The notes under the pieces are model-generated. The model did no database searches. It worked only from the letters and a program-made list of their open reading frames with translations, and had not been told where the DNA came from. The translations under genes and the position numbers were made by a program. Below are positions 1-64,000 of a stretch of DNA of 64,000 nucleotides, piece by piece (positions within the stretch are counted from its first letter, which is position 1; every line of letters begins with the position of its first letter). The DNA comes from an uncultured Erysipelotrichaceae bacterium (GTDB lineage Bacteria; Bacillota_I; Bacilli_A; RFN20; CAG-826). Location of the stretch: the NCBI GenBank assembly GCA_900316365.1, contig ONCO01000001.1, positions 1 to 64,000 of the forward strand, given 5' to 3'.

Positions 1-459
1 CGCGACGAGCCTGTCGACGATCGCCGCCCTCCTTCTGGAGAGCGAATAGAGCTGGGAATATAGGGATGATGCGGCGGTGAGCTTCCTCACGTCCCTCGTA
101 TATGCGACCTCCGCTATGACGCCGCAGTCGAGCGCGTCCGTCTTCGTCGGCCTGAGCCTGCTCTTCCTCACCTTCGCCGATTCCAGGGGCGATATTAGGT
201 GGACTTCCAGGCCATTCAGCTCCGCCCATCTGATCACGGGCTTGGAATAGACGCCGGTGGATTCCATGACCACCTTGGGTTTCCTTCCCGTCCTCCGCTC
301 AAGCGTTTCGGAGATCTCCTCCGCGGCCGCCATGCCGCTTCTGCTGTGCACCTCTTTAATCGGCTTGGACGATGGTTTGCCGAACGAGAGGTAGCCTTGG
401 CAATGGCTGCTTCCCTTCGACACGTCGAAGGCCAATATGGGCGCTTCCTTGTCTATCAT
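1..459 (-). CDS. IS110-family transposase, N-terminal part (cut by window edge)
   Basis: DEDD (RuvC-like) recombinase of the IS110 family, which excises and inserts its element as a circle with no terminal inverted repeats. The 153 visible residues align without gaps to residues 1-153 of the copy at 19054-20259. The catalytic acidic residues D12 (AFDVSKG), E66 (MESTGVYSKP), D108 and D111 (TKTDALDCG) are all present. The start at 459 is chosen because similarity to copy 2 becomes coding-like here. Further upstream the two copies differ by a 1-base indel, and the 66-codon frame that would extend copy 1 (656-456) ends just before this ATG. The serine domain lies outside the window. Whether this copy is functional cannot be judged. 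Confidence 0.85.
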   Translation of the reverse strand, partial: MIDKEAPILAFDVSKGSSHCQGYLSFGKPSSKPIKEVHSRSGMAAAEEISETLERRTGRKPKVVMESTGVYSKPVIRWAELNGLEVHLISPLESAKVRKSRLRPTKTDALDCGVIAEVAYTRDVRKLTAASSLYSQLYSLSRRRAAIVDRLVA

Positions 460-782
460 GTCAATAGACCTTCCTTCCTGGCATTTGGATCCTTCCCGTG
501 ATCCGCGTTCGTCCGTTGGCGTCGCTTTTTCCTAAGATGTACTCGCGATAACAGGATGTTTCGCATTAGGGTTAAACGCGCTCCTCCAAAGGCGCGGACC
601 GCGCATTTTTCGTTACGAACTGATGGCTCAAAAGGGGCCTCGCGCTGATCCGCCATTCCCCCTATATGCCTATAAAGGGAAAGCCGAGGCCATGGCCTCT
701 CTCCGGGAATCCAAGGAGGGATAATACCCTTGATATGGATTCTTTCTAGAGGGAGATCATATCCTCGGCTCTAAGTGTAGGA
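460..782 (-). ncRNA. Noncoding left end of IS110 copy 1; candidate bridge RNA region
   Basis: Conserved with 18731-19053 of copy 2 although it has no coding frame common to both. It contains the palindrome GAGGCCATGGCCTC (around 690-703) and GCGCGGACCGCGC (around 593-605), which can fold into hairpins. IS110-group elements are known to transcribe a structured bridge (seeker) RNA from the noncoding end upstream of the transposase, and its loops specify donor and target DNA. The block between the two palindromes is where the copies differ most (around 606-632), as expected for a guide loop. The role as bridge RNA is inference; its exact ends are not determinable by eye. Confidence 0.5.
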
Positions 783-808
783 AAAGGGGCCGCGATGAGC
801 GGTCCCTT
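783..808 (-). terminator. Terminator of dtxR-like gene
   Basis: On the minus strand, AAGGGACCGC and GCGGCCCCTT form a stem followed by TTTT. It lies 17 bases past the stop of the metal repressor. The IS110 copy begins right at the end of the T-tract. Confidence 0.75.
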
Positions 809-824
809 ATCCTTATTATTTATA

Positions 825-1193
825 TTATTTCTTAAGCGCGCGTTTTAAGGCCTGATAGGTCTCTTCGGAGAGGTCATGCTCAACCTTGCAGGCATCTTCC
901 ATGGCAATCTCTTTGGAGACGCCCAAGCGCAAGAAGGTCTCGGTAAGGACCTGATGCCTTTCATAGATGCGGATGGCTTCTTTCCTACCGGCTTCCGTCA
1001 TGATGAGCTCTTTGTTGTCACCGAAGGTGAGGTAGCCGCTTTCTTCGAGACGGTGCATGGCGATGGAGACCGAGGCGCGGGAAAAGCCGAGGCTATTCGC
1101 CACGTCGATCGCGCGGACTTTATTCTCGCCGCGTTCTTCCTCGAGCATGAGGATTCTTTCAAGATAGTCTTGGGCCGATTCAAACAATTCCAT
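825..1193 (-). CDS. DtxR/MntR-family metal-dependent transcriptional repressor
   Basis: Represses metal uptake or homeostasis genes when loaded with Mn or Fe. The 122 residues hold an N-terminal winged helix (about 1-65, with recognition helix around SRASVSIAMHRLEESGYL) and a dimerisation/metal domain (66-122); there is no SH3-like third domain, as in MntR. Metal ligands can be read off: D9, E12, H80, C102, E105, H106. The Cys at 102, rather than the Glu of B. subtilis MntR, is the DtxR/IdeR-like choice and leaves Fe versus Mn open. No Shine-Dalgarno precedes the ATG. A TTAAAT hexamer lies 6 bases upstream, and a 29-bp dyad overlaps it, suggesting autoregulation. Divergent from the lipid kinase gene. 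No metal transporter lies nearby, so the targets are unknown. Confidence 0.85.
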   Translation of the reverse strand: MELFESAQDYLERILMLEEERGENKVRAIDVANSLGFSRASVSIAMHRLEESGYLTFGDNKELIMTEAGRKEAIRIYERHQVLTETFLRLGVSKEIAMEDACKVEHDLSEETYQALKRALKK

Positions 1194-1195
1194 GA

Positions 1196-1224
1196 CATTA
1201 TTTAACTACGTGAAGTTAGTAATG
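1196..1224. promoter_or_regulatory. Dyad operator candidate between dtxR-like gene and lipid kinase
   Basis: CATTA-2-TAACT-6-AGTTA-1-TAATG is a near-symmetrical 29-bp dyad. It begins 2 bases upstream of the repressor's start codon and covers its likely -10 region. Its position and symmetry fit an autoregulatory site for a dimeric DtxR-family repressor. This is inference; no match to a known MntR or DtxR box is claimed. Confidence 0.5.
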
Positions 1225-1284
1225 GAAAGCATTTGTATCTCCGCTTTTATCGACACATATTCCTGCGGGCGGTAAACTAGTTAC

Positions 1285-2136
1285 ATGAATAGGGCGCTTC
1301 TCCTCGTCAGCGGTAACGCCGGGCGCGGTTTATTTGCAAAACACGGCAAGGATATGCTTAAGCGGCTACATCCGCTTTTCTCATACCTTGAAGTGGTGGA
1401 AAGCTTTGACCTATTAGAGGCAGAAAAGCTCGTCAAAGATAAAAGCCAAGAGATCGATACCTTGATCGTCGTCGGGGGCGATGGCTCTTTCTATAACGTC
1501 ATCAATTGGCTGTCCAAAGAAAAGAAGAAACCAACCCTAGCCTATATCAATGGCGGCACGATGGGGGATGTTGGCAAGAACTTCGGCATCTCTAAAAACT
1601 ACAAGAAAGCCATCAGACTTATAGAACAAGGAAAAGTCACTTCTTTTGACGTAGTCAAAGCGGGCGATAAGGTCTTTGCCTATATGGCGGCCGTCGGGGC
1701 TTATAGCGATGTTGCCTATAAGACCGAAAGGCGTAAGAAAAAGGCCTTCGGCATCCTCTCTTATTACTTCAAGTCCATCCGCGAGGCCTTCCATAAGCAA
1801 AACGTCAGCGTGAGCGTCACCACCGATGATGGAATAGTCGAGACCAAAGTCCCATTCTTACTCATCCTTAATGGGGCGAATGTCGGTGGTTTCCGCATCA
1901 ACAAGGATGGCTCTATTAACGATGGGAAGATGGAGATATATCTCCCTAAGCCAGGCTTATTCAATGGCCTTATCCCTTTCTTCCTTTCGCCTAAAAAGGT
2001 CAAAAGGGTTTCAACTTCTAAAGCCCATATCCATATCGATGGCGATTTGACTTGGTGCTTCGACGGAGAAGAGGCCATTAAAGGCGATATCGATGTCGAG
2101 ATATTGCCGTCATTATTTAAGATTTACTCGGAGTGA
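1285..2136 (+). CDS. Diacylglycerol kinase-family lipid kinase
   Basis: Probably phosphorylates diacylglycerol or a related lipid with ATP, recycling lipid at the cytoplasmic face of the membrane. The 283 residues match the DagK/YegS/sphingosine-kinase catalytic fold: the nucleotide loop [15 protein letters not shown] near residue 60 and the second conserved motif [13 protein letters not shown] near 90. The C-terminal half is the usual beta-sandwich with an FDGE motif ([10 protein letters not shown]). No ribosome-binding site is visible. TAAACT sits 6 bases before the ATG, so the mRNA is probably leaderless. The stop is followed after 2 bases by the macro-domain gene, so the two are likely cotranscribed. 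The true substrate cannot be told from sequence. Confidence 0.8.
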
Positions 2137-2138
2137 TT

Positions 2139-2651
2139 ATGGAAATTGAAGCTCTATTGATGGATATCACCAAGATCGGTGAAAAGGCCGATGTTATCGT
2201 TAACGCGGCGAATGAATCTCTTTTAGGCGGTGGGGGAGTCGATGGAGCGATCCATTATGCCGCCGGGCCGGGATTACTCGAGGAATGTAGAACCTTACAT
2301 GGCTGCCGCCCTGGCGAAGCCAAGGCCAGTAAAGCCTACCGCTTAAAGAACAAATACATCATCCATACGGTTGGGCCTCGTTATTACGTTGACCCAAACA
2401 GAGAGGAGACGTTAACCAACGCTTATCTAAATTCCCTTAAGCTCGCGGACTCTCTAGGTATGGAAAGCATTGCTTTCCCGTCTTTATCTACCGGGGCTTT
2501 TGGCTACCCAATAGAAGAGGCGGCAGAAGTCTGCGCGAAGGTCTTAACTACCTATCAGGCGAAGCACCTTAAACGTGCTTATATGTGCATCTATCCCCAT
2601 GAGGACGACCTAGCAATCTATCAAGCGGCGTTCCGAAAATATCAAAACTAA
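2139..2651 (+). CDS. Macro-domain ADP-ribose / O-acetyl-ADP-ribose hydrolase (YmdB-like)
   Basis: A 170-residue single macro domain. It binds ADP-ribose and in this family usually removes ADP-ribose from acidic side chains or deacetylates O-acetyl-ADP-ribose, the sirtuin by-product. Seen: the signature [20 protein letters not shown] near residues 19-38, [10 protein letters not shown] near 80, and the second binding loop [17 protein letters not shown] near 118. ATG 2139 is chosen over an upstream GTG at 2133 because the GGAG ending at 2133 then sits at a normal distance. It follows the lipid kinase directly. A sirtuin (33397) is encoded elsewhere in this window, so a shared NAD-metabolite cycle is plausible, but the genes are not linked. 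Confidence 0.88.
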
Positions 2652-2686
2652 AGGCTCCATCGCTTCTTAAAGCGTCAATTTTATGG

Positions 2687-2710
2687 TATAGTCTCGCATA
2701 GAACGGAGAA
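2687..2710 (+). promoter_or_regulatory. Promoter -10 and ribosome site for the first CorC-like gene
   Basis: TATAGT (2687-2692) followed by GGAGAA (2705-2710), 5 bases before the TTG start at 2716. The ribosome site supports this TTG as start; no in-frame ATG lies nearby. Confidence 0.5.
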
Positions 2711-2715
2711 TCAAT

Positions 2716-3735
2716 TTGGACCCTCTAAGTATTGTGGCGCTCATCGTAATCATCTTGTCCCTCTTCATGAGCGCCTTCTATTCCGGGACTGAGACGGCAT
2801 TCACATCTCTTAATAAATACAAATATAAGGTCATGGCGGATGATGGCTCTAAGCTATCGAAGCTGATCCTTTGGCTATACGAGCATTATGAGACCACGAT
2901 TATCGCGGTCTTAATCGGCAATAGCATTTTCAACGTCGCCTTATCGACCCTTGCTTCCGTTTTAGCCCTCCATTTCTTCTCCGCCTTTATCTCCGATAGC
3001 CTTATCTCTTTATTAACCTCCATCGCGGTTACCTTGGTGGTCTATCTTTTTGGTGAGACCCTCCCAAAGGTCATCGCCAAAAGAATTCCTGACGGACTTG
3101 CGAGGATCAACGCCATCCCGATGGCTTTCTTCGTCATCCTCTTCTATCCGTTAACGATGGTCTTTAGCTTCTTTAACTTCTTGGTTAAGGCTATCTTCCG
3201 CGATAAGATTCCGCCTGAATTAACCCAGGAAGACTTCCAGAACGTTGTCGTCCAAAGCGAAAAGCAAGGCGTCTTCGAAGACAATGAATCCGACATTATC
3301 CAAGCTTCGCTTGAATTCGCGGATACCTCCGTCAAAGAGGTCCTCACCCCGAAGAGCCGCATGTTCATGATTGACGCGAAGGGATTAACCAAACCTCAGT
3401 TATTGGAAATCTTGAAGAACACCAACTATTCCCGTATCCCGGTCTATTACGAGAGTAAGGATAGGATCATCGGCATCTTGATCGTTAAGAATTACCTTAA
3501 CGCTTATTTCAATGACCATAACGTCTCCTTCTTCAGCACCCTCCAGAAGCCATATTTCATTTCGCCTCGCATCATGATCGACGACTTAATCGAAGGCTTC
3601 CGCAACAACAAAACCCAGATTGCCATCGTCAGGAAAGAAGACAAAGTCCTTGGCATGGTTACCACCGAAGACGTACTTGAGGAATTGGTCGGCAAAATCG
3701 CTGAATCGACGAAAGACGAGGAGGGCAAAAGATGA
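2716..3735 (+). CDS. CNNM/HlyC-CorC-family membrane protein (DUF21 + CBS)
   Basis: A 339-residue integral membrane protein of the CNNM/CorB/HlyC family, linked to Mg2+ or other divalent-cation efflux or homeostasis. The N-terminal DUF21 transmembrane domain spans about residues 1-180 with four hydrophobic segments and the SAFYSGTETAFTSLN motif. A tandem CBS pair follows (about 205-325; VKEVLTPKSRMFMID, VLGMVTTEDVLEELVG). There is no C-terminal CorC_HlyC domain, unlike the next gene. It starts with TTG and overlaps the next gene by 4 bases (ATGA), so the two are translationally coupled and may form a heteromer. Confidence 0.85.
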   Translation: MDPLSIVALIVIILSLFMSAFYSGTETAFTSLNKYKYKVMADDGSKLSKLILWLYEHYETTIIAVLIGNSIFNVALSTLASVLALHFFSAFISDSLISLLTSIAVTLVVYLFGETLPKVIAKRIPDGLARINAIPMAFFVILFYPLTMVFSFFNFLVKAIFRDKIPPELTQEDFQNVVVQSEKQGVFEDNESDIIQASLEFADTSVKEVLTPKSRMFMIDAKGLTKPQLLEILKNTNYSRIPVYYESKDRIIGILIVKNYLNAYFNDHNVSFFSTLQKPYFISPRIMIDDLIEGFRNNKTQIAIVRKEDKVLGMVTTEDVLEELVGKIAESTKDEEGKR

Positions 3736-5021
3736 AGACTGTTGCTTATATCATTGCCATCTGCGTTTTGCTCCTTTTCTGCGCCTTCTTCGCGATGGCT
3801 GACACGGTTTATACCACCGTCAATAGACTCCGTTTGGAGAAGAAAGCCAAAGCCGGCTCTAAGGTTGCTAAAGCTGCCTTACGCCTCGCGGATGATTACG
3901 AAAAGACCATCGCGACCATCCTCTTTGGTAACGACCTCGCTTCCTTGATTGCCCCAGTCATCGGCACCCTTCTGGCGTATCAAATCTGGGGTGCGGATAA
4001 CTCGATGGCCCCGACTTATATGTCGATTATCCTTATCCTTTCCGTTTTGCTCTTTGGCGAAATCATGCCTAAGGCCTTCGGTAAGATCTATAGCTATCAG
4101 TTGTCATTGGCCTTTGTTTATCCAATCCGCTTCTTCCAGATCATCTTCTTCCCATTCGTCTTCGTCACCGCGAAGATCGCCGAATTCTTGGCTAAGCCAT
4201 TCGGTCCTAAGAAAGCGGTGGATGATGAAGCCGCAAGCGAGGAGATGCTCCTTACCATGATCGATGAGATTGAGGACGAAGGCATCATCGATGAATCTAA
4301 GTCTACGTTGTTACAAAGATCCATCGGCTTCAAAGACACGACGGTTGAAGAGATTATGACCCCTCGCGTCGATATCGTTGGCTATAACACCGAGCATGAC
4401 TTCAATGCCTGGGTCAAAGAACCTGGGGCCTTACGTCATTCCCGCATCATCGTCTATAACCAGTTCTTCGATAGAATCATCGGCTATATCCCAACCAAGT
4501 CGTTGCTTAAAGCGATGCTCACGAACGAAAAGAAGCTTGATTATAAGTCCTTGCTCCTCCCTATCCTCGCCGTTCCAAGCACGATGGAGGTTTCCAGCGT
4601 TCTTAAGTTGATGAAGAAGAGCCATCACCATATCGCCGTCGTCAAAGACGAATATGGCGGAACCGATGGCATCTTGACCCTTGAGGATATCCTTGAGGAA
4701 CTTGTCGGCGAGCTCTATGACGAATCGGAGACCATCCACCTTGATGTTGTTCCAACCAAGAAACGCAATCTCTTCTTAGTCTCTGGCAAGATGGGCATCC
4801 ATGACTTCTTCGACCGTTTCAACATGGACCAGGACAAGGTAGACGAAGACTATAACACCGTCTCCGGCTGGGTCATCGATAAGCTTGGCCGTTTCGCAGT
4901 GGTAGGGGACTCTTTCTCCTACGGTCGCGTCGACGTCGAAGTCAAAAAGACGACCGAGTATACGGTCAAGGAACTCGAAGTCAAATATCACCCAAGACGC
5001 AAGATAAAAGACGACGAATGA
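3732..5021 (+). CDS. CNNM/HlyC-CorC-family membrane protein (DUF21 + CBS + CorC_HlyC)
   Basis: A 429-residue paralogue of the preceding gene with the full family architecture: DUF21 membrane domain (about 1-180), a CBS pair (about 200-330, VEEIMTPRVDIVGYN and HHHIAVVKDEYGGTDGILTLEDILEELVGELYD split over the second repeat) and the C-terminal CorC_HlyC transporter-associated domain (about 345-425, with DYNTVSGWVIDKLGRF). The family acts in divalent-cation transport; some members are called haemolysins, but that label is historical. It starts inside the stop of the upstream gene. It ends at a bidirectional terminator shared with the convergent guanylate kinase gene. Confidence 0.88.
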   Translation: MKTVAYIIAICVLLLFCAFFAMADTVYTTVNRLRLEKKAKAGSKVAKAALRLADDYEKTIATILFGNDLASLIAPVIGTLLAYQIWGADNSMAPTYMSIILILSVLLFGEIMPKAFGKIYSYQLSLAFVYPIRFFQIIFFPFVFVTAKIAEFLAKPFGPKKAVDDEAASEEMLLTMIDEIEDEGIIDESKSTLLQRSIGFKDTTVEEIMTPRVDIVGYNTEHDFNAWVKEPGALRHSRIIVYNQFFDRIIGYIPTKSLLKAMLTNEKKLDYKSLLLPILAVPSTMEVSSVLKLMKKSHHHIAVVKDEYGGTDGILTLEDILEELVGELYDESETIHLDVVPTKKRNLFLVSGKMGIHDFFDRFNMDQDKVDEDYNTVSGWVIDKLGRFAVVGDSFSYGRVDVEVKKTTEYTVKELEVKYHPRRKIKDDE

Positions 5022-5025
5022 AAAT

Positions 5026-5058
5026 AGGCCTCACTATTTGCGTGAGGCCTTCTTTTTT
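5026..5058. terminator. Bidirectional terminator between corC-like gene and gmk
   Basis: AGGCCTCAC, a 7-base loop, then GTGAGGCCT and TCTTTTTT on the plus strand; A-rich sequence on the other side gives a U-run for the minus direction. The hairpin overlaps the last codons of gmk. Confidence 0.9.
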
Positions 5059-5585
5059 AACGCTTCTATATAGGTGGTATAGACGAGGTTAGCGATCTCT
5101 TCGATGCTTTTACCTTCGGTAGCGATCTCATAGTCGGTATGTCCGATGGCTTCCTTAGAGAAGGCCACGCGGTCATTGACGATACGTTTTTCGATCGCTT
5201 CTTTGGCATCGCCTCTAATGCCCATTCTCTCTCTTCTGGTTTCTTCTTCCGCGGTGAGGAGGAAGGTGATGAGGCTTGGGTCATTGAGGGATTGGAATTT
5301 CTTTAAGCCATTTGGGTCAAGGATGACGACTTTGTCTTTGGCGATCTCTTTTTTCGAGCAGCCATAGTAGTTGCCATTATAGAGGGTATTCTCGATGAGT
5401 TTCCCTTCGTCCCAGAGGCGTTGGAATGTTTCTTTCGTGACGAAATGATAGTCAACCCCATCGACCTCGCTTGGGCGGATAGGCCTGGAGGTATGGGTGA
5501 TGGCTTTCTTCATGCCGAATTTGGACAGCAAGACTTTCGCGACTTCCGTTTTGCCTGAAGCCGAGGCGCCGATTAAAAGAATCAT
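5034..5585 (-). CDS. gmk: Guanylate kinase (short form)
   Basis: Phosphorylates GMP to GDP with ATP. The 183 residues begin with the P-loop LLIGASASGKTEVAK. The GMP-binding segment follows (THTSRPIRPSEVDGVDYHFV, near residues 31-50), then the lid region with RRERMGIRG. It is a little shorter than typical Gmk (about 205), so another nucleoside-monophosphate-kinase-like role is possible. I place the start at 5585, not at the longer in-frame ATG 5603. A perfect TATAAT (5593-5598 on the complement) lies 7 bases before 5585 and would fall inside the longer reading. No Shine-Dalgarno is present, so translation is probably leaderless. Convergent with the CorC gene. Confidence 0.75.
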   Translation of the reverse strand: MILLIGASASGKTEVAKVLLSKFGMKKAITHTSRPIRPSEVDGVDYHFVTKETFQRLWDEGKLIENTLYNGNYYGCSKKEIAKDKVVILDPNGLKKFQSLNDPSLITFLLTAEEETRRERMGIRGDAKEAIEKRIVNDRVAFSKEAIGHTDYEIATEGKSIEEIANLVYTTYIEALKKKASRK

Positions 5586-5671
5586 ATGGCTGATTATAAG
5601 CAATTTATCGCCATATTTGGGAGATTTTTATACAGTATCAAAAATCTTTTCGATGCAAGAGTCGATTTCCT

Positions 5672-5693
5672 TACTACTTCCTAAGTAGGAGGG
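5672..5693 (+). promoter_or_regulatory. Leader hairpin overlapping the ribosome site of the Tad-like locus
   Basis: CTACTT-CCT-AAGTAG forms a 6-bp stem, and an upstream CCT can pair with the AGG of the AGGAGGG ribosome site, so translation start could be controlled by folding. An almost identical 22-base segment precedes the gene at 40815. Confidence 0.35.
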
Positions 5694-5698
5694 CCCAT

Positions 5699-6049
5699 AT
5701 GGAAATTGAGCTGCTAAACGTTTCTATGAGCACGAAGGAACTCGTCGGATACGTCAAAAGTATCTACCGTTCGGCTTTGCTAGATCTCGGTCGGAGTCCT
5801 GATTCGCATATCTACGAACTAGGGGAACAGGATTTCTATTTAAGCAAGGAGCAGGAGAGGAGTAGGAAGAAGCTAGAGGAGATAGCTCTTTTCTATGCCT
5901 CTTTACCTAAATTCGAAGGCGAGATCTTCATCAATGATTGCCTCGAGTCCGGGCGTCATTATAGGTATTGGTATCTTGGGGGCGCGGGCGTGAAGAATTA
6001 CCAACGTTCCAAGAAGAACCTCTTCCTTAAGCTTAGGGAGGCTTTCTGA
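5699..6049 (+). CDS. Hypothetical protein, first gene of Tad-like locus
   Basis: A 116-residue soluble protein with no membrane segment and no family I recognise. It is rich in charged residues and has a helical middle (KEQERSRKKLEEIALFYASL) and an aromatic stretch (RHYRYWYLGG). It starts 6 bases after AGGAGGG and ends with TGATG, so its stop overlaps the start of the lipoprotein gene. It is the first gene of a tightly packed run that leads to the TadA/TadB/TadC genes. The position suggests a regulator or cytoplasmic accessory of the pilus, but nothing in the sequence proves this. Confidence 0.7.
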   Translation: MEIELLNVSMSTKELVGYVKSIYRSALLDLGRSPDSHIYELGEQDFYLSKEQERSRKKLEEIALFYASLPKFEGEIFINDCLESGRHYRYWYLGGAGVKNYQRSKKNLFLKLREAF

Positions 6050-7134
6050 TGAAGAAGCGATTTCGGGCTTTTCTTTTTCTTCCTGCCCTTACTTGTTTTT
6101 CTCTTGCCTCGTGCGGTTCTAAGACGGAAGAGGAAAGATGCTCCTACCTCCATGAGCTCGCGAAGCCATCGGCCATAGATACCACCAACGAACTAGGCTC
6201 CTTCTCTGGCGGTAACTTAGGTCCGTTAATCAAGGGGCAGCTCTTCTCAACCACGATTGATTTCCAGGCTTCAAGCGCGGGCGCCTTTATCTTTGAAACC
6301 TACTTCGTAGTAGGTAGCAAAAGAACAAGGGTAGGGGGCTCTTCCTTCAGCGAGACCTATTACGCTTCATCGCTTAAAAAGAGCTATACGATCGAAGTTC
6401 CGTCTTCTTTGCTTAATTCCGATGATGGGGGCAAGTTCGAAGTCAAAGTTCGCAAGACCAGCGGCACGAATGCGAATAAGAGCTATTCCTGGAGCGTAAA
6501 CGTCCCTTTGGGCAAAACCGGGGAGATAGCGACGTATGATTGCAAAGAGAGTGTAAGTTTCCCTTCCTATTACTTTTATTGGAGCAGCCCGAATCATTTG
6601 ACTCCCTATTCTTTAAACGTCTCAATCGATGCTTCAGAGAGCAGGAAGCTCCTATACAAGGAACAAGATAACGACGCCTACGATTACATATTGATGTCTG
6701 CTCCGGCCGTCTACATCGATTATAGAGGCAAAGGCACGGCCTCCTTTGAGGCGGAACTATGGCTATTCGACCACTTTGAGGATTTCCCTTTAGCTAAAAC
6801 TGGCAACCATATCGCCATCCCCATGAAAAGCGTTTATGTCTATGGTGGCGGCATCCATCTTTTAAGGTGCAGCGACACTTACTGTTATAGCCGCGTAAAC
6901 CTGGAGATGAGGAAACCAGGCGATATCAGGGATAACGATATCGTCTCGAATAACATCTTCTTACCTATAGGTAAGGGCAGGGTGAATGAGAAATATAATT
7001 TCTCCCTCCATATCCTCAATATCGGACCCCTTAAATGCGGCGTTCTTATTCCTGGATTTTTCTTACGTCACAAAGAGCATTACGGGAACCCCTTCTATGG
7101 GGAATACACCCTTAAATGCGGTTTGGGGGAATAG
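6049..7134 (+). CDS. Lipoprotein of the Tad-like locus
   Basis: A 361-residue exported lipoprotein. The signal peptide (MKKRFRAFLFLPALTCFSLASCG) ends in a lipobox with Cys about residue 22, so it would be anchored on the outer face of the cell membrane. The rest is beta-rich with repeated short hydrophobic strands and a few Cys (CGLGE at the end). No known domain recognised. It overlaps the upstream gene by 1 base and is followed after 2 bases by a pseudopilin-like gene. In a cell with no outer membrane, a lipoprotein could act as the surface partner or adhesin of the pilus; that role is inferred only from context. Confidence 0.75.
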   Translation: MKKRFRAFLFLPALTCFSLASCGSKTEEERCSYLHELAKPSAIDTTNELGSFSGGNLGPLIKGQLFSTTIDFQASSAGAFIFETYFVVGSKRTRVGGSSFSETYYASSLKKSYTIEVPSSLLNSDDGGKFEVKVRKTSGTNANKSYSWSVNVPLGKTGEIATYDCKESVSFPSYYFYWSSPNHLTPYSLNVSIDASESRKLLYKEQDNDAYDYILMSAPAVYIDYRGKGTASFEAELWLFDHFEDFPLAKTGNHIAIPMKSVYVYGGGIHLLRCSDTYCYSRVNLEMRKPGDIRDNDIVSNNIFLPIGKGRVNEKYNFSLHILNIGPLKCGVLIPGFFLRHKEHYGNPFYGEYTLKCGLGE

Positions 7135-7136
7135 AG

Positions 7137-7526
7137 ATGGAGAACATGTTCCTTTGGAGTCTGATCCTTATCTTCTCGGTCCTCTCCTTCAACTTCAATT
7201 TCACCCTTTCCGGGGTCAATAGGGCCTTCTTGGGTCTATTTAAGGCCATCCCGATGAATAACGTCATGGCCTTCGAAAGCTATGGCGATAGGACGATTCC
7301 TTATTTCGATGAGGCAAGCCTAGAGGCGGCATCTAGAGCTTATGTCGCGGAGAGTCTTAGCCCTTATGGAGTTAAGGCTGATCTTTCCTTTAAGTATCGG
7401 ACCATCGCTCCATTAAAGGGGAGTCGGCATAACTACGTCTCCGTGACTATGAAGAGCGATCTTGGCCTCTATGGCGAATTCACCAAGAGCCTACATTTTT
7501 CAATCGAGGCAAGCGGACATGAATGA
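7137..7526 (+). CDS. TadE/pseudopilin-like single-TM protein
   Basis: A 129-residue protein with one N-terminal hydrophobic segment (about residues 4-25) followed by a soluble domain. This is the layout of TadE/TadF-type pseudopilins, but sequence similarity is not obvious. The start ATG 7137 sits 2 bases after the previous stop; GGGGGA upstream may serve as ribosome site. Its 3' end overlaps the TadA gene by 8 bases. No classical prepilin cleavage motif (G followed by F/M and E at +5) is visible. Minor pilin or a membrane assembly factor are both possible. Confidence 0.6.
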   Translation: MENMFLWSLILIFSVLSFNFNFTLSGVNRAFLGLFKAIPMNNVMAFESYGDRTIPYFDEASLEAASRAYVAESLSPYGVKADLSFKYRTIAPLKGSRHNYVSVTMKSDLGLYGEFTKSLHFSIEASGHE

Positions 7527-8484
7527 CGAGAGATTAAAAGAATTCGTGGAAGCTTCTTTCCTTAAGCCTCTCCTCTTTAAAAAAGGCGTGACTGATATCT
7601 CCTATAACGGCGAGGAACTCTTTTATGAGACTAACCTCGAAGGCAGGAAGAAGGCGCGTCTTGAGGTCGATAGGAAAACAGTAGGCGACTTCCTAAGGCA
7701 AATCGCCAATTACGGCGAGAAGCAATTCTCCTTCAGCGAGCCGTTTTTAGACCTCTCCTTTTCCCGTTATAGGCTTAACGCCGCCTTCACGAATATCGTG
7801 AGGGTCAAAGACGGCAGGAGCTATTCCTTTTCCCTCCGAATCCTCGGTGAGCAAAGCGTCATCAAGGACAATTCCCCCTTCTTTGAAGGGGAAGCCAGGG
7901 AAATATTGGTCAAGGCCATCAATAACGGCGAATCAATCGTTATCGGTGGCATCACCTCCAGCGGAAAAACCGAACTCCAGAAATACCTCTTATTGCACCT
8001 AAAGGAGGCGACTAGAGTCATCGTCGTCGATAACCTCCAAGAATTAGAAAGGATCCGTGGGGCATCCGGGATTGATCTAACCTCCTGGCAGGTCGATGAA
8101 AGATATAACGCCTCCACCTATTCCTCGCTTATTAGAAACGCCTTAAGGAACTGTCCTGATTTGATTGTCGTCGCCGAGGCCAGGGGCGCGGAGATGAATG
8201 AAGCCATCACTTCCGTTTCTTCAGGGCACCCCATCCTCATGACTATCCACTCAAAGGATTTGGTGTCCATGCCAGAACGAATGGTTAGGCTAGCCCTATT
8301 AGGCGGTCAAAGAATCCTTAGGGAAGAACTCCTTGAGGAGGTCTATCACCATTTCACCATCTTTGTTTATCTGGCCAAGAAGATAAAAGAGGATGGGACC
8401 ATCTTCCGTTATGTCCAAAGCATAGGAAGGCTGAACGAGAAAGAGATGAAGATGGACATCATCTACGAAAGGAAGGACGTATGA
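7519..8484 (+). CDS. tadA: TadA/CpaF-family secretion ATPase
   Basis: Cytoplasmic hexameric ATPase of the type II/IV secretion superfamily that drives pilus assembly or secretion. The 321 residues include an N-terminal domain (FLRQIANYGEKQFSFSEPFL, then RLNAAF) and the P-loop GGITSSGKTE (residues 142-151). An Asp box/Walker B follows (NCPDLIVVAEARGAEM), and the His box reads SSGHPILMTIHSKD. It is shorter than most CpaF proteins (about 400 or more), as the N-terminal extension is small. The start is set at 7519 because ATG there opens the conserved part; a longer in-frame start at 7462 would lie deep in the preceding gene. Overlaps both neighbours, so it is strictly cotranscribed. Confidence 0.88.
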   Translation: MNDERLKEFVEASFLKPLLFKKGVTDISYNGEELFYETNLEGRKKARLEVDRKTVGDFLRQIANYGEKQFSFSEPFLDLSFSRYRLNAAFTNIVRVKDGRSYSFSLRILGEQSVIKDNSPFFEGEAREILVKAINNGESIVIGGITSSGKTELQKYLLLHLKEATRVIVVDNLQELERIRGASGIDLTSWQVDERYNASTYSSLIRNALRNCPDLIVVAEARGAEMNEAITSVSSGHPILMTIHSKDLVSMPERMVRLALLGGQRILREELLEEVYHHFTIFVYLAKKIKEDGTIFRYVQSIGRLNEKEMKMDIIYERKDV

Positions 8485-9197
8485 TCGACGCGTTTATCCT
8501 CCTTTTGCCTTGCTCCTTTGGCCTACTCGCCTTTTGGCTAAGCGATAACTTAATCATCGCCATTTCGATTGCCTTAATTTACCTACTTTCCGCCTTCTTT
8601 TTGCTTAAGCCTTGGATGAAGTCTCTCTACGAGAGAAGGCGTAAAAGGAAGGAGAGTTTCCGTTTTATCTCCTCCTTCGTTATCTCTTTGGCCTTAACCG
8701 GTTCCTTGGAGAAAAGCTATGACGGGGCGATAAGCGACGCTTCAGGCGAATTTGGCTCAGTGGTCAAAGGCATAGAAAGCGAGGCCGTCAGAGACCGCAT
8801 CGTCTATCTCAATAACTATTTCGAGATGGAGAGCTACCGCATGTTCTTAAGTCTCTATTCCTTATATGAGGCCCAAGGCGGGGACCTCCTTGATATCTCC
8901 AAAGGGCTTCTAGACGAATTAACAAGAATCGAAGAAAGCGAGAATGCGATTGAAAAGGAGGGGAAGGCCTCAATGAGGGAGTACCTCATCATGTGGGTAA
9001 TCTCCCTGGGCATCTTCTCTTTCCTTCGCCTTGGCTTAGCCAACTTCTATGACGCCTTGGAGAAGAACCCATTCTTCCTTTGCTCCATCTCCATCTTCTT
9101 CGCTTTCTTCTTAGGCTCGATCCTTTTCTATTTCTACGTCTATTCCGGTAAGCCGAAGCTCTCATTCAGGAGGAAAAAGCATGAAGAAAAGAAATGA
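8481..9197 (+). CDS. TadB-like inner-membrane platform protein
   Basis: A 238-residue membrane protein with two N-terminal hydrophobic segments (about 3-45), a cytoplasmic helical domain (50-155) and two C-terminal segments (about 165-220). This matches the T2SF/TadB arrangement in which the platform couples the ATPase to pilin extrusion. Recognition rests on topology, length and position right after TadA (4-base overlap) more than on sequence. The cytoplasmic part contains SFVISLALTGSLEKSYDGAI, resembling the start of a T2SF domain. It overlaps the TadC-like gene by 17 bases. Confidence 0.72.
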   Translation: MIDAFILLLPCSFGLLAFWLSDNLIIAISIALIYLLSAFFLLKPWMKSLYERRRKRKESFRFISSFVISLALTGSLEKSYDGAISDASGEFGSVVKGIESEAVRDRIVYLNNYFEMESYRMFLSLYSLYEAQGGDLLDISKGLLDELTRIEESENAIEKEGKASMREYLIMWVISLGIFSFLRLGLANFYDALEKNPFFLCSISIFFAFFLGSILFYFYVYSGKPKLSFRRKKHEEKK

Positions 9198-9849
9198 GAT
9201 GTGGGACGCGCTTGGGCTAGACCCAAAGAAAGAATATGCGAAGCTCTTTGCTTTGGAGTTTCTTTTAATCGCGATCGCTATCGGAAGCTATCTCTATCTA
9301 AGACGTATCTTCATCCTTCCGGGCGTGGCCATCTTCGCCTTGGTATTCGGCTTCTTCTATTTCAGCCGTTACGACATCTTGCTTAAGGAAAAAGAACAAA
9401 GGGCGACGGACCAATTCGTCGAAAGCTTTACCTATTTCTCGATCTATATCAGCAATGGCTATAACGTTTACCGCGCCTTAGAGGAGGCGTCGTTATTATC
9501 CCAAAGCGACATCAAGCCATATTTCGATGAACTGCTTGATGGCATAGATAACGATAAGAGCCTCGCCCCGTTTCTAGCTTTCTCCAAACATTTCTCCTCC
9601 CTATCCATAAAGGAGGTCATGTTAAGCGTCTATCAGATGGTCGATGAAGGTGGTGGAATGGCCCATATCAGGCAATTCGAAAGCCTCTTCGCCTCCTTCA
9701 GCGAGGAACGCCATCTCTTAGAGAGGGAGAGGAAGAAAAAGACCTTAGGGAACATGCAGGCCTTCCCGCTTATCGGAAGTGGGCTAACCATGCTTACCTT
9801 AACGGCCTCTTTAGTCATCATCATGGGGAGTATCTACAATGTCTTATAA
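9181..9849 (+). CDS. TadC-like inner-membrane platform protein
   Basis: A 222-residue membrane protein with two hydrophobic segments near the N-terminus (about 20-60), a cytoplasmic domain with FVESFTYFSIYISNGYNVYR, and a C-terminal hydrophobic segment (about 195-220). In Tad systems TadB and TadC are paralogous T2SF-type platform proteins, and this one fits the TadC place. It overlaps the previous gene by 17 bases and the next by 11 bases. Such overlaps throughout 6049-10186 show one transcription unit. Confidence 0.7.
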   Translation: MKKRNEMWDALGLDPKKEYAKLFALEFLLIAIAIGSYLYLRRIFILPGVAIFALVFGFFYFSRYDILLKEKEQRATDQFVESFTYFSIYISNGYNVYRALEEASLLSQSDIKPYFDELLDGIDNDKSLAPFLAFSKHFSSLSIKEVMLSVYQMVDEGGGMAHIRQFESLFASFSEERHLLERERKKKTLGNMQAFPLIGSGLTMLTLTASLVIIMGSIYNVL

Positions 9850-10186
9850 GTTCTCATTGCTCCTATCGATGTTTTTCTTAGTTCAGGTGTTTTTATACGC
9901 CGGGGACTTAGCTTGCATCGAATCGATACATAGTCAGCTAGACGCCATCTCGCTTACCGCTTCATATCAAATATCGATGCAAGGCGGGCTGAACGATAGC
10001 ATTGCCAAATTCGTCTACGAAGAAGCGAAGGCGAAGATCTATTACACCGACGATAAACAGTCATACAAAGCCTATGGGGAATCGGTCTCTTTTTATGTGA
10101 GCCGCGATTACATCCCATTCGTTATCTCAGATAAGGCGATCGCCATCACCGTCAGACGCAGCGCGGTGATCGGCTATTTCCAATGA
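9839..10186 (+). CDS. Small single-TM pseudopilin-like protein
   Basis: A 115-residue protein with an N-terminal hydrophobic helix (SLLLSMFFLVQVFLYAGDLA, residues 6-25) and a soluble C-terminal domain. The TM is followed by CIESIHSQLDAISLTASYQI, an amphipathic extension of the helix as in pilin-like subunits. No family recognised. Placed between TadC and the short pilin gene, it could be a minor pilin or a TadE/F analogue. Its start overlaps the end of the TadC gene by 11 bases. Confidence 0.6.
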   Translation: MSYKFSLLLSMFFLVQVFLYAGDLACIESIHSQLDAISLTASYQISMQGGLNDSIAKFVYEEAKAKIYYTDDKQSYKAYGESVSFYVSRDYIPFVISDKAIAITVRRSAVIGYFQ

Positions 10187-10204
10187 AAGAAAGGAGGTGG
10201 AGTT

Positions 10205-10354
10205 ATGGGAGAAATCAAAGGGCAGCTTCTCGGCATCATTCTCGTTCTTACCATTTTCGCCCTCGTCGGCGGTGTCATGGTCAGTGCCTTTAATAGCAGC
10301 ACAAGCACTATCTCCAGCCGCATCGCGGCCGAGGATAACTGGGACGGAAAATAG
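10205..10354 (+). CDS. Candidate Flp-type pilin, 49 residues
   Basis: Short gene behind a very strong ribosome site (AAAGGAGGTG, about 10191-10200). The product is MGEIKGQLLG, then a hydrophobic helix (IILVLTIFALVGGVMVSAF, residues 11-29), then a polar, Ser/Thr-rich tail ending NWDGK. A leader of a few charged residues, a Gly before the hydrophobic helix and a very small mature part are typical of Flp pilins. The usual Glu at +5 of the mature helix is not seen, and no prepilin peptidase (TadV) gene is in the window. As last gene of the Tad-like operon with the best ribosome site, it is the likely major subunit. Confidence 0.6.
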   Translation: MGEIKGQLLGIILVLTIFALVGGVMVSAFNSSTSTISSRIAAEDNWDGK

Positions 10355-10370
10355 ACGAAAATTCTTCAAA

Positions 10371-10399
10371 TTGAAGGCCATGTGGCAACCTTCTATAAT
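10371..10399 (+). promoter_or_regulatory. Promoter of acpP
   Basis: TTGAAG (10371-10376), 17-base spacer, TATAAT (10394-10399). This gives acpP its own promoter, separate from the pilus operon, with a leader of about 18 bases. Confidence 0.75.
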
Positions 10400-10423
10400 A
10401 GTTGGGCGAGGTAATACCAACAT

Positions 10424-10657
10424 ATGGCCGGAAAACAAATCGAACAAATCAAAAAATTATTCTGCGAAAGACTTGCTGTCGCCAATCTTGATGAGAACAA
10501 ATCCCTCGAAGAACTTGGCTTGGACAGCTTAGACGTCGTCGATATGTGCTTAGACGTCGAAGATAAATTCGGCGTGCATTTCGAGACTGAGGAACTCGTG
10601 GCCTTCAAGACCGTGAAAGACCTCTTTGAGGCGATCGAAAAGAAACTCGGCGAATAA
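10424..10657 (+). CDS. acpP: Acyl carrier protein
   Basis: Carries growing acyl chains on 4'-phosphopantetheine in fatty acid synthesis. The 77 residues match the family length. The attachment serine is S35 in LGLDSLDVVDM, and the helix following it (DVEDKFGVHFETEEL) is the acidic partner-binding surface. It has its own promoter (10371-10399) and a terminator directly behind, so it is monocistronic. No other fatty-acid gene is adjacent; such isolated acpP copies are common in this group of bacteria. Confidence 0.93.
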   Translation: MAGKQIEQIKKLFCERLAVANLDENKSLEELGLDSLDVVDMCLDVEDKFGVHFETEELVAFKTVKDLFEAIEKKLGE

Positions 10658-10670
10658 GAAATTGATACGA

Positions 10671-10699
10671 AAGAGGCGGCGTCGTACCGCCTCTTTTTG
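10671..10699 (+). terminator. Terminator of acpP
   Basis: AAGAGGCGG, 7-base loop, CCGCCTCTT, then TTTG. Confidence 0.93.
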
Positions 10700-10782
10700 T
10701 TTCCTAAGATAATGCGTCATTTTTTTGTTGCAAAGGCGCTTTCATTACACTATTATTTGTCATGCGCTTCAAAGCGCAACGC

Positions 10783-10857
10783 GCGCACTTAGCTCAGCGG
10801 TAGAGCAATCGGCTGTTAACCGATCGGTCGGAGGTTCGAACCCTCTAGTGCGCGCCA
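10783..10857 (+). tRNA. tRNA-Asn (GTT)
   Basis: Complete cloverleaf, 75 bases. Acceptor GCGCACT pairs with AGTGCGC, followed by G and an encoded CCA. The D arm AGCTCAGCGGTAGAGC and T arm GAGGTTCGAACCCTC are standard. The anticodon loop CTGTTAA reads GTT. Confidence 0.96.
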
Positions 10858-10859
10858 CT

Positions 10860-10936
10860 GGCCCGTTGGAGAAGCGGCTTAACTCACATGCCTTTCACGC
10901 ATGCATTCACGCGTTCGAATCGCGTACGGGTCACCA
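10860..10936 (+). tRNA. tRNA-Glu (TTC)
   Basis: Complete cloverleaf, 77 bases, two bases after tRNA-Asn. Acceptor GGCCCGT pairs with ACGGGTC, then A and encoded CCA. The anticodon loop CTTTCAC reads TTC in the stem CATGC/GCATG. Its last base begins the 42-bp repeat that is found again at 18677. Confidence 0.95.
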
Positions 10937-10977
10937 ACTTAGTTAAATGGGATTGATACAATGTGTCAGTCCTTTTA
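10936..10977. repeat. Direct repeat at tRNA-Glu 3' end (left boundary of island)
   Basis: AACTT, 9 variable bases, GGATTGATA, 3 variable bases, TGTGTCAGTCCTTTTA. The same pattern with identical spacing occurs at 18677-18718. Start coincides with the last base of tRNA-Glu. It includes the tRNA terminator, so it could be either an att-like duplication or a reused terminator. Confidence 0.55.
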
Positions 10978-10985
10978 TTTTTTTG
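10950..10985 (+). terminator. Terminator of the tRNA-Asn/tRNA-Glu unit
   Basis: GGATTGATA, loop CAATG, TGTCAGTCC (9 pairs with two G-U), then TTTTATTTTTTTG. Confidence 0.8.
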
Positions 10986-10998
10986 TTATCATGTGTAT

Positions 10999-11550
10999 AT
11001 GAAAAAAAGTATTAAAGCTTTGTTATATATTCAAATGATATTAGTCCTTGTTGGTCTGCTTACCCAACTTGGGTTATTTATCTTTGCCATTGCGAACAAC
11101 TTAAACGCTCTAATGATTGTTAGCTATGGTGTTTTACTGTTGGCCCATGTCGGAGCGATAGTGTACGGCATTATTGGATATAAGAGAGGCCCAATTAGAT
11201 ACATTCTTCTTGTATCATCATTCCTTTTAGCTATTTTGTTAAACATCATTTTGCCATTTAGAGATATTCCTCAAAGAATCTCGTTAGTGTTATTGTTCGG
11301 ACTCATGTCTGTATTCATGCTCAAACAAGATGATTATAAGTTTACTAACTACTTGATTTTGGTTGCAGTAGTAGTGGCGTTATTCTTCTCTATTTATTCT
11401 TCAATCAATGCGAATCCTAACGCTTTAGGGGATGTTAAATATAAAGAATTAGCAACAGTGTTCATGTATTTATCCATCTTTGCCCCTGTGATGTTCGTTG
11501 GTTTCTTTGGCGTCTCTTATAACGCTAAAAAGAGCTTAAAAAGCTATTAA
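10999..11550 (+). CDS. Hypothetical polytopic membrane protein
   Basis: A 183-residue, very hydrophobic protein with five to six predicted membrane helices (starting IKALLYIQMILVLVGLLTQL) and short loops. No family recognised. It is AT-richer than its neighbours (codons such as tta, ata, aat dominate), which together with its place directly behind tRNA-Glu suggests acquired DNA. The start is set at 10999; there is no ribosome site, but TATCAT lies 6 bases upstream, so a leaderless mRNA is likely. A strong terminator follows at 11626. Confidence 0.65.
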   Translation: MKKSIKALLYIQMILVLVGLLTQLGLFIFAIANNLNALMIVSYGVLLLAHVGAIVYGIIGYKRGPIRYILLVSSFLLAILLNIILPFRDIPQRISLVLLFGLMSVFMLKQDDYKFTNYLILVAVVVALFFSIYSSINANPNALGDVKYKELATVFMYLSIFAPVMFVGFFGVSYNAKKSLKSY

Positions 11551-11625
11551 AGAAATAGCGTTCGGTCTGTGATTGTTGGTGTTCGGTTGTATCAAAACAC
11601 TGAAACCCTGCCAGTTAGAGATTCA

Positions 11626-11657
11626 AAGCCTTGATATGAAATATCAGGGCTTTTTTT
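11626..11657 (+). terminator. Terminator
   Basis: AAGCCTTGATAT, loop GAA, ATATCAGGGCTT (12 pairs) and a run of T. An upstream AAACCCTG (11613-11620) could compete for the 3' arm. The preceding bases (CACTGAAACCCTG) resemble those before the terminator at 18668. Confidence 0.85.
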
Positions 11658-11778
11658 GTGCATCGGTTCGATCGCTAGAGTTTGATCGCCTTTTTTTGCT
11701 ATCATAAAGGCAACCAAGAAACATAGAAAAAACAAAAAGTCTTTACGCTTTTTCTTGATTTAGAGACAGGAGGTTTTT

Positions 11779-12633
11779 ATGGCAAGAGAAGATGACATCA
11801 CAAATCGCGGAAGCGATACGCCGGCGAAGGTCGGCGCGATCATAAACACCGTGGCGGCGATTATCATTACTCCGGTTTATGGGATTGTGCTGGGGCAGCT
11901 TCCTCTGGGCATTGTTGTCCCTAAGTTCGTGGATGTGATCGTTGCGATTTTAGACGTTGCCGTTTTATTCGAGGCAATCATGGGGTGGATCATCTACAAA
12001 CGCTGGATGAAGACTTCGGCTACCTGGCCGTATAAGTGGTTAAGGGTCATGGGCTTTATCCCGTTTGGCTTTATCACTTACCTCATCGCCGCTAAAGAGT
12101 GGCTGATAGATTATCGTTTCTGCTATCAAGGCGGTAGAGAAGAGCTTGCCGCTAGAAATAAGGCTTTTCGAGCAAGGCAAGCCGCCGAAGAGGAAGAAAG
12201 AAAACGTAAAGAAGCCGCTTTTAGGGCGACTCCAGAAGGGCGGAGACTCACTGAGAAAGAAGATCAAATTAGGTACTTCTCTGACTCTGTGAAATCCTTA
12301 TGCGAAAACGGTTCTTGGAATTACAGTAAAGATGTGGCAACTTCGCCTGCAATTTTTGATTTAAGGTTTAAGGGCGTTGATTTGGATGAAAAATCCGGAA
12401 CCATCTATATTTACTTCGAATCCGAAATCAACTTGTATATCCCAATTGATTCGGCGGGCTCTCGAGTTAAAGTTGAGTACGACTGCAGATCCTTCTGCAA
12501 AGGGCGAGCGACTAAATTCGCTTCACGCGTTCGCGAGGAGATTCTGCCAGAATACCAAAGAGGCTCGGTTGGGTATTATTTCTCTCGGTTTCAAAAAGTG
12601 GAAAGCCTCATCAAATTCCGTGTCAAAAAATAG
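11779..12633 (+). CDS. Hypothetical membrane protein with C-terminal soluble domain
   Basis: A 284-residue protein. Two to three hydrophobic helices lie at about residues 18-65 and 88-105, then a charged coiled-coil stretch (RQAAEEEERKRKEAAF, about 130-150), then a soluble domain of about 120 residues rich in beta strands (IYIYFESEINLYIPI). No known family. It starts 7 bases after AGGAGG. The PD-(D/E)XK gene follows 47 bases later with its own ribosome site and no terminator between, so they may be cotranscribed. A membrane-sensor plus nuclease pairing would fit a defence role, but that is speculation. Confidence 0.65.
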   Translation: MAREDDITNRGSDTPAKVGAIINTVAAIIITPVYGIVLGQLPLGIVVPKFVDVIVAILDVAVLFEAIMGWIIYKRWMKTSATWPYKWLRVMGFIPFGFITYLIAAKEWLIDYRFCYQGGREELAARNKAFRARQAAEEEERKRKEAAFRATPEGRRLTEKEDQIRYFSDSVKSLCENGSWNYSKDVATSPAIFDLRFKGVDLDEKSGTIYIYFESEINLYIPIDSAGSRVKVEYDCRSFCKGRATKFASRVREEILPEYQRGSVGYYFSRFQKVESLIKFRVKK

Positions 12634-12680
12634 CGGTTTTTCAGTAACACAATATAAAATTAATCGAAGGAGTCGTAGTT

Positions 12681-13622
12681 ATGGACTTTGAATTGGCTTA
12701 CATCGCTGAACGCGATACAGATTTCGCTCTCATGAGAGAGGCGAGTCTATCAAAAGAGGTGCAGAACCTCTTCTTAAGAAAGGTCGGGGAATCAGGGACC
12801 TTGGTAAAAATAATCCATTCATTGACTCAAGAGGAAGAACCGGGAAAAGTCGGCGAGTCTGATGTTGTTTTAATTTTTGAAAGACCAGATAAGAGCCGTT
12901 TTGCTATTTTCATTGAGGATAAAATTGCGGCAAGCGCCCAGCCAAGACAAAGAGAGAGGTATGAGCTAAGGGCGCCTAAATTAGAAACCGAATTGGGCTT
13001 AAAAGGCCATCATGTCGTTCTATTTGCCCCTAAAAAATACCTGGATAAAGAAACTTCTCAAGATTATAAATTACAAATTTCCCACGAAAGCGTCGTTGAT
13101 TTATGCGTCGATGAATTAGATAAAAAGGTCTTAAGCGACTCTTGCAAAGTAAAACAACACGGCAAAACACAAATAGATTATCAAATCACCGATTTTTGGA
13201 ACCATCTTATCGATTATATAGGCGATTATCATGTTGATTTGGCGTTTACAAAAGACAAGGTGGATAGGGGGCCAAACTCTTATTGGCCTGAATTCGGTAC
13301 CAGTTTGAAGGGCGTTGCTGTTGTGTATAAATCGGACCAAAACGTTGTTGACCTCACGTTTAATAAAATGGCCACGAAAAGAATCAACATCATTACGATA
13401 TTCGAAACCATCGGTATTGATCCTGGAGATAGATATTTTACGGACGTCGGGGAGAGCTTGGCTTTAAGAAAGAATCTGTTGGGCGATGCGAAAATCGACT
13501 TCAGAAAACCTTTCGATGCCCAAAAAGACAATGTGGACAAGGTTATCGACGAAGTCCGCAAGATGGTCGAGATGGCTAGAAAGATCGGAAATAGCAAATA
13601 TTCGTCTATCTTTGCTCAATAA
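12681..13622 (+). CDS. PD-(D/E)XK-superfamily nuclease-like protein
   Basis: A 313-residue protein whose N-terminal third carries the PD-(D/E)XK core: D61 in GESDVVLIFE, then E79 and K81 in FAIFIEDKI, followed by a Gln/Arg-rich helix (QPRQRERYE) as in RecB-like and restriction-type nucleases. The C-terminal 150 residues are unfamiliar. Such proteins occur as stand-alone genes in defence islands of many bacteria. It has an AAGGAG site 8 bases before the ATG. It sits in the repeat-bounded segment with other orphan genes. DNA cleavage is inferred from the motif; substrate and partner are unknown. Confidence 0.72.
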   Translation: MDFELAYIAERDTDFALMREASLSKEVQNLFLRKVGESGTLVKIIHSLTQEEEPGKVGESDVVLIFERPDKSRFAIFIEDKIAASAQPRQRERYELRAPKLETELGLKGHHVVLFAPKKYLDKETSQDYKLQISHESVVDLCVDELDKKVLSDSCKVKQHGKTQIDYQITDFWNHLIDYIGDYHVDLAFTKDKVDRGPNSYWPEFGTSLKGVAVVYKSDQNVVDLTFNKMATKRINIITIFETIGIDPGDRYFTDVGESLALRKNLLGDAKIDFRKPFDAQKDNVDKVIDEVRKMVEMARKIGNSKYSSIFAQ

Positions 13623-13764
13623 CTTCTTTCAGTTGGCACTATGAGGCGTTCGACCGCATCAAAACGTTGTAAGCCGGCCAACAGACAAAAACAGGGTTGA
13701 TGCGATTACGTCTGCCCTTTTTATAGCCAAAAAGGTTTTGTATAATCCACTTTGAGGTATTTTC

Positions 13765-14781
13765 ATGAAAAGGATTGCGAAGTTTTTCTTTTTTCCAATG
13801 ATGGCGATCGGCCTTGCTGGCTGCGGTTTCCTTGGCGAGATGTTCGGTGGAGACACCGACAACATCCATAAGCAGTCATACGAACCGATCACCGGCAAAT
13901 TCGTTTTGCATGACGCCACAGACAAGAGATTAGAGAATCCTGACGCCTATTTCGAATTCGATGGCAGCAAGGGCAATTTCTCCATGAAATACTACGAAAA
14001 CGGCGTCCTCAAAAGAGAAGGCCAATTCAACCGCGTAGTCACCTACGAGAACTACATCGGTAAGATCAAAGACAATCTGCATTTCAACATCAAGATCGGA
14101 GATGCCACCGAGCATATCGGCACTTACACAGAGTCCTTAGACCCGATCGACCAATTTAGGATTCTAGAGGAATACACCGGCGCAGAAACGAAGTTCTATT
14201 ACTCTGAGCTCCCGTATATCATCGGAACATACGTGAGGGAGGGGAAAGAATATAAGCAAGAGTCCAAGACTGATGCGGAGACGGATTATTCGATCCCAAC
14301 CGTTGAGAATTTCACCTGCCTCCTTAATGGCAAATACGCTTTAGACGAAGATACGTATTTCTATTTCATCTACCCATATAAGAATGATTATTACGCGAAG
14401 GCGTACTTCCAATACTTTTCCCCGGACTTAGAGAAGCCTCTTGAAGGCTTTGTGGCTGGCAGAACCTATACTAACATCGGCAGCAATACCGAAATGATAT
14501 TCACCTATTCCCGCCAGGTATCGATGTATAAGGCCGGTGGCAAAACGGACGAAGGTGGAATGTATTTCGGCTATTACTCCATCGGTAGCGATGACCGTCT
14601 AAAAGAGCATTGGGGCACCGTGGATTATCAAGACGGAGTCCTCAATTCCTTCTCCTTTGAGCATCTATCGAGAACCTGGACGGATGAGGAAATGGATAAG
14701 TGGACCAAGGACCTCGACTATAGGCTCCCAGACCCAATATATTACGAATACGTCGGAGGGACTTACTCCAAAGCCCAATGA
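13765..14781 (+). CDS. Hypothetical lipoprotein
   Basis: A 338-residue exported lipoprotein: signal peptide MKRIAKFFFFPMMAIGLAGC with the lipobox Cys at residue 20. The mature part is rich in Tyr, Asp and Glu and is predicted to be beta-structured (for example GKFVLHD, FEFDGSKGNF, KYALDEDTYFYFIYPY). No domain recognised. Promoter: TATAAT at 13738-13743, with TGAGGT as ribosome site. It is one of four consecutive lipoprotein genes of the segment (with 15060, 16638 and 17314), which share the signal type but no visible sequence similarity. Confidence 0.7.
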   Translation: MKRIAKFFFFPMMAIGLAGCGFLGEMFGGDTDNIHKQSYEPITGKFVLHDATDKRLENPDAYFEFDGSKGNFSMKYYENGVLKREGQFNRVVTYENYIGKIKDNLHFNIKIGDATEHIGTYTESLDPIDQFRILEEYTGAETKFYYSELPYIIGTYVREGKEYKQESKTDAETDYSIPTVENFTCLLNGKYALDEDTYFYFIYPYKNDYYAKAYFQYFSPDLEKPLEGFVAGRTYTNIGSNTEMIFTYSRQVSMYKAGGKTDEGGMYFGYYSIGSDDRLKEHWGTVDYQDGVLNSFSFEHLSRTWTDEEMDKWTKDLDYRLPDPIYYEYVGGTYSKAQ

Positions 14782-14785
14782 GTGA

Positions 14786-14977
14786 TTCGGGCCCCGTGAT
14801 CGCGGCGGCGAGCATCCAAGCAACCACCAAAAGCATTCAGACGAATATAAACTTAGCGACCCTTCCTCCGGGCTTTATGTCACCTCTTTTGAAGTGCGGG
14901 AAACAGTCGACGCAGCGGCTTGGAACTTTTATTTCAGCGCATTCGGATTCACGGTCAGTTACAGAGCGATCGCATAA
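14786..14977 (+). pseudogene. Possible remnant of a coding region without start codon
   Basis: An open frame of 63 codons follows the lipoprotein stop in another phase. Its second half looks protein-like (SSGLYVTSFEVRE, TVDAAAWNFYFSAFGF), but it has no ATG or ribosome site. It may be the 3' end of a decayed gene. A competing 86-codon frame (14778-15038) looks less protein-like. Confidence 0.25.
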
Positions 14978-15059
14978 AAAGAGCTTCTTTGATAGCAAGT
15001 GCCATGAGCTTCTATCATTTTGTGTTCAAAAATCTTAATTACTGTTGTTTAATAAAGAT

Positions 15060-16622
15060 ATGAAAAAAGGAATAATTTGTGGCGCTTTGCTGCTTTCTCT
15101 TTTGACGTCCTGCAACGTCGTTTCTTTGAACTCCGATTCAGGGGAAAGTAAAAGCGGTAATCTATCCGTAGGCACTTCCACTTCGAAATCGCAGGGAGGC
15201 GAACTCCCGGTTTTCGAGGTTTTCGATGTTTTCGGCGACAGAGACAACGGACGCAGGGCGGATGAGTTTAAGCTTGAAGAATTCGGTGATTCGCCCTTTA
15301 AACTCGAATCGAATGGCGAATTAACGAACGGAACATACCGCGCGGACGTTTCCCACGCCCAGAGCCTATTCGTCAAAGACGTCAATAATGACGGGTACCG
15401 TGATTTCTGCATGGTCAGTTCCTCGGGCAGCGGCATTGTTTATTTCTTCGTCGAGATATACGACTTGCATAATCGCGAAAAAATATTCACTTTGTCTGAA
15501 AGGCAATGTTTCTCTTATTTCTTGTCTATCGATGATGGCGACCTCGCTATAAGGCGAGTCAAACAGTACTACGATGACGAAGAATACGGGAGAGGCGTTT
15601 TCCGCTTCGATAAATCTAGAGGCGTCTATGTAGAATGGGAGAATAAGTATCACGTCAACGACTTTAGCTTTTCCATTGCTTCGGTGGATCCTAATCACAC
15701 CCCTTTGCGTTTGGAAGAAGAGCGGGGCGTCTATAACGCCATCGCAGATGCTTCTTCGACTTATTTCATCAGCATCGACATCGATGCCCAGGATGCGTCG
15801 TTGTTGCCGGATTATCCGATTGTTTCCGTGAATATGGGCACTACCCCTTTCACGTGGTGGCGAAACGGTTCCAAAAGCAATTCCACTCATTACGAAGGGT
15901 TTTTCTTCTTCTCGGGCGATGATCAGCTTTACACGGTCGATATAAACGTTTCCGGAATAGAAAAAATGATTGTTTTCGGGATCAGCGATATCGGGACCGA
16001 ACCAACCAAGATCAAAGACCTTTATCCTTGGGCTAGGAATGTCACGACAGACACGCTGTCTTCGTTTAGATACGATGTGGTCGGTGGGGCTCGCGGTTTT
16101 CGGACGATTTATCGCTCTTCAAGCAAAAACACTATCTCTCTCGCGGTCCGAAACCTAAATCTAATCGCCTATGAGTGCGACCCGAGCTTTTTCGTTAATA
16201 TCGAACGCCTTTCTACAGCGAACGGCGATCGTTCTTATTATTACGTTGTTGATGGTGTTGAAAATGTGATTAAAACCATTTCGAGTGTGTTGATCGTTGG
16301 GGAGAAATACTACTTTATAAGGGAGTCAATGCTATTCGGTTCGGCCGAAGAGATTAGATACGGCTTCGATGAGAGAACCCTCTCTATAACGATGAAAGCG
16401 GCGGCCGATGGTTTCTTTGACAAGATCGTTACCGACCTCGGAGATTTCGAATTTGCCGAAAAGACCAGCGATCATCGTTACACCAAAGAAAACGCCAAAT
16501 ACAGTTTCGTGGCTGGTTCCACAGAATACTACGTAATTTCCCCTAAGGTCTTTATCTCATCCGATCTTAGATACGAATATGAAATAACAACCGCCAGGGA
16601 CTTCTCGGAACTGTTTGAATAG
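15060..16622 (+). CDS. Hypothetical lipoprotein
   Basis: A 520-residue exported lipoprotein (signal peptide MKKGIICGALLLSLLTSC, Cys 18). A Ser/Gly-rich linker follows (SDSGESKSGNLSVGTSTSKS is typical of the spacer that lifts a domain from the membrane). The region near residues 85-130 has DVNNDGYRDFCMV, resembling the calcium-binding loop of FG-GAP/VCBS-type beta-propeller repeats. Nothing else recognised. No ribosome site; TTTAAT lies 6 bases before the ATG, which again suggests a leaderless message. A TTG at 15045 could extend it by 5 residues but is less likely. Confidence 0.68.
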   Translation: MKKGIICGALLLSLLTSCNVVSLNSDSGESKSGNLSVGTSTSKSQGGELPVFEVFDVFGDRDNGRRADEFKLEEFGDSPFKLESNGELTNGTYRADVSHAQSLFVKDVNNDGYRDFCMVSSSGSGIVYFFVEIYDLHNREKIFTLSERQCFSYFLSIDDGDLAIRRVKQYYDDEEYGRGVFRFDKSRGVYVEWENKYHVNDFSFSIASVDPNHTPLRLEEERGVYNAIADASSTYFISIDIDAQDASLLPDYPIVSVNMGTTPFTWWRNGSKSNSTHYEGFFFFSGDDQLYTVDINVSGIEKMIVFGISDIGTEPTKIKDLYPWARNVTTDTLSSFRYDVVGGARGFRTIYRSSSKNTISLAVRNLNLIAYECDPSFFVNIERLSTANGDRSYYYVVDGVENVIKTISSVLIVGEKYYFIRESMLFGSAEEIRYGFDERTLSITMKAAADGFFDKIVTDLGDFEFAEKTSDHRYTKENAKYSFVAGSTEYYVISPKVFISSDLRYEYEITTARDFSELFE

Positions 16623-16637
16623 TCTTCGCTTAGGCGT

Positions 16638-17096
16638 TTAAGCCACGACGCTGTAAGGGATTAGTTTCAGGATGATGTGATCGCTAAAATCACCGACTTG
16701 GTATTTTAAGGTCAGATCCTCTATTTCCGTGTCTTTTGGATATTCGAAACTGATGTTGTATATCGGATTCGCTTTCGAGGCTTCTTCGTCAAATGTAATC
16801 GTCCAATAATCCGATGCGGAGAACGTGGCGACGTTGCCACTGAAAACCACCTGTTTCGATCCACGCCACACAGGCCTGATTTCCAAGGAATAAATCCTGG
16901 AATTCATCACCTCGTAACGGGGGTAACTCTTGCCGTCCTTCTCTTTGATGCGTTCGATTGGAGTGACGACTTGCGGTTCTCCGTCCCCGTTAAGATAAAG
17001 AGTGTGGGTTACGCCGATGATTTCTGGTGTCCCGGATCCGCAGCCAGTAAGGGCGAGCATCATTAGCGGAAGCGGCAATAGTCTGTTTAATCTCAT
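16638..17096 (-). CDS. Hypothetical small lipoprotein
   Basis: A 152-residue lipoprotein on the opposite strand: MRLNRLLPLPLMMLALTGCG with the lipobox Cys at 19. The mature part has several short beta strands (YWTITFDEEA, YNISFEYPKD, LKYQVGDFSDHIILKLI) that could form one Ig-like domain. AGGAGAA lies 6 bases upstream. It converges with the 15060 gene (15 bases between stops) and diverges from the 17314 lipoprotein. Function unknown. Confidence 0.65.
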   Translation of the reverse strand: MRLNRLLPLPLMMLALTGCGSGTPEIIGVTHTLYLNGDGEPQVVTPIERIKEKDGKSYPRYEVMNSRIYSLEIRPVWRGSKQVVFSGNVATFSASDYWTITFDEEASKANPIYNISFEYPKDTEIEDLTLKYQVGDFSDHIILKLIPYSVVA

Positions 17097-17313
17097 GGGC
17101 GGTTCTCCTTTGGCGGACAGGTGCCGAAATCGACTTTATGGGGATAAAATCGATGTTAAGCGGCCCCATAAAAAGGGCCAGCACAATAATATCCGAATAC
17201 TTTTGAAAAATAAGACTTGTGTTTATTTATCTAAAGTGGATTATATTAGCAATTTCATCACTCAATCAATCTCAAATTGATGCGATTCATTTTATCCACA
17301 GGAGGAAGTAGAG

Positions 17314-18594
17314 ATGAAAAGAAGCAAATCAATCATCATTCCATTAACTATAGCTTCCTTCGCCTTAAGTGGCTGTTTTGTTGATAACCGCTTAGCCCCC
17401 GGAACAAGCAGTCCCGACGTTTCTATGAGCAGCGAGCCTAGCGACGTAAAAACCATCAGCGGGCGCATCGGGGCCGATTATGGCTCGCTCGAAGAAGGCG
17501 AGGCTACGTTTCTTTTCGGCGATGTGCGCCTGCCGTTTTCTCCTGAATATGTTGGCGTGGATTATGCGGCCGTTGGGGATTTCGTCGAAATTAGCTACAA
17601 AGGTGAATGGACGGCCTCCAAGAAGCATCCAGATTATTATGATTGGGATAAAGCCACGATAGTGGGCGTAAAAGTCACCCATTGCCATATCGCCGAATTC
17701 GAGATTGCCGCCGTTCCGGGTGGTGGCAAAAGCCTTAGGGCACTAGACGCTTCCGTTTCTGTTGGCGAATTATCGACTACTAATTGCATATATCGCGACA
17801 GGACGTTCGAAGAATGGGAATCCTACCCTGCCGGGACGAAGATATATGGCACCTGCTCGGCCAAAGAAAAATCGGCAAAAGTTTTCGCCCTCTATTCCTA
17901 TGATCCTAGTGAGCGCAGGGAAAGCCTGACTTTGAAAGAAAGTTATGGTTGGATCGGGAGGTTGAAGGAAGAGGACATTGCTATGGTCATCTCTGGTTAT
18001 CGCCATGGGTCTATTTGCCCGACTTTCGAAACGCTGGATTATTACACTTATAGCTATGAACCATCGGAGATTCAGAGAACTTATGAATACCTAAGCACGG
18101 CGAGGATCGTGTTCGATGATCCCGAAATGTTGATGGGCGGGGGTTTGTGGGAGCTGATCGTGGTAACAAAGACGGGAGAGAAACACTACGTCTCCGTGAG
18201 CGAGGGCAGGCCGGTTGCTATTTTCGACGGCAGATTTGTTTCATTCGACACCGCGCTTCCAATGTTCTCGAATCTATATGGAAATGGCTTCCTCTGGCAG
18301 TCCCTTCTGGACATGAAGGTGAGTAATGCCGACGGGACTATCGATTACACCGATTCCTTCCCTCGTCTCGAGAGTTTTGAAGACATGATTTTCCAGGAGA
18401 TCGAGAACCCTTCTTTCTCTGGCGAGCCTAACGAATACAACGCCTACAAATTCTCTTGTGATTGTGGCGAGATAGTCTTCGAGTCCAATACGGCTTTCAT
18501 GGTCAATACGTTGGAAGGCAAGACCCATTACTATAGAGTCGTTAATGAGGTCACCTTCGAATACCTAAGGGGTGGACCGCAAAGAACCATTTAA
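17314..18594 (+). CDS. Hypothetical lipoprotein
   Basis: A 426-residue lipoprotein (signal MKRSKSIIIPLTIASFALSGC, Cys 21) followed by a Ser/Pro/Asp-rich linker. The mature part starts with an OB-like stretch (TISGRIGADYGSL, ATFLFGDVRLPF, VGDFVEISYKGEW), then beta-rich sequence without a recognised domain. Ribosome site GGAGGAAG, 8 bases before ATG. It is the last gene before the nested terminator and IS110 copy 2. Low similarity to the other lipoproteins; function unknown. Confidence 0.68.
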   Translation: MKRSKSIIIPLTIASFALSGCFVDNRLAPGTSSPDVSMSSEPSDVKTISGRIGADYGSLEEGEATFLFGDVRLPFSPEYVGVDYAAVGDFVEISYKGEWTASKKHPDYYDWDKATIVGVKVTHCHIAEFEIAAVPGGGKSLRALDASVSVGELSTTNCIYRDRTFEEWESYPAGTKIYGTCSAKEKSAKVFALYSYDPSERRESLTLKESYGWIGRLKEEDIAMVISGYRHGSICPTFETLDYYTYSYEPSEIQRTYEYLSTARIVFDDPEMLMGGGLWELIVVTKTGEKHYVSVSEGRPVAIFDGRFVSFDTALPMFSNLYGNGFLWQSLLDMKVSNADGTIDYTDSFPRLESFEDMIFQEIENPSFSGEPNEYNAYKFSCDCGEIVFESNTAFMVNTLEGKTHYYRVVNEVTFEYLRGGPQRTI

Positions 18595-18666
18595 CGGTTT
18601 ATCAAAGTTAAAAGGGCTCTCTAAATCCTGATGGGGTTGGTTGAAAAACAACCCAGACAAACGCTG

Positions 18667-18734
18667 AAACCCCGCTAACTTGGGAGCATAGGATTGATAT
18701 GGTGTGTCAGTCCTTTTAGACGCGGGGTTTTCCT
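18667..18734 (+). terminator. Nested terminator structure before IS110 copy 2
   Basis: Outer arms AAACCCCGC (18667-18675) and GCGGGGTTT (18722-18730) enclose an inner hairpin AGGATTGATA/TGTCAGTCCT (18690-18714) that has its own TTTT. The inner unit is the direct repeat also found at tRNA-Glu. The outer one ends with TTTT at the exact left end of the IS. Confidence 0.65.
18677..18718. repeat. Direct repeat, right boundary of the island-like segment
   Basis: Same pattern and spacing as 10936-10977: AACTT, 9 bases, GGATTGATA, 3 bases, TGTGTCAGTCCTTTTA. The two repeats bound a 7.7-kb block of orphan genes. No integrase lies between them. Confidence 0.55.
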
Positions 18735-19053
18735 ACACTTAGAGCCGAGGAAGTGATCCCTCTCCTATAAATAATCCGTTTCAAGGGTAATATACCTTCT
18801 TGGATTCCCGGAGAGAGGCCATGGCCTCGGCTTTCCTTTTGTAGGCATGCAAAGGGAATGGCGGATCAGCGCGCGGGGTTTTTGAGCGTAAGCTCGGCAT
18901 GAAAAATGCGCGGTCCGCGCCTTTGGAGAAGCGCGCTTAACCCTAATGCGAAACGAACTCGTTATCGCGCGTATATCTTTGGAAAAAGCGTCGCCAAAAG
19001 GACTAACGCGGATCCCGGGAAGGATCCGAATGCCGGAAAGGAAGGTCTATGAG
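18731..19053 (+). ncRNA. Noncoding left end of IS110 copy 2; candidate bridge RNA region
   Basis: Shares its order of elements with 460-782: GAGGCCATGGCCTC (about 18812-18825), a variable stem-loop (GAGC-GTAA-GCTC, about 18886-18897), GCGCGGTCCGCGC (about 18908-18920), and the conserved TTAACCCTAATGCGAAAC. Known IS110 elements encode their bridge RNA in this place. The region that differs between the copies is the stem-loop between the palindromes. Ends and loops are inferred, not measured. Confidence 0.5.
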
Positions 19054-20259
19054 ATGATAGACAGCGAAGCGCCCGTGCTGGCGTTCGACGTCTCGAAGGG
19101 ATGCAGCCATTGCCAGGGCTTCGTTTCCTTCGGGGAGCCGCTTGGCAGGCCGATCAAGGTGGCGCATACGAAAAGCGGGATGGCGCCCGCGGAGGAAATC
19201 TCCAGATTGCTAGAGGAAAGGTCGGGCAGAAAGCCGAAGGCCGTCCTGGAGTCCACCGGGGTTTATTCCAAGCCCGTCATAAGATGGGCGGAATCGCTGG
19301 GGCTGGATGTCTACCTAATATCGCCTTTGGAGTCGGCGAAGGTCAGGAAAAGCAGGGTCAGGCCGACGAAGACGGATGCCCTGGACTGCGGAGTGATAGC
19401 GGAGGTCGCCTACACCAGAAGCCTGAGGAGGGCCACGCCAAAATCCTCCCTTTATTCCCAGCTGTATTCGCTCTCGCGAAGGAGGGCCGCAATCGCGGAC
19501 AGGCTGGTCGCGTCAAAGAACCAATACAGGAAAAGCCTCGACTGCGTCTGGCCTTTATTGGATGAGGCGTGCGACCCGTTCTCCGGATACGCGATGTGGG
19601 CGGTCGGGAAATACAGGCATCCCGAGAGGCTCGCGAAGGCGAAGGCGGAATCGCTCGCCAAGGCGATGGGCGGGGCCAAAATCAGATTAGGCAGTATCTC
19701 GAAGCAAGCCGTGGCGTCAAAGCTGATCGCCTACGCGAAGGGCGCCCTGAGCGGATGCTCGCCGAACGACGGCGAAGTCGATGCCCTCATGTCCGCCATG
19801 TCGGACGTCGAACGGGACATGGAGGCGCTGGGCGGGGCGACCGAAGAGCTGATCGCCTTGGCCAAGGAGCTCCCCCATTTCGCCCAGATCCTGTCCATCG
19901 ACGGGATAGGCGAGCCGCTCGCCGCGTTGCTTTGCGCGGAGATAGGGGAGCCGTCGAGGTTCTCGTGCCGGAACGGCTTGGTAGCGTACGCGGGGCTGGA
20001 CCCGACGATCCTCCAGTCGGGCAGGAACGACGGCCTCCATTATTCCATCACCCGGAAGGGGAACGCGTTCCTGAGGAGATGCCTATACCTGGCCGTGGAG
20101 AACATGGGGATGCACAAAGCGTCCAACGCGATAACCGAATTCTACTCGAAAAAGAAAAGCAGCGGCCTTTGCCACAAGGCGGCTGCGACGGCGGCCTGCA
20201 GGAAGCTCCTGGTATGCATCTGGGGAATGCTTCGCAGCGGGACGTTCTTCGATAGATAG
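19054..20259 (+). CDS. IS110-family transposase (DEDD recombinase)
   Basis: Full-length 401-residue transposase. The N-terminal RuvC-like domain has D12 (LAFDVSKG), E66 (VLESTGVYSKP), D108 and D111 (TKTDALDCG). A helical middle follows. The C-terminal transposase_20 domain has the helix-hairpin-helix-like SIDGIGEPLAALLCAEIG and the likely catalytic serine S322 in TILQSGRND, followed by ITRKGNAFLRRCL. The start is set at 19054 (GGAAAGGAAGG upstream). A longer frame from 18946 is not conserved in copy 1, where a 1-base difference breaks it. All catalytic residues are present, so it may be active, guided by the upstream noncoding RNA. Confidence 0.93.
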   Translation: MIDSEAPVLAFDVSKGCSHCQGFVSFGEPLGRPIKVAHTKSGMAPAEEISRLLEERSGRKPKAVLESTGVYSKPVIRWAESLGLDVYLISPLESAKVRKSRVRPTKTDALDCGVIAEVAYTRSLRRATPKSSLYSQLYSLSRRRAAIADRLVASKNQYRKSLDCVWPLLDEACDPFSGYAMWAVGKYRHPERLAKAKAESLAKAMGGAKIRLGSISKQAVASKLIAYAKGALSGCSPNDGEVDALMSAMSDVERDMEALGGATEELIALAKELPHFAQILSIDGIGEPLAALLCAEIGEPSRFSCRNGLVAYAGLDPTILQSGRNDGLHYSITRKGNAFLRRCLYLAVENMGMHKASNAITEFYSKKKSSGLCHKAAATAACRKLLVCIWGMLRSGTFFDR

Positions 20260-20312
20260 TGTAGCAAAAAGCCAATGTTTTAAAAGACATTTTAAATGAT
20301 GCCTCTTTTTCG

Positions 20313-20602
20313 ATGCGCCCGAAAAGAGAAGGCGCAAAAAGAGAGAACACCGTTGACAAGACTTATCCTATTTTCTTCAGACTCCTGATTCTCTTCATCG
20401 GCACCAAATTATTCGATATGACCCTCTTCGATTTCTACTTATTGTGCTACTCGATTTTCTTCCCGCATTATTTCCCGGAATGCAAAGAATTGGTGGGGCA
20501 AGGCAATTGGGCTTTAACCTCAAATCGCAGCTGATTAAACTGCTCATCTATACCGCCGTAACTTTTGGCTTAGCCGCCTTAGCGGTTTTGGTTAAATGGT
20601 AA
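20313..20602 (+). pseudogene. Broken membrane-protein gene behind IS110
   Basis: An open frame gives a hydrophobic stretch (FFRLLILFIGTKLFDMTLF, then FYLLCYSIFFPHYFPECKEL). It stops at about 20534, but the sequence continues in another phase with KSQLIKLLIYTAVTFGLAAL and VLVKW before a stop at 20600. Together this reads as a small protein with two or three membrane helices broken by one frameshift near 20510. Its 5' end abuts the IS. It is followed by a terminator at 20654, as expected of a former gene. Confidence 0.45.
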
Positions 20603-20653
20603 GCAATAACCATAAGCTGGATATATAGCCTTCTTTAAGCGCAAATCGAGGGG

Positions 20654-20684
20654 CTGACGTAAACGTCAGTCATTTTTCATTTTA
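20654..20684 (+). terminator. Terminator
   Basis: CTGACGT-AA-ACGTCAG followed by TCATTTTTCATTTT, behind the broken membrane-protein gene. Confidence 0.75.
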
Positions 20685-20734
20685 TTAATACGCCTAATTA
20701 ACCTAAGGCGATTTAAAACCACATTTTTGGGGGT

Positions 20735-20740
20735 TATAAT
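20735..20740 (+). promoter_or_regulatory. -10 element for the metalloprotease gene
   Basis: TATAAT in GGGTTATAATCAT, 62 bases before the start codon at 20803. No clear -35 was seen. Confidence 0.45.
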
Positions 20741-20802
20741 CATAAAAAATTGAAATTACGCAAGAACGCGTCAAGGCTTTTTTGCCATTTAGGGAGTTCG
20801 CG

Positions 20803-23800
20803 ATGAAAAAGAGAATTGGTTTGATTGCTTCATTTTTGATGTTGGGTTCGCTCCTATTGTCGGGGTGCAGTTTCCTTTTCCCGTCGAATACAGGTTCTAA
20901 AGAGACGAATTCCAACACCAATAACACTTTGACTGATTTCGATTTCGTCACCGATGAAAGGATGACCATCGAAGACTCTGACTCCGAACATCCATTCAAA
21001 CTCCTAACCTTCTTCGTCGGCGACACCTATCAGGTTAAGACCAACGTCGATAGCAAACTCGGCGATGATTACCACTTCGAATATAGTGGTTTCGACGAGA
21101 ACATCATCTCCGTTTCTTCCTCCGGCTTAGTCAGTGCGAATGCCAAAGGCGTAGATTCCGTTACCGTCTCTTTGCATAAGAACGGCAGTGCCAAGAGGGT
21201 TGCGAGCAAATACTTCATCGTCGATGTTTTAGATCCGGAACAGGCCTATGCAAGAATCACCCTCAACGACTCTAGCCTCAGATACGAAGCAAGCGGCAGG
21301 AATTATTTCTTAACCGTCAATGGCGGCGATTCCTACCAGATCCGAACCGAGGTTAACTTTAATACCCCATATATCAAAACCTTCGAGCTCGCCGATCAGG
21401 CCTTCTCTTCCTTCATGAGCGTTTCCTCTGCTGGTTTAGTTATCACCAAGAGAGTTAGCGAAGAAAAAGACGGCAAAATCGTCATCAAGACCTTGAGTCA
21501 GGATGCTTCTAGGGTCTATGACACCGTCTACCTCAATATCCATATCAACAAGGGCAGCGAGCGCCCACCAGAAAACACCTTTGAGGTCACTAACCTCTCT
21601 AGCGGAGCCAAACTTAGTGATGGCGATTCCTTATCGATGTATGTCGGCGAATCCTTGTCTTTCGGAGCCAAATACAATAACGGCAACGTCACCAATGTGA
21701 TCACCGCCTCCAACACCGATGTCCTTACCGTTGATGGCGAGAATAACAAGATCACCGGTAAAGCCGCTGGTAATAGCGACGTCACCTTCGCCCATCAGGG
21801 CAAATCCTTAACCGTCCATGTTGAGGTTAAGAATGATGTGCTTTTGGAGATCTACACCAAAAACGGCGCTGATGATTTAGTCATCGTTAATGACACGCTC
21901 CATTTCTTAGGCAAGGTATACGCCAAATACCAGAGTGGAACGGAAGTGGATATCAGCGGTGAAACAAGCCTCACCAAAAACATTGCCGCACTCGATGCCA
22001 CCCATAAGCGCGTGACCCTTGGCTATAGCGCGAATGGTGTCAGCAAAACCGTTAACTATGATGTCCTCTTCTTTGTCACCGAAGATTATCAAGGAGATAC
22101 AACCGCCTATACCTGGACCGATTATTTCAACAATAAATACAGGAATAGGGCCTATATCCTCCCAAACGAAGGAACCATCAAGATGCTCGTCATCCCTGTT
22201 TGGTTTAACAACTCGACTTCCTTCTTCAGAGAAGACCAGAAGCAAGAGATTCTCACCGACCTTGAATATGTCTTTAACACCACGAGAGGCGAAGATGGTT
22301 TCCATTCCGTTAAGCAGTTCTACGAAGAGGAATCCAATGGCTTATTAAACCTCGATATCACCATCAGCGATTTCTATGAATCAGGCACCTCTAGCAAAGT
22401 CTATGGCGATACCGTCGAAGCGGACGTCCAACGCGTCCGTTCTTTGACCGACACCGCCATCGACTGGTACTTCAATAACCATTCTGGCGAATCTAGAAGC
22501 GACTATGACCTTAATAACGACGGCTATATCGACGCTGTCTCCTTAGCCTATGCCGCGAACTATTACGGCACGATCGGCGATTCTAACGGCACCGTTGCTT
22601 TCGAGTATACGAACGTCGATGGCGCCGCCCATAAATACAACAACGGCTCCTTCACCCCGATCGGTTCCATATATGGTTTCAGCAAGAGCGCCGATCCTTC
22701 TGGGCAACTTGCTTGCAGTGACCTTTCCGCCTACTATCCAAGCTATTTTTTCGAAACCGGCTCCAGAACTTTCATCCACGAGACCGGCCATATGTTCGGC
22801 TTCATCGACTTATACGAAGATAACCACGCGGTCACGAAGTATTACCCAGCGGGTAAATTCACCATGCAGGCCTACAACTTCGGTGGTCACGACCCATATC
22901 AGATGAATGTCATCGGCTGGAGCAAACCTCAGATCTACGATGCTTCCAATTACGAAGTCGGTTATTCGACCAAAGTCCATATCAAAGACTTCGCCAGCAG
23001 TGGCAACAACATCCTCCTTACCAGAGACATGAATGAGGCGAATTCCTTATTCGACGAATACATGCTCCTTGAGCTTCTCGCCCCAACTGGCCTTAACGCC
23101 TATGACGCGAAGCATTCTTCCTATGTCTTCGATGACGCCGGCGTTAGACTCTGGCACATCAATTCCATTTTGGAGGATCTGTCCGAGAACGGCGAGGCGA
23201 CCAACGAAATCGTCTCCACCAAATACGTCAATCTCAAGTATTCCAACTATGACCAGTCCAGCGAATGTGACGTCGTCCACTGGATCAGAAACAACGAGAA
23301 TGAGGCCTATGACACCACCTCCAGCGTCAAAGACGAATATGGCTTATTCATGGCCGGCGACCATTTCGATATGGCCACCTTCCAGTCTCAGTTCGTCAAT
23401 GGCGATAAGCTCGATAACAAAGAGAAACTCGGCTGGGAATTCGACGTCGATACCATCTATCAGGACGTCGATGGCACCTATGGTGCGATCATCACCCTCA
23501 ATAGGGTCGACAACACCAGAACCGATTTCGAATATAGCTCTAGAATCGATAAAGACGTCACCACTCAGCCAACCGGCAATGACTACGAACTCGCAAACGT
23601 CTTATTGACTGACACCGACAGCTTCTCGCTTAAGTACAGCTTCAATAACGCGACCCCGCCAAGTTATTACGTCCAGGAAAAGCCTGTCTCCTATAAGGGT
23701 GTTTGCTTATTCGCTTCTCCAGACGGGAGTGGTGGCTCCCTCATTATCTCCATGCCTCCGGTTTTGGGATTGAATCAGAGCATCAAGTCGGTCTCGATCA

Positions 23801-24036
23801 CTTACTCCATGCTGACCAACGCCTCCTTGACTGCGACCGTTAATGGGGCAGAGGTGACTGGTACTTACTTTGAAGGACCTTTCAACTCTTACGATAACTA
23901 CAACGAGAAAGGTATGAAGTACGAGGTCAACGGAAACTCCATTACCCTGCAGAATAAGTATTCTGAGAACATTAACCATTTCTCCGTCATCGCCATCTAT
24001 AGCATCGCCATCGAATACCATATGGAGCAGATGTGA
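20803..24036 (+). CDS. M6-family (immune inhibitor A-like) metalloprotease lipoprotein
   Basis: A 1077-residue surface protease. The lipoprotein signal peptide MKKRIGLIASFLMLGSLLLSGC has its Cys at 22. Several Big2/Ig-like repeats follow over residues about 65-430 (FDENIISVSSSGLVSANAKG; ASNTDVLTVDGENNKITGKA). The catalytic domain (about 440-780) has the zinc motif HETGHMFGFIDLYED with H659, E660, H663 and a preceding Asp-rich segment (YDLNNDGYIDAVSLAYA) of the M6 type. The C-terminal 300 residues are beta-rich. M6 proteases degrade host or food proteins at the cell surface. Start at 20803 with GGGAG upstream; a longer frame would add 7 residues before the signal peptide. It has its own promoter. 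Monocistronic. Confidence 0.85.
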   Translation: MKKRIGLIASFLMLGSLLLSGCSFLFPSNTGSKETNSNTNNTLTDFDFVTDERMTIEDSDSEHPFKLLTFFVGDTYQVKTNVDSKLGDDYHFEYSGFDENIISVSSSGLVSANAKGVDSVTVSLHKNGSAKRVASKYFIVDVLDPEQAYARITLNDSSLRYEASGRNYFLTVNGGDSYQIRTEVNFNTPYIKTFELADQAFSSFMSVSSAGLVITKRVSEEKDGKIVIKTLSQDASRVYDTVYLNIHINKGSERPPENTFEVTNLSSGAKLSDGDSLSMYVGESLSFGAKYNNGNVTNVITASNTDVLTVDGENNKITGKAAGNSDVTFAHQGKSLTVHVEVKNDVLLEIYTKNGADDLVIVNDTLHFLGKVYAKYQSGTEVDISGETSLTKNIAALDATHKRVTLGYSANGVSKTVNYDVLFFVTEDYQGDTTAYTWTDYFNNKYRNRAYILPNEGTIKMLVIPVWFNNSTSFFREDQKQEILTDLEYVFNTTRGEDGFHSVKQFYEEESNGLLNLDITISDFYESGTSSKVYGDTVEADVQRVRSLTDTAIDWYFNNHSGESRSDYDLNNDGYIDAVSLAYAANYYGTIGDSNGTVAFEYTNVDGAAHKYNNGSFTPIGSIYGFSKSADPSGQLACSDLSAYYPSYFFETGSRTFIHETGHMFGFIDLYEDNHAVTKYYPAGKFTMQAYNFGGHDPYQMNVIGWSKPQIYDASNYEVGYSTKVHIKDFASSGNNILLTRDMNEANSLFDEYMLLELLAPTGLNAYDAKHSSYVFDDAGVRLWHINSILEDLSENGEATNEIVSTKYVNLKYSNYDQSSECDVVHWIRNNENEAYDTTSSVKDEYGLFMAGDHFDMATFQSQFVNGDKLDNKEKLGWEFDVDTIYQDVDGTYGAIITLNRVDNTRTDFEYSSRIDKDVTTQPTGNDYELANVLLTDTDSFSLKYSFNNATPPSYYVQEKPVSYKGVCLFASPDGSGGSLIISMPPVLGLNQSIKSVSITYSMLTNASLTATVNGAEVTGTYFEGPFNSYDNYNEKGMKYEVNGNSITLQNKYSENINHFSVIAIYSIAIEYHMEQM

Positions 24037-24243
24037 TATGAATATCGAAGCCCATCCTGAAGAAGGAGTGGGCCTCGAAATAGCAAAAACTAATTAAAAA
24101 TATATATTTTTACCTTTGGTCGAATTGTTTAGACATAATCGCGTTTTTTGGCTACATATTTATGTCTATAAACTAGGTTTATCACCCTAAAGTTCTAGGA
24201 AAAGCGATAGTTTGAAAGTAGAATGCTCTCAGAGAAAACGACC

Positions 24244-25398
24244 ATGAAGAAAAATCTGCTTTTATTCGCGCCGATTGTTGTAATAGCAATTTCCTCCTGC
24301 ACACTTGCCAGGAATGAGAGTAGTGGTGAATCCAAGTCCATCGAGACTCCTGCTAGCAGCTCTTATAGCGCGCCTGCGAATGAATATTATTTAGACAAAA
24401 CAACTCTTGGGCTTAAGCTTGGTCAAAAGAAAGAGCTTCATGTTTGGAGGGAAGGATACAAAAATAGCGTCTACGGTTCCAATTGGCGCAGCGCTGACCC
24501 ATCTATCGTCACCGTTAACGCCGGTGGCGAGGTTATCGGCGTTGGCGTAGGCGAAACGATGGTTTATGTCGACGCAGGAGGAGAAACCCTGAAGTGCAAA
24601 GTCACCGTTACCGAAGGGGATTATTCCTTAAGCGAGAACGAACTCATCGTGGTGGAGGGCGAAACCATTGAAGTTCCTGTCGTTTATCTCGATCAGAAAC
24701 CTGTTGCCTTTACCGTGACTTGGGCGTCCTCGGATCCTAGTATCGCCAGAGTAAGCGGTAATAGCATCTCCGGCGTCAAAGAAGGCGCGGCCTATATCGG
24801 GGCCACTATCGGCAGCAAGAATTTACGCGCCAGAGTAACCGTTCTTTCCAAAGCGAAGGCTCTATTCATCCTTCAGGGTGGCTCTTTAAGCAGCCAAGAC
24901 GATAGCCTTTATGGCTTCTCTGGCACCAAAACATATAGCAGCGAAACCTTCGAAACCGTTACTGCCACCTCGAATAGCTATAGCTGGTTCTTTTATTACG
25001 ATATAGGCGAAGATGTCTTCAACATTGAGAATGCCTGGGAGTTCGATTATCAGGGACAACATAAGAGATGCGTTTCTAGCATCACTTTCTCCTGGGGTAA
25101 CTATAGGAACGCCTTATTCCAGTCGACTTGTTACCCAAGCTATTCCGCCTCCGCCGACTATAACAACAAGATGAAGGTTAGATTTAACCCATCTTGTATG
25201 ACTTTTAACGTCGCTACCCAGGCCGTCACCGTCGATGAGTCTTATACCTACACCGCCTTGCATAACGATTTCCAGCAGATGGATAGCTATGACTTTGCCT
25301 TCATGTGGCATGCGGTGGAGAAGGCCAATGAATTCGCGGCCAATTGCCTTGCCACTAATAGCAAGATCTCCTCTTACGGATTAAAGCTCTTCCAATAA
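24244..25398 (+). CDS. Big2-domain lipoprotein
   Basis: A 384-residue lipoprotein (MKKNLLLFAPIVVIAISSC, Cys 19) with a Ser-rich linker and two tandem bacterial Ig-like (Big2) domains: about 50-125 (WRSADPSIVTVNAGGEVIGV) and 128-205 (WASSDPSIARVSGNSISGVK). A C-terminal domain of about 180 residues (SLYGFSGTKTYSSETFETVT) is not recognised; its aromatic content would suit ligand binding. Big2 domains act as spacers or adhesion modules on the cell surface. The weak 5' context leaves a start at 24223 (7 residues longer) possible. It follows the metalloprotease after 207 bases. Both carry the same Big2 type, so joint surface function is plausible. Confidence 0.75.
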   Translation: MKKNLLLFAPIVVIAISSCTLARNESSGESKSIETPASSSYSAPANEYYLDKTTLGLKLGQKKELHVWREGYKNSVYGSNWRSADPSIVTVNAGGEVIGVGVGETMVYVDAGGETLKCKVTVTEGDYSLSENELIVVEGETIEVPVVYLDQKPVAFTVTWASSDPSIARVSGNSISGVKEGAAYIGATIGSKNLRARVTVLSKAKALFILQGGSLSSQDDSLYGFSGTKTYSSETFETVTATSNSYSWFFYYDIGEDVFNIENAWEFDYQGQHKRCVSSITFSWGNYRNALFQSTCYPSYSASADYNNKMKVRFNPSCMTFNVATQAVTVDESYTYTALHNDFQQMDSYDFAFMWHAVEKANEFAANCLATNSKISSYGLKLFQ

Positions 25399-25430
25399 CC
25401 CTTTTCTTTCTACCCCGCGCATACATGCGC

Positions 25431-25436
25431 TAAAAT
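25431..25436 (+). promoter_or_regulatory. -10 element of tcdA, leaderless start
   Basis: TAAAAT ends 6 bases before the ATG at 25443, and no Shine-Dalgarno is present. Transcription would then begin at or next to the start codon. Confidence 0.45.
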
Positions 25437-25442
25437 AACGCC

Positions 25443-26219
25443 ATGTTTGATCAGTGGACCAGAAGCGAACTCCTCTTCGGAGGTGAGAATATCGAAAAAC
25501 TCCATAACGCCCGCGTGGCCGTTTTCGGTTTAGGCGGGGTAGGGGGCAATGCCTTTGAGGCTCTTCTTCGCGCTGGGGTGGGCACCATTGACGTCATCGA
25601 TTCCGACTCTTTTAAACTCACTAACATCAACCGTCAGCTTTTAGCCACCCACGAAAGCATCGGTAAGCTCAAAGTCGACGTCGCTGAAGAAAGAGCTAAG
25701 CTCATCAATCCGTCCGCAATCATATACAAACACGCCCATTTTTATCTTCCAGACGATCCAGGCGACATTGATTTCTCCAAGTTCGACTATGTCGTGGACT
25801 GCATCGATACCGTTAAGGCGAAACTCGATATCATTGCCAAATGCAAGGAACTTAATATCCCTATCATTTCCGCGTTAGGATGCGGTAACCGCATTGACCC
25901 AAGCTTGCTCCGCGTCTCCGATATCAACAAAACCGAACTTGATCCTTTAGCCAAGGTCATCCGCAAGGGATGCCGCGAAAGAGGGATCAAACACCTCAAA
26001 GTGGTCTACTCGATCGAGAAGCCAATCAAGCCGTTGGTGATCCGCGAAGATAAACCAGGGGAGATGCATCAAAGAGACGTCCCTGGAAGTTCTTCTTTCG
26101 TCCCTCCTGCCGCCGGGCTTCTTTTAGCCGCGGAAGTGGTGAAGGACCTCACCTCGTTCTCAGAGGAGAATAGACCGGAGGCGAGCATCAAACTCTCCGA
26201 ATTAAAAGGAGAAGAATGA
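25443..26219 (+). CDS. tcdA: tRNA threonylcarbamoyladenosine dehydratase (E1/ThiF-like)
   Basis: ATP-dependent enzyme that cyclises t6A37 of tRNAs to ct6A, tuning decoding of ANN codons. The 258 residues carry the adenylation fold: GLGGVGGNAFEALLRAGVG (nucleotide loop, near 28-46), DSDSFKLTNINRQLLA, and VDCIDTVKAKLDII. The TcdA-specific C-terminal part begins at KGCRERGIKHLKVVYSIEKP and ends with PGSSSFVPPAAGLLLAAEVV. There is no rhodanese domain and no CXXC pair, arguing against MoeB or ThiF. Monocistronic: leaderless promoter in front, terminator behind. Confidence 0.9.
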   Translation: MFDQWTRSELLFGGENIEKLHNARVAVFGLGGVGGNAFEALLRAGVGTIDVIDSDSFKLTNINRQLLATHESIGKLKVDVAEERAKLINPSAIIYKHAHFYLPDDPGDIDFSKFDYVVDCIDTVKAKLDIIAKCKELNIPIISALGCGNRIDPSLLRVSDINKTELDPLAKVIRKGCRERGIKHLKVVYSIEKPIKPLVIREDKPGEMHQRDVPGSSSFVPPAAGLLLAAEVVKDLTSFSEENRPEASIKLSELKGEE

Positions 26220-26273
26220 TCTCCTTATTGCCTCAAAAATGATGGCAAGAGATAATATAAGGATTCCCATATA

Positions 26274-26298
26274 AAGCCCGAGCAATTTGGGCTTTTTT
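26274..26298 (+). terminator. Terminator of tcdA
   Basis: AAGCCC, 9-base loop, GGGCTT, then TTTTT. Confidence 0.8.
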
Positions 26299-26322
26299 CT
26301 TAGCCTTATTTATAGCTATATC

Positions 26323-26336
26323 TGAAAGCACTTTCA
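26323..26336. promoter_or_regulatory. cre-like palindrome upstream of uraA
   Basis: TGAAAGCACTTTCA has 6-bp perfect arms and is one base away from a symmetric CcpA-type cre (TGAAAGCGCTTTCA). It is about 120 bases upstream of the proposed uraA -35, so direct control is uncertain. Confidence 0.35.
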
Positions 26337-26445
26337 TAAGGCCTAAAAACACGTAATAACAAGCTTATCCATAAATTCTTCCCCAATGGGGAAGGTTCTT
26401 AAAAATATACGAAAACGCGACTGAGAAAAATAATAAAAAAATCCT

Positions 26446-26472
26446 TTGAAATTTCTCCAAATCGCTTATAGT
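26446..26472 (+). promoter_or_regulatory. Promoter of uraA
   Basis: TTGAAA (26446-26451), 15-base spacer, TATAGT (26467-26472). The predicted start near 26479 leaves a leader of about 180 bases. Confidence 0.5.
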
Positions 26473-26478
26473 AATTTA

Positions 26479-26660
26479 ACGGTCAGGCGCATTATGGAAT
26501 CTAGAAGCATTAGAAAACCACATTCTTTCGAAGAGGCGAGTTTCCAATCTTGCTTCCATATTCGTCTTCCATTAATTCTCTCGTCCAATCAAAGGGTGGC
26601 TTAGTCGTCTAAGTCTCCCTTTTTTTATGGCTGGAGAATAAGGAAAGGAGGTTCCTGAAT
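26479..26660 (+). promoter_or_regulatory. uraA leader with terminator/attenuator
   Basis: The leader contains a complete intrinsic terminator before the gene: GGGTGGCTTAG-TCGT-CTAAGTCTCCC (26594-26619, 10 of 11 pairs) and seven T. The ribosome site AAAGGAGG lies beyond it. Upstream segments ATGG...AAGC (26493-26508) and GCTTCCAT (26552-26559) can pair, and GAAGA (26529-26533) can pair with TCTTC (26565-26569), so alternative folds exist. A terminator inside a leader in front of a uracil transporter suggests pyrimidine-responsive attenuation. No clear PyrR-box or purine/PreQ1 riboswitch pattern was recognised. Confidence 0.6.
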
Positions 26661-28211
26661 ATGGAATCAGAAAAGAAACTCATTCTGGATGTGAATGAGA
26701 GCCCGAAGAAAATAGGGCAGTGGATCATCCTCGCGGTTCAGCATCTTCTCGCGATGTTCGTCGCTTGCATCACCGTACCGCTCATCGTCTTCAATTCTTA
26801 TGTAGTCGGACAAGACTTCGCCAATGCTGGCGCCAAAGTCAGCTACGTCGGCCTCAATGGCCAGAGCTTCGCGAGCGCCCTTATCGCTCCGACCCTCGTC
26901 GCCGCCGGCGTCGGCACTCTCATCTACATTCTTCTCACCAAGATGAAGAGCCCTGTCTTCCTTGCTTCTAGCTTCGCTTACATCGCCCCGATGTGCGCTG
27001 CCATCTCCTTGGGTTCCGTCCCTCTCATGAAGGATGCGACCGGTGCCTTGGTCGCTGCTAGCGAGGGCGCCTCCGTCGTTGCCGCTTATGGCAACATCTG
27101 GGCCTTGCCAATCGGTATGGCTTTAGTCGGCCTCGTCTATGTCGCCGTCGCGCTCGTCGTCAAATTCGCCGGCGTTGCGTGGCTTAACAAGCTTCTTCCA
27201 ACCATCGTCATCGGACCGGTCATCATGGTCATCGGCCTTGGTTTATCCGGCTCCGCCATCTCCAACCTCACCACCGGTAGCGGCAACCAGATGAGCTACA
27301 ACCTCATCGCCATCCTTTGCGGTTTGATCGCCATGGTCGTCACCGCCATCTGCGCTCACTACGGCAAAAAGACCATCAGCTTAATCCCATTCGTCCTTGG
27401 CATGTGCGCAGGTTATGTCGCGGCCGCTCTCTTTACCGCCATCGGCTATGCCGCCAAGGTTGATTACCTCAAGATCGTCGACTTCAGCCCAGTCGTCAAC
27501 AACTGGTCCAACGTCAGCGTCAAATCCTTTATCGCCATTCCTGATTTCCTCTTCTTGGCGACCAAAAACCCTGTCGCCGTTCAGCCAGAGCATCTCGGCA
27601 CCATCGCCCTTCTCTTTATCCCTGTCTCCCTCGTCACCATCTGCGAACACATCGGTGACCACAAGAACCTCTCCGGCATCATCGGCCGTGACTTGCTTGA
27701 AGAACCTGGCTTATCCAGAACCCTTATGGGTGACGGCATCGCTACCGCTGCCTCTGGCATCCTCTGCGGCGCTGCCAACACCACCTATGGTGAAAACGTC
27801 GCCGTCGTCGGCGTCACCAAGATCGCTTCCGTCAAAGTCATCATTCTCGCTTGCATCATGACCATCTTATTGGCCTTCTTGAGCCCGATCATGACCATTG
27901 TTCAGACCATCCCGGCCTGCGTCACCGGCGGCGTCTCGCTCGTTCTTTACGGCTTCATCGCCTCCTCCGGCGTCAAGATGCTAATCAATGAGAAAGTCGA
28001 CTTCGGCAACACCAAAAACATCTTCGTCGCTTCCGCCATCCTCGTCGCTGGCATCGGCGGTCTCGCCATCAGCTTTGCTGCCGGAAACACCACCATCACC
28101 GTCACCAGCACCGCGGTTGCTATGATCCTCGGCATCATCATGAACCTCATCCTCAAGGATAAGAAACCAGCTGAGAAAGCTGAAAAAGTTGAAGAATCTA
28201 AGGCCGAATAA
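26661..28211 (+). CDS. uraA: Uracil permease, NCS2 (UraA/PyrP) family
   Basis: A 516-residue polytopic membrane transporter of the nucleobase-ascorbate (NCS2) family, importing uracil with a proton. Seen: N-terminal QWIILAVQHLLAMFVACITV, typical of UraA; about 14 hydrophobic segments; the substrate motif around VTICEHIGDHKN and GLSRTLMGDGIATAASG (about residues 328-370). The neighbouring upp gene makes uracil the likely substrate over xanthine. The C-terminus ends in a charged tail (KDKKPAEKAEKVEESKAE). Behind an attenuated leader; upp follows after 30 bases, so uptake and salvage are cotranscribed. Confidence 0.85.
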   Translation: MESEKKLILDVNESPKKIGQWIILAVQHLLAMFVACITVPLIVFNSYVVGQDFANAGAKVSYVGLNGQSFASALIAPTLVAAGVGTLIYILLTKMKSPVFLASSFAYIAPMCAAISLGSVPLMKDATGALVAASEGASVVAAYGNIWALPIGMALVGLVYVAVALVVKFAGVAWLNKLLPTIVIGPVIMVIGLGLSGSAISNLTTGSGNQMSYNLIAILCGLIAMVVTAICAHYGKKTISLIPFVLGMCAGYVAAALFTAIGYAAKVDYLKIVDFSPVVNNWSNVSVKSFIAIPDFLFLATKNPVAVQPEHLGTIALLFIPVSLVTICEHIGDHKNLSGIIGRDLLEEPGLSRTLMGDGIATAASGILCGAANTTYGENVAVVGVTKIASVKVIILACIMTILLAFLSPIMTIVQTIPACVTGGVSLVLYGFIASSGVKMLINEKVDFGNTKNIFVASAILVAGIGGLAISFAAGNTTITVTSTAVAMILGIIMNLILKDKKPAEKAEKVEESKAE

Positions 28212-28241
28212 CCCTATAATGTTCCAAAAGGGAAAAAGTCT

Positions 28242-28883
28242 ATGAAACAATATCCAAACGTTACAGTTCTCGAACACCCACTCATTACTCACAAGATCTC
28301 CATTCTTCGTGATAAGAACACTCCGACCAGCGAATTCCGTCAGCTTGTTAAGGAAATCGCCATCATGGAGGGCTATGAGGCTCTTCGCAACGTCCCAACC
28401 AAGGACGTCGAAATCGAGACTCCTATCGAAAAGACCACCGTTAAGATGGTTCGCGGCAGCAAGCTTTGCTTCGTCCCGATCCTCCGTGCCGGCATGGGCA
28501 TGGTCGATGGTTTGACCGAGCTTATCCCAACCGCCCGCGTCGGCCATATCGGCCTTTACCGCGATGAGGTCACCCATGAGCCGCATGAATATTATTGCAA
28601 GCTCCCGAACGACCTCGAAAACCTTGAGATCTACGTCATCGACCCGATGCTCGCCACCGGCGGCTCCGCGATCGACGCCATCCGTCTCTTGAAGGAACAT
28701 GGTGCGAAAAACCTCCATTTCATCTGCATCATCGCCGCCCCAGAGGGCATCAAAGCCTTCTGCGAGGCCAATCCCGACATTCCTCTCACCGTTGGCGCGC
28801 TTGACCGTCAGCTCAACGAGAACGCCTACATCTGCCCAGGCTTGGGTGATGCCGGCGATCGAATCTTCGGAACTGTCAAATAA
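28242..28883 (+). CDS. upp: Uracil phosphoribosyltransferase
   Basis: Converts uracil and PRPP to UMP, trapping uracil imported by the preceding permease. The 213 residues match the family throughout: N-terminal [19 protein letters not shown], the tetramer-forming [13 protein letters not shown], the PRPP loop [16 protein letters not shown] (near 125-140), and the uracil-recognition flap ending [23 protein letters not shown] at 28217-28222 might add a weak internal promoter. Followed by a strong terminator. Confidence 0.95.
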
Positions 28884-28904
28884 GCTACCATCTAGCGAAA
28901 TTAG

Positions 28905-28937
28905 GAGGGCTAACCCGCAAGGGAAGCCCTCTTTTTT
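28905..28937 (+). terminator. Terminator of uraA-upp
   Basis: GAGGGCT, 13-base loop including CCC/GGG, AGCCCTC, then TTTTTT. Confidence 0.88.
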
Positions 28938-28984
28938 CTTTCGTCACTTATAATAGAAGTAGCGATAAATAAGAGGTGCTATCT

Positions 28985-30103
28985 ATGTTTAGCGAATCGG
29001 ATATCAAAAGAAACGAATTCCAACTTTACGGAGGTCAGGGCAAGAAAGGCTATGACTGGTGGTGGCATTCTTTTACCGCCTACCACAAGGAAAGCGGTGA
29101 GGCAAAGCCTTTCTATATCGAATTCTTCTTCTGCAACCCAAAGCTCGCGGAAGATAAACCGGTCTTTGGTCAGCTCAAGGAGAACCAAGAGAAGGGGAAG
29201 CGCCCATCATACTTGATGGTCAATGTTGGCACCTGGGGTAAGAAGCATCTCCAGCTCCATCGTTTCTTCGCCTATAAAGACGTTGAGATTAAGCCAAAAG
29301 CCCCTTTCTCCATCAGCGCGGATGATTGTTTCCTTAATGAGACCCATACTCAGGGCAGCGTTTCCTTAAGCGAGGACGAGGTAGCAGCCCATCCAGAATA
29401 TATGTCTGATGCCGGAACCATGAGCTGGGACTTAAAGATTAAGAAACTCATCCCATTCAATGTTGGTTATGGCGCCTCCCATCTATTTAGGAAACTTCAG
29501 CTCTTCGAGATGTTCTGGCATGCGGAAGGCATGAAGAGCACCTTTGAGGGCACGATCACTTTAGATGGAGAGGAATATGTAGTTATTCCTGAGAAGAGCT
29601 ATGGCTATAGCGACAAGAACTGGGGCAAAGATTTCACCTCGCCTTGGGTGTGGCTATCCTCCAATAACCTTGTCTCTAAGTTAACCGGTAAACGCCTTGA
29701 GAACAGCGTCTTCGATATCGGTGGCGGTAGACCGAAGATCGGCTTCGTCGCCCTTAATAGAAAGCTGCTTTCCGCCTTCTATTACGAAGGTAAGTGCTAC
29801 GAATTCAATTTCTCCAAGTTCTGGACCTTTACCCGCACCAAGTTCGATTGCAAAGAAACTGATGACGAGATCATCTGGCACATCGAGCAAAAGACCATCA
29901 ATAATCGGATGGTGGTGGACGTCACCTGCAAGAAAGAAGATATGCTTTGGATTAACTACGAAGCCCCAAGCGGGCTTAAGAAGCATAACCGCCTCTGGAA
30001 TGGTGGGAACGGCAAAGGAACCATATCCTTATATCACAAGAAAAAACTCGTCGATGTCATTGAGGCCGAGAACATCGGCTGCGAATACGGCGAGTTCTGC
30101 TAA
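28985..30103 (+). CDS. Tocopherol-cyclase-like / lipocalin-fold protein
   Basis: A 372-residue cytosolic protein with the two-lobed beta-barrel pattern annotated in Firmicutes as tocopherol cyclase-like. Typical is the segment KSYGYSDKNWGKDFTSPWVW near residues 200-219 (compare the SWGR/WFW motif of tocopherol cyclases). N-terminal GYDWWWHSFTAYHKESGEAK and the Trp-rich core suit binding of a hydrophobic ligand. True tocopherol synthesis is not expected in such a bacterium, so the name is structural, not functional. AGAGGTG lies 6 bases before ATG 28985. Monocistronic with promoter TATAAT at 28949-28954 and a bidirectional terminator shared with hpt. Confidence 0.6.
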   Translation: MFSESDIKRNEFQLYGGQGKKGYDWWWHSFTAYHKESGEAKPFYIEFFFCNPKLAEDKPVFGQLKENQEKGKRPSYLMVNVGTWGKKHLQLHRFFAYKDVEIKPKAPFSISADDCFLNETHTQGSVSLSEDEVAAHPEYMSDAGTMSWDLKIKKLIPFNVGYGASHLFRKLQLFEMFWHAEGMKSTFEGTITLDGEEYVVIPEKSYGYSDKNWGKDFTSPWVWLSSNNLVSKLTGKRLENSVFDIGGGRPKIGFVALNRKLLSAFYYEGKCYEFNFSKFWTFTRTKFDCKETDDEIIWHIEQKTINNRMVVDVTCKKEDMLWINYEAPSGLKKHNRLWNGGNGKGTISLYHKKKLVDVIEAENIGCEYGEFC

Positions 30104-30140
30104 AAAGAAAAATCAACCCTCAGCGGTTGATTTTCTTTAC
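30104..30140. terminator. Bidirectional terminator
   Basis: AAAGAAAAATCAACC and GGTTGATTTTCTTT form a long stem flanked by A- and T-rich arms, serving the converging 28985 and hpt genes. It overlaps the 3' end of hpt. Confidence 0.85.
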
Positions 30141-30701
30141 TGGGTTCTTGTCTAATAACTCATCCCATTCCTTAACGTCTTCTGGAGTTGGGACGAAGAC
30201 AAAGGCGTCGTTACGGTGGAGTTCCCTATAGTCGAGGCCATAACCTACTAAGAAGGCATTTTCCTCAAGTCTCTTGCCATAATAATCAATCTTAACGTCG
30301 CAACGTCTCGCGGCGACTTTATCGAATAAGCAGGCGATGATGATGTCCTTTGGATGATATTTCTCTTTGAGGTAATCGACGAGGTACTTCATCGATAAAC
30401 CCGTATCGACGACGTCCTCGCAGATGACGATGGTTCTGCCTTCTGGATCATAGGTCAAATCCTTCAAGAGATTGATCTTGCCGGTGGATTCGGTTCCTTC
30501 GTAAGAGGAGATCTGAATGAAGTCGGTGATGATTGGGCAGTGGACGTGCTTAATGAGGTCGACGGTGAAATTCATCGCGCCTTTCATGACGCAGAGGAAA
30601 ATCGGGGCTTTCTCTTCGTTTTTGAGCCTAGCGGTAATCTGATGACCCATATGGGTGCAGACTTCCTGGATTTCGTTAGAGGACATTACCAATTCTTTCA
30701 T
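30120..30701 (-). CDS. hpt: Hypoxanthine phosphoribosyltransferase
   Basis: Purine salvage: hypoxanthine (or guanine) plus PRPP to IMP (GMP). The 193 residues carry the PRPP motif TIVICEDVVDTGLSMKYL (near 98-115), the flexible-loop region SSYEGTESTGKINLLKDL, and the C-terminal base-recognition part KRLEENAFLVGYGLDYRELH. Start 30701 has AGGAAG 9 bases upstream on the minus strand. It stands alone here, whereas many Firmicutes keep hpt between tilS and ftsH. Confidence 0.92.
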   Translation of the reverse strand: MKELVMSSNEIQEVCTHMGHQITARLKNEEKAPIFLCVMKGAMNFTVDLIKHVHCPIITDFIQISSYEGTESTGKINLLKDLTYDPEGRTIVICEDVVDTGLSMKYLVDYLKEKYHPKDIIIACLFDKVAARRCDVKIDYYGKRLEENAFLVGYGLDYRELHRNDAFVFVPTPEDVKEWDELLDKNPVKKINR

Positions 30702-30759
30702 TTTTATGCTTCCTAAAAAGATTTGTTTATATTACTACCTAAGCCACAAAAAGACAAAA

Positions 30760-30780
30760 GGAGTGGCTTTAGGCCACTCC
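30760..30780 (-). terminator. Terminator of small membrane protein gene
   Basis: Minus strand: GGAGTGGC, 5-base loop, GCCACTCC, then TTTTGTCTTTTT. Confidence 0.75.
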
Positions 30781-30798
30781 GATTGTTCTTTAGCGTGC

Positions 30799-31020
30799 TT
30801 ATTTCGCAAGCAAGAGATGATTGAAGAGAAGGACCCAAACAAGGTCAATCCAGCCGAAGATCGGGATGATGATACCGAAGATAAGGCCGAGGAGATTGCC
30901 AAGGTTTGGCTTCTCAAGGACCGCGGTCACGCGCACAAAAATCTCAACAATCCAGTTGACGACTGGGATGAGGAGAAGGATGAGCTGGACGAGGCGGGAT
31001 TGGGAATTAAACCACTTCAT
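30799..31020 (-). CDS. Small two-TM membrane protein
   Basis: A 73-residue protein with two hydrophobic helices (SRLVQLILLLIPVVNWIVEI and LLGLIFGIIIPIFGWIDLVW) separated by a short loop. AAGGGGG precedes the ATG by about 9 bases, and a good terminator follows the stop, both arguing for a real gene. No family recognised. It lies between hpt and the clpB promoter, divergent from the latter. Confidence 0.6.
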   Translation of the reverse strand: MKWFNSQSRLVQLILLLIPVVNWIVEIFVRVTAVLEKPNLGNLLGLIFGIIIPIFGWIDLVWVLLFNHLLLAK

Positions 31021-31111
31021 TATGTGTGCCCCCTTTTTTACTGATGATAGAACAAAAACACCTATTTTGAGTAGTCTTTTTTTGCTGGATTATCCTGCGA
31101 TAGACAAAGAT

Positions 31112-31138
31112 TTAGCACTCTACTTGCCAGAGTGCCAA
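31112..31138 (+). promoter_or_regulatory. CIRCE operator (HrcA site) of clpB
   Basis: TTAGCACTC-N9-GAGTGCCAA: identical to the consensus TTAGCACTC-N9-GAGTGCTAA except one base. HrcA binds CIRCE and represses heat-shock genes. It covers the -35 region of the clpB promoter. Confidence 0.93.
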
Positions 31139-31151
31139 AACGTTATATAAT
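31124..31151 (+). promoter_or_regulatory. Promoter of clpB
   Basis: TTGCCA (31124-31129) inside the CIRCE spacer, 16-base spacer, TATAAT (31146-31151). Confidence 0.8.
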
Positions 31152-31196
31152 GATGTCGCTCGAAGAAATCGGGCTTACTTCAAAGGAGGTAAGAAT

Positions 31197-33335
31197 ATGA
31201 ATATGCAGCAAATGGGACCAGAAGATTATTCTCAGGATCCAGAAGTTTTAAATAAATTCGGCCGCGATGTTAATCAGGCGGTCAAAGACGGCAAGATAGA
31301 TCCAGTCATCGGGAGAGACGAAGAAATCCGCAAAGTGGTGGAGATTCTTGCCCGTAAGACTAAGAACAACGTTATCCTTTTAGGCGAGCCAGGCGTTGGT
31401 AAGACTGCGATCGTCGAAGGTCTTGCCGAACGTATTGTCAAACATGACGTTCCATCAACCTTAGCTGATAAGACCATCTATGAATTAGATATGGGCGCGC
31501 TTGTCGCCGGGGCTAAGTATCGCGGCGAATTCGAAGAGAGACTCAAAGCCGTCCTTAATAAGATTAAGGAGAGCAATGGCAAAATCATCCTCTTCATCGA
31601 TGAGATTCACCTTATCGTCGGCGCAGGGCGCACCGATGGTGCGCTCGACGCCTCCAACATGCTTAAACCAATGCTCGCCCGCGGCGAGATTGATTGCATC
31701 GGCGCGACCACCCTTAACGAATATCGACTCTACATCGAGAAAGATAGGGCTTTGGAAAGACGTTTCCAGACCGTTATGATCAACGAACCGACGGTTGAGG
31801 ATACGGTCACCATCCTTAGAGGTCTCAAAGAGAGATTCGAATCCTATCATGGCGTCAAGATCACCGATGGCGCCCTCGTGGCAGCCTCTGTGCTCTCTAA
31901 CCGTTACATCACCAACCGCTTCTTGCCGGATAAGGCCATCGACTTAATCGATGAGGCCTGCGCGGGCATCAAAGTGGAGATCGCCTCCATGCCGGCGGAG
32001 CTTGATGAGCTTAATAGACGCATCCGTTCCTTGGAGGTCGAGAAAGTCGCCCTTAAGAAAGAAAACGATGAAAGCTCCAAACGCCGTCTCTTTGACCTTG
32101 AGGAAGAACTCTCCAAAGCCAAAGAGGAAAGCGCCAAGATGACCAAAGAATGGGAGGAGGAAAGAGCCGATATCGCCCAGTCCAAGTCCATCAAAGGCCA
32201 GATTGAAGAGGAGAATATCAAACTCCAAGACGCCTTCCTTCGCGGCGATTATCAGCTCGCCTCCAAGATCCAATACAAGGACATCCCGGACTTAAAGAAG
32301 ACGCTTGCCGATATCGAAGAGAAACATAAAGGCAAAGAAAGACTCGTCGATGAAGTGGTGGACGAAGAATCCATCGCTAGAATCGTCTCCAAGGCTACCG
32401 GCATTCCTGCCAATAAGATCGCTAAAGGCGATAGGGAGAAAGTCCTCTTCTTAAAGAAGACCCTCGCCGAAAGAGTCATCGGCCAGGATGAGGCCATCAC
32501 CTTGGTCTCTAACGCCATCCTCCGTCAGAGGGCTGGCATCCAGAACCCTAACCGTCCAATCGGCTCCTTCCTTTTCCTTGGTCCGACTGGTGTTGGCAAA
32601 ACCGAGGTCGCGAAGGCTTTAGCCGAAGACTTATTCGACGATGAGAATGCGATTATCCGTATCGATATGTCCGAATATATGGAGCGTTATAGCGTCTCTC
32701 GCCTTATCGGCGCGGCCCCGGGCTACGTCGGCTATGAAGAAGGCGGTCAGCTCACTGAGAAAGTCAGAAGACGCCCATATTCGATCGTCCTCTTCGATGA
32801 AATCGAAAAGGCTAACCCAGAGGTCTTTAACCTCTTGCTCCAGATCCTCGATGATGGCCGCTTGACCGATTCCCAGGGTCACCTCGTCGACTTCAAGAAC
32901 ACGATCATCATCATGACCTCGAACCTTGGCTCCGAATACATCCTCTCTGGCAACAAGGCCCCGGTGGAGCAGTTACTCCATAACACCTTTAAGCCAGAAT
33001 TCCTTAACCGCATCGACGAGATCGTCTACTTCAATCCTCTTTCTAGAGACGTCCAGAAGGCGATCGTCGCGAAGATGCTTAAGGAACTTAAGAAACGTTT
33101 ATCCGGCCAATACTTCGACTTCGAATGGACCGACGCGCTTAAGGAAGCCATCCTCGACGCGGCCTATAGCCCTGAATTTGGCGCGAGACCTTTAAAGAGA
33201 TACATCCAAGATAAGGTCGAAACCCCGATCGCGGAGAAGATCATCAAAGGCGAAGTCGAGCCAGAGAAGCCATATGTCGTCGATAGCGATTCTAACGGCG
33301 GCATCGTCGTTTCTCCTCGAGCTTTGACGGCTTAA
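31197..33335 (+). CDS. clpB: ATP-dependent disaggregase ClpB without N-terminal domain
   Basis: Hexameric Hsp100 that threads aggregated proteins through its pore, working with DnaK. The 712 residues contain NBD1 (P-loop GEPGVGKT, 63-70; [14 protein letters not shown]), the coiled-coil middle domain (about 270-390, with [20 protein letters not shown]), NBD2 (GPTGVGKT, 462-469; [20 protein letters not shown]), and the C-terminal domain. The Clp_N domain (about 140 residues) of normal ClpB (about 860) is absent. The start is firm: AAGGAGG sits just before ATG 31197. Mycoplasma ClpB has the same short form, which supports a Mollicutes-related host. The middle domain distinguishes it from ClpC. 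Controlled by CIRCE. Confidence 0.94.
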
Positions 33336-33343
33336 CCTAGTCT

Positions 33344-33378
33344 AGGCCCCAAGCTTATACTTGGGGTCTTTTCTTTTT
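33344..33378 (+). terminator. Terminator of clpB
   Basis: AGGCCCCAAG, 6-base loop, CTTGGGGTCT (10 pairs), then TTTCTTTTT. Confidence 0.93.
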
Positions 33379-33382
33379 GTCC

Positions 33383-33388
33383 TATAAT
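33383..33388 (+). promoter_or_regulatory. -10 element of sirtuin gene, leaderless start
   Basis: Perfect TATAAT ending 8 bases before the ATG at 33397, with no Shine-Dalgarno between. TTGGGG (33361-33366) may act as -35 with a 16-base spacer; it lies inside the clpB terminator. Confidence 0.55.
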
Positions 33389-33396
33389 TAGGTGAT

Positions 33397-34125
33397 ATGG
33401 ATAACGAGATTTTAGCCCGTATCAGGCAGATTGTAAGAGATGCTAGATATGTTGTTTTTCTTGGTGGCGCGGGGGTCTCTACCGGAAGCGGCATCCCCGA
33501 TTTCCGTTCTCCTCAAGGCATATATCATGTGAGGTCCAAATACGGCGTTCCTTATGAGGAGATGCTTTCGCATGATTATTTCTATGAGCACCCAGAGACC
33601 TTCTATGAGTTCTATTGGGAATGCATGGTCAAGAAAGACGCGAAACCCAATAAAGCACATCTAGCTTTAGCCAAGTTTGAAAGGATGGGGCATAACATCT
33701 GCGTCATCACCCAAAACATCGATGGCTTACATCAAGACGCGGGTTCCCATATCGTCTTAGAGGTCCATGGCTCGACGAAGAGATATTTCTGCCCAATATG
33801 CGGGAAGAGGTATTCATTAGACGAGATAACCCCGAAAGGGGTGCCGCATTGTTCCTGCGGGGCGATCCTTAAGCCTGACGTCGTCCTTTATGGGGAGCCG
33901 TTAGACGAAGACACCCTCACGAAGGCGATGGCGGCCACCATCCACGCGAACGTACTCATCATCGGGGGAACTTCGCTTAACGTCTATCCGTTCGCCTCTC
34001 TCCCAAGCTACTTCGAAGGGAGCACCAAAATCATCATCAACAAGGAAGAAACGGCCTACGATTCCAAGTGCGATTACGTCATCCACGAGGATATCGGCGA
34101 GGTGCTTGAGCAAATCTTGTCCTAG
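33397..34125 (+). CDS. cobB: NAD-dependent protein deacylase, Sir2 family
   Basis: Removes acetyl or longer acyl groups from lysines, consuming NAD and releasing O-acyl-ADP-ribose. The 242 residues carry GAGVSTGSGIPDFRS (NAD loop), the TQNIDGLHQDAGS motif, catalytic His in VLEVHGS, and the zinc site CPIC...CSC (two Cys pairs: C in FCPICGKRY and HCSCGAILKPDVVLYGE), then IIGGTSLNVYPF. Length is normal for bacterial CobB/SrtN. Leaderless promoter in front. A hairpin without a T-tract (ACTCTCTT-AAT-AAGAGAGT, 34128-34146) follows. The macro-domain protein at 2139 may process its product. Confidence 0.93.
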   Translation: MDNEILARIRQIVRDARYVVFLGGAGVSTGSGIPDFRSPQGIYHVRSKYGVPYEEMLSHDYFYEHPETFYEFYWECMVKKDAKPNKAHLALAKFERMGHNICVITQNIDGLHQDAGSHIVLEVHGSTKRYFCPICGKRYSLDEITPKGVPHCSCGAILKPDVVLYGEPLDEDTLTKAMAATIHANVLIIGGTSLNVYPFASLPSYFEGSTKIIINKEETAYDSKCDYVIHEDIGEVLEQILS

Positions 34126-34223
34126 GCAACTCTCTTAATAAGAGAGTCGAGAAGTTTGTCTAATTAAAGGAGGCGAGTTATAATCCGTCTCAAATAGCCC
34201 TGAACCAGGAGGAAAAACGTAGC

Positions 34224-34637
34224 ATGAGAAAAAAGACATTCATCATTGGCTGCGGCCGCCTCGGTAGCTCCATCGCTTTGGATGCCTACGCGAGAGGCGA
34301 TAACGTCACGGTGATCGATATCGACGAGAATTCGTTCGATCGACTCAGTGACTCTTTTGCTGGCTATACCGAAGTCGCCGACGCGACCGATGCGAAAAGC
34401 CTTGAGGTTTTGGGCATCCACGACGTTACCGAACTCATCATCACGACCGGCAATGATAACGATAACCTCTTCATTGCCCACCTCGCGAATAAGATTTACA
34501 ACGTTCCGAATATCTATGTTCGTTTGAACAATCCAGAGGAACGCGCCCTTATCGAAGAAACCGGCATCAAAGCCATTTATCCATTCCAGTTAAGCTTTGA
34601 AGCCTTCAGCAAACTCAAGAAGGAGGGCGAGAAATGA
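34224..34637 (+). CDS. TrkA/KtrA-like RCK_N-only potassium regulator
   Basis: Cytoplasmic nucleotide-sensing subunit that gates K+ uptake. The 137 residues contain only the Rossmann-type RCK_N domain with the binding loop IIGCGRLGSSIA, the acidic VIDIDE at the end of strand 2, and TTGNDNDNLFIAHLA; the RCK_C domain is missing. It starts 11 bases after AGGAGG and overlaps the next RCK gene by 4 bases (ATGA). The following genes are a second RCK protein and TrkH, so this is a three-gene Trk/Ktr operon. Half-size RCK subunits pairing in tandem with another are known in some TrkA/Ktr systems. Confidence 0.85.
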   Translation: MRKKTFIIGCGRLGSSIALDAYARGDNVTVIDIDENSFDRLSDSFAGYTEVADATDAKSLEVLGIHDVTELIITTGNDNDNLFIAHLANKIYNVPNIYVRLNNPEERALIEETGIKAIYPFQLSFEAFSKLKKEGEK

Positions 34638-35488
34638 AAATAGTCATCGCTGGCGGTACCCACGAAGCTGAGTACATCGTCCATATGTTCCATAAGCGTG
34701 GCAATAAGCTCGTCGTCATTAACCCATCCAAAGATGAGGCCAGCCTTTTGCTTGAGCGCGAATCAGTGCGTGTCTATGTCGGCGACCCATGGAAGGGTCA
34801 CGTCCTCGAAGAGGCCGATGCCGAGGATGCGGATTTATTTATCTCCCTTTGCGATAGAGACACCGATAACTATGTTACCTGCCAGAACGCGAAGAAGCGT
34901 TTCGGCGCGAAGAGGTGCATCTGCGTCGTCAACAACCCGAATAACGTCGAACTTTATAAGCGTTTAGGCGTCGATTCGGTCATTTCCTCTACTTACCTTT
35001 TAGGTAATTCCGTCCAGAACGAATCTTCCGTCGAGGACATCATCAGGTCCGTGGCCTTCGATAACAACCAGGTCATGATGATCGAAATGAAGGTCCTCCC
35101 GAAATTCAAGATCGCCGAAAAGAAGATTATGGATCTCGACTTCCCGAAGTACGCCTCCATTTCCTGCATCGTCAGGAATGGCGAGGTCATCATTCCTAAT
35201 GGTCAAGTCGCCATCCATGCGAACGATAAGCTCATGATCGTCTGCTCCCCAATGGATCAGAAGAGACTCACCGCTTGGCTCAAATTAGAGAAGAGCGAGG
35301 AAGAGCAGAAGGCCGAATTCAACGCCGAAATGGCCAGACAAAAGAAAGAGGCCGACGAGAAGAAGTGGGCTGCCGAGGCTAAAGCAAGAGCCAAAGAAGC
35401 CGCCAAATTGGCCGAAAAGAAGAAAGCTGCTCCGAAAAAGAAGAAAGCGGCCAGCAAAAAGAAACCAACATCCAAAAAGAAGAAATAA
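34634..35488 (+). CDS. TrkA/KtrA-like RCK protein with Lys/Ala-rich tail
   Basis: Second cytosolic regulator of the K+ transporter, 284 residues. RCK_N is about residues 1-125, RCK_C about 135-215 (IPNGQVAIHANDKLMIVC). A tail of about 65 residues follows, first helical and charged (KAEFNAEMARQKKEADEKKW), then nearly pure Lys/Ala (from about residue 255 to the end). The nucleotide loop is altered: IVIAGGTHEAEYIV lacks the normal GxGxxG, so it may bind a different ligand or none, leaving sensing to the partner. The basic tail is not part of the family and could bind lipids, RNA or DNA. TrkH follows after 16 bases. Confidence 0.82.
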   Translation: MKIVIAGGTHEAEYIVHMFHKRGNKLVVINPSKDEASLLLERESVRVYVGDPWKGHVLEEADAEDADLFISLCDRDTDNYVTCQNAKKRFGAKRCICVVNNPNNVELYKRLGVDSVISSTYLLGNSVQNESSVEDIIRSVAFDNNQVMMIEMKVLPKFKIAEKKIMDLDFPKYASISCIVRNGEVIIPNGQVAIHANDKLMIVCSPMDQKRLTAWLKLEKSEEEQKAEFNAEMARQKKEADEKKWAAEAKARAKEAAKLAEKKKAAPKKKKAASKKKPTSKKKK

Positions 35489-35504
35489 CTAGGTTGTTTT
35501 ATCT

Positions 35505-37280
35505 ATGAAACTCAAAGCGTTGCTAAAACGTAAGAATGCAGGCACCGCTAGGGGCTGGCGCTTAATCGCCGGCTACTTAGGCGCTTTCCTCATGCTCATT
35601 GGGGCCATCGTCTTGATACCGATGGTCATGATGATCTTTTTCCCAAGGGAAAGCGCGGCTTGGGCCTCTTTCCTCATCACGGGTTTAAGCGCCATCATAA
35701 TCGGCTTCCTTGTTTACTATTTCTGCTTAGCAGGGGCCGAGAAAGGAAAACTAGAGAAACACCAAGACGCCTTGTTGTTGGTGCTCCTTTGGTTGATGGC
35801 CTTAATAATTGGCGCTTTCCCATTCTTCTTACATGGCTATTTGTCCCCAGGAGCCTATAGGTATTCCTTCATTGAGTGCTTATTCGAATCTACTTCTGGC
35901 TTTACCACCACGGGCTTATCCGTCTACCGTCATTTCTTAGACTGCTACATGGATTCCGCGGGCGAGTGGCATGAGATTGGCGTGGGGGCCGATGCGGAAC
36001 TTATTAAAGCTTCCCTCGCCGCGAACTGCCCGCATATCTTCATCTTCTATCGCTCCGTCCTTCATTTCTTCGGCGGCGTAGGCCTTGTCTTAATCGCCGC
36101 GAGCGCGATTTCCGATGCGCACGGCATGAAGCTATACACCGCGGAAGGCCATAACGATAAACTCCTTCCTAACTTAAAGAAGAGCTCCCGTTTGATCCTC
36201 ACCATCTACGCGGGCTATATCTTGGCCGGCACGATCGCCTTATGGCTATTCGGTATGGATTGGTTCGACGCTCTCCAGCATTCCGTCGCGGCCCTTGCTA
36301 CCGGCGGCTTATCTTCTAGAAGCACGTCCTTCTATTACTTCCTTAACCCGGAAACGATTTCCACCTATGAAGCCGCGTATAAAGGCATTAGCAGTGGATG
36401 CATCTTCTCTAACCTCTCTGGCTTTAACGGCATCACTCCGGTCAACACCATGGGCATGGAGATCGTCGGTATCGTCCTTATGTTCCTTGGTGCCACGAAC
36501 TTCGTCATCCACACCGAGCTATTTACCGCCAAATTCAAACAGTTCTTCCGCGATATCGAGATCAGGTTCGTCGCCTTATTGCTCGCAGTCGGCATCCCTC
36601 TCATGCTTATCGGCACATTGTCGCAGTGGAGTGGTGATGGCACTATCAGCTTCGGTACCGCTCTCCGTTATGCGATATTCCAATTCGTCTCTTGCTTAAC
36701 CACGACCGGCTTCTCCAACGTCAAGACGATCGTCTATTTAGGTCCAAGCGTACTCTTCCTCTCCGTCGTTACGATGAGTATCGGTGGCGGAATGGGTTCG
36801 ACCGGCGGTGGTCTAAAGCAATTTAGAACCGCGATCTGCTTAAAAGAGGTCTGGCTTGAGATTAAGTATCATTCCTCGCCTAAGCGCATGCTCATCCCGA
36901 AACCATTCTACCGTTTCGGCGTTAAGAGACAGCTTAGCGATGCCGAATTCAAGGACGCCTCGCAGTATACGACCGTATATGTGGCGATGATTCTCATCGG
37001 CACCGTCTTCTTGGCGTTATTGCCAACCGTTACCTTTGACCAGGCTATCTATGAAGTTTCCTCCGCCATCTCTGGCACCGGCAACTCCATGATCGACTTC
37101 CTTAAGTACTTCGGCGAAGCAAGCGCCGCCAACAGGATCTGGTCCTATAACCTATTATTAATAATTCTCGTTATCTATATGTACCTTGGCCGTTTGGAAA
37201 TTCTCCCGGTCTTCTATGCCGCGAGTTATGTCTTCCAGCCAAGCCGTGGGGCAACGAGAACTGGAGGAGAAATTAACTAA
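35505..37280 (+). CDS. trkH: Potassium uptake protein, TrkH/KtrB family
   Basis: Membrane pore of the K+ uptake system, 591 residues. Four pore-loop repeats are visible with filter sequences TSGFTTTGLSV, ALATGGLSSRS, CLTTTGFSNV and SAISGTGNSM. Between them lie the expected hydrophobic pairs. It is longer than KtrB (about 450) and near TrkH (about 480-500) with extra N-terminal helices. A periplasm-side insertion lies between repeats 1 and 2 (SAGEWHEIGVGADAELIK). Third gene of the RCK-RCK-TrkH operon; yqeY follows directly, so it may be read through. Confidence 0.92.
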   Translation: MKLKALLKRKNAGTARGWRLIAGYLGAFLMLIGAIVLIPMVMMIFFPRESAAWASFLITGLSAIIIGFLVYYFCLAGAEKGKLEKHQDALLLVLLWLMALIIGAFPFFLHGYLSPGAYRYSFIECLFESTSGFTTTGLSVYRHFLDCYMDSAGEWHEIGVGADAELIKASLAANCPHIFIFYRSVLHFFGGVGLVLIAASAISDAHGMKLYTAEGHNDKLLPNLKKSSRLILTIYAGYILAGTIALWLFGMDWFDALQHSVAALATGGLSSRSTSFYYFLNPETISTYEAAYKGISSGCIFSNLSGFNGITPVNTMGMEIVGIVLMFLGATNFVIHTELFTAKFKQFFRDIEIRFVALLLAVGIPLMLIGTLSQWSGDGTISFGTALRYAIFQFVSCLTTTGFSNVKTIVYLGPSVLFLSVVTMSIGGGMGSTGGGLKQFRTAICLKEVWLEIKYHSSPKRMLIPKPFYRFGVKRQLSDAEFKDASQYTTVYVAMILIGTVFLALLPTVTFDQAIYEVSSAISGTGNSMIDFLKYFGEASAANRIWSYNLLLIILVIYMYLGRLEILPVFYAASYVFQPSRGATRTGGEIN

Positions 37281-37281
37281 A

Positions 37282-37695
37282 ATGCTTATCCAAGACATCA
37301 AAAAAGCCAACATCGAGGCCATGAAGGCCCATGACGCCGACAAAAGAGGCGCCTATTCCATCGTCATCTCCCGTTATCAGACCTTAGCCACTTCCGGCAA
37401 AGGCGAGCCAACTGATGCGGATGTTATCCAGATCATCCAGAAGCTCGGCAAGGAATTAGATGAGGAGAGGGAGGGCTATCTCAAGGCTGGTCGCGAAGAA
37501 AGCGCCGCCAAGATCGCCGCCCAGAAAGAAGCCATCTCCGCCTTCCTTCCAAAGCAGTTAAGCGAAGAGGAAATCAAGAATATCATCCTCGGACTTGATG
37601 ATCGTTCCATCCCAGCGGTCATGAAACACTTCACTTTGAATTACAAAGGGCAGTGCGATATGGGCTTAGTCTCTAGGCTTGCCAAGACTCTCTAA
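37282..37695 (+). CDS. yqeY: YqeY/GatB-like family protein
   Basis: A 137-residue protein of the YqeY family, related to the tRNA-binding tail domain of GatB and GlnRS. The biochemical role is unproven. Seen: MLIQDIKKANIEAMKAHDAD at the N-terminus, the helix-loop EAISAFLPKQLSEEEIKNII typical of the family, and a C-terminal region with MGLVSRLAKTL (family usually GLVSK.VK..L). It is slightly shorter than the usual 148. The ATG lies 1 base after the trkH stop with GGAGGAG about 14 bases upstream; the longer in-frame start inside trkH is not credible. Confidence 0.88.
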   Translation: MLIQDIKKANIEAMKAHDADKRGAYSIVISRYQTLATSGKGEPTDADVIQIIQKLGKELDEEREGYLKAGREESAAKIAAQKEAISAFLPKQLSEEEIKNIILGLDDRSIPAVMKHFTLNYKGQCDMGLVSRLAKTL

Positions 37696-37710
37696 AATAA
37701 CCTTTTCTAG

Positions 37711-37737
37711 GCGTCCTGATATCGGGGCGCTTTTTTT
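37711..37737 (+). terminator. Terminator of trk-yqeY
   Basis: GCGTCC, 8-base loop, GGGCGC (one T-G pair), then seven T. Confidence 0.8.
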
Positions 37738-37782
37738 CTTTTCCTGCGATAAGAACCTAGTTTTGAACGCGTGCTATTTTAT

Positions 37783-37796
37783 ATGAATCGATTCAT
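37783..37796. promoter_or_regulatory. Perfect palindrome, operator candidate
   Basis: ATGAATCGATTCAT, 14 bases, symmetric about CG, as in LacI-family operators. It is 209 bases upstream of the lipoprotein start. No LacI-type gene is in the window. Confidence 0.4.
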
Positions 37797-38004
37797 TTAA
37801 ACCAAAAAAATGAAAAAGTCAAAATACTGAAATAATGCATGAAACAAAGGCAAAAACAATGAAAAATGATATTAAATGTTGATATTCCTACCAAAATGAA
37901 ATATATTTTAGGAAATGAACAAGCATCTTCCAGAGGCCTGCGAAGTTTATTTTTCGTTTACACCTTTAAAGATGCAAAAATTCTTCAATGAAAGGAAATT
38001 AGAG

Positions 38005-39507
38005 ATGAAGAAAAGAAAAGTAGTTGTACCATTTATGGCTTTTATGCTCATGGCCGGCTTAGCTGCTTGCACTAGCGAAGCGCAAAAGTCAGTCGTCGAA
38101 GGAAGCACACCTGGTACTTCCGCATCCGCTCCAAAACCGAGCTCTTCGGCGCTTCCAAAACTCGCCGTCACCGCCGCTAAAAACAGCATCATGGTAGAAG
38201 AGACCACGACTGTTAGCTGCGAAGTCGCTGGTGTCACTTGGACTACCAGTGATGCCAAGGTCGCCACTGTTAACGATGCTGGTGTTGTCACCGGCGTCGC
38301 CGCTGGCACCGTCACCATCACCGCGAAAAAAGAAGGCTACAAGAATGGCAGTGTTTCCATCGCCGTTACCAGACCAGCCGCTATCGCGACTCTCCATATG
38401 GAAGATGCCCTTCACGAATCTGCCGATGGGTGGTGGGGCTCTAGCTCCATGGGACAGGAGCGCGGTCCTGGCGCTACCCCAATCTATAGCAAAGCCGCCG
38501 CTTCCGATGGTACCTGCATCGCCTACTTTGGTCAGGGCGATAAAGAAACTTTGACCTTCACTTCCAGCGCCGTCGCCAAAGTCGAATTGGTCTTGACCAT
38601 GGGTTCCTCCAGTTCCGTTGAGGATCTAAGCACCGTCATGAGCGCTAAGTTCAACGATGCCGATCTTTCCCTTGCTGGCGTCGCCTATGAATCCGAGGGC
38701 TCCGATTACACCTTCCAGGGCGTATCTCTCGGCTATGTTAACCTCAAAGCCGGCGATAACGTCCTTGAGCTCTCCATGCTTGGCTCCACCCCATATCTTG
38801 ATGACCTCGTGATCCATTCCAAACAGACCGCGACCATCGCCGTTAAGGCAGCCACCATGGGCACAATCGCTCTTACTGGCATTCCAGAAGATAACACTAT
38901 CACCATCGAAGCCGAGCAGACTTCTCAGCTCACTTGCCCGACCGCTGGCGTGTCTTATATCACGTCTAACGAAGCCGTTGCCATCGTTAGCGAAACCGGC
39001 CTTATCACCGGTGTCGCCAAAGGCAATTGCAACATCACCGTTAAAAAGTCCGGCATGTATTCCGCCAGAGTAAAAGTCGTTGTCACCGAAAAGGTCAATC
39101 CTGGTGAAATCAAGGTCGAAGCCGAATCTGGCATCGGGGAAGGAAGCACCATCACCACCAGAAATACGAGCACAGGCGAGACCATCACCAATGCTTGGCC
39201 GGTCGATGCGGTCTTAACCCTTAAGTTCCAGGCCACCGAAGCCAAAGCCATGAAGCTCATCATGAATGCTAGAGGCACCCCAGGCGTCGAAGGCGGTTAC
39301 AATGCCAATGATGTCGATCTCTCTACCGCGATCGAGCTCAAGTTTAACAATGCTAAGTTGAATCTCACCGGTACCGTCACTGGAAGAAGCAACGCTGACT
39401 ATGAACTCGGCGTTGTTACCACCCAGGTTGGTGAAAATACCATCACCATCACCAACAAGGAAGCTGCTCCGGCAATCGATTTCTTCAAATTAGTTCCGAA
39501 CGCTTAA
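38005..39507 (+). CDS. Lipoprotein with two Big2 plus carbohydrate-binding-like modules
   Basis: A 500-residue surface lipoprotein (MKKRKVVVPFMAFMLMAGLAAC, Cys 22). Two similar halves are visible: Big2 (about 52-125, TTSDAKVATVNDAGVVTGVA) followed by a beta-sandwich module (130-270), then Big2 (275-365, ITSNEAVAIVSETGLITGVA) and a second beta-sandwich (366-500). Each sandwich shows a pattern like CBM6/CBM35-type carbohydrate binding (IKVEAESGIGEGS, then NAKLNLTG and VGENTITI near the end; compare AKFNDADLSLAG and AGDNVLELSM). No catalytic domain, so a glycan-binding or adhesion role is inferred. AAAGGA lies 8 bases before the ATG. Confidence 0.75.
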   Translation: MKKRKVVVPFMAFMLMAGLAACTSEAQKSVVEGSTPGTSASAPKPSSSALPKLAVTAAKNSIMVEETTTVSCEVAGVTWTTSDAKVATVNDAGVVTGVAAGTVTITAKKEGYKNGSVSIAVTRPAAIATLHMEDALHESADGWWGSSSMGQERGPGATPIYSKAAASDGTCIAYFGQGDKETLTFTSSAVAKVELVLTMGSSSSVEDLSTVMSAKFNDADLSLAGVAYESEGSDYTFQGVSLGYVNLKAGDNVLELSMLGSTPYLDDLVIHSKQTATIAVKAATMGTIALTGIPEDNTITIEAEQTSQLTCPTAGVSYITSNEAVAIVSETGLITGVAKGNCNITVKKSGMYSARVKVVVTEKVNPGEIKVEAESGIGEGSTITTRNTSTGETITNAWPVDAVLTLKFQATEAKAMKLIMNARGTPGVEGGYNANDVDLSTAIELKFNNAKLNLTGTVTGRSNADYELGVVTTQVGENTITITNKEAAPAIDFFKLVPNA

Positions 39508-39530
39508 CTGCTTCTCCTTTCTTTCTGCTT

Positions 39531-39563
39531 AGGCTCTCTGGTTAACAGAGGGCCTTTGCTTTT
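39531..39563 (+). terminator. Terminator of Big2/CBM lipoprotein
   Basis: AGGCTCTCTG, loop GTTAA, CAGAGGGCCT, then TTGCTTTTATTT. Confidence 0.85.
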
Positions 39564-39615
39564 ATTTACTTGAAAGCAGCGGTGCCTGCTTATATAATTG
39601 CACATGCTGAAACCT

Positions 39616-39689
39616 AGGGGCTTGGTTCAGTGGTAGAACAGAGGTCTCCAAAACCTTTGATGAGGGTTCGATTCCTTCAGCCCCTGCCA
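39616..39689 (+). tRNA. tRNA-Trp (CCA)
   Basis: 74 bases. Acceptor AGGGGCT pairs with AGCCCCT, G discriminator and encoded CCA. The D arm GTTCAGTGGTAGAAC and T arm GAGGGTTCGATTCCTTC are present. The anticodon loop CTCCAAA reads CCA, which decodes UGG only, in line with TGA as stop. Confidence 0.95.
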
Positions 39690-39700
39690 CGCAACAAATC

Positions 39701-39724
39701 GGCGTCGAAAGACGCCTTTTTTGT
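39701..39724 (+). terminator. Terminator of tRNA-Trp
   Basis: GGCGTC-GAAA-GACGCC followed by TTTTTTTG. The same hairpin recurs at 40736. Confidence 0.9.
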
Positions 39725-39828
39725 TGGTGGCATGGGGCTGATTATGCGTTGTGTTCCCTACGGACTTTTCCCTGCCAACCTTCGATAAAAAAAGTTGATC
39801 CACCATGTTATTGGTTCCCTCGCTCGCT

Positions 39829-39834
39829 TATAAT
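39829..39834 (+). promoter_or_regulatory. -10 element of CPBP protease gene, leaderless start
   Basis: TATAAT ending 8 bases before ATG 39843; no Shine-Dalgarno in between. Confidence 0.5.
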
Positions 39835-39842
39835 GAATAACC

Positions 39843-40721
39843 ATGGAACGTCAAAATCTACTTGGCACAAAAACCAAAACCATTTTCGCAGTACTAATCA
39901 TCTATCTCATTTGCTTCTCTTTTAGAGTGTTGGAGTATTTCGTAATAAGAACGGATCAAACCTTCTTCGGCGAGGCTTTTATCCACAAATTGATCGGGAT
40001 TGCCATTCTCGTTGGAGCGGCCCTCTTGTTCCAATACAAATTCTCGGAACTTGGCATAAAGACCGGTAAGGCATTCCTAGATATCTTAAAAGGTATCGCC
40101 TTCGGTTTAGGCGTCTTCGTTTTGTCCTATGGCGTTGAGATCCTTATATTGGCCGCCAGCAAAGAATTCCAAGGATTGGAGTTCTATGTTTCCGCTTATT
40201 CGGTCAACGGCAATCAAGGCAAACGAACAGAGTTTATCTTTTTCTTCTTCTGCATCGTCGGCAATATCATCAATGTCATGATGGAGGAAGGCGTCTTTAG
40301 GGGGCTTTTCCAAAAGATGCTTGGCGACAAATGCAAGTTCGTCGTCGCAGCGATTATCGCCTCTGCCTTATTCGGCGTGTGGCACATCATGTCCCCATTA
40401 AGGGGCTATATCGATGGCGAGATGAGCCTAGGCGGCTTCATTGCTAATTCGTGCTTACTTATCGGCACATCCGCTTTGGTGGGCTTTAAATTCGCGTTAA
40501 TCGGCAAAATGACCGGCAACTTATATATGGCGATGGGCGACCACTTCGTGAATAACACCATCGTGAATATCCTTCACGTAATCTCCACCGAAGAAGCCGA
40601 TCACCTTATGACCGTTAGGATCACGATCGCCCAGTCTGTTTCCTTTGTCATTGTGCTGGTTTGGTATTTAATCATCTACTTCAAGAACAAGCATAAACCT
40701 ATCGAAACTCAGGCTGCCTAA
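39843..40721 (+). CDS. CPBP-family intramembrane metalloprotease
   Basis: A 292-residue membrane protein of the CAAX-protease/bacteriocin-processing (Abi, PF02517) family. The catalytic motifs are complete: EEGVFRG (Glu-Glu and Arg), FGVWHIM (His) and AMGDHFVNN (His/Asn), all within membrane helices in the C-terminal half. About seven hydrophobic segments. Family members process membrane-bound substrates or confer self-immunity to bacteriocins. Leaderless promoter ahead, own terminator behind, so it is an isolated gene with no bacteriocin gene visible beside it. Confidence 0.88.
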   Translation: MERQNLLGTKTKTIFAVLIIYLICFSFRVLEYFVIRTDQTFFGEAFIHKLIGIAILVGAALLFQYKFSELGIKTGKAFLDILKGIAFGLGVFVLSYGVEILILAASKEFQGLEFYVSAYSVNGNQGKRTEFIFFFFCIVGNIINVMMEEGVFRGLFQKMLGDKCKFVVAAIIASALFGVWHIMSPLRGYIDGEMSLGGFIANSCLLIGTSALVGFKFALIGKMTGNLYMAMGDHFVNNTIVNILHVISTEEADHLMTVRITIAQSVSFVIVLVWYLIIYFKNKHKPIETQAA

Positions 40722-40735
40722 GCAAAGAATCAATC

Positions 40736-40757
40736 GGCGTCGAAAGACGCTTTTTTT
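40736..40757 (+). terminator. Terminator of CPBP protease gene
   Basis: GGCGTCGAAAGACGC followed by TTTTTTT; the preceding bases (AATC) also match the tRNA-Trp terminator. Confidence 0.88.
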
Positions 40758-40786
40758 CGTTTTTGCTGCCAAAAAACCTTTTTGTC

Positions 40787-40808
40787 TACTACTTACTAAG
40801 CAGGAGAG
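40787..40808 (+). promoter_or_regulatory. Leader segment shared with the Tad-like locus
   Basis: TACTACTTACTAAGCAGGAG matches TACTACTTCCTAAGTAGGAG at 5672 in 18 of 20 bases and includes the ribosome site. It is just upstream of the ATG at 40815. Confidence 0.35.
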
Positions 40809-40814
40809 CAAAAA

Positions 40815-41561
40815 ATGGACAACACTAAAATTTCCGAATACAAAATGAGAGACTCATTCCACAACAAACGTTTTGGAGACCTCACCGATAGGCAAAAGGA
40901 ATTGATAAGGCGGTTTCACCCAACAATAAGCGATGATCAAATCTTAAATTGCGATCTGTGTAATCGTTATTCCAAACCTGACATCTATGTTTCAGTAGGA
41001 AGTTCGATGACCTATTTATCCTTAAAAGACGGCCGAAGCGACTCTTTACACTTCGAATCGGTCAAAGGCATTGTTTTGTTTTTAAGATCGTTAGGCGTTT
41101 CCGCGAAAACCCAGAAAACCATCCTTCTTTTCCATTATGGAGACGGAACCTTGGATGGCAGCGGCCAGAAGCGCATCCTTTTCGAAGACCTGCTACCAAA
41201 GCTATCTTCAAGGCTAAAAGAAGCAAACGAGGAACTGGGCCAAAGGAATATCGTCGATGCCTGTTTGGAACGCTTCATGTTTTCGGGGACTGAGAATAGG
41301 CGACAGGGGATCGATGCCGTCGTCTTTGGTTCGCCGGATTGCCCGGTCTACGCGACGAAAGACGAAATTCGGGACGCGGTGTTAAACCGGCACTTCCGCC
41401 ATATCCGCACCCTTCACATCGGGCCAATGACCCTTCAGCCGTATTTAAGGGACGTCAATCGGAAGAGCAAACACCCAGAGAAGCGAGAAGTAGTTCAGGT
41501 GAAATGGCATTATCTTCTGACCGACATCGAGAAGATCGAAGCCGCAAGAAACCGCGGATAA
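40815..41561 (+). CDS. Conserved hypothetical protein, probable PD-(D/E)XK fold
   Basis: A 248-residue soluble protein. Residues 45-85 show a restriction-endonuclease-like core: CDLCNRYSKPDIYV (D56), then YLSLKDG (K71, with S69 in place of Asp/Glu) and HFESVKGIVLFLRSLGV (E81). This S-x-K variant is known in some PD-(D/E)XK enzymes. Other well-preserved stretches are LLFHYGDGTLDGSG and HIGPMTLQPYLR, and the end QVKWHYLLTDIEKI. I recall it as a widespread uncharacterised Firmicutes family, possibly linked to restriction or defence. No methylase or partner gene adjacent. AGGAG site 9 bases upstream. Convergent with the GH3 gene. Confidence 0.6.
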   Translation: MDNTKISEYKMRDSFHNKRFGDLTDRQKELIRRFHPTISDDQILNCDLCNRYSKPDIYVSVGSSMTYLSLKDGRSDSLHFESVKGIVLFLRSLGVSAKTQKTILLFHYGDGTLDGSGQKRILFEDLLPKLSSRLKEANEELGQRNIVDACLERFMFSGTENRRQGIDAVVFGSPDCPVYATKDEIRDAVLNRHFRHIRTLHIGPMTLQPYLRDVNRKSKHPEKREVVQVKWHYLLTDIEKIEAARNRG

Positions 41562-41566
41562 TGAAA

Positions 41567-41590
41567 AGACCACCCGAAGGTGGTCTAGTT
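41567..41590. terminator. Terminator between converging genes
   Basis: AGACCACC-CGAA-GGTGGTCT. On the minus strand it is followed by TTTTC, so it mainly serves the GH3 operon. Confidence 0.75.
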
Positions 41591-41600
41591 TGCCAATGGC

Positions 41601-44480
41601 TTATTTTAGGTCGATTCCAACCTCTGCGAAGTCGTCGCTATCCCAAACGTTATTGGAATGAGCGCAGACATAGAGGATGTTCTTGCTGCTTCTTCTAAAG
41701 AGCTTGAGCATGTCATTCGGAGCAGCGTTATAGGCGCTGACGGCGGTTCTAGAGGAGTTGTTAGGATCGAGGTAGAGGTCGTTCTGAGCTCTGACGCCCT
41801 GAGCAACACCCATGTAGGTGTGGTCGTTGACGTAGTCGGTGACGACGACGCCGTGGAAGCCCCATTCATTACGGACAACCTCGGTGAGCATGCCTTCATG
41901 AGCACCAGCCCAAGTGGAGCCGATACGGTTGAAGGAGGTCATATAGCCTAAGCCACCCAAATCGCTATAGAGCTCGAATGGCTTGAGGTAGATCTCGCGG
42001 ATAGCCTGCTCGCTAGCCCAGGTGTTGACCTTAACGCGTTCTTTCTCCTGGTCGTTGAGGGCCATGTGCTTGGCGTAGCAATAGACGCCGAATTCCATGG
42101 TGCCCTGAGAGGTGTAACCAGCCATAAGACCAGAGATGAGTGGGTCTTCGCTGTAGTATTCGAAGTTACGTCCGCCATATGGGGAGCGGTGGATGTTGAT
42201 GCCAGGGGCATACCAACCGGTTAAGCCGGCGGCAGCGCCTTCTTTGCCGATGGATTCGCCGAAGAGAATGGCGGCATCGATGTTCCAGGTGCTGGCGACG
42301 ATAACGCCGCATGGATGGCCGGAACCGCTATGGAAGGCGGCAGCTGGGCCGTCATAGTCAGTGGCTTTGGCTTTGCCAATGTTATCGATCTTCGCGGTCT
42401 GGAAGCCACCATGTTCGATGAGGTTTTCCATATCGCTGACGGTCAACTGGTCGAGGAGATCTTCCCATCTCTCGTCATCCCAATCGGCGTCTTTGAGGTC
42501 TCTTAAGGTGAGGCCGTTCTTCGCGCCGGTGATCGGGGTGTCGCCATCGATGGTGTTGTCGTCATATCTCTTGGAGCCGAGGTTGATAGCTTCGTTATGA
42601 CGGGAGTCGAGGCTGACGTTGTTCTTAAGGTCGCTGCTGCTGGTCCAAGTGCCATCCCAGTCATCACGGCTGAGATAGGTGATTGGCGTCGTATCAGGAC
42701 CTAATTCGGCCTCTTCGAAGTGTTTCGCGTATTCGTAGCCGGTCTGATAGGAGGTTTTGTACTCAATCTTTGGGAGGTTGAATTTGTAGATGTTGGAGTG
42801 GCCCTGGCTATGAGCTTCATGCCAGACGTCATCGCGGAGGGAGATTTCATATTCGCCTTCTTCTAAGACGTAATAGCCATTCTCGCTATCCCAGGAAGCC
42901 ATATCTCTGAGCTTGAATGGGATTTCGTAGGTCTTGGTTTCGCCTGGTTCGATGACATTGGTTTTACGGAAGGCCAAGAGGCTCTGCCAGGCCTTTTCGA
43001 TATTGCCGGTATATGGCGCGTGGTTATAAAGCTCGATGACTTCTTTGCCAGCGACATCGCCGGTGTTCTTGACGGAGACGGTGATTTTGCCTTCGCCGGT
43101 GGTCTGGTTGAGTTCGTGGGCGGCAATCCATTTTTCGAAAGTGGTGTAGGATTTGCCTTCGCCGAAGGAATACATGACCTCGTCTTCGTAATCGAAGGAA
43201 GAATCAGTCATAGCGCGGGTGACGTAATAACGGTAGCCGACGTAGATGCCCTCGGTATATTCGACGAACTTCTCGCTGCTGTTCTTGTAGGAGAAGGTGC
43301 TGTAGTTACCCATGGACTGGAAGGATGGTGCGCTCTGGGAGTTCTTGGCCCATGTGTCGCTCAATTTACCAGATGGGACATATTCGCCTTCGAGGATTTT
43401 GGCGACGGCGCGGTTGCCGGTTAAGCCCGGAGTACCGATGAGGAGGATTGCGCCAATGCCATCATCCAACAATTCATTGATCTCCATCGCGTGGGAGACG
43501 TTGAGGAGGATGATGACCTTATCGAAGTTCTGCTTAAGGAGGTTAATGACCTCTCTCTCGTTGGTCTTGAGGCGGATTTCCTCTTCTCTCATGTCGCTAT
43601 CTTCGGTGCCATAACGGGAGATGGCGAAGATCGCGGTGTCGCTCCATTCCTTGGCCTGATCAAGCAAGGACTGTCCGCCGAGCTCTGGATAAGAAGCGGT
43701 ATAGGCGCTCACATCTGGCTCGTGGTTATACGGGAGACAGGTTCTAACGATTTCGGCATAGCCATAGGTGTTGACGCCGCAATCGATGACGTTGTCGCTA
43801 TCGGCAACGCTATATGGGGTTCTGCTTGGACGGTCGCTGTTACTGGTATCACGGCTTCCAGCGTTGACCGGGAAGTAGTTCTTGACGAGGTTGAATAAGT
43901 ACGGGTTGATCTCGAAGCCTTCCTCTTCCATGGCTTCTTCGAATTTGACGACGTCGCGGTTCTTGACGGCGCTGTTATCGCGGTAGGTGGTCTGGACCGC
44001 GCCGGAGCCGCCGTTACCGTAGAACATACCGAAGGCGCCAGCGCCGAATAAGTTGACCTTATTGCTTTCGCTCTTCTTAAGTGGGAGGCAGTTGTTCTCG
44101 TTTCTAAGCAAGACCGCGCCTTCCTTTTCGATGACTTCGATGTTCTCTCCAGCTTCCGCCGCGGCGATACGGCTGGATTCGTTATCGATGGCGCCGATGC
44201 CGGCGTTACCGGTCATAGCCATGTAGATGTTAGACCAGTTCGCGGCTAAGGCCGGGCCGCCGATCATACCGATGAGGGTTAAGAAACCAATGATTGGCGT
44301 GAGGACGAAGAAGATGATCTTACGACCCTTCTTGCCTTCCTCTCCTTTGTCTAAATATTTCGGTAACCAGAAAAGAAGGAAGTAGAGGACGGTGACGAGT
44401 AAGAAGGCGCCGCCGAAAACCACTAACATGACCCAGTAGTGGCTTTCATAACCCATATCAATAAAGATAGGAAGTGTCAT
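41601..44480 (-). CDS. Membrane-anchored glycoside hydrolase family 3 with swapped domains
   Basis: Probably a surface beta-glucosidase or related exo-glycosidase. The 959 residues start with two membrane helices (about 15-40 and 55-80). The GH3 C-terminal (alpha/beta sandwich) domain comes first (about 105-405; IEKEGAVLLRNENNCLPLKK, ILLIGTPGLTGNRAVAKIL), then a fibronectin-III-like domain (about 480-565; ENGYYVLEEGEYEISLRDD), and only then the (beta/alpha)8 GH3_N domain (about 640-930; GGRNFEYYSEDP, KHMALNDQE). The nucleophile is D882 in FHGVVVTDYVND. This inverted order is known from a few ruminal beta-glucosidases. It starts inside the stop of the upstream gene (ATGA), so the two are coupled. 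Confidence 0.9.
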   Translation of the reverse strand: MTLPIFIDMGYESHYWVMLVVFGGAFLLVTVLYFLLFWLPKYLDKGEEGKKGRKIIFFVLTPIIGFLTLIGMIGGPALAANWSNIYMAMTGNAGIGAIDNESSRIAAAEAGENIEVIEKEGAVLLRNENNCLPLKKSESNKVNLFGAGAFGMFYGNGGSGAVQTTYRDNSAVKNRDVVKFEEAMEEEGFEINPYLFNLVKNYFPVNAGSRDTSNSDRPSRTPYSVADSDNVIDCGVNTYGYAEIVRTCLPYNHEPDVSAYTASYPELGGQSLLDQAKEWSDTAIFAISRYGTEDSDMREEEIRLKTNEREVINLLKQNFDKVIILLNVSHAMEINELLDDGIGAILLIGTPGLTGNRAVAKILEGEYVPSGKLSDTWAKNSQSAPSFQSMGNYSTFSYKNSSEKFVEYTEGIYVGYRYYVTRAMTDSSFDYEDEVMYSFGEGKSYTTFEKWIAAHELNQTTGEGKITVSVKNTGDVAGKEVIELYNHAPYTGNIEKAWQSLLAFRKTNVIEPGETKTYEIPFKLRDMASWDSENGYYVLEEGEYEISLRDDVWHEAHSQGHSNIYKFNLPKIEYKTSYQTGYEYAKHFEEAELGPDTTPITYLSRDDWDGTWTSSSDLKNNVSLDSRHNEAINLGSKRYDDNTIDGDTPITGAKNGLTLRDLKDADWDDERWEDLLDQLTVSDMENLIEHGGFQTAKIDNIGKAKATDYDGPAAAFHSGSGHPCGVIVASTWNIDAAILFGESIGKEGAAAGLTGWYAPGINIHRSPYGGRNFEYYSEDPLISGLMAGYTSQGTMEFGVYCYAKHMALNDQEKERVKVNTWASEQAIREIYLKPFELYSDLGGLGYMTSFNRIGSTWAGAHEGMLTEVVRNEWGFHGVVVTDYVNDHTYMGVAQGVRAQNDLYLDPNNSSRTAVSAYNAAPNDMLKLFRRSSKNILYVCAHSNNVWDSDDFAEVGIDLK

Positions 44481-44836
44481 TGTTGCTCCTCCTTCTGGGC
44501 GTTACCCTTTTTCTTTTTGATGATGCTTAAGGCGACCATCGTGCCGATTAAGCAGACGGAGACGCCCATGGTAATGCCGAAAATGACAAAGCCCGTGTCT
44601 TTGTCTTCCCATTGCCTTGCCGGGGCGGCGCCAGTCTTCTTCTCCCCTTCGCTCTCTTTCTCTTCAAAGTGGAGAATCTTCAGTCCCAGCTCGTCATCAT
44701 TATGATTGGCTTCTCTGAAACTGATTTTCTCTGCCGGATGAATCTTGCTTTCGCCTTTAGCCGCCATCGATGCAAATGCCGCACTAAAAGCCAAACCAAG
44801 GATTCCGGCAAATAACAGAAATTTGCCTTTATTCAT
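44477..44836 (-). CDS. Small membrane protein coupled to GH3
   Basis: A 119-residue protein with an N-terminal signal or membrane helix (FLLFAGILGLAFSAAFASMA), an extracytoplasmic acidic linker (about 30-80), and a second membrane helix (VIFGITMGVSVCLIGTMVAL) with a basic cytoplasmic tail (KKKKGNAQKEE). AAGGAGA lies 8 bases before ATG 44836. Overlap of 4 bases with the GH3 gene suggests the two products form one surface complex. No known family. Confidence 0.72.
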   Translation of the reverse strand: MNKGKFLLFAGILGLAFSAAFASMAAKGESKIHPAEKISFREANHNDDELGLKILHFEEKESEGEKKTGAAPARQWEDKDTGFVIFGITMGVSVCLIGTMVALSIIKKKKGNAQKEEQQ

Positions 44837-45201
44837 ATGTTCATCTCCTTGTTTTAGGAACAATTGGCATTAATAGAATATTCTAATTCGCATGAAAAAC
44901 AATATGTAATAATGAAAGAAACGTAGCAATATTCCGTGTTATTTGCGACTACCAACTTTCCGCGATAATTGCCCAAATGGCAAAATAGTACACTAAATAC
45001 CCTCCTTCATAACGGTGGTAAGGGTTCAGTAAAATGAGATGGCAAGCCAACTTTATAGAGAAGATATCGCCATTTCTTTAGCGATTACTTATACGCGCGC
45101 TCTTAGAAAAATGAAATGAAAGAATGCTATATAAGGTCTATCAATTTTATAAATCTTCCTGTTTGATTTTTCTTTCTTTCGGGGGCAATCTTTATGTAAC
45201 G
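44837..45201. other. Intergenic region between GH3 operon and LytS-like kinase
   Basis: Divergent promoters are expected here. It holds a 12-bp palindrome (44874-44885) and AT-rich DNA. A possible earlier kinase start lies at 45124. Nothing else recognised. Confidence 0.5.
44874..44885. promoter_or_regulatory. Palindrome upstream of the GH3 operon
   Basis: TAGAATATTCTA, perfect, 38 bases upstream of the start at 44836. It is in the right place for an operator or a -10 overlap. Confidence 0.35.
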
Positions 45202-46443
45202 ATGGATTACTATTCGATTATTATCTGTCTGGTTTTGGTGATGATGGTCGTCTTGACCATTCTCACCATCGAGAACAACCGTTTCACCAAAGAAGAGAAA
45301 AGGACTTTTCATATTGCCCATGTTTTGGTTGGTTTAGCGGCCATCATGGAATGGCTAGGTTTGCTCTTTGACGGCAACACCGACATCCCGGCCGAATTAA
45401 TCAAGACGGTCAAGTTCTTTGACTATGTCCTCACCCCGATCACCGGTGTGGCCATCGTTTGGCAGATGAGCAAGAAGAGCGTCATCAAAGACGTCATCAT
45501 CCTCCTACTTGGCCTTAACTTCATTTTGCAGATGGTCTGCTTCCCGATGGGCTGGATGGTTAAAGTAGATGAGGCCAACCATTATTCCCATGGCGTCCTC
45601 TATCCGGCTTACATCGCCATTTATTCCCTGGTCATCGCCCTTGTTTTGGTCGAGTTCGTCAAATATGGCATCAAGTTTAGAAAGCATAACCGCGTATCTT
45701 TATATGCGATTATCGCTTTGATTGCCGGCGGTATCATTGCCCAAGAGGTCTCTGGCGGTGTGTATAGAACCGCCTATCTAGTTGTTGCTATTGGCATGGT
45801 CTTCCTCTTCATCCATTACAGCGAATTCTTCCAGCAAAAGATGGATGAGACACTCGAAGAAAACAAGAATGAACTCGTGCTCTCGCGGATCAAGCCTTAT
45901 TTCATAAATAGTTGTTTGTCTTCCATCTCCGAATTATGCAAAACCGATCCTAAAGCTGCCCAAAAGCTTACTGATGATTTCTCCGAATACCTTAAAAATC
46001 AGCTCGATTCGCTTAGTAACGAAAGGATGATTCCATTCGGCCGAGCCTTAGAACAAGTGGAAGTCTACCTAAAAATAGAAGAGACTCGTTTCGGCGACCG
46101 CATCAAAGTCATCTTCGATATCCAGGCCGATAAGTTCCTTGTACCAACCCTTACGATCCAACCTTTGGTTGAGAACGCGATTAGACATGGTATTTGCAAG
46201 AAGAAAGAGGGCGGAACGGTCTTTGTTAAGAGCTATGAGCGGGAGAAAGAATACGTCATCGAGATAATTGATGACGGCGTAGGCTTCGACAAGAAGGATG
46301 TTTTTGGCAAGGCGAAAAAACATTTTGGTATCGATAACGTTAAAACTCGCTTGGAGTATTGCGGTGGCAAACTCGAGATCAATAGCGAAAAGAACTTTGG
46401 CACGACCGTGACCATCAGGATGCCTAAGAACATCCGCATCTGA
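45202..46443 (+). CDS. LytS/YehU-type sensor kinase homologue lacking the phospho-acceptor His
   Basis: A 413-residue membrane protein. The first 215 residues form about seven membrane helices. Then a coiled linker and the His_kinase/HATPase part of the LytS group follow: VLSRIKPYFINSCLSSI, the N-box LVENAIRHG, G1 box EIIDDGVGFD, and FGIDNVKTRLEYCGGKLEI. In this family the first motif normally reads QIxPHF; here the His is Tyr (Y233, codon TAT at 45898). The ATP site looks intact. It may be a pseudokinase, a receptor acting by other means, or phosphorylate elsewhere. No response regulator adjacent. Start is uncertain; ATG 45124 would add 26 residues. Confidence 0.78.
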   Translation: MDYYSIIICLVLVMMVVLTILTIENNRFTKEEKRTFHIAHVLVGLAAIMEWLGLLFDGNTDIPAELIKTVKFFDYVLTPITGVAIVWQMSKKSVIKDVIILLLGLNFILQMVCFPMGWMVKVDEANHYSHGVLYPAYIAIYSLVIALVLVEFVKYGIKFRKHNRVSLYAIIALIAGGIIAQEVSGGVYRTAYLVVAIGMVFLFIHYSEFFQQKMDETLEENKNELVLSRIKPYFINSCLSSISELCKTDPKAAQKLTDDFSEYLKNQLDSLSNERMIPFGRALEQVEVYLKIEETRFGDRIKVIFDIQADKFLVPTLTIQPLVENAIRHGICKKKEGGTVFVKSYEREKEYVIEIIDDGVGFDKKDVFGKAKKHFGIDNVKTRLEYCGGKLEINSEKNFGTTVTIRMPKNIRI

Positions 46444-46480
46444 TGCTTGTCGACCTATAACCAACAAGGAGTTCTTCCAA

Positions 46481-46503
46481 AGCCGTCGATGACGGTTTTT
46501 TCT
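46481..46503 (+). terminator. Terminator of LytS-like gene
   Basis: AGCCGTC-GAT-GACGGTT followed by TTTTC; just before the stop of the convergent U32 gene. Confidence 0.75.
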
Positions 46504-46508
46504 TCATC

Positions 46509-48755
46509 TTAAAGCGGGTTCTTCAAGAAATGGCCGCGGGTGTCATTCATCTTGTTGAAGGACATATCGCTATGGCCGGTGGCTAATTTATCCTGGAAAG
46601 CTTCGATGATGCGTTTGGTGTCTTCTTTGCTTTCGGTGGTGAAGGAGAGTCGGTAATAGTTGACCCCAGAAAGGCCATCGAGGTCATCGATGAGGTTAAG
46701 GGTTTTGCTATTTAGAAGCGTGGTGGTGCAGTCGTCGTTAAATAGGATCGGGAAGGAGGCGAATTCATCCTTTAAGGCGAACTTGCCTTTCTTGCAATCA
46801 CCGCAATGCCCGAGACGTTTAAGCGGGCAATAACGAGAATGCATGATCTTCGCTCTGCCATAGACGATTAACTCAAGATTCGGGTCGGTGTTATAGCTTT
46901 CCTGATAGGAAGCGATAAGGGCTTTGATCTTCTCTTTGTTGATTTCCTGGGACAAAGTGACCCGGTTTACGCCGAGAGTGGAGAGTAAAGCCACCGTTTT
47001 GGCGTTGACGACGTTAAGGGAATAATCGCTGACGAGATAGTTCTTGCCAGAATAATGTTTGATGCCGCCCAAGCCTCCAACGAGGACTTCGCCTTCTTGC
47101 TCTAAGTATTTCGCGTTGTTCCTACGGACAATGTTCTTGTAATAGATATGCTTGATGCCAAGTTCTTTGGCAACTTCATATTGCTCGTCGTTAGAAACTT
47201 CGACAGTTAATTCCGGCGCATGGATTTCGTCCTCTTTTGGAGATATGGCAATCTCAATTCCTGGAGTGACGTCTTTCTTAAGGCGGGAGGCATTGAGTTT
47301 TTCAATCGCGGCTCTCCTTAATTCGTTGATGGCCTTTAACGGCACGAAAATGCCCTCGTCCTTCTTAATTTCAAGGGAAGATAAGGCATACGGTGTGTCG
47401 TTTAGCTTGTTTAATTGTTTCTTGATGTTGCCTTCATCGACAGAGGATGTGAGGGATTTCTCGACGTTGAAGTCGCTTAGAACGCTTTCGCTATAGGCGC
47501 CATAAGAGACGCTTAAAGAAAGAGGTTTTCCGATTCTGGCTTCAAAGACCATATCCAAAGGAAGCTTACGGTATTCAAGGCTTCTATTATCTTCGATGGT
47601 CTTATCAACGAATTCGACGTCTTTGGTTTTATATACCTTCGCGCCGAGCTCGACGAATTGGTCGCAGAAAGTGACCGCGAACTTATCCGCGGAGACGATC
47701 TCCTTGCCGTTATTGTCAAACATCTTGGTGATAGGAAGGGAGATTTCCTTGAAGATGTTCTTGGTCTCGATTCTGATTTGGTCGCCTTTGTTTAATCTCT
47801 CATTAAGGCGAATCCAAATCTTGCCTTTGAATTGCCTGGTGATAACCCCGATTTGGTAACCATAGTTATTCGGCTTCTCGATGTTGGTTACGCTTCTAGA
47901 GTCTTCGCCGCCGATAAAGCCTTTGGTGTAGGTGCGGTTAAAGATCTTATCGAAATCATGCTTATCGACCTTTTCGCCATCTAAGAGGCGACGGTATGCT
48001 CTAGCGACGCCGGAGACATAGCTTGGCTCCTTCATTCGTCCTTCGATCTTTAAGGAATCGACGAAAGACATATCCTGCACCTTATCAGAGAGGTTTAAGT
48101 CCTTCATCGAGAGGAGATAGCCTTTGGCGATGACTTCTTTGCTCTCCCTATCAATTAAGGAATAAGGTTTGCGGCAGCATCCGGCGCATCTGCCGCGGTT
48201 GCCGCTGCGCTCACCGATCATGGAGGACATAAAGCAGTTACCAGAATAAGAAACGCACAAAGCGCCATGGATGAAGGTTTCGACCTCAACTTTGCTCTCT
48301 TCTTTGATCGCTTTAAGTTTCTCTAACGGAGTTTCTCTGGCGAAGACGACTCTCTTAACGCCTAGCTCCTGGGCTAAACGCACTCCGTCGACGTCATCAA
48401 TGCCGCATTGGGTGGAGGCGCTGATCTCTAAGGAGGAATAATGGGTGGCGATATAAGTAAGGACGGCCAAGTCTTGGACGATGACCCCATCGACATGGAT
48501 GGCGGCTAAAGCATCAATGGTCTTATAGACTTCCTCTAATTCATCGTCATAGGTGATGGTGTTGACCGTGACGTAGATCCTGACATTCCTAAGGTGGGCG
48601 AATTCCACTAAGCCCTTAAGGTTATCTAAATTAAAGTTCTCGGCGTAGGCTCTCGCGGAGAACTTATCGAGTCCGAGGTAGATGGCATCCGCGCCATTGG
48701 ATATAGCGGTGTGGAAGGATTCTAATGTTCCGGCTGGGCAAAGTAATTCACTCAT
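46509..48755 (-). CDS. U32-family peptidase/RNA hydroxylase (RlhA/TrhP-like)
   Basis: A 748-residue member of the U32 (collagenase-like) family, in which RlhA and TrhP make 5-hydroxycytidine in 23S rRNA or 5-hydroxyuridine in tRNA; proteolysis is a weaker claim. N-terminal MSELLCPAGTLESFHTAISN opens the TIM-barrel-like domain. The family signature is GERSGNRGRCAGCCRKPYSL (about 195-214), with Cys for the proposed iron-sulfur cluster (C175 region GALCVSYSGNCFMSS). A second half has HSRYCPLKRLGHCGDCKKG. The large size with DUF3656-like part fits RlhA. The start is set at 48755, as TATATT lies 7 bases upstream and would be inside the longer frame; no ribosome site. Confidence 0.82.
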   Translation of the reverse strand: MSELLCPAGTLESFHTAISNGADAIYLGLDKFSARAYAENFNLDNLKGLVEFAHLRNVRIYVTVNTITYDDELEEVYKTIDALAAIHVDGVIVQDLAVLTYIATHYSSLEISASTQCGIDDVDGVRLAQELGVKRVVFARETPLEKLKAIKEESKVEVETFIHGALCVSYSGNCFMSSMIGERSGNRGRCAGCCRKPYSLIDRESKEVIAKGYLLSMKDLNLSDKVQDMSFVDSLKIEGRMKEPSYVSGVARAYRRLLDGEKVDKHDFDKIFNRTYTKGFIGGEDSRSVTNIEKPNNYGYQIGVITRQFKGKIWIRLNERLNKGDQIRIETKNIFKEISLPITKMFDNNGKEIVSADKFAVTFCDQFVELGAKVYKTKDVEFVDKTIEDNRSLEYRKLPLDMVFEARIGKPLSLSVSYGAYSESVLSDFNVEKSLTSSVDEGNIKKQLNKLNDTPYALSSLEIKKDEGIFVPLKAINELRRAAIEKLNASRLKKDVTPGIEIAISPKEDEIHAPELTVEVSNDEQYEVAKELGIKHIYYKNIVRRNNAKYLEQEGEVLVGGLGGIKHYSGKNYLVSDYSLNVVNAKTVALLSTLGVNRVTLSQEINKEKIKALIASYQESYNTDPNLELIVYGRAKIMHSRYCPLKRLGHCGDCKKGKFALKDEFASFPILFNDDCTTTLLNSKTLNLIDDLDGLSGVNYYRLSFTTESKEDTKRIIEAFQDKLATGHSDMSFNKMNDTRGHFLKNPL

Positions 48756-48762
48756 GGGAGCA

Positions 48763-48768
48763 AATATA
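48763..48768 (-). promoter_or_regulatory. -10 element of U32 gene, leaderless start
   Basis: TATATT on the minus strand (TGTGGTATATT), 7 bases before ATG 48755; no Shine-Dalgarno. Confidence 0.45.
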
Positions 48769-48848
48769 CCACATATATAAAAGGTAAGTTGCTCCAAAGG
48801 GTCTAAAATGAGAGAATCTTTTCATTATTTAATGAAAGAGGAGTTTTC

Positions 48849-50291
48849 ATGGCGTTAAAAGACAATAAGACATTCCGCTGGATCATCATTCCGCTTTGCA
48901 TCGCGCTTTGCTTCGTCGGACGTTTCATCCCGGCCTTTGGCGGACTTACTAAGGACGGTTTCAGCGTCCTTCTCATCTTCCTTGGCTCCCTTATCCTTTG
49001 GCTTACCATCGGCATCGATTGGCCAAGCCTTGTCTGCCTTTTCGCCCTCGGTTTCCTCGATAACATCTCTTTCGGCAATGTCTTTACCTCTAGCTTTGGT
49101 AACTCCACCTGGCTCTTCCTTCTCTTTACCTTTATCTGCACCTACGCCCTGACCAAGACTTCATTGATTAAGCGCATCGCGATTGCCTTCGTTGACAACA
49201 AGGTCGCCAAAAAGAGCGGATATCTCTTTATCCTCCTTTTCCTTACCGCCGTCCTTTTGCTTGGCTTATTCATCGCTCCAACGGTCTTATTCGTCGTCAT
49301 CCTTCCAATTCTCGAGGAAATCTTCAAAGTCGCCAAGATCGAGAAAGGCGACCGCATTGGCAAAGTCCTTATGATGGGCTTAGGCTTCACTGTCTCTATC
49401 TCCTCTGGTATGACGACCATCGCCCATGTCTTCCCGCTTTTAGCCATGTCAGCGGCAGGGGTCTCCGTTGGCCCAATCGCCTATATGGCCGTCGGCATGC
49501 CGGTTGGCTTACTCCTCTTCGCCGCGATGATCGGCATCTTCTTCCTTTTTGCTAGACCAGAAGTCGATAAGCTTAAGAACCTCGATGTCTCTTCCCTTAA
49601 AGCTGATTTGCCTCCCGTCGGCAAGAAAGACATCATCACCGTCATCGTCTTCGCGCTTGTCGTTCTCCTTTGGATTGTTCCATCTCTCTTTAAAGGAGTG
49701 GCGCCTGAGTTCTATAACAAGATCAACGGCTATACGACCGCGATGCCGCCTCTCCTTGGCGCGATTGCCCTTTGCATCATCAGAGTAGATGGTCAGCCGA
49801 TCATCAAAGTTGATGACGCACTTAAGAACGGCGTTCCATGGGGCAGCCTCATTATGTGCGCGGCTACCTTAGCCTTAGGCGCCGTCCTAACCAATAACGA
49901 TGTTGGCTTAAAGGCCTTCCTTGAAACCAACCTCAAGAGCGGTTTAACCGGTTTTGGTGTGGTAGGGCTCCTTATCATCTTCGCTATGTGGGCGGCCCTT
50001 CAGACCAATGTCTCGTCCAATATGGTTACCGCCACTTTGGTCGCCGGGGTTGCTGGCGTGGTTATCGGCGCGGCGAATAACGGAATGAATGTCGCGGCAG
50101 TGGCCTCCATCATCGGCATGCTTGCTAGCTTCGCTTTCGCCACACCTCCGTCGATGCCGCATATCGCCATCGTCGCCGGAAGCGAGCATTGCTCCACCAA
50201 AGACGTTCTTATCTATGGTGGTCTCCTAATGATCGTCTCCGTTTTATTGGCTTGCTTAGTCGGCTATCCATTAGGTAGCCTTGTTATGTGA
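48849..50291 (+). CDS. DASS/SLC13-family anion transporter
   Basis: A 480-residue polytopic transporter of the divalent anion:Na+ symporter group (dicarboxylates, citrate or sulfate). Seen: about 11-12 hydrophobic segments; the two helix-hairpin regions with the typical polar clusters (SSGMTTIAHVFPLLAMSAAG around 190 and LQTNVSSNMVTATLVAG around 400), the latter being the N-x-x-(S/T)-N substrate motif. It is followed by TPPSMPHIAIVAG. Exact substrate unknown. AGAGGAG precedes the ATG. Divergent from the U32 gene. The chorismate mutase gene starts 10 bases after its stop. Confidence 0.85.
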   Translation: MALKDNKTFRWIIIPLCIALCFVGRFIPAFGGLTKDGFSVLLIFLGSLILWLTIGIDWPSLVCLFALGFLDNISFGNVFTSSFGNSTWLFLLFTFICTYALTKTSLIKRIAIAFVDNKVAKKSGYLFILLFLTAVLLLGLFIAPTVLFVVILPILEEIFKVAKIEKGDRIGKVLMMGLGFTVSISSGMTTIAHVFPLLAMSAAGVSVGPIAYMAVGMPVGLLLFAAMIGIFFLFARPEVDKLKNLDVSSLKADLPPVGKKDIITVIVFALVVLLWIVPSLFKGVAPEFYNKINGYTTAMPPLLGAIALCIIRVDGQPIIKVDDALKNGVPWGSLIMCAATLALGAVLTNNDVGLKAFLETNLKSGLTGFGVVGLLIIFAMWAALQTNVSSNMVTATLVAGVAGVVIGAANNGMNVAAVASIIGMLASFAFATPPSMPHIAIVAGSEHCSTKDVLIYGGLLMIVSVLLACLVGYPLGSLVM

Positions 50292-50300
50292 GGTAACCTT

Positions 50301-50576
50301 ATGAATAAGTTAGAGGAATGCCGTTTGAAGATCGACGCAATCGATAATGAGATCATCCGTCTTTACGAAGAAAGAATGAAAGACGTGAAAGACATCGCGG
50401 AATACAAAATCGAAAACGGACTCGAGGTCCTTGATTCAAGCCGTGAAAAAACGATGCTTGAGAAAAATTTGCTCAAGATTAGCAATGTTGAACTGAAGAA
50501 ATATTACCATCATGTCCTGACTGGATTCTTGGACGCCAGCAAGGAGATGCAGAAGGAAATAATTGCCAAAAAATAA
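50301..50576 (+). CDS. Chorismate mutase (AroQ type), monofunctional
   Basis: Converts chorismate to prephenate on the way to Phe and Tyr. The 91 residues form the three-helix AroQ fold: ECRLKIDAIDNEIIRLYEER (catalytic Arg and Lys in helix 1), then VKDIAEYKIENGLEVLDSSRE with the conserved Lys and Arg, and a last helix. GAGGT lies 7 bases before ATG. It follows a DASS transporter, so cotranscription is likely. No other shikimate gene is near. Such short stand-alone mutases in reduced genomes sometimes have regulatory or unknown roles. Confidence 0.85.
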   Translation: MNKLEECRLKIDAIDNEIIRLYEERMKDVKDIAEYKIENGLEVLDSSREKTMLEKNLLKISNVELKKYYHHVLTGFLDASKEMQKEIIAKK

Positions 50577-50603
50577 GGCAAAAATCCCAATACTTTGAAG
50601 AAG

Positions 50604-50632
50604 CGGTTATCGGTAAAACGATAATCGTTTTT
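50604..50632 (+). terminator. Terminator of DASS-chorismate mutase unit
   Basis: CGGTTATCG, 6-base loop, CGATAATCG, then TTTTTC. Confidence 0.85.
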
Positions 50633-50699
50633 CGTATACAAAGTCCTCTCTTTTTGAAAATCTACTGGCGAAAGTAGTGGTTTAAAAATGTAAATGTTT

Positions 50700-50734
50700 T
50701 CATGCTACGTAGCGCGCATGCTTGCCTCTATAAT
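50700..50734 (+). promoter_or_regulatory. Promoter and operator candidate of the giant helicase gene
   Basis: TATAAT (50729-50734) lies 29 bases before the ATG at 50764. The inverted repeat CATGC-10-GCATG (50701-50720) containing CTACGTAG covers the -35/spacer region, as expected for a repressor site. Confidence 0.5.
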
Positions 50735-50763
50735 TGTCAGTAGAGTCAAGGGGGTATTGGGGT

Positions 50764-53700
50764 ATGACGGAATCACTTTCGCTTAAGAAGTGTCGCGATA
50801 AATTATTGGATTTGGGTAAGAAGAATCGATTGCTTTATTTTTCTTACGGCGCGAGCGCTCTAAGGATCCTCTCGCCTGAGAAAGAATGGCTCTTCGACGC
50901 CATCAAAGGCGGCAAAAAAGTCCCATTTTTCGATTTGGATTCCTATTTGGAGAACATTGGGAAGCCATTTCACTTCTTACTCGATGACGAATGCACCGAA
51001 GATGACCTTCAGGCCGCGATCGCCTCGTCTAGAGGAGACCGCATCTTCCTTCAGCCTACATCCGCTAGAAAGAAACTCTCCCAAGTCTTGAGGATCATCA
51101 AGAATACCGCGGATGACGCTTTCGCTAACCGCGGCATCCAGACCTTATATCTCGCTTTCGGGCTTTTGAAATGGAAAGACGCCCAGGAATCTAACCTCGA
51201 AGTTCTTTCTCCTCTCGTCTTGATCCCGGTCTACATGATCAAGAATGAGAACGGCCAATATTCCATTTATGCCGATGAAGGTGCCGAACCAAGCGTTAAT
51301 GGCACCCTCCAATATCAATTGAAAGGCCAGTATGGCTTTGTCTTACCAGCCTTAAAAGAAGAATCCAATCTCAGCGATTATCTTGCCTTGGTTAAATCTA
51401 AAGCCGAGACCATGGGCTGGGACGTCATTGATGAATGCAACTTAGGTCTTTATACCTTCGCCAAGATCGACATGTATAGCGACCTCCTCAATAACGAGTC
51501 CTCCGTTCTCCGTAACGAATATGTCGCTAAGCTTTTCGACGCCGGGGCCAATGATGAGCAGGAATGCTTGCCTGATGTCGCCGATGAAGAAAAAGCCGAG
51601 GAATCCTTAAGGAATGGCACCGCCAAACTCCATAACGTCGTCGATGCCGATTCCAGCCAATTGAAGGCTATTTTAGCCGCTAAAAAAGGCCGTTCTTTCG
51701 TCCTTCAAGGCCCGCCTGGCACTGGTAAGTCGCAGACCATCACCAACATCATCGCCGAGGCTTTACATGATGGCAAAAACGTCCTCTTCGTTTCCGAGAA
51801 GATGGCGGCTCTCGAAGTCGTTTATAACAAACTTTCCTCGGTTGGACTTGGCGATTTCTGCTTAAGGCTCCACGGTCATAAGGCCAATAAGAAATCCGTC
51901 GTCGAGGACATCGACCATGCGATGAATCTTCCTAACGTCCGCTTAAAGGAAGAGGCCGTTGAGGCGCTTAATTCCCTCGAAAAAGAGACCGAGATGCTCA
52001 ATAGCTATGAAAGCGCCCTTCATGATGTCATTCCTGAATTCGGGGTTTCGCCATTCCAGTTATACGCCGAGATGGACCGCCTCGATGACATCGACGTCCC
52101 ATTATTCTCCTTTGAGCATATCGAGAATTGCGGCAAGGAATTCTTAGATGATGCGGTCGCTAATTTCGAGACCATCCGCGAAGGCATCAACATCATGGGC
52201 AACCATTATGCTGACTATTGCCTCTATGGATATCGCGGTGAAGACAGCTATGAAGGTGAGATCGCCTTTGCCTCCGCTTTAAGCGAGGCGAAGGTTGATT
52301 TAGACGCGCTTAAGGAAACCTTGGAGCCATTAAACGATGACCTTAACGTCTCTGATGGTTTCGCCTCCAAGGATATGGCGCATCTATTCGCCTTCCTTAA
52401 GTTCTTCAAGACCTCCTCTTTCTTCGAGCCTTCCTTATTCGACAAGCATCGCGATGCCATCGCGACCGTCGTTAAAGAAGCCATCGATACCGAAGATAGG
52501 ATCAAAGCCCTCCATGACAGTGTTATCACTTGCTTCACCGAGGATATCTTCACCGATGTTAAGACTGAGGCCATCGCCGAAAGGTATGAGAAGAAATACG
52601 GCAATATCTTCCGTGGTCTCATGCCGCAGCATCACCGTGACCGTAAGCATCTGAGGACTTTCGCTAGAGATGACGCCCTCCCATTCAAGAAGACCCGCGC
52701 CGCCCTCCACGATTACGCCGAACATCAGAAGGCCACACGCCGCTTAGAAGAACTCCGCAACGAGCTTTCCGATTCCTTTGACAATAAGCGTAACTGCAGT
52801 GATAAGAAGTTCTTAGATTTCCTTTCCAAGGTCAGAGGCTACCTCCCATTTATCGACCTCAACCTTGAGCATCTTGCCGCTCTACGTGAGAAAGATTGGG
52901 CCGAGATCAAGAAGAAGATCGACGCTAAAAACCTCGACGAATCCCGTTTAGAGAAACCTCTTTCGGTGCAATCATTCTATGAAGAGGAAAAACGTAACCT
53001 CAGCAGCCTTTCCTTCAACGAGTTAAGGAAACTCATCTACGAAGCCGACGACGCCAAGAGCCAACTTCATACCAATAACCGCTTCGTCGCGGCTATGAAG
53101 AAGACCCATGACGATGGTTATGGTTCCTTCGTCGAGGAATGCTTATCCCACGACTTGCCGATAGATCAATTGGTCGATGCCTTTAAGAAGGTCCTCACCA
53201 AACAGAGAATCTATTACGCGGAGAGCAAGAGAAGCATCCTCTCCGAACTTACGAGACAACGTCATGACGAGCTCATCGAGAAGTTCCAGGGCCATGACAA
53301 GATGCGTTTCGCCATCGCCCAGGCGGAAGTCAAGAAAGCCGTCCTTTCTCGCTTCCCGGCCTCCAAGGCCAGAGGGGTCTATGGCAAGCTCTCCTTCGAA
53401 GTCAGCAAGAAACGCAACATCAAACCTGTCCGCGCCCTTATGGATTCCTATCAGGGGCAGATTCAGACCTTCAAGCCATGCTTCATGATGTCGCCTCTAT
53501 CCGTATCTACCTTCCTTAAACCGGATTATAGGTTCGACCTCGTCGTCTTTGATGAAGCCTCCCAAGTTTATCCTTGGGATGCCATTGGTGCGATTTATCG
53601 CGCCAACCAGGTCATCGTCGTCGGCGACAACAAGCAGATGCCGCCAACCAACTTCTTCGTCAGCATGGACGCCCTTGAGGACGACTATAACGCCGATGAG

Positions 53701-55386
53701 GCCGATGTTAATGACGTCGGTGACTTCGAATCCATCTTGGATTTCTTCATGAATTTCCCGCATTATCGCTTGCTCTGGCACTATAGAAGCAAGAACGAAG
53801 CCTTAATCGCTTTCAGCAACCATCATTTCTACGATGATTCGCTTATCACTTTCCCATCCTCCCAGAAAGCCGTTCCTGGCTTCGGCGTGGATTTCGTCTA
53901 CGCCAAAGGAACGTATAACCATGGCTCCAGATTTAACCCAATCGAGGCTAAGAAGGTCGCCAATGTCGTCTATGAGAACGTCATGAAGCATCCAGAACGC
54001 TCCATCGGCGTCGTCTCCTTCAACGTCCGCCAGCAGGAAGAAATCGAGAACTGCATCGAAGATCTCTGCGACGCCCATCCATCCTTCCGCAAAGCCTTAT
54101 CCGAAAAGGTTGATGAGCCCTTATTTGTCAAGAACCTCGAAACCGTCCAAGGCGATGAAAGAGACGTCATCGTCCTCTCCGTCGGCTATGGCAAAGATAA
54201 ATCCGGCAATGTCGGACATAACTTCGGTCCGCTTAACCGCGCTGGCGGCGAACGCCGTCTTAACGTCGCGATCACCCGCGCCAAGATCAACACCATCGTC
54301 GTCAGTTCCATCCGTTACAGCGACCTTGATATCTCCAAATGCAAATCCGAAGGCTCCAAGTTGCTTAGAAGTTACCTCAACTACGCCGAAAATGGCGTCA
54401 CTGAGGATAGCGTGCCAAGCGGAAACGGCCTTTGCTTCGAATCCCCGTTCGAAGAAGAGGTCTATAACTTCTTGGACAAGAACGGCTATAAGGTCGATAC
54501 CCAGGTCGGTTGCAGCTCTTACCGCATCGACCTCGGCGTCAAACATCCAAAGAAGCCGGCCTATGTTCTTGCCGTTGAATGCGATGGCGCTTCCTATCAT
54601 TCCTCCCGCGTGGCGAGGGATAGAGACCGCCTCCGTCAGGAAGTCCTCGAAAGCCAAGGCTGGAATTTCCATCGTGTCTGGTCGACCGACTGGTTCAGAG
54701 ACCGTAAGAACGAGGAGATGAGGCTCCTCGATGCGGTTAGGAACGCGATGGCGCGCTTCAACGCGAAGGATGCGGATGACCCTCTCCCGGAAGTCAAAGA
54801 GGAAGAGGTTAAGAAAGAGGCCATCGCCGACGTCGAAGAAGTCGCTCCAAAGAGACTTATCGATTACCTCAATCAGTTTGTTCCGTTTGTCCCGGTCGTT
54901 CAAAGCCCATTACCGTTACAAAACGTCGGTGTTGCCGCTAGACAATTCGGCGTGCAGATCATTGAAAAAGAAGGCCCAATCACCTTGCATAGGCTTTGCT
55001 CCCTTCTAATTCAGTTCTGCGGTCGCACCAAAGTAACCAAAGACGTTAAGGAAAGGGTTGAGGAAGCGATGATTCTCCTTAAGCCTCGCGGCGTCTATCA
55101 ATATGGCGATTGCTATGCCTTGAAAGATCCAAAGGACGTCATGCTCCGCTTCGGCGGCGGTCGTGACTTTGGCGACATCCCGCAGGTCGAATACCGCAAT
55201 GCGATGCTTAAGTCCTTGGAGATTGACCCAGGACAAAACGAAGATGCGCTTTACCGTTCTATCGGCGAGGCCATCGGGTATAATCGCGCGGTCAAGCAGC
55301 TCCGTTTGATCCTCAGCGAGTGCCTCGGCGCCTTAAAAGAAGCCGGCCTCGTCTATGAGGACGAAGGTTGTTACTACCTTAAATGA
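50764..55386 (+). CDS. DUF4011-type SF1 helicase with fused endonuclease domain (candidate defence protein)
   Basis: A 1540-residue multidomain protein. The N-terminal DUF4011-like region is about 1-210 (CRDKLLDLGKKNRLLYFSYG is typical). An SF1 helicase core is split around a long insertion: Walker A GPPGTGKSQT (residues 316-325), Walker B VVFDEASQVYPWD (D930), then GDNKQMPP, HYRSKNEALIAFSN and the last motifs VQGDERDVIVLSVGYG and RRLNVAITRAK. A REase-like (Vsr/MTES_1575-type) domain at about 1225-1325 includes FEEEVYNFL, YRIDLGV and LAVECDGASYHSS. The C-terminus (about 1370-1540) resembles DUF3320. The same domain series is reported among candidate antiphage proteins (Hhe-type). Stand-alone gene with its own promoter and terminator. 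Confidence 0.85.
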   Translation: MTESLSLKKCRDKLLDLGKKNRLLYFSYGASALRILSPEKEWLFDAIKGGKKVPFFDLDSYLENIGKPFHFLLDDECTEDDLQAAIASSRGDRIFLQPTSARKKLSQVLRIIKNTADDAFANRGIQTLYLAFGLLKWKDAQESNLEVLSPLVLIPVYMIKNENGQYSIYADEGAEPSVNGTLQYQLKGQYGFVLPALKEESNLSDYLALVKSKAETMGWDVIDECNLGLYTFAKIDMYSDLLNNESSVLRNEYVAKLFDAGANDEQECLPDVADEEKAEESLRNGTAKLHNVVDADSSQLKAILAAKKGRSFVLQGPPGTGKSQTITNIIAEALHDGKNVLFVSEKMAALEVVYNKLSSVGLGDFCLRLHGHKANKKSVVEDIDHAMNLPNVRLKEEAVEALNSLEKETEMLNSYESALHDVIPEFGVSPFQLYAEMDRLDDIDVPLFSFEHIENCGKEFLDDAVANFETIREGINIMGNHYADYCLYGYRGEDSYEGEIAFASALSEAKVDLDALKETLEPLNDDLNVSDGFASKDMAHLFAFLKFFKTSSFFEPSLFDKHRDAIATVVKEAIDTEDRIKALHDSVITCFTEDIFTDVKTEAIAERYEKKYGNIFRGLMPQHHRDRKHLRTFARDDALPFKKTRAALHDYAEHQKATRRLEELRNELSDSFDNKRNCSDKKFLDFLSKVRGYLPFIDLNLEHLAALREKDWAEIKKKIDAKNLDESRLEKPLSVQSFYEEEKRNLSSLSFNELRKLIYEADDAKSQLHTNNRFVAAMKKTHDDGYGSFVEECLSHDLPIDQLVDAFKKVLTKQRIYYAESKRSILSELTRQRHDELIEKFQGHDKMRFAIAQAEVKKAVLSRFPASKARGVYGKLSFEVSKKRNIKPVRALMDSYQGQIQTFKPCFMMSPLSVSTFLKPDYRFDLVVFDEASQVYPWDAIGAIYRANQVIVVGDNKQMPPTNFFVSMDALEDDYNADEADVNDVGDFESILDFFMNFPHYRLLWHYRSKNEALIAFSNHHFYDDSLITFPSSQKAVPGFGVDFVYAKGTYNHGSRFNPIEAKKVANVVYENVMKHPERSIGVVSFNVRQQEEIENCIEDLCDAHPSFRKALSEKVDEPLFVKNLETVQGDERDVIVLSVGYGKDKSGNVGHNFGPLNRAGGERRLNVAITRAKINTIVVSSIRYSDLDISKCKSEGSKLLRSYLNYAENGVTEDSVPSGNGLCFESPFEEEVYNFLDKNGYKVDTQVGCSSYRIDLGVKHPKKPAYVLAVECDGASYHSSRVARDRDRLRQEVLESQGWNFHRVWSTDWFRDRKNEEMRLLDAVRNAMARFNAKDADDPLPEVKEEEVKKEAIADVEEVAPKRLIDYLNQFVPFVPVVQSPLPLQNVGVAARQFGVQIIEKEGPITLHRLCSLLIQFCGRTKVTKDVKERVEEAMILLKPRGVYQYGDCYALKDPKDVMLRFGGGRDFGDIPQVEYRNAMLKSLEIDPGQNEDALYRSIGEAIGYNRAVKQLRLILSECLGALKEAGLVYEDEGCYYLK

Positions 55387-55392
55387 CAAACG

Positions 55393-55430
55393 CCCCACAT
55401 CAGCCAATATCTGAAGTGGGGTTTTCTCTT
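55393..55430 (+). terminator. Terminator of helicase gene
   Basis: CCCCAC-A-TCAG, 7-base loop, CTGA-A-GTGGGG, then TTTTCTCTTT. Confidence 0.88.
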
Positions 55431-55447
55431 TCGCGTGTCATGACAGA

Positions 55448-58198
55448 TTATGCTTTAAGGATGTCAATCGGCTCGATATTACGGTTGCGCCAAATTGGAA
55501 TAAAAGCGGCGATGAGGGACGAGGCTATGGCCGAGCCAAAAATTACTAGGGGTTCAAAGAAGGAGATAGCAAAAATGTTGGAGGCAATTGAATAGTGGAT
55601 GCTTACGTAGACGTTGAGAAGCAGGCAAGCTATGCTCGATCCAATTATGGATATGGTTCCGGTCAATAAAGCAATCAGAAGGGCCTCAAAAAGGTAAATG
55701 GAGAGTAAATCTTTGTTCCTTGCCCCCAAAGCCATTAATATTCCTCGCTCTTTTTTGGTATAAGAAAGAGAAATCGAGATGTAGTTGTTGAGCACTAGGG
55801 CGGAAATTGCGGCTAAGAAAACCACGGCAAAAGCACTGAGAATGTCTATAGGGAAATGGAAGAATAAATCGACCTCTTCTATTAAATCCGTGGTGCTGTT
55901 ATCGATGTAATTTCTCCCTTTCTGAAGGAAGTAATCAAGGAAATGCTCGTCTACGGACGGATCTGCGCTACAAACAACTTTGAAGGCATAAAAACATTCG
56001 CTGTTCGCTTTTAGATAAGCGTAATCGTTTCCGCCAACCACAAGTTCACGTTCGAAAGTTGGTATATTCAAGGTTGTCTCATCATTGATGTTTTTATAGA
56101 AAGCCTTAATCGTCTTGATATTTGTTTCTTCGTTATTGTTCCAAACGCTAGCCGCGAGTTGCCCTTTTTTCCAAGACTTTATCATTTTCTCTTTATCGGA
56201 GTCGTTTGTTCCAGATTCTGATAAAGAGAGCATTATGTCCCCGTTGGTTATTTCGATGAATTCGTCGTTATTCTTTAATAGTTCGGCAATATTATGCCCA
56301 TTTGGCATGATGAAATAAGTTTCTAGAAAATCTCTTCTTGAGAGATATTCGACATCAACCTTTTCCGCTTCAGTTATTCTCCCGTCTTCTCTCTCGCTGC
56401 TTCTGATAAATATGCCTCTACCTTTATCAAAACGATAAGTTACGACATATTCGCCATTCTCGTCCGATAGAGTCGCGGAATAGACGGATCCGCCATTCTC
56501 ATCTAAGGTGTAGCCATGAGTTGCGAACCATCTTTGCCCGACTCTGATGTCCCCGTTAGTGTGGTCGACGTCATATTCTGTATGGTACGCGGTAAACACT
56601 TTTCCGACTCCAACTTTGTAATCGATGTAGAGAGTTTCTAACGAATCGGCGGTTTTATTTATGTCAATGTCGTCAAAGGCGTAAGACTTTTCGTTACTGT
56701 AAGCACTAACCATTATGGTAGAAAGAAGCGCTGAATAATCAGTCTCATATGCCTCTTTTGATAAAAAAACGGTCGTGGAAAAGCTATTCTCCAACTCGTT
56801 CTCGAGTCGGGATTCTAAACCAATGTCTCTGGTGATATCCCTTTCCCGAAGGTGTTCGTAGTCGGAAGTGTCAAAATGATTGTCGACGACGCCGACGACG
56901 TGGAAAACTGTGGATGAGTGATTTAAACTTATTTCTACCCCCTCATAAGTATTAAGGCCTTTGCTGCGGGCTAAAGAATCATAGAGTAATTTCGAAATTG
57001 CGATTTCATCTGTTTTTTCGGGTAGTGTGCCATCGATGGTGAATCCAGATTTGCGAAGATCGTCTTCGACAAGGTAGGAATAGCTATCAAAATAGGTGAT
57101 GTCATAGACTTTCCTTGCGCGTGAACCTTGAATCCCTGAGTTAGCGTGCCCTTTGCCGACGACTTCGACATCTCCGCGATTATATTTGGGCTGAGAAACC
57201 TCTTTAAAAAACACTTTCCCTCTAGCCGCCTTTTCAATCTGGTCTATTTCCCTTTTGTAGATGGGGGATTCGTTTGAGCGATTACAAATGAGCAACTCCT
57301 TGTTTTTGGCGAATGAGATTGAAGTTGCGATTGCCCTCGCTGGGTTGATGCTTTTGGCGGCGCTGATGAGCCCGAAAAGCGTGAAAGAGGTAACGGAGAG
57401 AAGGACGGAAGCGATCAATCTTTTTCCTTTGTGGCGGAGAGACTTCAACCCCATGCGAGAACCATCTTTAAAGGAAAGACGCGATTTTTTCAGAATAAGT
57501 GTGTTTTTGGAAGGATCTTCGACAAAGTTTTTGTTTGAGTCTTTTACGATTTTTCCATCGCTAAGTTCGATGACTCTATCACCAAAACGTTCGGCAAAAC
57601 TACGGTCGTGACTTACTACGACGATGAGTTTTTCCTTTGACAATTCCTTGAGCAATTCCATTATGGCCGCTCCAGCGGTTGAGTCTAAAGAACCTGTCGG
57701 CTCATCGGCCAAGATAAAAGTCGGGTTTTTGACTATGGCCCTCGCTAAAGCTACTCGTTGCCTTTGCCCGCCGGATAACTTAAGGCTTTTTCTTTTTGCG
57801 TAGCTGTCCATGCCGACTTTAGCCAAAGCAGACTTGACCTCGCCGCAATCTTTTTTTCCTTGTAGCGACAAGGGTAGGGCGACGTTATCGGCTACGCTTA
57901 AATCATCGAGCAGTTTGAAGTCTTGGAACACGAATCCGACGCAGGTGTTTCTGTATTTTTCTAACGAGTTTCTATCAAGGGATGATATTGAAACGCCATC
58001 AACGATAATATCGCCAGAAGTAGGACGAAGAAGGCCACCTAAAAGATGCAGAAGGGTAGATTTGCCGCTTCCGGATTTCCCAAGAACGAATACCAATCCT
58101 TTTTCCGCGAGTTTAAAAGAGATACCATCAAGCGCTTTGCTCTCAGACGTCGAGCCTTTGGTCGCGAATGTTTTCGATAAAGCCCTGGCCTCGATCAT
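55448..58198 (-). CDS. ABC transporter ATPase-permease fusion (MacB/FtsX type), distal
   Basis: A 916-residue protein joining an ABC ATPase and an FtsX-type permease. The ATPase (about 1-225) has GKSGSGKST, signature LSGGQRQRVALARA, Walker B ILADEPTG and H-loop VVVSHD. One membrane helix follows near residue 265 (IASVLLSVTSFTLFGLISAA), then an external domain of about 480 residues, then three C-terminal helices (from about 770). This is the MacB plan, which moves peptides or lipids out of the membrane leaflet mechanically rather than through a channel. It follows its paralogue after 4 bases, so the two probably form a heterodimer. AT-richer than neighbouring housekeeping genes. Confidence 0.88.
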   Translation of the reverse strand: MIEARALSKTFATKGSTSESKALDGISFKLAEKGLVFVLGKSGSGKSTLLHLLGGLLRPTSGDIIVDGVSISSLDRNSLEKYRNTCVGFVFQDFKLLDDLSVADNVALPLSLQGKKDCGEVKSALAKVGMDSYAKRKSLKLSGGQRQRVALARAIVKNPTFILADEPTGSLDSTAGAAIMELLKELSKEKLIVVVSHDRSFAERFGDRVIELSDGKIVKDSNKNFVEDPSKNTLILKKSRLSFKDGSRMGLKSLRHKGKRLIASVLLSVTSFTLFGLISAAKSINPARAIATSISFAKNKELLICNRSNESPIYKREIDQIEKAARGKVFFKEVSQPKYNRGDVEVVGKGHANSGIQGSRARKVYDITYFDSYSYLVEDDLRKSGFTIDGTLPEKTDEIAISKLLYDSLARSKGLNTYEGVEISLNHSSTVFHVVGVVDNHFDTSDYEHLRERDITRDIGLESRLENELENSFSTTVFLSKEAYETDYSALLSTIMVSAYSNEKSYAFDDIDINKTADSLETLYIDYKVGVGKVFTAYHTEYDVDHTNGDIRVGQRWFATHGYTLDENGGSVYSATLSDENGEYVVTYRFDKGRGIFIRSSEREDGRITEAEKVDVEYLSRRDFLETYFIMPNGHNIAELLKNNDEFIEITNGDIMLSLSESGTNDSDKEKMIKSWKKGQLAASVWNNNEETNIKTIKAFYKNINDETTLNIPTFERELVVGGNDYAYLKANSECFYAFKVVCSADPSVDEHFLDYFLQKGRNYIDNSTTDLIEEVDLFFHFPIDILSAFAVVFLAAISALVLNNYISISLSYTKKERGILMALGARNKDLLSIYLFEALLIALLTGTISIIGSSIACLLLNVYVSIHYSIASNIFAISFFEPLVIFGSAIASSLIAAFIPIWRNRNIEPIDILKA

Positions 58199-58202
58199 AA
58201 TT

Positions 58203-60926
58203 CTACCTGTTTGTTAGGGTCTCGATTGGTTTCTTGTTGCGGTTCTTCCAAATCGGAAGAGAAACCGCCAAAAGGGAAAATAGAATCGACAATCCGAATA
58301 TCATAATCGGCTCTAGGAAAGAGAAACTAAAAATGTTTATTTCGACATAGAGATAACTGATGATTTTCTCGTTGATGATCGAGGCTCCTATTAATGAGCC
58401 CAAGATGCCAAGACATGTGTTGATTAAAGCGACGACGAGGCTTTCGATAACATAGATCGACAAAACGTCTCTATTACTCGCCCCCAAAGCGCGAAGGATT
58501 CCGATTTCTCTTTTTCCATATGACATCGAGAGGCTGATGAAATTCATAAGGATTAGCGAGGACAGAAGAGCCAAGACGAACGCGGCTCCCAAAACTGTTG
58601 GCAAAGTTGGACCCGAATAAACCGTGTTAAGGGTGTCGATTGCGCTCTCGCTGATATTAGAAACCTTAAGTGAGATTCCTAAGTTATCTTTGTTGGTGCA
58701 GTAGGAGTAGAAAGCGCGAATTATCTCCGGATTATCAGGGAGTTTAGCGATTAGTCTGTAGCTTCCAGTAGCCCTCTCTTCGAGAGACTCTTTCATTTGA
58801 GATGACACTAACATCGATGAGTTTGTGAAACACCTATTTGAATCATCTCTTTTGAGGCATACGCCCTTAATTCTGGCTGTCATCTCATCGCCGTCGGCAA
58901 TTAAAGCGACATCGCTTTTTCCGGAAAGATAATGTGCGCAAATCGGCGAATTTTCATTATCGGTGACCAAAATCGCCTCTTCCGCTCCTAATGGAGCGAA
59001 TGTGTCGTCGTCGATGAATAAGGCGTTTTTACTGCTTTGATTTGAGAAAAGGAATCGCTGATCGACAAATTCTCTCCGCGAGATGTTGATGGGGGCCTTC
59101 TCCGGGATTATCAAATTGGGATCTTCCTCTTCAGACACTCTTCCGCGCTCATACTCGTAAATAACGATGTAATCTCCGTCTGGAACGCTGATCGTTTTTG
59201 TGAATGTCCCGTTGTTGATGTTATATGTGTAGCCGTTAACGTCGTACCATTCTCTGCTAAAAAGAACTTCCCCTGTTTCTGAGTCGTAAATGTAATACTG
59301 AGGGTAAGCGAGGTAATACTGCTTTTCCTTATCGGCAATAAATTCTGTGTAAAGCTGTTCCAAACTGCTTCCCACCGTTTCGTATGCGACGTCTAAAGAT
59401 GCGTGGCCGTTCGAAACGGCAATTGGTCTCGCGTCCTTTAATGTCAAGTGCTCTGATAGAGAATCATTGACTATGATGTTGCCGCTGAAACTGTTTCTTA
59501 GCTCATCATAAACGCAATCGAGTATTCTTTCGTTTTGGCGGTCAATCGGTTTCCTTTCAACGGAACCATAAGAATTACCATTAAAGTTGGTAGATAATTC
59601 GCCGACGATTTCGTACTCTCGGCCGAACAAATCCCCGATGTCGAGCTTCACTTTTACGTCGGAATAGGTCCAAAGGCCAAGCTGCTTCATGTGATACGAA
59701 GAGATGACAATCTCGTTTTCTTTTTCAGGGAGTCTGCCATTCAAAGTGAACCTAGACGGGAAAAGGTCGCCTTGGCTGAACTGCATGTATCCAAACACGT
59801 CGCCTAGATAATATGGGTTGTTGCTTCCGCTGTACGGAGGAAGGCTAGCGTTCGTTTTACCTTTGTCAACGTCGCTAAGATATTCGACCTCATTGCCATA
59901 AATGTCGGCCCCCAAGCATTCTTTTATGAATACTTTATTTGCGAATTGTTTTTTGAGAGTTTCGATTCGACGCTTGGAAATAAAAGATGGCCCTTTCTCG
60001 TCATAGCATGTAATGCCTATGGATTTATGGTCGATAGAACTGAGGATGGAATTTAGTGTCGCCTCGTCAGCGTCCCACGAAGAATATGCGCACGCCATTC
60101 CGAAGGCTGCAAAAGAAACCGCAGAGAGGACGATGGTCATAGCCAAACGCGATATCTTGGTCTTAAATGAATGGGCCGCCATAGAGATGGCGCTCTTTAA
60201 ACCCATCCTGGATTTTACAAGGGTCAACGATTTCTCTTGGGCGGTTGTGTTTATTGGGTCAGTGTCTGATGCGATTCTGCCGTCCTCGATTTTGATGACG
60301 CGGTCACCGTATTTTTCAGCAAAAGACTCGTCATGAGAGACAACGACGACCAACCTGGTGGCGGAAATCTCTTTGAGAAGTTCCATTATCTGCGTGCCAG
60401 TTTCGAAATCTAAGGCTCCAGTCGGTTCATCACAAAGGAGGAAAGAAGGCTCTTTGACGAGCGCCCTGGCAATGGCGGTTCTTTGCTTTTCGCCGCCAGA
60501 TAGAGTTGAAACCTTCCTTTTTGATAGACCAGCGATAGATACTTTGTTTATAACCTCATCGATAGCCGTTTTGTTACTTTTTCGTTGCAAACTTAAAGCT
60601 AGAGAGACGTTTTCTATTACGGTTTTGTTCTCAAGTAGGTTGAATTCTTGGAAGACAAAACCAACGCAACCATTTCTATATGAATCGAGGTCGCGCCCTT
60701 TTAGAGACGCTAGGGAGACACCATTTACCACGATGTCGCCAAAATCGATGTTGTCGAGTCCGCCTAAGAGGTTAAGGAGCGTTGATTTGCCGCTTCCTGA
60801 TTTGCCCAAAACGAAAACCAACCCTTTGTCTTTTAAACCAAAAGAGACATGATCCAAGGCTTTTACGTCTGGACCATCCCCTTCCTCAGAATGGTATATT
60901 TTGGTTAAACCTAAAACATTTATCAT
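58203..60926 (-). CDS. ABC transporter ATPase-permease fusion (MacB/FtsX type), proximal
   Basis: A 907-residue paralogue of the next gene, same order: ATPase (GKSGSGKST, LSGGEKQRTAIARA, LLCDEPTG, VVVSHD), first helix near 255-275 (LAMTIVLSAVSFAAFGMACA), external domain of about 480 residues, three C-terminal helices. The external domains of both share a segment (here VNGYTYNINNG and DGDYIVIYEYERGR; there THGYTLDENGG and NGEYVVTYRFDKGR), showing duplication. Weak ribosome site. It lies downstream of the cysteine peptidase gene with a hairpin in between (60958-60984). Likely exports or extracts the same substrate the peptidase acts on; inference from gene order. Confidence 0.88.
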   Translation of the reverse strand: MINVLGLTKIYHSEEGDGPDVKALDHVSFGLKDKGLVFVLGKSGSGKSTLLNLLGGLDNIDFGDIVVNGVSLASLKGRDLDSYRNGCVGFVFQEFNLLENKTVIENVSLALSLQRKSNKTAIDEVINKVSIAGLSKRKVSTLSGGEKQRTAIARALVKEPSFLLCDEPTGALDFETGTQIMELLKEISATRLVVVVSHDESFAEKYGDRVIKIEDGRIASDTDPINTTAQEKSLTLVKSRMGLKSAISMAAHSFKTKISRLAMTIVLSAVSFAAFGMACAYSSWDADEATLNSILSSIDHKSIGITCYDEKGPSFISKRRIETLKKQFANKVFIKECLGADIYGNEVEYLSDVDKGKTNASLPPYSGSNNPYYLGDVFGYMQFSQGDLFPSRFTLNGRLPEKENEIVISSYHMKQLGLWTYSDVKVKLDIGDLFGREYEIVGELSTNFNGNSYGSVERKPIDRQNERILDCVYDELRNSFSGNIIVNDSLSEHLTLKDARPIAVSNGHASLDVAYETVGSSLEQLYTEFIADKEKQYYLAYPQYYIYDSETGEVLFSREWYDVNGYTYNINNGTFTKTISVPDGDYIVIYEYERGRVSEEEDPNLIIPEKAPINISRREFVDQRFLFSNQSSKNALFIDDDTFAPLGAEEAILVTDNENSPICAHYLSGKSDVALIADGDEMTARIKGVCLKRDDSNRCFTNSSMLVSSQMKESLEERATGSYRLIAKLPDNPEIIRAFYSYCTNKDNLGISLKVSNISESAIDTLNTVYSGPTLPTVLGAAFVLALLSSLILMNFISLSMSYGKREIGILRALGASNRDVLSIYVIESLVVALINTCLGILGSLIGASIINEKIISYLYVEINIFSFSFLEPIMIFGLSILFSLLAVSLPIWKNRNKKPIETLTNR

Positions 60927-60957
60927 GGTGAAGTTTTCCCATTTCGGGAGCGCCCTA

Positions 60958-60984
60958 ACTTTTATAAGCCATAGTTATAAAAGT
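60958..60984 (-). promoter_or_regulatory. Perfect inverted repeat between peptidase and ABC genes
   Basis: ACTTTTATAA, 7-base loop, TTATAAAAGT: 10-bp perfect arms. It has no T-run behind it, so an operator, promoter element or mRNA-processing hairpin is more likely than a terminator. Confidence 0.5.
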
Positions 60985-60996
60985 GCAACACTATTT

Positions 60997-62598
60997 TTAA
61001 GCATTAATAAGGTTTCTGTATTCTTTTAAAGAGCCGCTTTTGAGATTGTCGGCGTAGGTAATGTAACGCTTGCCATTAAAAACCGTTGATACGACAATCG
61101 AGGTGGCAAACCAGTTCTCGGAAAAGGTTAGATCTACATAAGATAAAGGCTCGATTGTGAAATCTGATAAATCGACCAGGGAGGAACTCCATGTCTTTGC
61201 ATCATTAAGGTTGCACATTTTGCGATTGTATTGGCCTTGGATTTTTACGTATGTAGTGTTTTTAACTCTGACGGTCCAAGTGCTTCCGCTTTTTCTTGGG
61301 AGCGATAATTGTAGGTATATGTTGCTTGCGGATAAGAATCTTGTTGGCGAATAGCATGTTTTGCCGTAGGAACTAATAAGGGTTGTGTTGCCGATGTCCT
61401 CATATAAAGCCACCTCGACTATATAGCTGCCGTCGTGATACAGGTTTCGGCTTATGGCCCTGACGTCTTCTTTACCCAACATAAAGATATGACTCATGTT
61501 AACGTTAATATGGCGAAATACGGTGTAATTATTGCTGCGAAGGAATCTAACCTCGTAGTGACCCTTACTTAAAAACCATTTTTCTTTGAGACCATCCCAC
61601 TCGAAAACTGGGGCCACGTCGACGTAGTTGAAATCGTCGATGATGTTGTTCGGCGCTGCGGTTTCGCAAGCGCAGTGAGTGATGATTCGGTCGCCGTCGT
61701 GATATTCGTAATTGTTGGAGTGTGAGTGTTCGTTTTTGAAGACAAAGGCGACCACGCTAGCATATACATCATACCCCTTAACTTCAGCGGTCTTATGTGT
61801 TTGATTGGTGCCCCAACCGAAATGGCAATACAATCTGTCGGTCGGTTCGTAATAATCATAAGCAACGACAACGTGTCCAATTCGACGATAACTGTCGGTG
61901 TAAACACATAAAGCTACAGGGATGCCTTGCTTAACATATTGAATGGCTTTTTGTTTGACAGAATTGGAATCACGACTAGCGTAAAGTTCCACATCTACAG
62001 TTTCCTTGGCATAGCCTCTATAGTCGTAGATATAATGCTGGGAGAGTTCTTTGATTGTTTCTCCATATACGAGGTAATTACCTTCGTGATTAAGAGAATA
62101 GTTTTTGCCTATATCCAGCAAAAGGTAGTGAAGATAATCGTTTTTGTAAGTGGTTATATTATCGTGGTATTCAGACGCTGACGTATTGATATAAGTAGCT
62201 TCGTCTTCTCTTGTGGCACCAGGCGATTCAACCTCGAGTGTGATATGGTTGCTAGATAAAACTGTATGGGTCTCGTAGCGTTCTTCGACAATGTTATCGT
62301 CCCAATACGTGTCCCAAAAAGAAAGGAGCATTCCAGTAGCAATGTATCCGCACGAATTATGCTCGTTGGAACCGTAGTTATGAGTCAAATTGTTGAAGTA
62401 ATACGGGGCATAATAATCCCGCAAACAAATGTTGTCGTTTGTATTTAGAGCTTCAAGGCGTTGAGACGGAGCTGCATTAAAATTAACGGAATTGTCGAGA
62501 TTCGCCTGGGCAAAACCGCGGTGATTTTGCTCGTTGCCACGGCTGCTTGTCATAGCGAACGAAAGCGCAATAAAAAACGGCAGTATTTTTTCCAACAT
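60997..62598 (-). CDS. Exported papain-fold (C39/C10-like) cysteine peptidase
   Basis: A 533-residue secreted protein. The signal peptide is MLEKILPFFIALSFAMTSS (no lipobox Cys). The catalytic region shows HNSCGYIATGMLLSF with Cys83 and RIGHVVVAYDYYEPTDRLY with His242 followed by Asp, then FGWGTNQ, matching the Cys-His order of C39/C10 papain-fold peptidases. Residues about 330-533 are beta-rich, with a HCAC pair around 312 that could bind metal or form a disulfide. Start 62598 is chosen for AAGGAAG 9 bases upstream; a longer frame lacks a signal peptide. First gene of the unit leading into the two ABC fusions. Confidence 0.75.
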   Translation of the reverse strand: MLEKILPFFIALSFAMTSSRGNEQNHRGFAQANLDNSVNFNAAPSQRLEALNTNDNICLRDYYAPYYFNNLTHNYGSNEHNSCGYIATGMLLSFWDTYWDDNIVEERYETHTVLSSNHITLEVESPGATREDEATYINTSASEYHDNITTYKNDYLHYLLLDIGKNYSLNHEGNYLVYGETIKELSQHYIYDYRGYAKETVDVELYASRDSNSVKQKAIQYVKQGIPVALCVYTDSYRRIGHVVVAYDYYEPTDRLYCHFGWGTNQTHKTAEVKGYDVYASVVAFVFKNEHSHSNNYEYHDGDRIITHCACETAAPNNIIDDFNYVDVAPVFEWDGLKEKWFLSKGHYEVRFLRSNNYTVFRHINVNMSHIFMLGKEDVRAISRNLYHDGSYIVEVALYEDIGNTTLISSYGKTCYSPTRFLSASNIYLQLSLPRKSGSTWTVRVKNTTYVKIQGQYNRKMCNLNDAKTWSSSLVDLSDFTIEPLSYVDLTFSENWFATSIVVSTVFNGKRYITYADNLKSGSLKEYRNLINA

Positions 62599-63004
62599 TG
62601 TTTGTTCTTCCTTTTGCTTGTTCCACCAAGAAAGTTCAATTAAGTCTTGGCCGGACGCCATATCAAGGTAACTCGGGAAGAAAAAATGACTACGCCAGAT
62701 ATGCGTTTATTAATATGCCAATGTTGCTATTTTGATTACTAATTAGTCAAAATAATGAAGAAAATTGAAAAACTGAGATATGATACTACAAACATTCGGA
62801 AAATACGGAAAATTCGAGATTAGATAGAAATGAATATTAATTGCAAATCCAATTTGAAGAAAATGCATTTAAAGAGCCTTTAAATGCAAACGCTTTGGTA
62901 CATTCGTTTTTCATCAACAAAATATTGTCGAATTTTTGACGACGCAGCGAAGGAAACAAAACCGAGTAAGCGAATGCCGATGCTGGGCCACTTAATGAAT
63001 CGAC
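62599..63004. other. AT-rich intergenic region upstream of peptidase operon
   Basis: Presumed promoter region of the peptidase-ABC operon (minus strand). No convincing gene. It contains a perfect inverted repeat TGCATTTAAA-5-TTTAAATGCA (62864-62888). AT content is well above the rest of the window. Confidence 0.5.
62864..62888. promoter_or_regulatory. Perfect inverted repeat upstream of peptidase operon
   Basis: TGCATTTAAA, GAGCC, TTTAAATGCA. Operator or RNA hairpin; about 270 bases before the peptidase start. Confidence 0.4.
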
Positions 63005-63024
63005 AAAAAAGCCGGTCAACCGGC
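63005..63024 (-). terminator. Terminator of gpsA
   Basis: Minus strand: GCCGG-TTGA-CCGGC followed by TTTTTT. Confidence 0.88.
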
Positions 63025-63031
63025 GTTTTGC

Positions 63032-64000
63032 TTATTCAGCTTTGAGGGAACGTTCCATTAAGGCTGCGGCCATCTTTTTTGGTGAGACGCCCTCATAGAG
63101 GACGGCATATACCGCATCGACGATCGGGGTTGAGATACCTTCTTTCGCCGCGTGCTCATGGATAGTTTTGCAGGCAAGCACGCCTTCGACGGTCTTTTTG
63201 TTTTCTTTTAAGACCGAGGCGGCTTCGCCGCGCTTACCGATTTCTAAGCCGAAGCTATAGTTACGGCTAGATGGGCTAGAGCAGGTAAGGAAGAGGTCGC
63301 CAACGCCGGTAAGGCCTAAGAAGGTTTTCTCCTGGGCGCCTTTATAAACGCCATAACGGGTGATTTCCGCTAAACCGCGGGTGATAAGGGAGGCTCGCGC
63401 ATTGTCTTGGTAGCCAAGGCCCATGAGGATGCCGGAAGCGATGGCGATGATATTCTTCATGCCCGCCCCGATTTCAGCACCGATGACGTCGGTGTTGGTA
63501 TAGACGCGGAAGGTGGTGGAGGAAAAGGTCCTTTGGACTTCCTGAGCCGCTTCTAAATCGTCACTAACGGCGCAGACGCAGGTGTTGTCGTGGTGGATGA
63601 CGTCTTTGGCAAAAGATGGACCGACCAAGGAGACGACGCTCCTAACCATATCTTTATTAGGAAGGGCCTTCTTAATGACGGAAGTGATGCCCTCGGCAGT
63701 ATTTGGATCAAAGCCTTTGATGACGTTGACGAGGAGGGGTTTGCCATCGAGGTGCTCCTTGAGCATCGCCATGACGTTACCAATTTGGCTAGATGGCGTA
63801 GCTAAGACCAAAAGCTCAGCGCCTTTTAAAGCGACGTCCTCGTCTAAGGTAGCAGTGATGGAATCTTTGAGGGTGACGTCAGGAAAATAAGCGGCGTTCT
63901 TATGATTAAGGTTAATGTCATCGACCTCTTCTTTGCGTTTGCCGTAGAGGACGATTTCGTTATCTTCGTGCTCGGCTAGCACGCTGGCAAGGGCAGTGGC
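63032..64000 (-). CDS. gpsA: NAD(P)-dependent glycerol-3-phosphate dehydrogenase (5' end beyond window)
   Basis: Reduces dihydroxyacetone phosphate to glycerol-3-phosphate, the backbone of membrane lipids. The visible 322 residues lack only the first about 15 (the frame runs off the edge with TALASVLAEHEDNEI, i.e. just after the GxGxxG loop). Seen: LVLATPSSQIGNVMAML, NVIKGFDPNTAEGITSVIKK, the catalytic-Lys segment EIGAGMKNIIAIASGILMGL, GLTGVGDLFLTCSSPSSRNY, and the C-terminal VEGVLACKTIHEHA and PIVDAVYAVLYEG. A normal, intact enzyme as far as visible. Terminator follows. Confidence 0.95.
   Translation of the reverse strand, partial: ATALASVLAEHEDNEIVLYGKRKEEVDDINLNHKNAAYFPDVTLKDSITATLDEDVALKGAELLVLATPSSQIGNVMAMLKEHLDGKPLLVNVIKGFDPNTAEGITSVIKKALPNKDMVRSVVSLVGPSFAKDVIHHDNTCVCAVSDDLEAAQEVQRTFSSTTFRVYTNTDVIGAEIGAGMKNIIAIASGILMGLGYQDNARASLITRGLAEITRYGVYKGAQEKTFLGLTGVGDLFLTCSSPSSRNYSFGLEIGKRGEAASVLKENKKTVEGVLACKTIHEHAAKEGISTPIVDAVYAVLYEGVSPKKMAAALMERSLKAE

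Follow-up and report, generated by a model that had tools for sequence, protein, structure and literature searches.

The window, a stretch of 64,000 nucleotides from an uncultured Erysipelotrichaceae bacterium whose genome assembly spans 1.47 Mb and is 94% complete, carries between positions 5699 and 10354 eight genes that all lie on one strand and mostly overlap or abut, as the first-pass annotation of this DNA had described. Refinement of the start codons places ORF3 at 7137-7526 (not from 7116) and tadA at 7519-8484. The features of the locus, all on the plus strand, are as follows.

5667..5687, plus strand: shared box TTCCTTACTACTTCCTAAGTA, directly 5' of the ORF1 Shine-Dalgarno sequence; the same box precedes comEA in the window's genome
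5699..6049, plus strand: ORF1, 116 aa, sigma-region-4/ArpU-like likely regulator of the MG284/MPN403 family (NF045770 and TIGR01637 matches of relatives; AF2 model; weak Foldseek matches)
6049..7134, plus strand: ORF2, 361 aa, predicted secreted surface protein with two beta (Ig-like) domains (AF2 model; 59 homologues)
7137..7526, plus strand: ORF3, 129 aa, leaderless single-TM pseudopilin-like protein, assigned by architecture (61/61 loci, alignment)
7519..8484, plus strand: TadA/CpaF-type ATPase, 321 aa (T2SSE and TIGR03819 matches)
8481..9197, plus strand: TadB-like platform protein, 238 aa (profile match to its TadC-like neighbour; conservation)
9181..9849, plus strand: TadC-like platform protein, 222 aa (T2SSF in 9/24 relatives)
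9839..10186, plus strand: ORF7, 115 aa, TadF-like leaderless minor pilin (PF16964 in relatives; 60/61 loci)
10205..10354, plus strand: Flp-like pilin, 49 aa, MGEIKG|QLLGIILVLTIF..., without Glu5 (42-sequence alignment; 59/61 loci)
10371..10399, plus strand: sigma-70-like promoter TTGAAG-17-TATAAT, which would split acpP from the pilus operon; the count of such sites in this region is not above chance

The flanking genes are indeed housekeeping genes, guanylate kinase (PF00625) on one side and acyl carrier protein (PF00550) on the other. The guanylate kinase gene (window 5034-5603, minus strand) points away from the operon and is kept alongside it in 57 of 61 loci.

Of the 146 genomes sampled from the family, 124 have TadA, and these represent 32 of the 35 genera; we take this family to be GTDB family CAG-826 of the order RFN20. 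The order guanylate kinase (minus strand), ORF1, ORF2, ORF3, tadA, tadB, tadC, ORF7, pilin, acpP is near-invariant in the 61 loci that were fully read, with each gene present in 55 to 61 of them, and of 72 further loci with at least eight of the nine genes, many from the same species, 68 are colinear. This recurrence of gene order exceeds chance by far. The first-pass annotation had named a locus that does not stay together in relatives as grounds for abandoning its reading; the order held in nearly all of the 61 loci, and together with the gene content it supports the description of a complete, minimal Tad/Flp-type locus. The named relatives are MAGs of uncultured Bacilli or Erysipelotrichaceae, many from rumen or gut, and include Candidatus Alloenteromonas, Onthovivens and Fiminaster; to our knowledge no member of the family has been cultured. 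A literature search on pili in Alloenteromonas or on MG284/MPN403 found nothing relevant, and a first scan of the genome contigs with a single protein as query gave no match.

The ATPase of the locus is of the TadA/CpaF type. It matches T2SSE (5.8e-17) and the TadA model TIGR03819 (3.2e-26, under the curated cut-off of that model), its profile finds CpaF and archaeal homologues among PDB entries, and it is the sole T2SSE-family ATPase above cut-off in the window's genome. TadB and TadC are both divergent and gave no matches in single-sequence Pfam searches; they are homologous to one another by profile comparison (hhalign probability 91, E 1e-6), and T2SSF is matched by 9 of 24 TadC relatives. 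The paired platform proteins of Tad systems are as such represented by two adjacent homologous proteins. Minor pilins of the TadE/TadF kind are represented through ORF7, whose relatives match PF16964 (TadF) in 8 of 43 cases (best 2.4e-4), and through ORF3 by architecture only, with a Pfam TadE match in just one of 42 relatives, at 0.044. Mutual homology of ORF3 and ORF7 was considered and rejected, as only the TM region aligns (hhalign probability 5).

From the set of proteins for which the first-pass annotation knew no family, TadF-like ORF7 and also ORF1 have to be removed. Matches to NF045770 (MG284/MPN403) were found for 29 of 36 ORF1 relatives (best 3.4e-20) and matches to TIGR01637 (ArpU) for 9 of 36, the window's ORF1 itself having no match to NF045770. 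Its AF2 model is all-alpha (pLDDT 90.6), and Foldseek returned weak matches, none significant, which include sigma region 4. For ORF2, AF2 gave a mean pLDDT of 71 and a low pTM, with beta domains at about residues 50-155 and 220-355; no specific fold identity could be retained, the structure search having given generic Ig-like matches only. The earlier description of ORF2 as a lipoprotein is correct for the window's genome, where a lipobox is present, but does not extend to the locus in general, a lipobox-like pattern being found in only 5 of 59 homologues; elsewhere ORF2 mostly has an ordinary signal-peptide-like N-terminus.

The window's genome encodes ComEA and ComEC, in an operon between greA and a holA-like gene, as well as DprA (G000:C24). 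The leader of ORF1, TTCCTTACTACTTCCTAAGTAGGAGG, is almost identical to the leader of comEA, TTCCTTACTACTTAATAAGCAGGAGG. We compared the 60 nt before ORF1 with those before comEA, in the same and in mismatched genomes. In 45 genomes the mean score was 13.7 for same-genome pairs versus 8.2 for mismatched pairs (p=2.5e-16), and the same-genome comparison of tad with acpP upstream sequences scored 7.6, below the tad/comEA value (p=1.5e-10). The likeness persists without the last 14 nt, the Shine-Dalgarno part (p=4e-16), and in a set of 54 genomes has p=5e-17; it is not clear in every genome, with 14 of 45 tad/comEA pairs above the 99th percentile of mismatched pairs. The box varies by lineage and matches within a genome, as expected for a co-evolving regulator and its sites, and ORF1 is likely to be that regulator. 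An inverted repeat was also considered as the shared element and discarded, being no commoner than before acpP.

The 21-base box is matched five times in the window's genome with at most three mismatches, each time 20-34 nt ahead of a start codon. Only two of these are exact copies, before ORF1 and before comEA; two others, with two mismatches each, precede genes for a 381-aa zinc-finger DEAD helicase and for a protein of 400 aa that carries a C39 peptidase domain at its N-terminus. With up to three mismatches allowed, the pattern reversed as a control also matched twice, and the weaker box matches are provisional, those before the helicase and C39 genes coming from this one genome. The helicase is taken for a ComFA-like protein on its zinc finger and helicase domains only, and a ComFA-specific model did not match it. 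At this gene (L333:356-1521; G000:C31, minus strand) the box ends in the start codon, and the mRNA might be leaderless. The C39-domain protein (L332:1501-2723; G000:C12) has a GTG start and a membrane part with no ABC ATPase, and could process or export a signal. A possible further regulon member lies within the window (40782-41561), where a box with three mismatches stands 33 nt before a 248-aa gene (start at 40815) that has no Pfam or NCBIfam match.

Across the family, ComEC was found in 143 of 146 genomes with a family profile, and the three genomes without ComEC are also without TadA, a joint absence with a hypergeometric probability of about 0.003 when kinship is ignored, one of the three genomes being 66% complete. 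An apparent break of this link, seen with Pfam alone (ComEC in 91/146), disappeared when the family profile raised the count. DprA is likewise present in 143 of 146 genomes. ComEC is retained where TadA is missing, in 19 genomes of the family and in a sister family, and therefore does not require the Tad pilus.

The shared upstream sequences suggest that the locus has its on-switch in common with the DNA-import channel, and of the three roles raised by the first-pass annotation (a reduced pilus, a competence-like machine or an adhesin-secretion machine) they best back the second. Our preferred reading, to which we give a probability of about three in four, is that the locus encodes a minimal, peptidase-free Tad (type IVc) pilus serving as the DNA-uptake pilus of the competence regulon. 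The same genes could instead build a pilus for adhesion or aggregation, the classical Tad role, which is merely co-induced with the competence genes. Tad pili usually adhere, and ORF2, secreted and Ig-like, evolves fast, as tip adhesins do. However, the shared box links the locus to comEA-comEC and probably to comFA, not to surface genes, and most family genomes have no other pilus to serve ComEC; we consider an adhesion pilus unlikely.

The pilin sets this system apart. Flp pilins are defined by a G/XXXXEY site at which cleavage is required (PMC4322843). The pilin of the family has the consensus M[SG]E.KG[QT]LL.., with M1, E3, K5 and G6 invariant in 42 sequences and Q7 conserved in more than 90%. 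It keeps KG|Q, but wherever the motif is present the residue at +5 after Gly is I, M, V or L and never Glu, and the G/XXXXEY site is absent. In alignments the N-termini of ORF3 and ORF7 start directly at the TM helix, with no leader. The statement of the first-pass annotation that the locus lacks a prepilin peptidase can be widened to the whole genome, in which a PF01478 search found neither TadV nor an equivalent. The same search was negative in 141 of 146 family genomes and positive in five, four above cut-off and one by a weak match, and in a control set of 14 genomes it detected peptidases in 12. The four confident peptidases belong to the only four family genomes with PilB/ComGA-type ATPases (E below 1e-120), each within a few kb of the PilB-type ATPase. 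Two of these PilB-type loci, on reading, proved to be canonical T4P loci that encode typical prepilins, and the single peptidase that was tested belongs to the PilD type. Genomes G065, G127, G132 and G143 hence bear a second, PilB-type T4P system, with which the sample's only confident prepilin peptidases are found.

Type IV filaments are generally held to require prepilin cleavage. From the lack of a peptidase, the pilin without Glu5 and the leaderless ORF3 and ORF7, we infer that assembly here probably needs no pilin processing. A very divergent peptidase could nevertheless have been missed by the PF01478 search, and the locus would then be an ordinary Tad pilus with a distant TadV, which is compatible with DNA uptake. 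The near-invariant KG|Q is as expected of a cleavage site; against this, PF01478 recovers the peptidases of most controls and of all four PilB-type genomes with a single weak match elsewhere, and ORF3 and ORF7 lack a leader that would have to be cleaved off, making an undetected peptidase improbable. MSH loci without a peptidase are thought to borrow one (PMC6668835), whereas the window's genome has no detected peptidase to borrow. That the locus is a pseudopilus-like machine secreting ORF2 or another protein, with no long filament, would suit the very short pilin, the missing Glu5 and peptidase and the one secreted protein of the operon, but is very improbable given that ORF2 bears its own Sec or lipoprotein signal, that single-membrane cells need no such exporter and that co-regulation favours DNA uptake.

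In the DNA-uptake pilus that we favour, TadA would power TadB and TadC to polymerise the 49-residue Flp-like pilin, which would enter the filament without a prepilin peptidase and retain its six-residue cytoplasmic N-terminus. ORF3 and TadF-like ORF7, presumably encoded already in mature form, may be initiating or minor subunits, and secreted ORF2 may be placed at the pilus tip or surface. Retraction would deliver DNA to ComEA, ComEC would import it with help from the ComFA-like helicase, and ORF1, a sigma-4/ArpU-like protein, would likely act on the shared box. As the G/XXXXEY site and the peptidase are missing, we class the locus as a Tad-derived variant, which should work like a Tad competence pilus.

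The ComG pseudopilus of Bacillus has a PilB-type ATPase, one platform protein and the peptidase ComC, whereas neither a PilB-type ATPase nor a peptidase was found in the window's genome. The presumed job of the two is alike, namely feeding ComEA and ComEC in a monoderm (ComM, PMC6668835). Loss of the secretin in monoderm Tad systems is already known (PMC6668835), and RcpA, a diderm component, is absent from the locus. Tad-dependent transformation has been described in Micrococcus luteus (PMC4322843), which is likewise a monoderm with tad genes, ComEA, ComEC and DprA, with no ComG pilus and with TadZ missing. The M. luteus pilus is required for transformation (PMC4322843). M. luteus has two tad clusters, with tadV outside the cluster and a candidate peptidase gene elsewhere (PMC4322843), in contrast to one small operon and no peptidase here; the window's locus also differs in the missing Glu5, in its sigma-4-like gene and in the box that it has in common with comEA. 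In Liberibacter crescens, DNA uptake depends on a Tad pilus that similarly has a CpaF-type ATPase, and import by ComEC follows (PMC8513845), but the locus is that of a diderm, with the prepilin peptidase cpaA and other cpa genes.

Reduced relatives of the locus were found outside the family. A sister family of the same order (L153, L154, L156, L159) retains ORF1, ORF2, ORF3, ORF7 and a TadB-TadC fusion, one half of which matches TadB and the other TadC; its proteins pair with those of the family on the diagonal of the profile comparison, and the off-diagonals are clean. No T2SSE ATPase above cut-off was found in any of six sister-family genomes (96-98% complete), the sister-family locus has no pilin, and the shared box is absent from this family (f2), where ComEC is still present. 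Alone before acpP or a ptsI-like gene, ORF1 also occurs in other Bacilli (f14, f19; L162, L149, L147, L157, L160).

ORF1 and the MG284 family are homologues by profile comparison (hhalign 98.3, E 2e-14). In Mycoplasma (family f16, UGA read in frame) 102 of 119 genomes have a member of the ORF1 family, downstream of which come a gene for a protein some 380 aa long, one for a single-TM protein some 140 aa long and, in most cases, acpP. This cluster occurs in most sampled genera (L271-L289, L164-L173), and some Mycoplasma genomes have two or three ORF1-family copies. We take these genes to be MG284-MG285-MG286-acpP, the names MG285-MG287 being assigned by the gene order of M. genitalium. The cluster resembles the window's locus in having an ORF1 homologue, a long gene, a single-TM gene and acpP in succession, and differs in that tadA, tadB, tadC and the pilin are absent. 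Comparisons of MG285 with ORF2 and of MG286 with ORF3 were not significant, even with 26 Mycoplasma sequences; the best P for MG286 and ORF3 was 0.005, with the whole C-terminal part aligned, and 0.014 with a larger ORF3 profile. Position and layout suggest ORF2 and ORF3 as the respective ancestors of MG285 and MG286. It is possible, if on balance doubtful, that a processing-free competence filament was dismantled stepwise in mollicute-like Bacilli, MG284-MG285-MG286 beside acpP being its last remnant.

Systems of this kind are already known; within the literature searched, the peptidase-free form of Bacilli and its reduced relatives are undescribed and look new. A peptidase-free machine present throughout a family would show how little is needed to make a type IV pilus. 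If our reading is true, it would provide a large lineage of uncultured gut and rumen bacteria with a DNA-uptake route, point to a candidate competence regulator, and reveal an evolutionary link to conserved Mycoplasma genes of unknown function.
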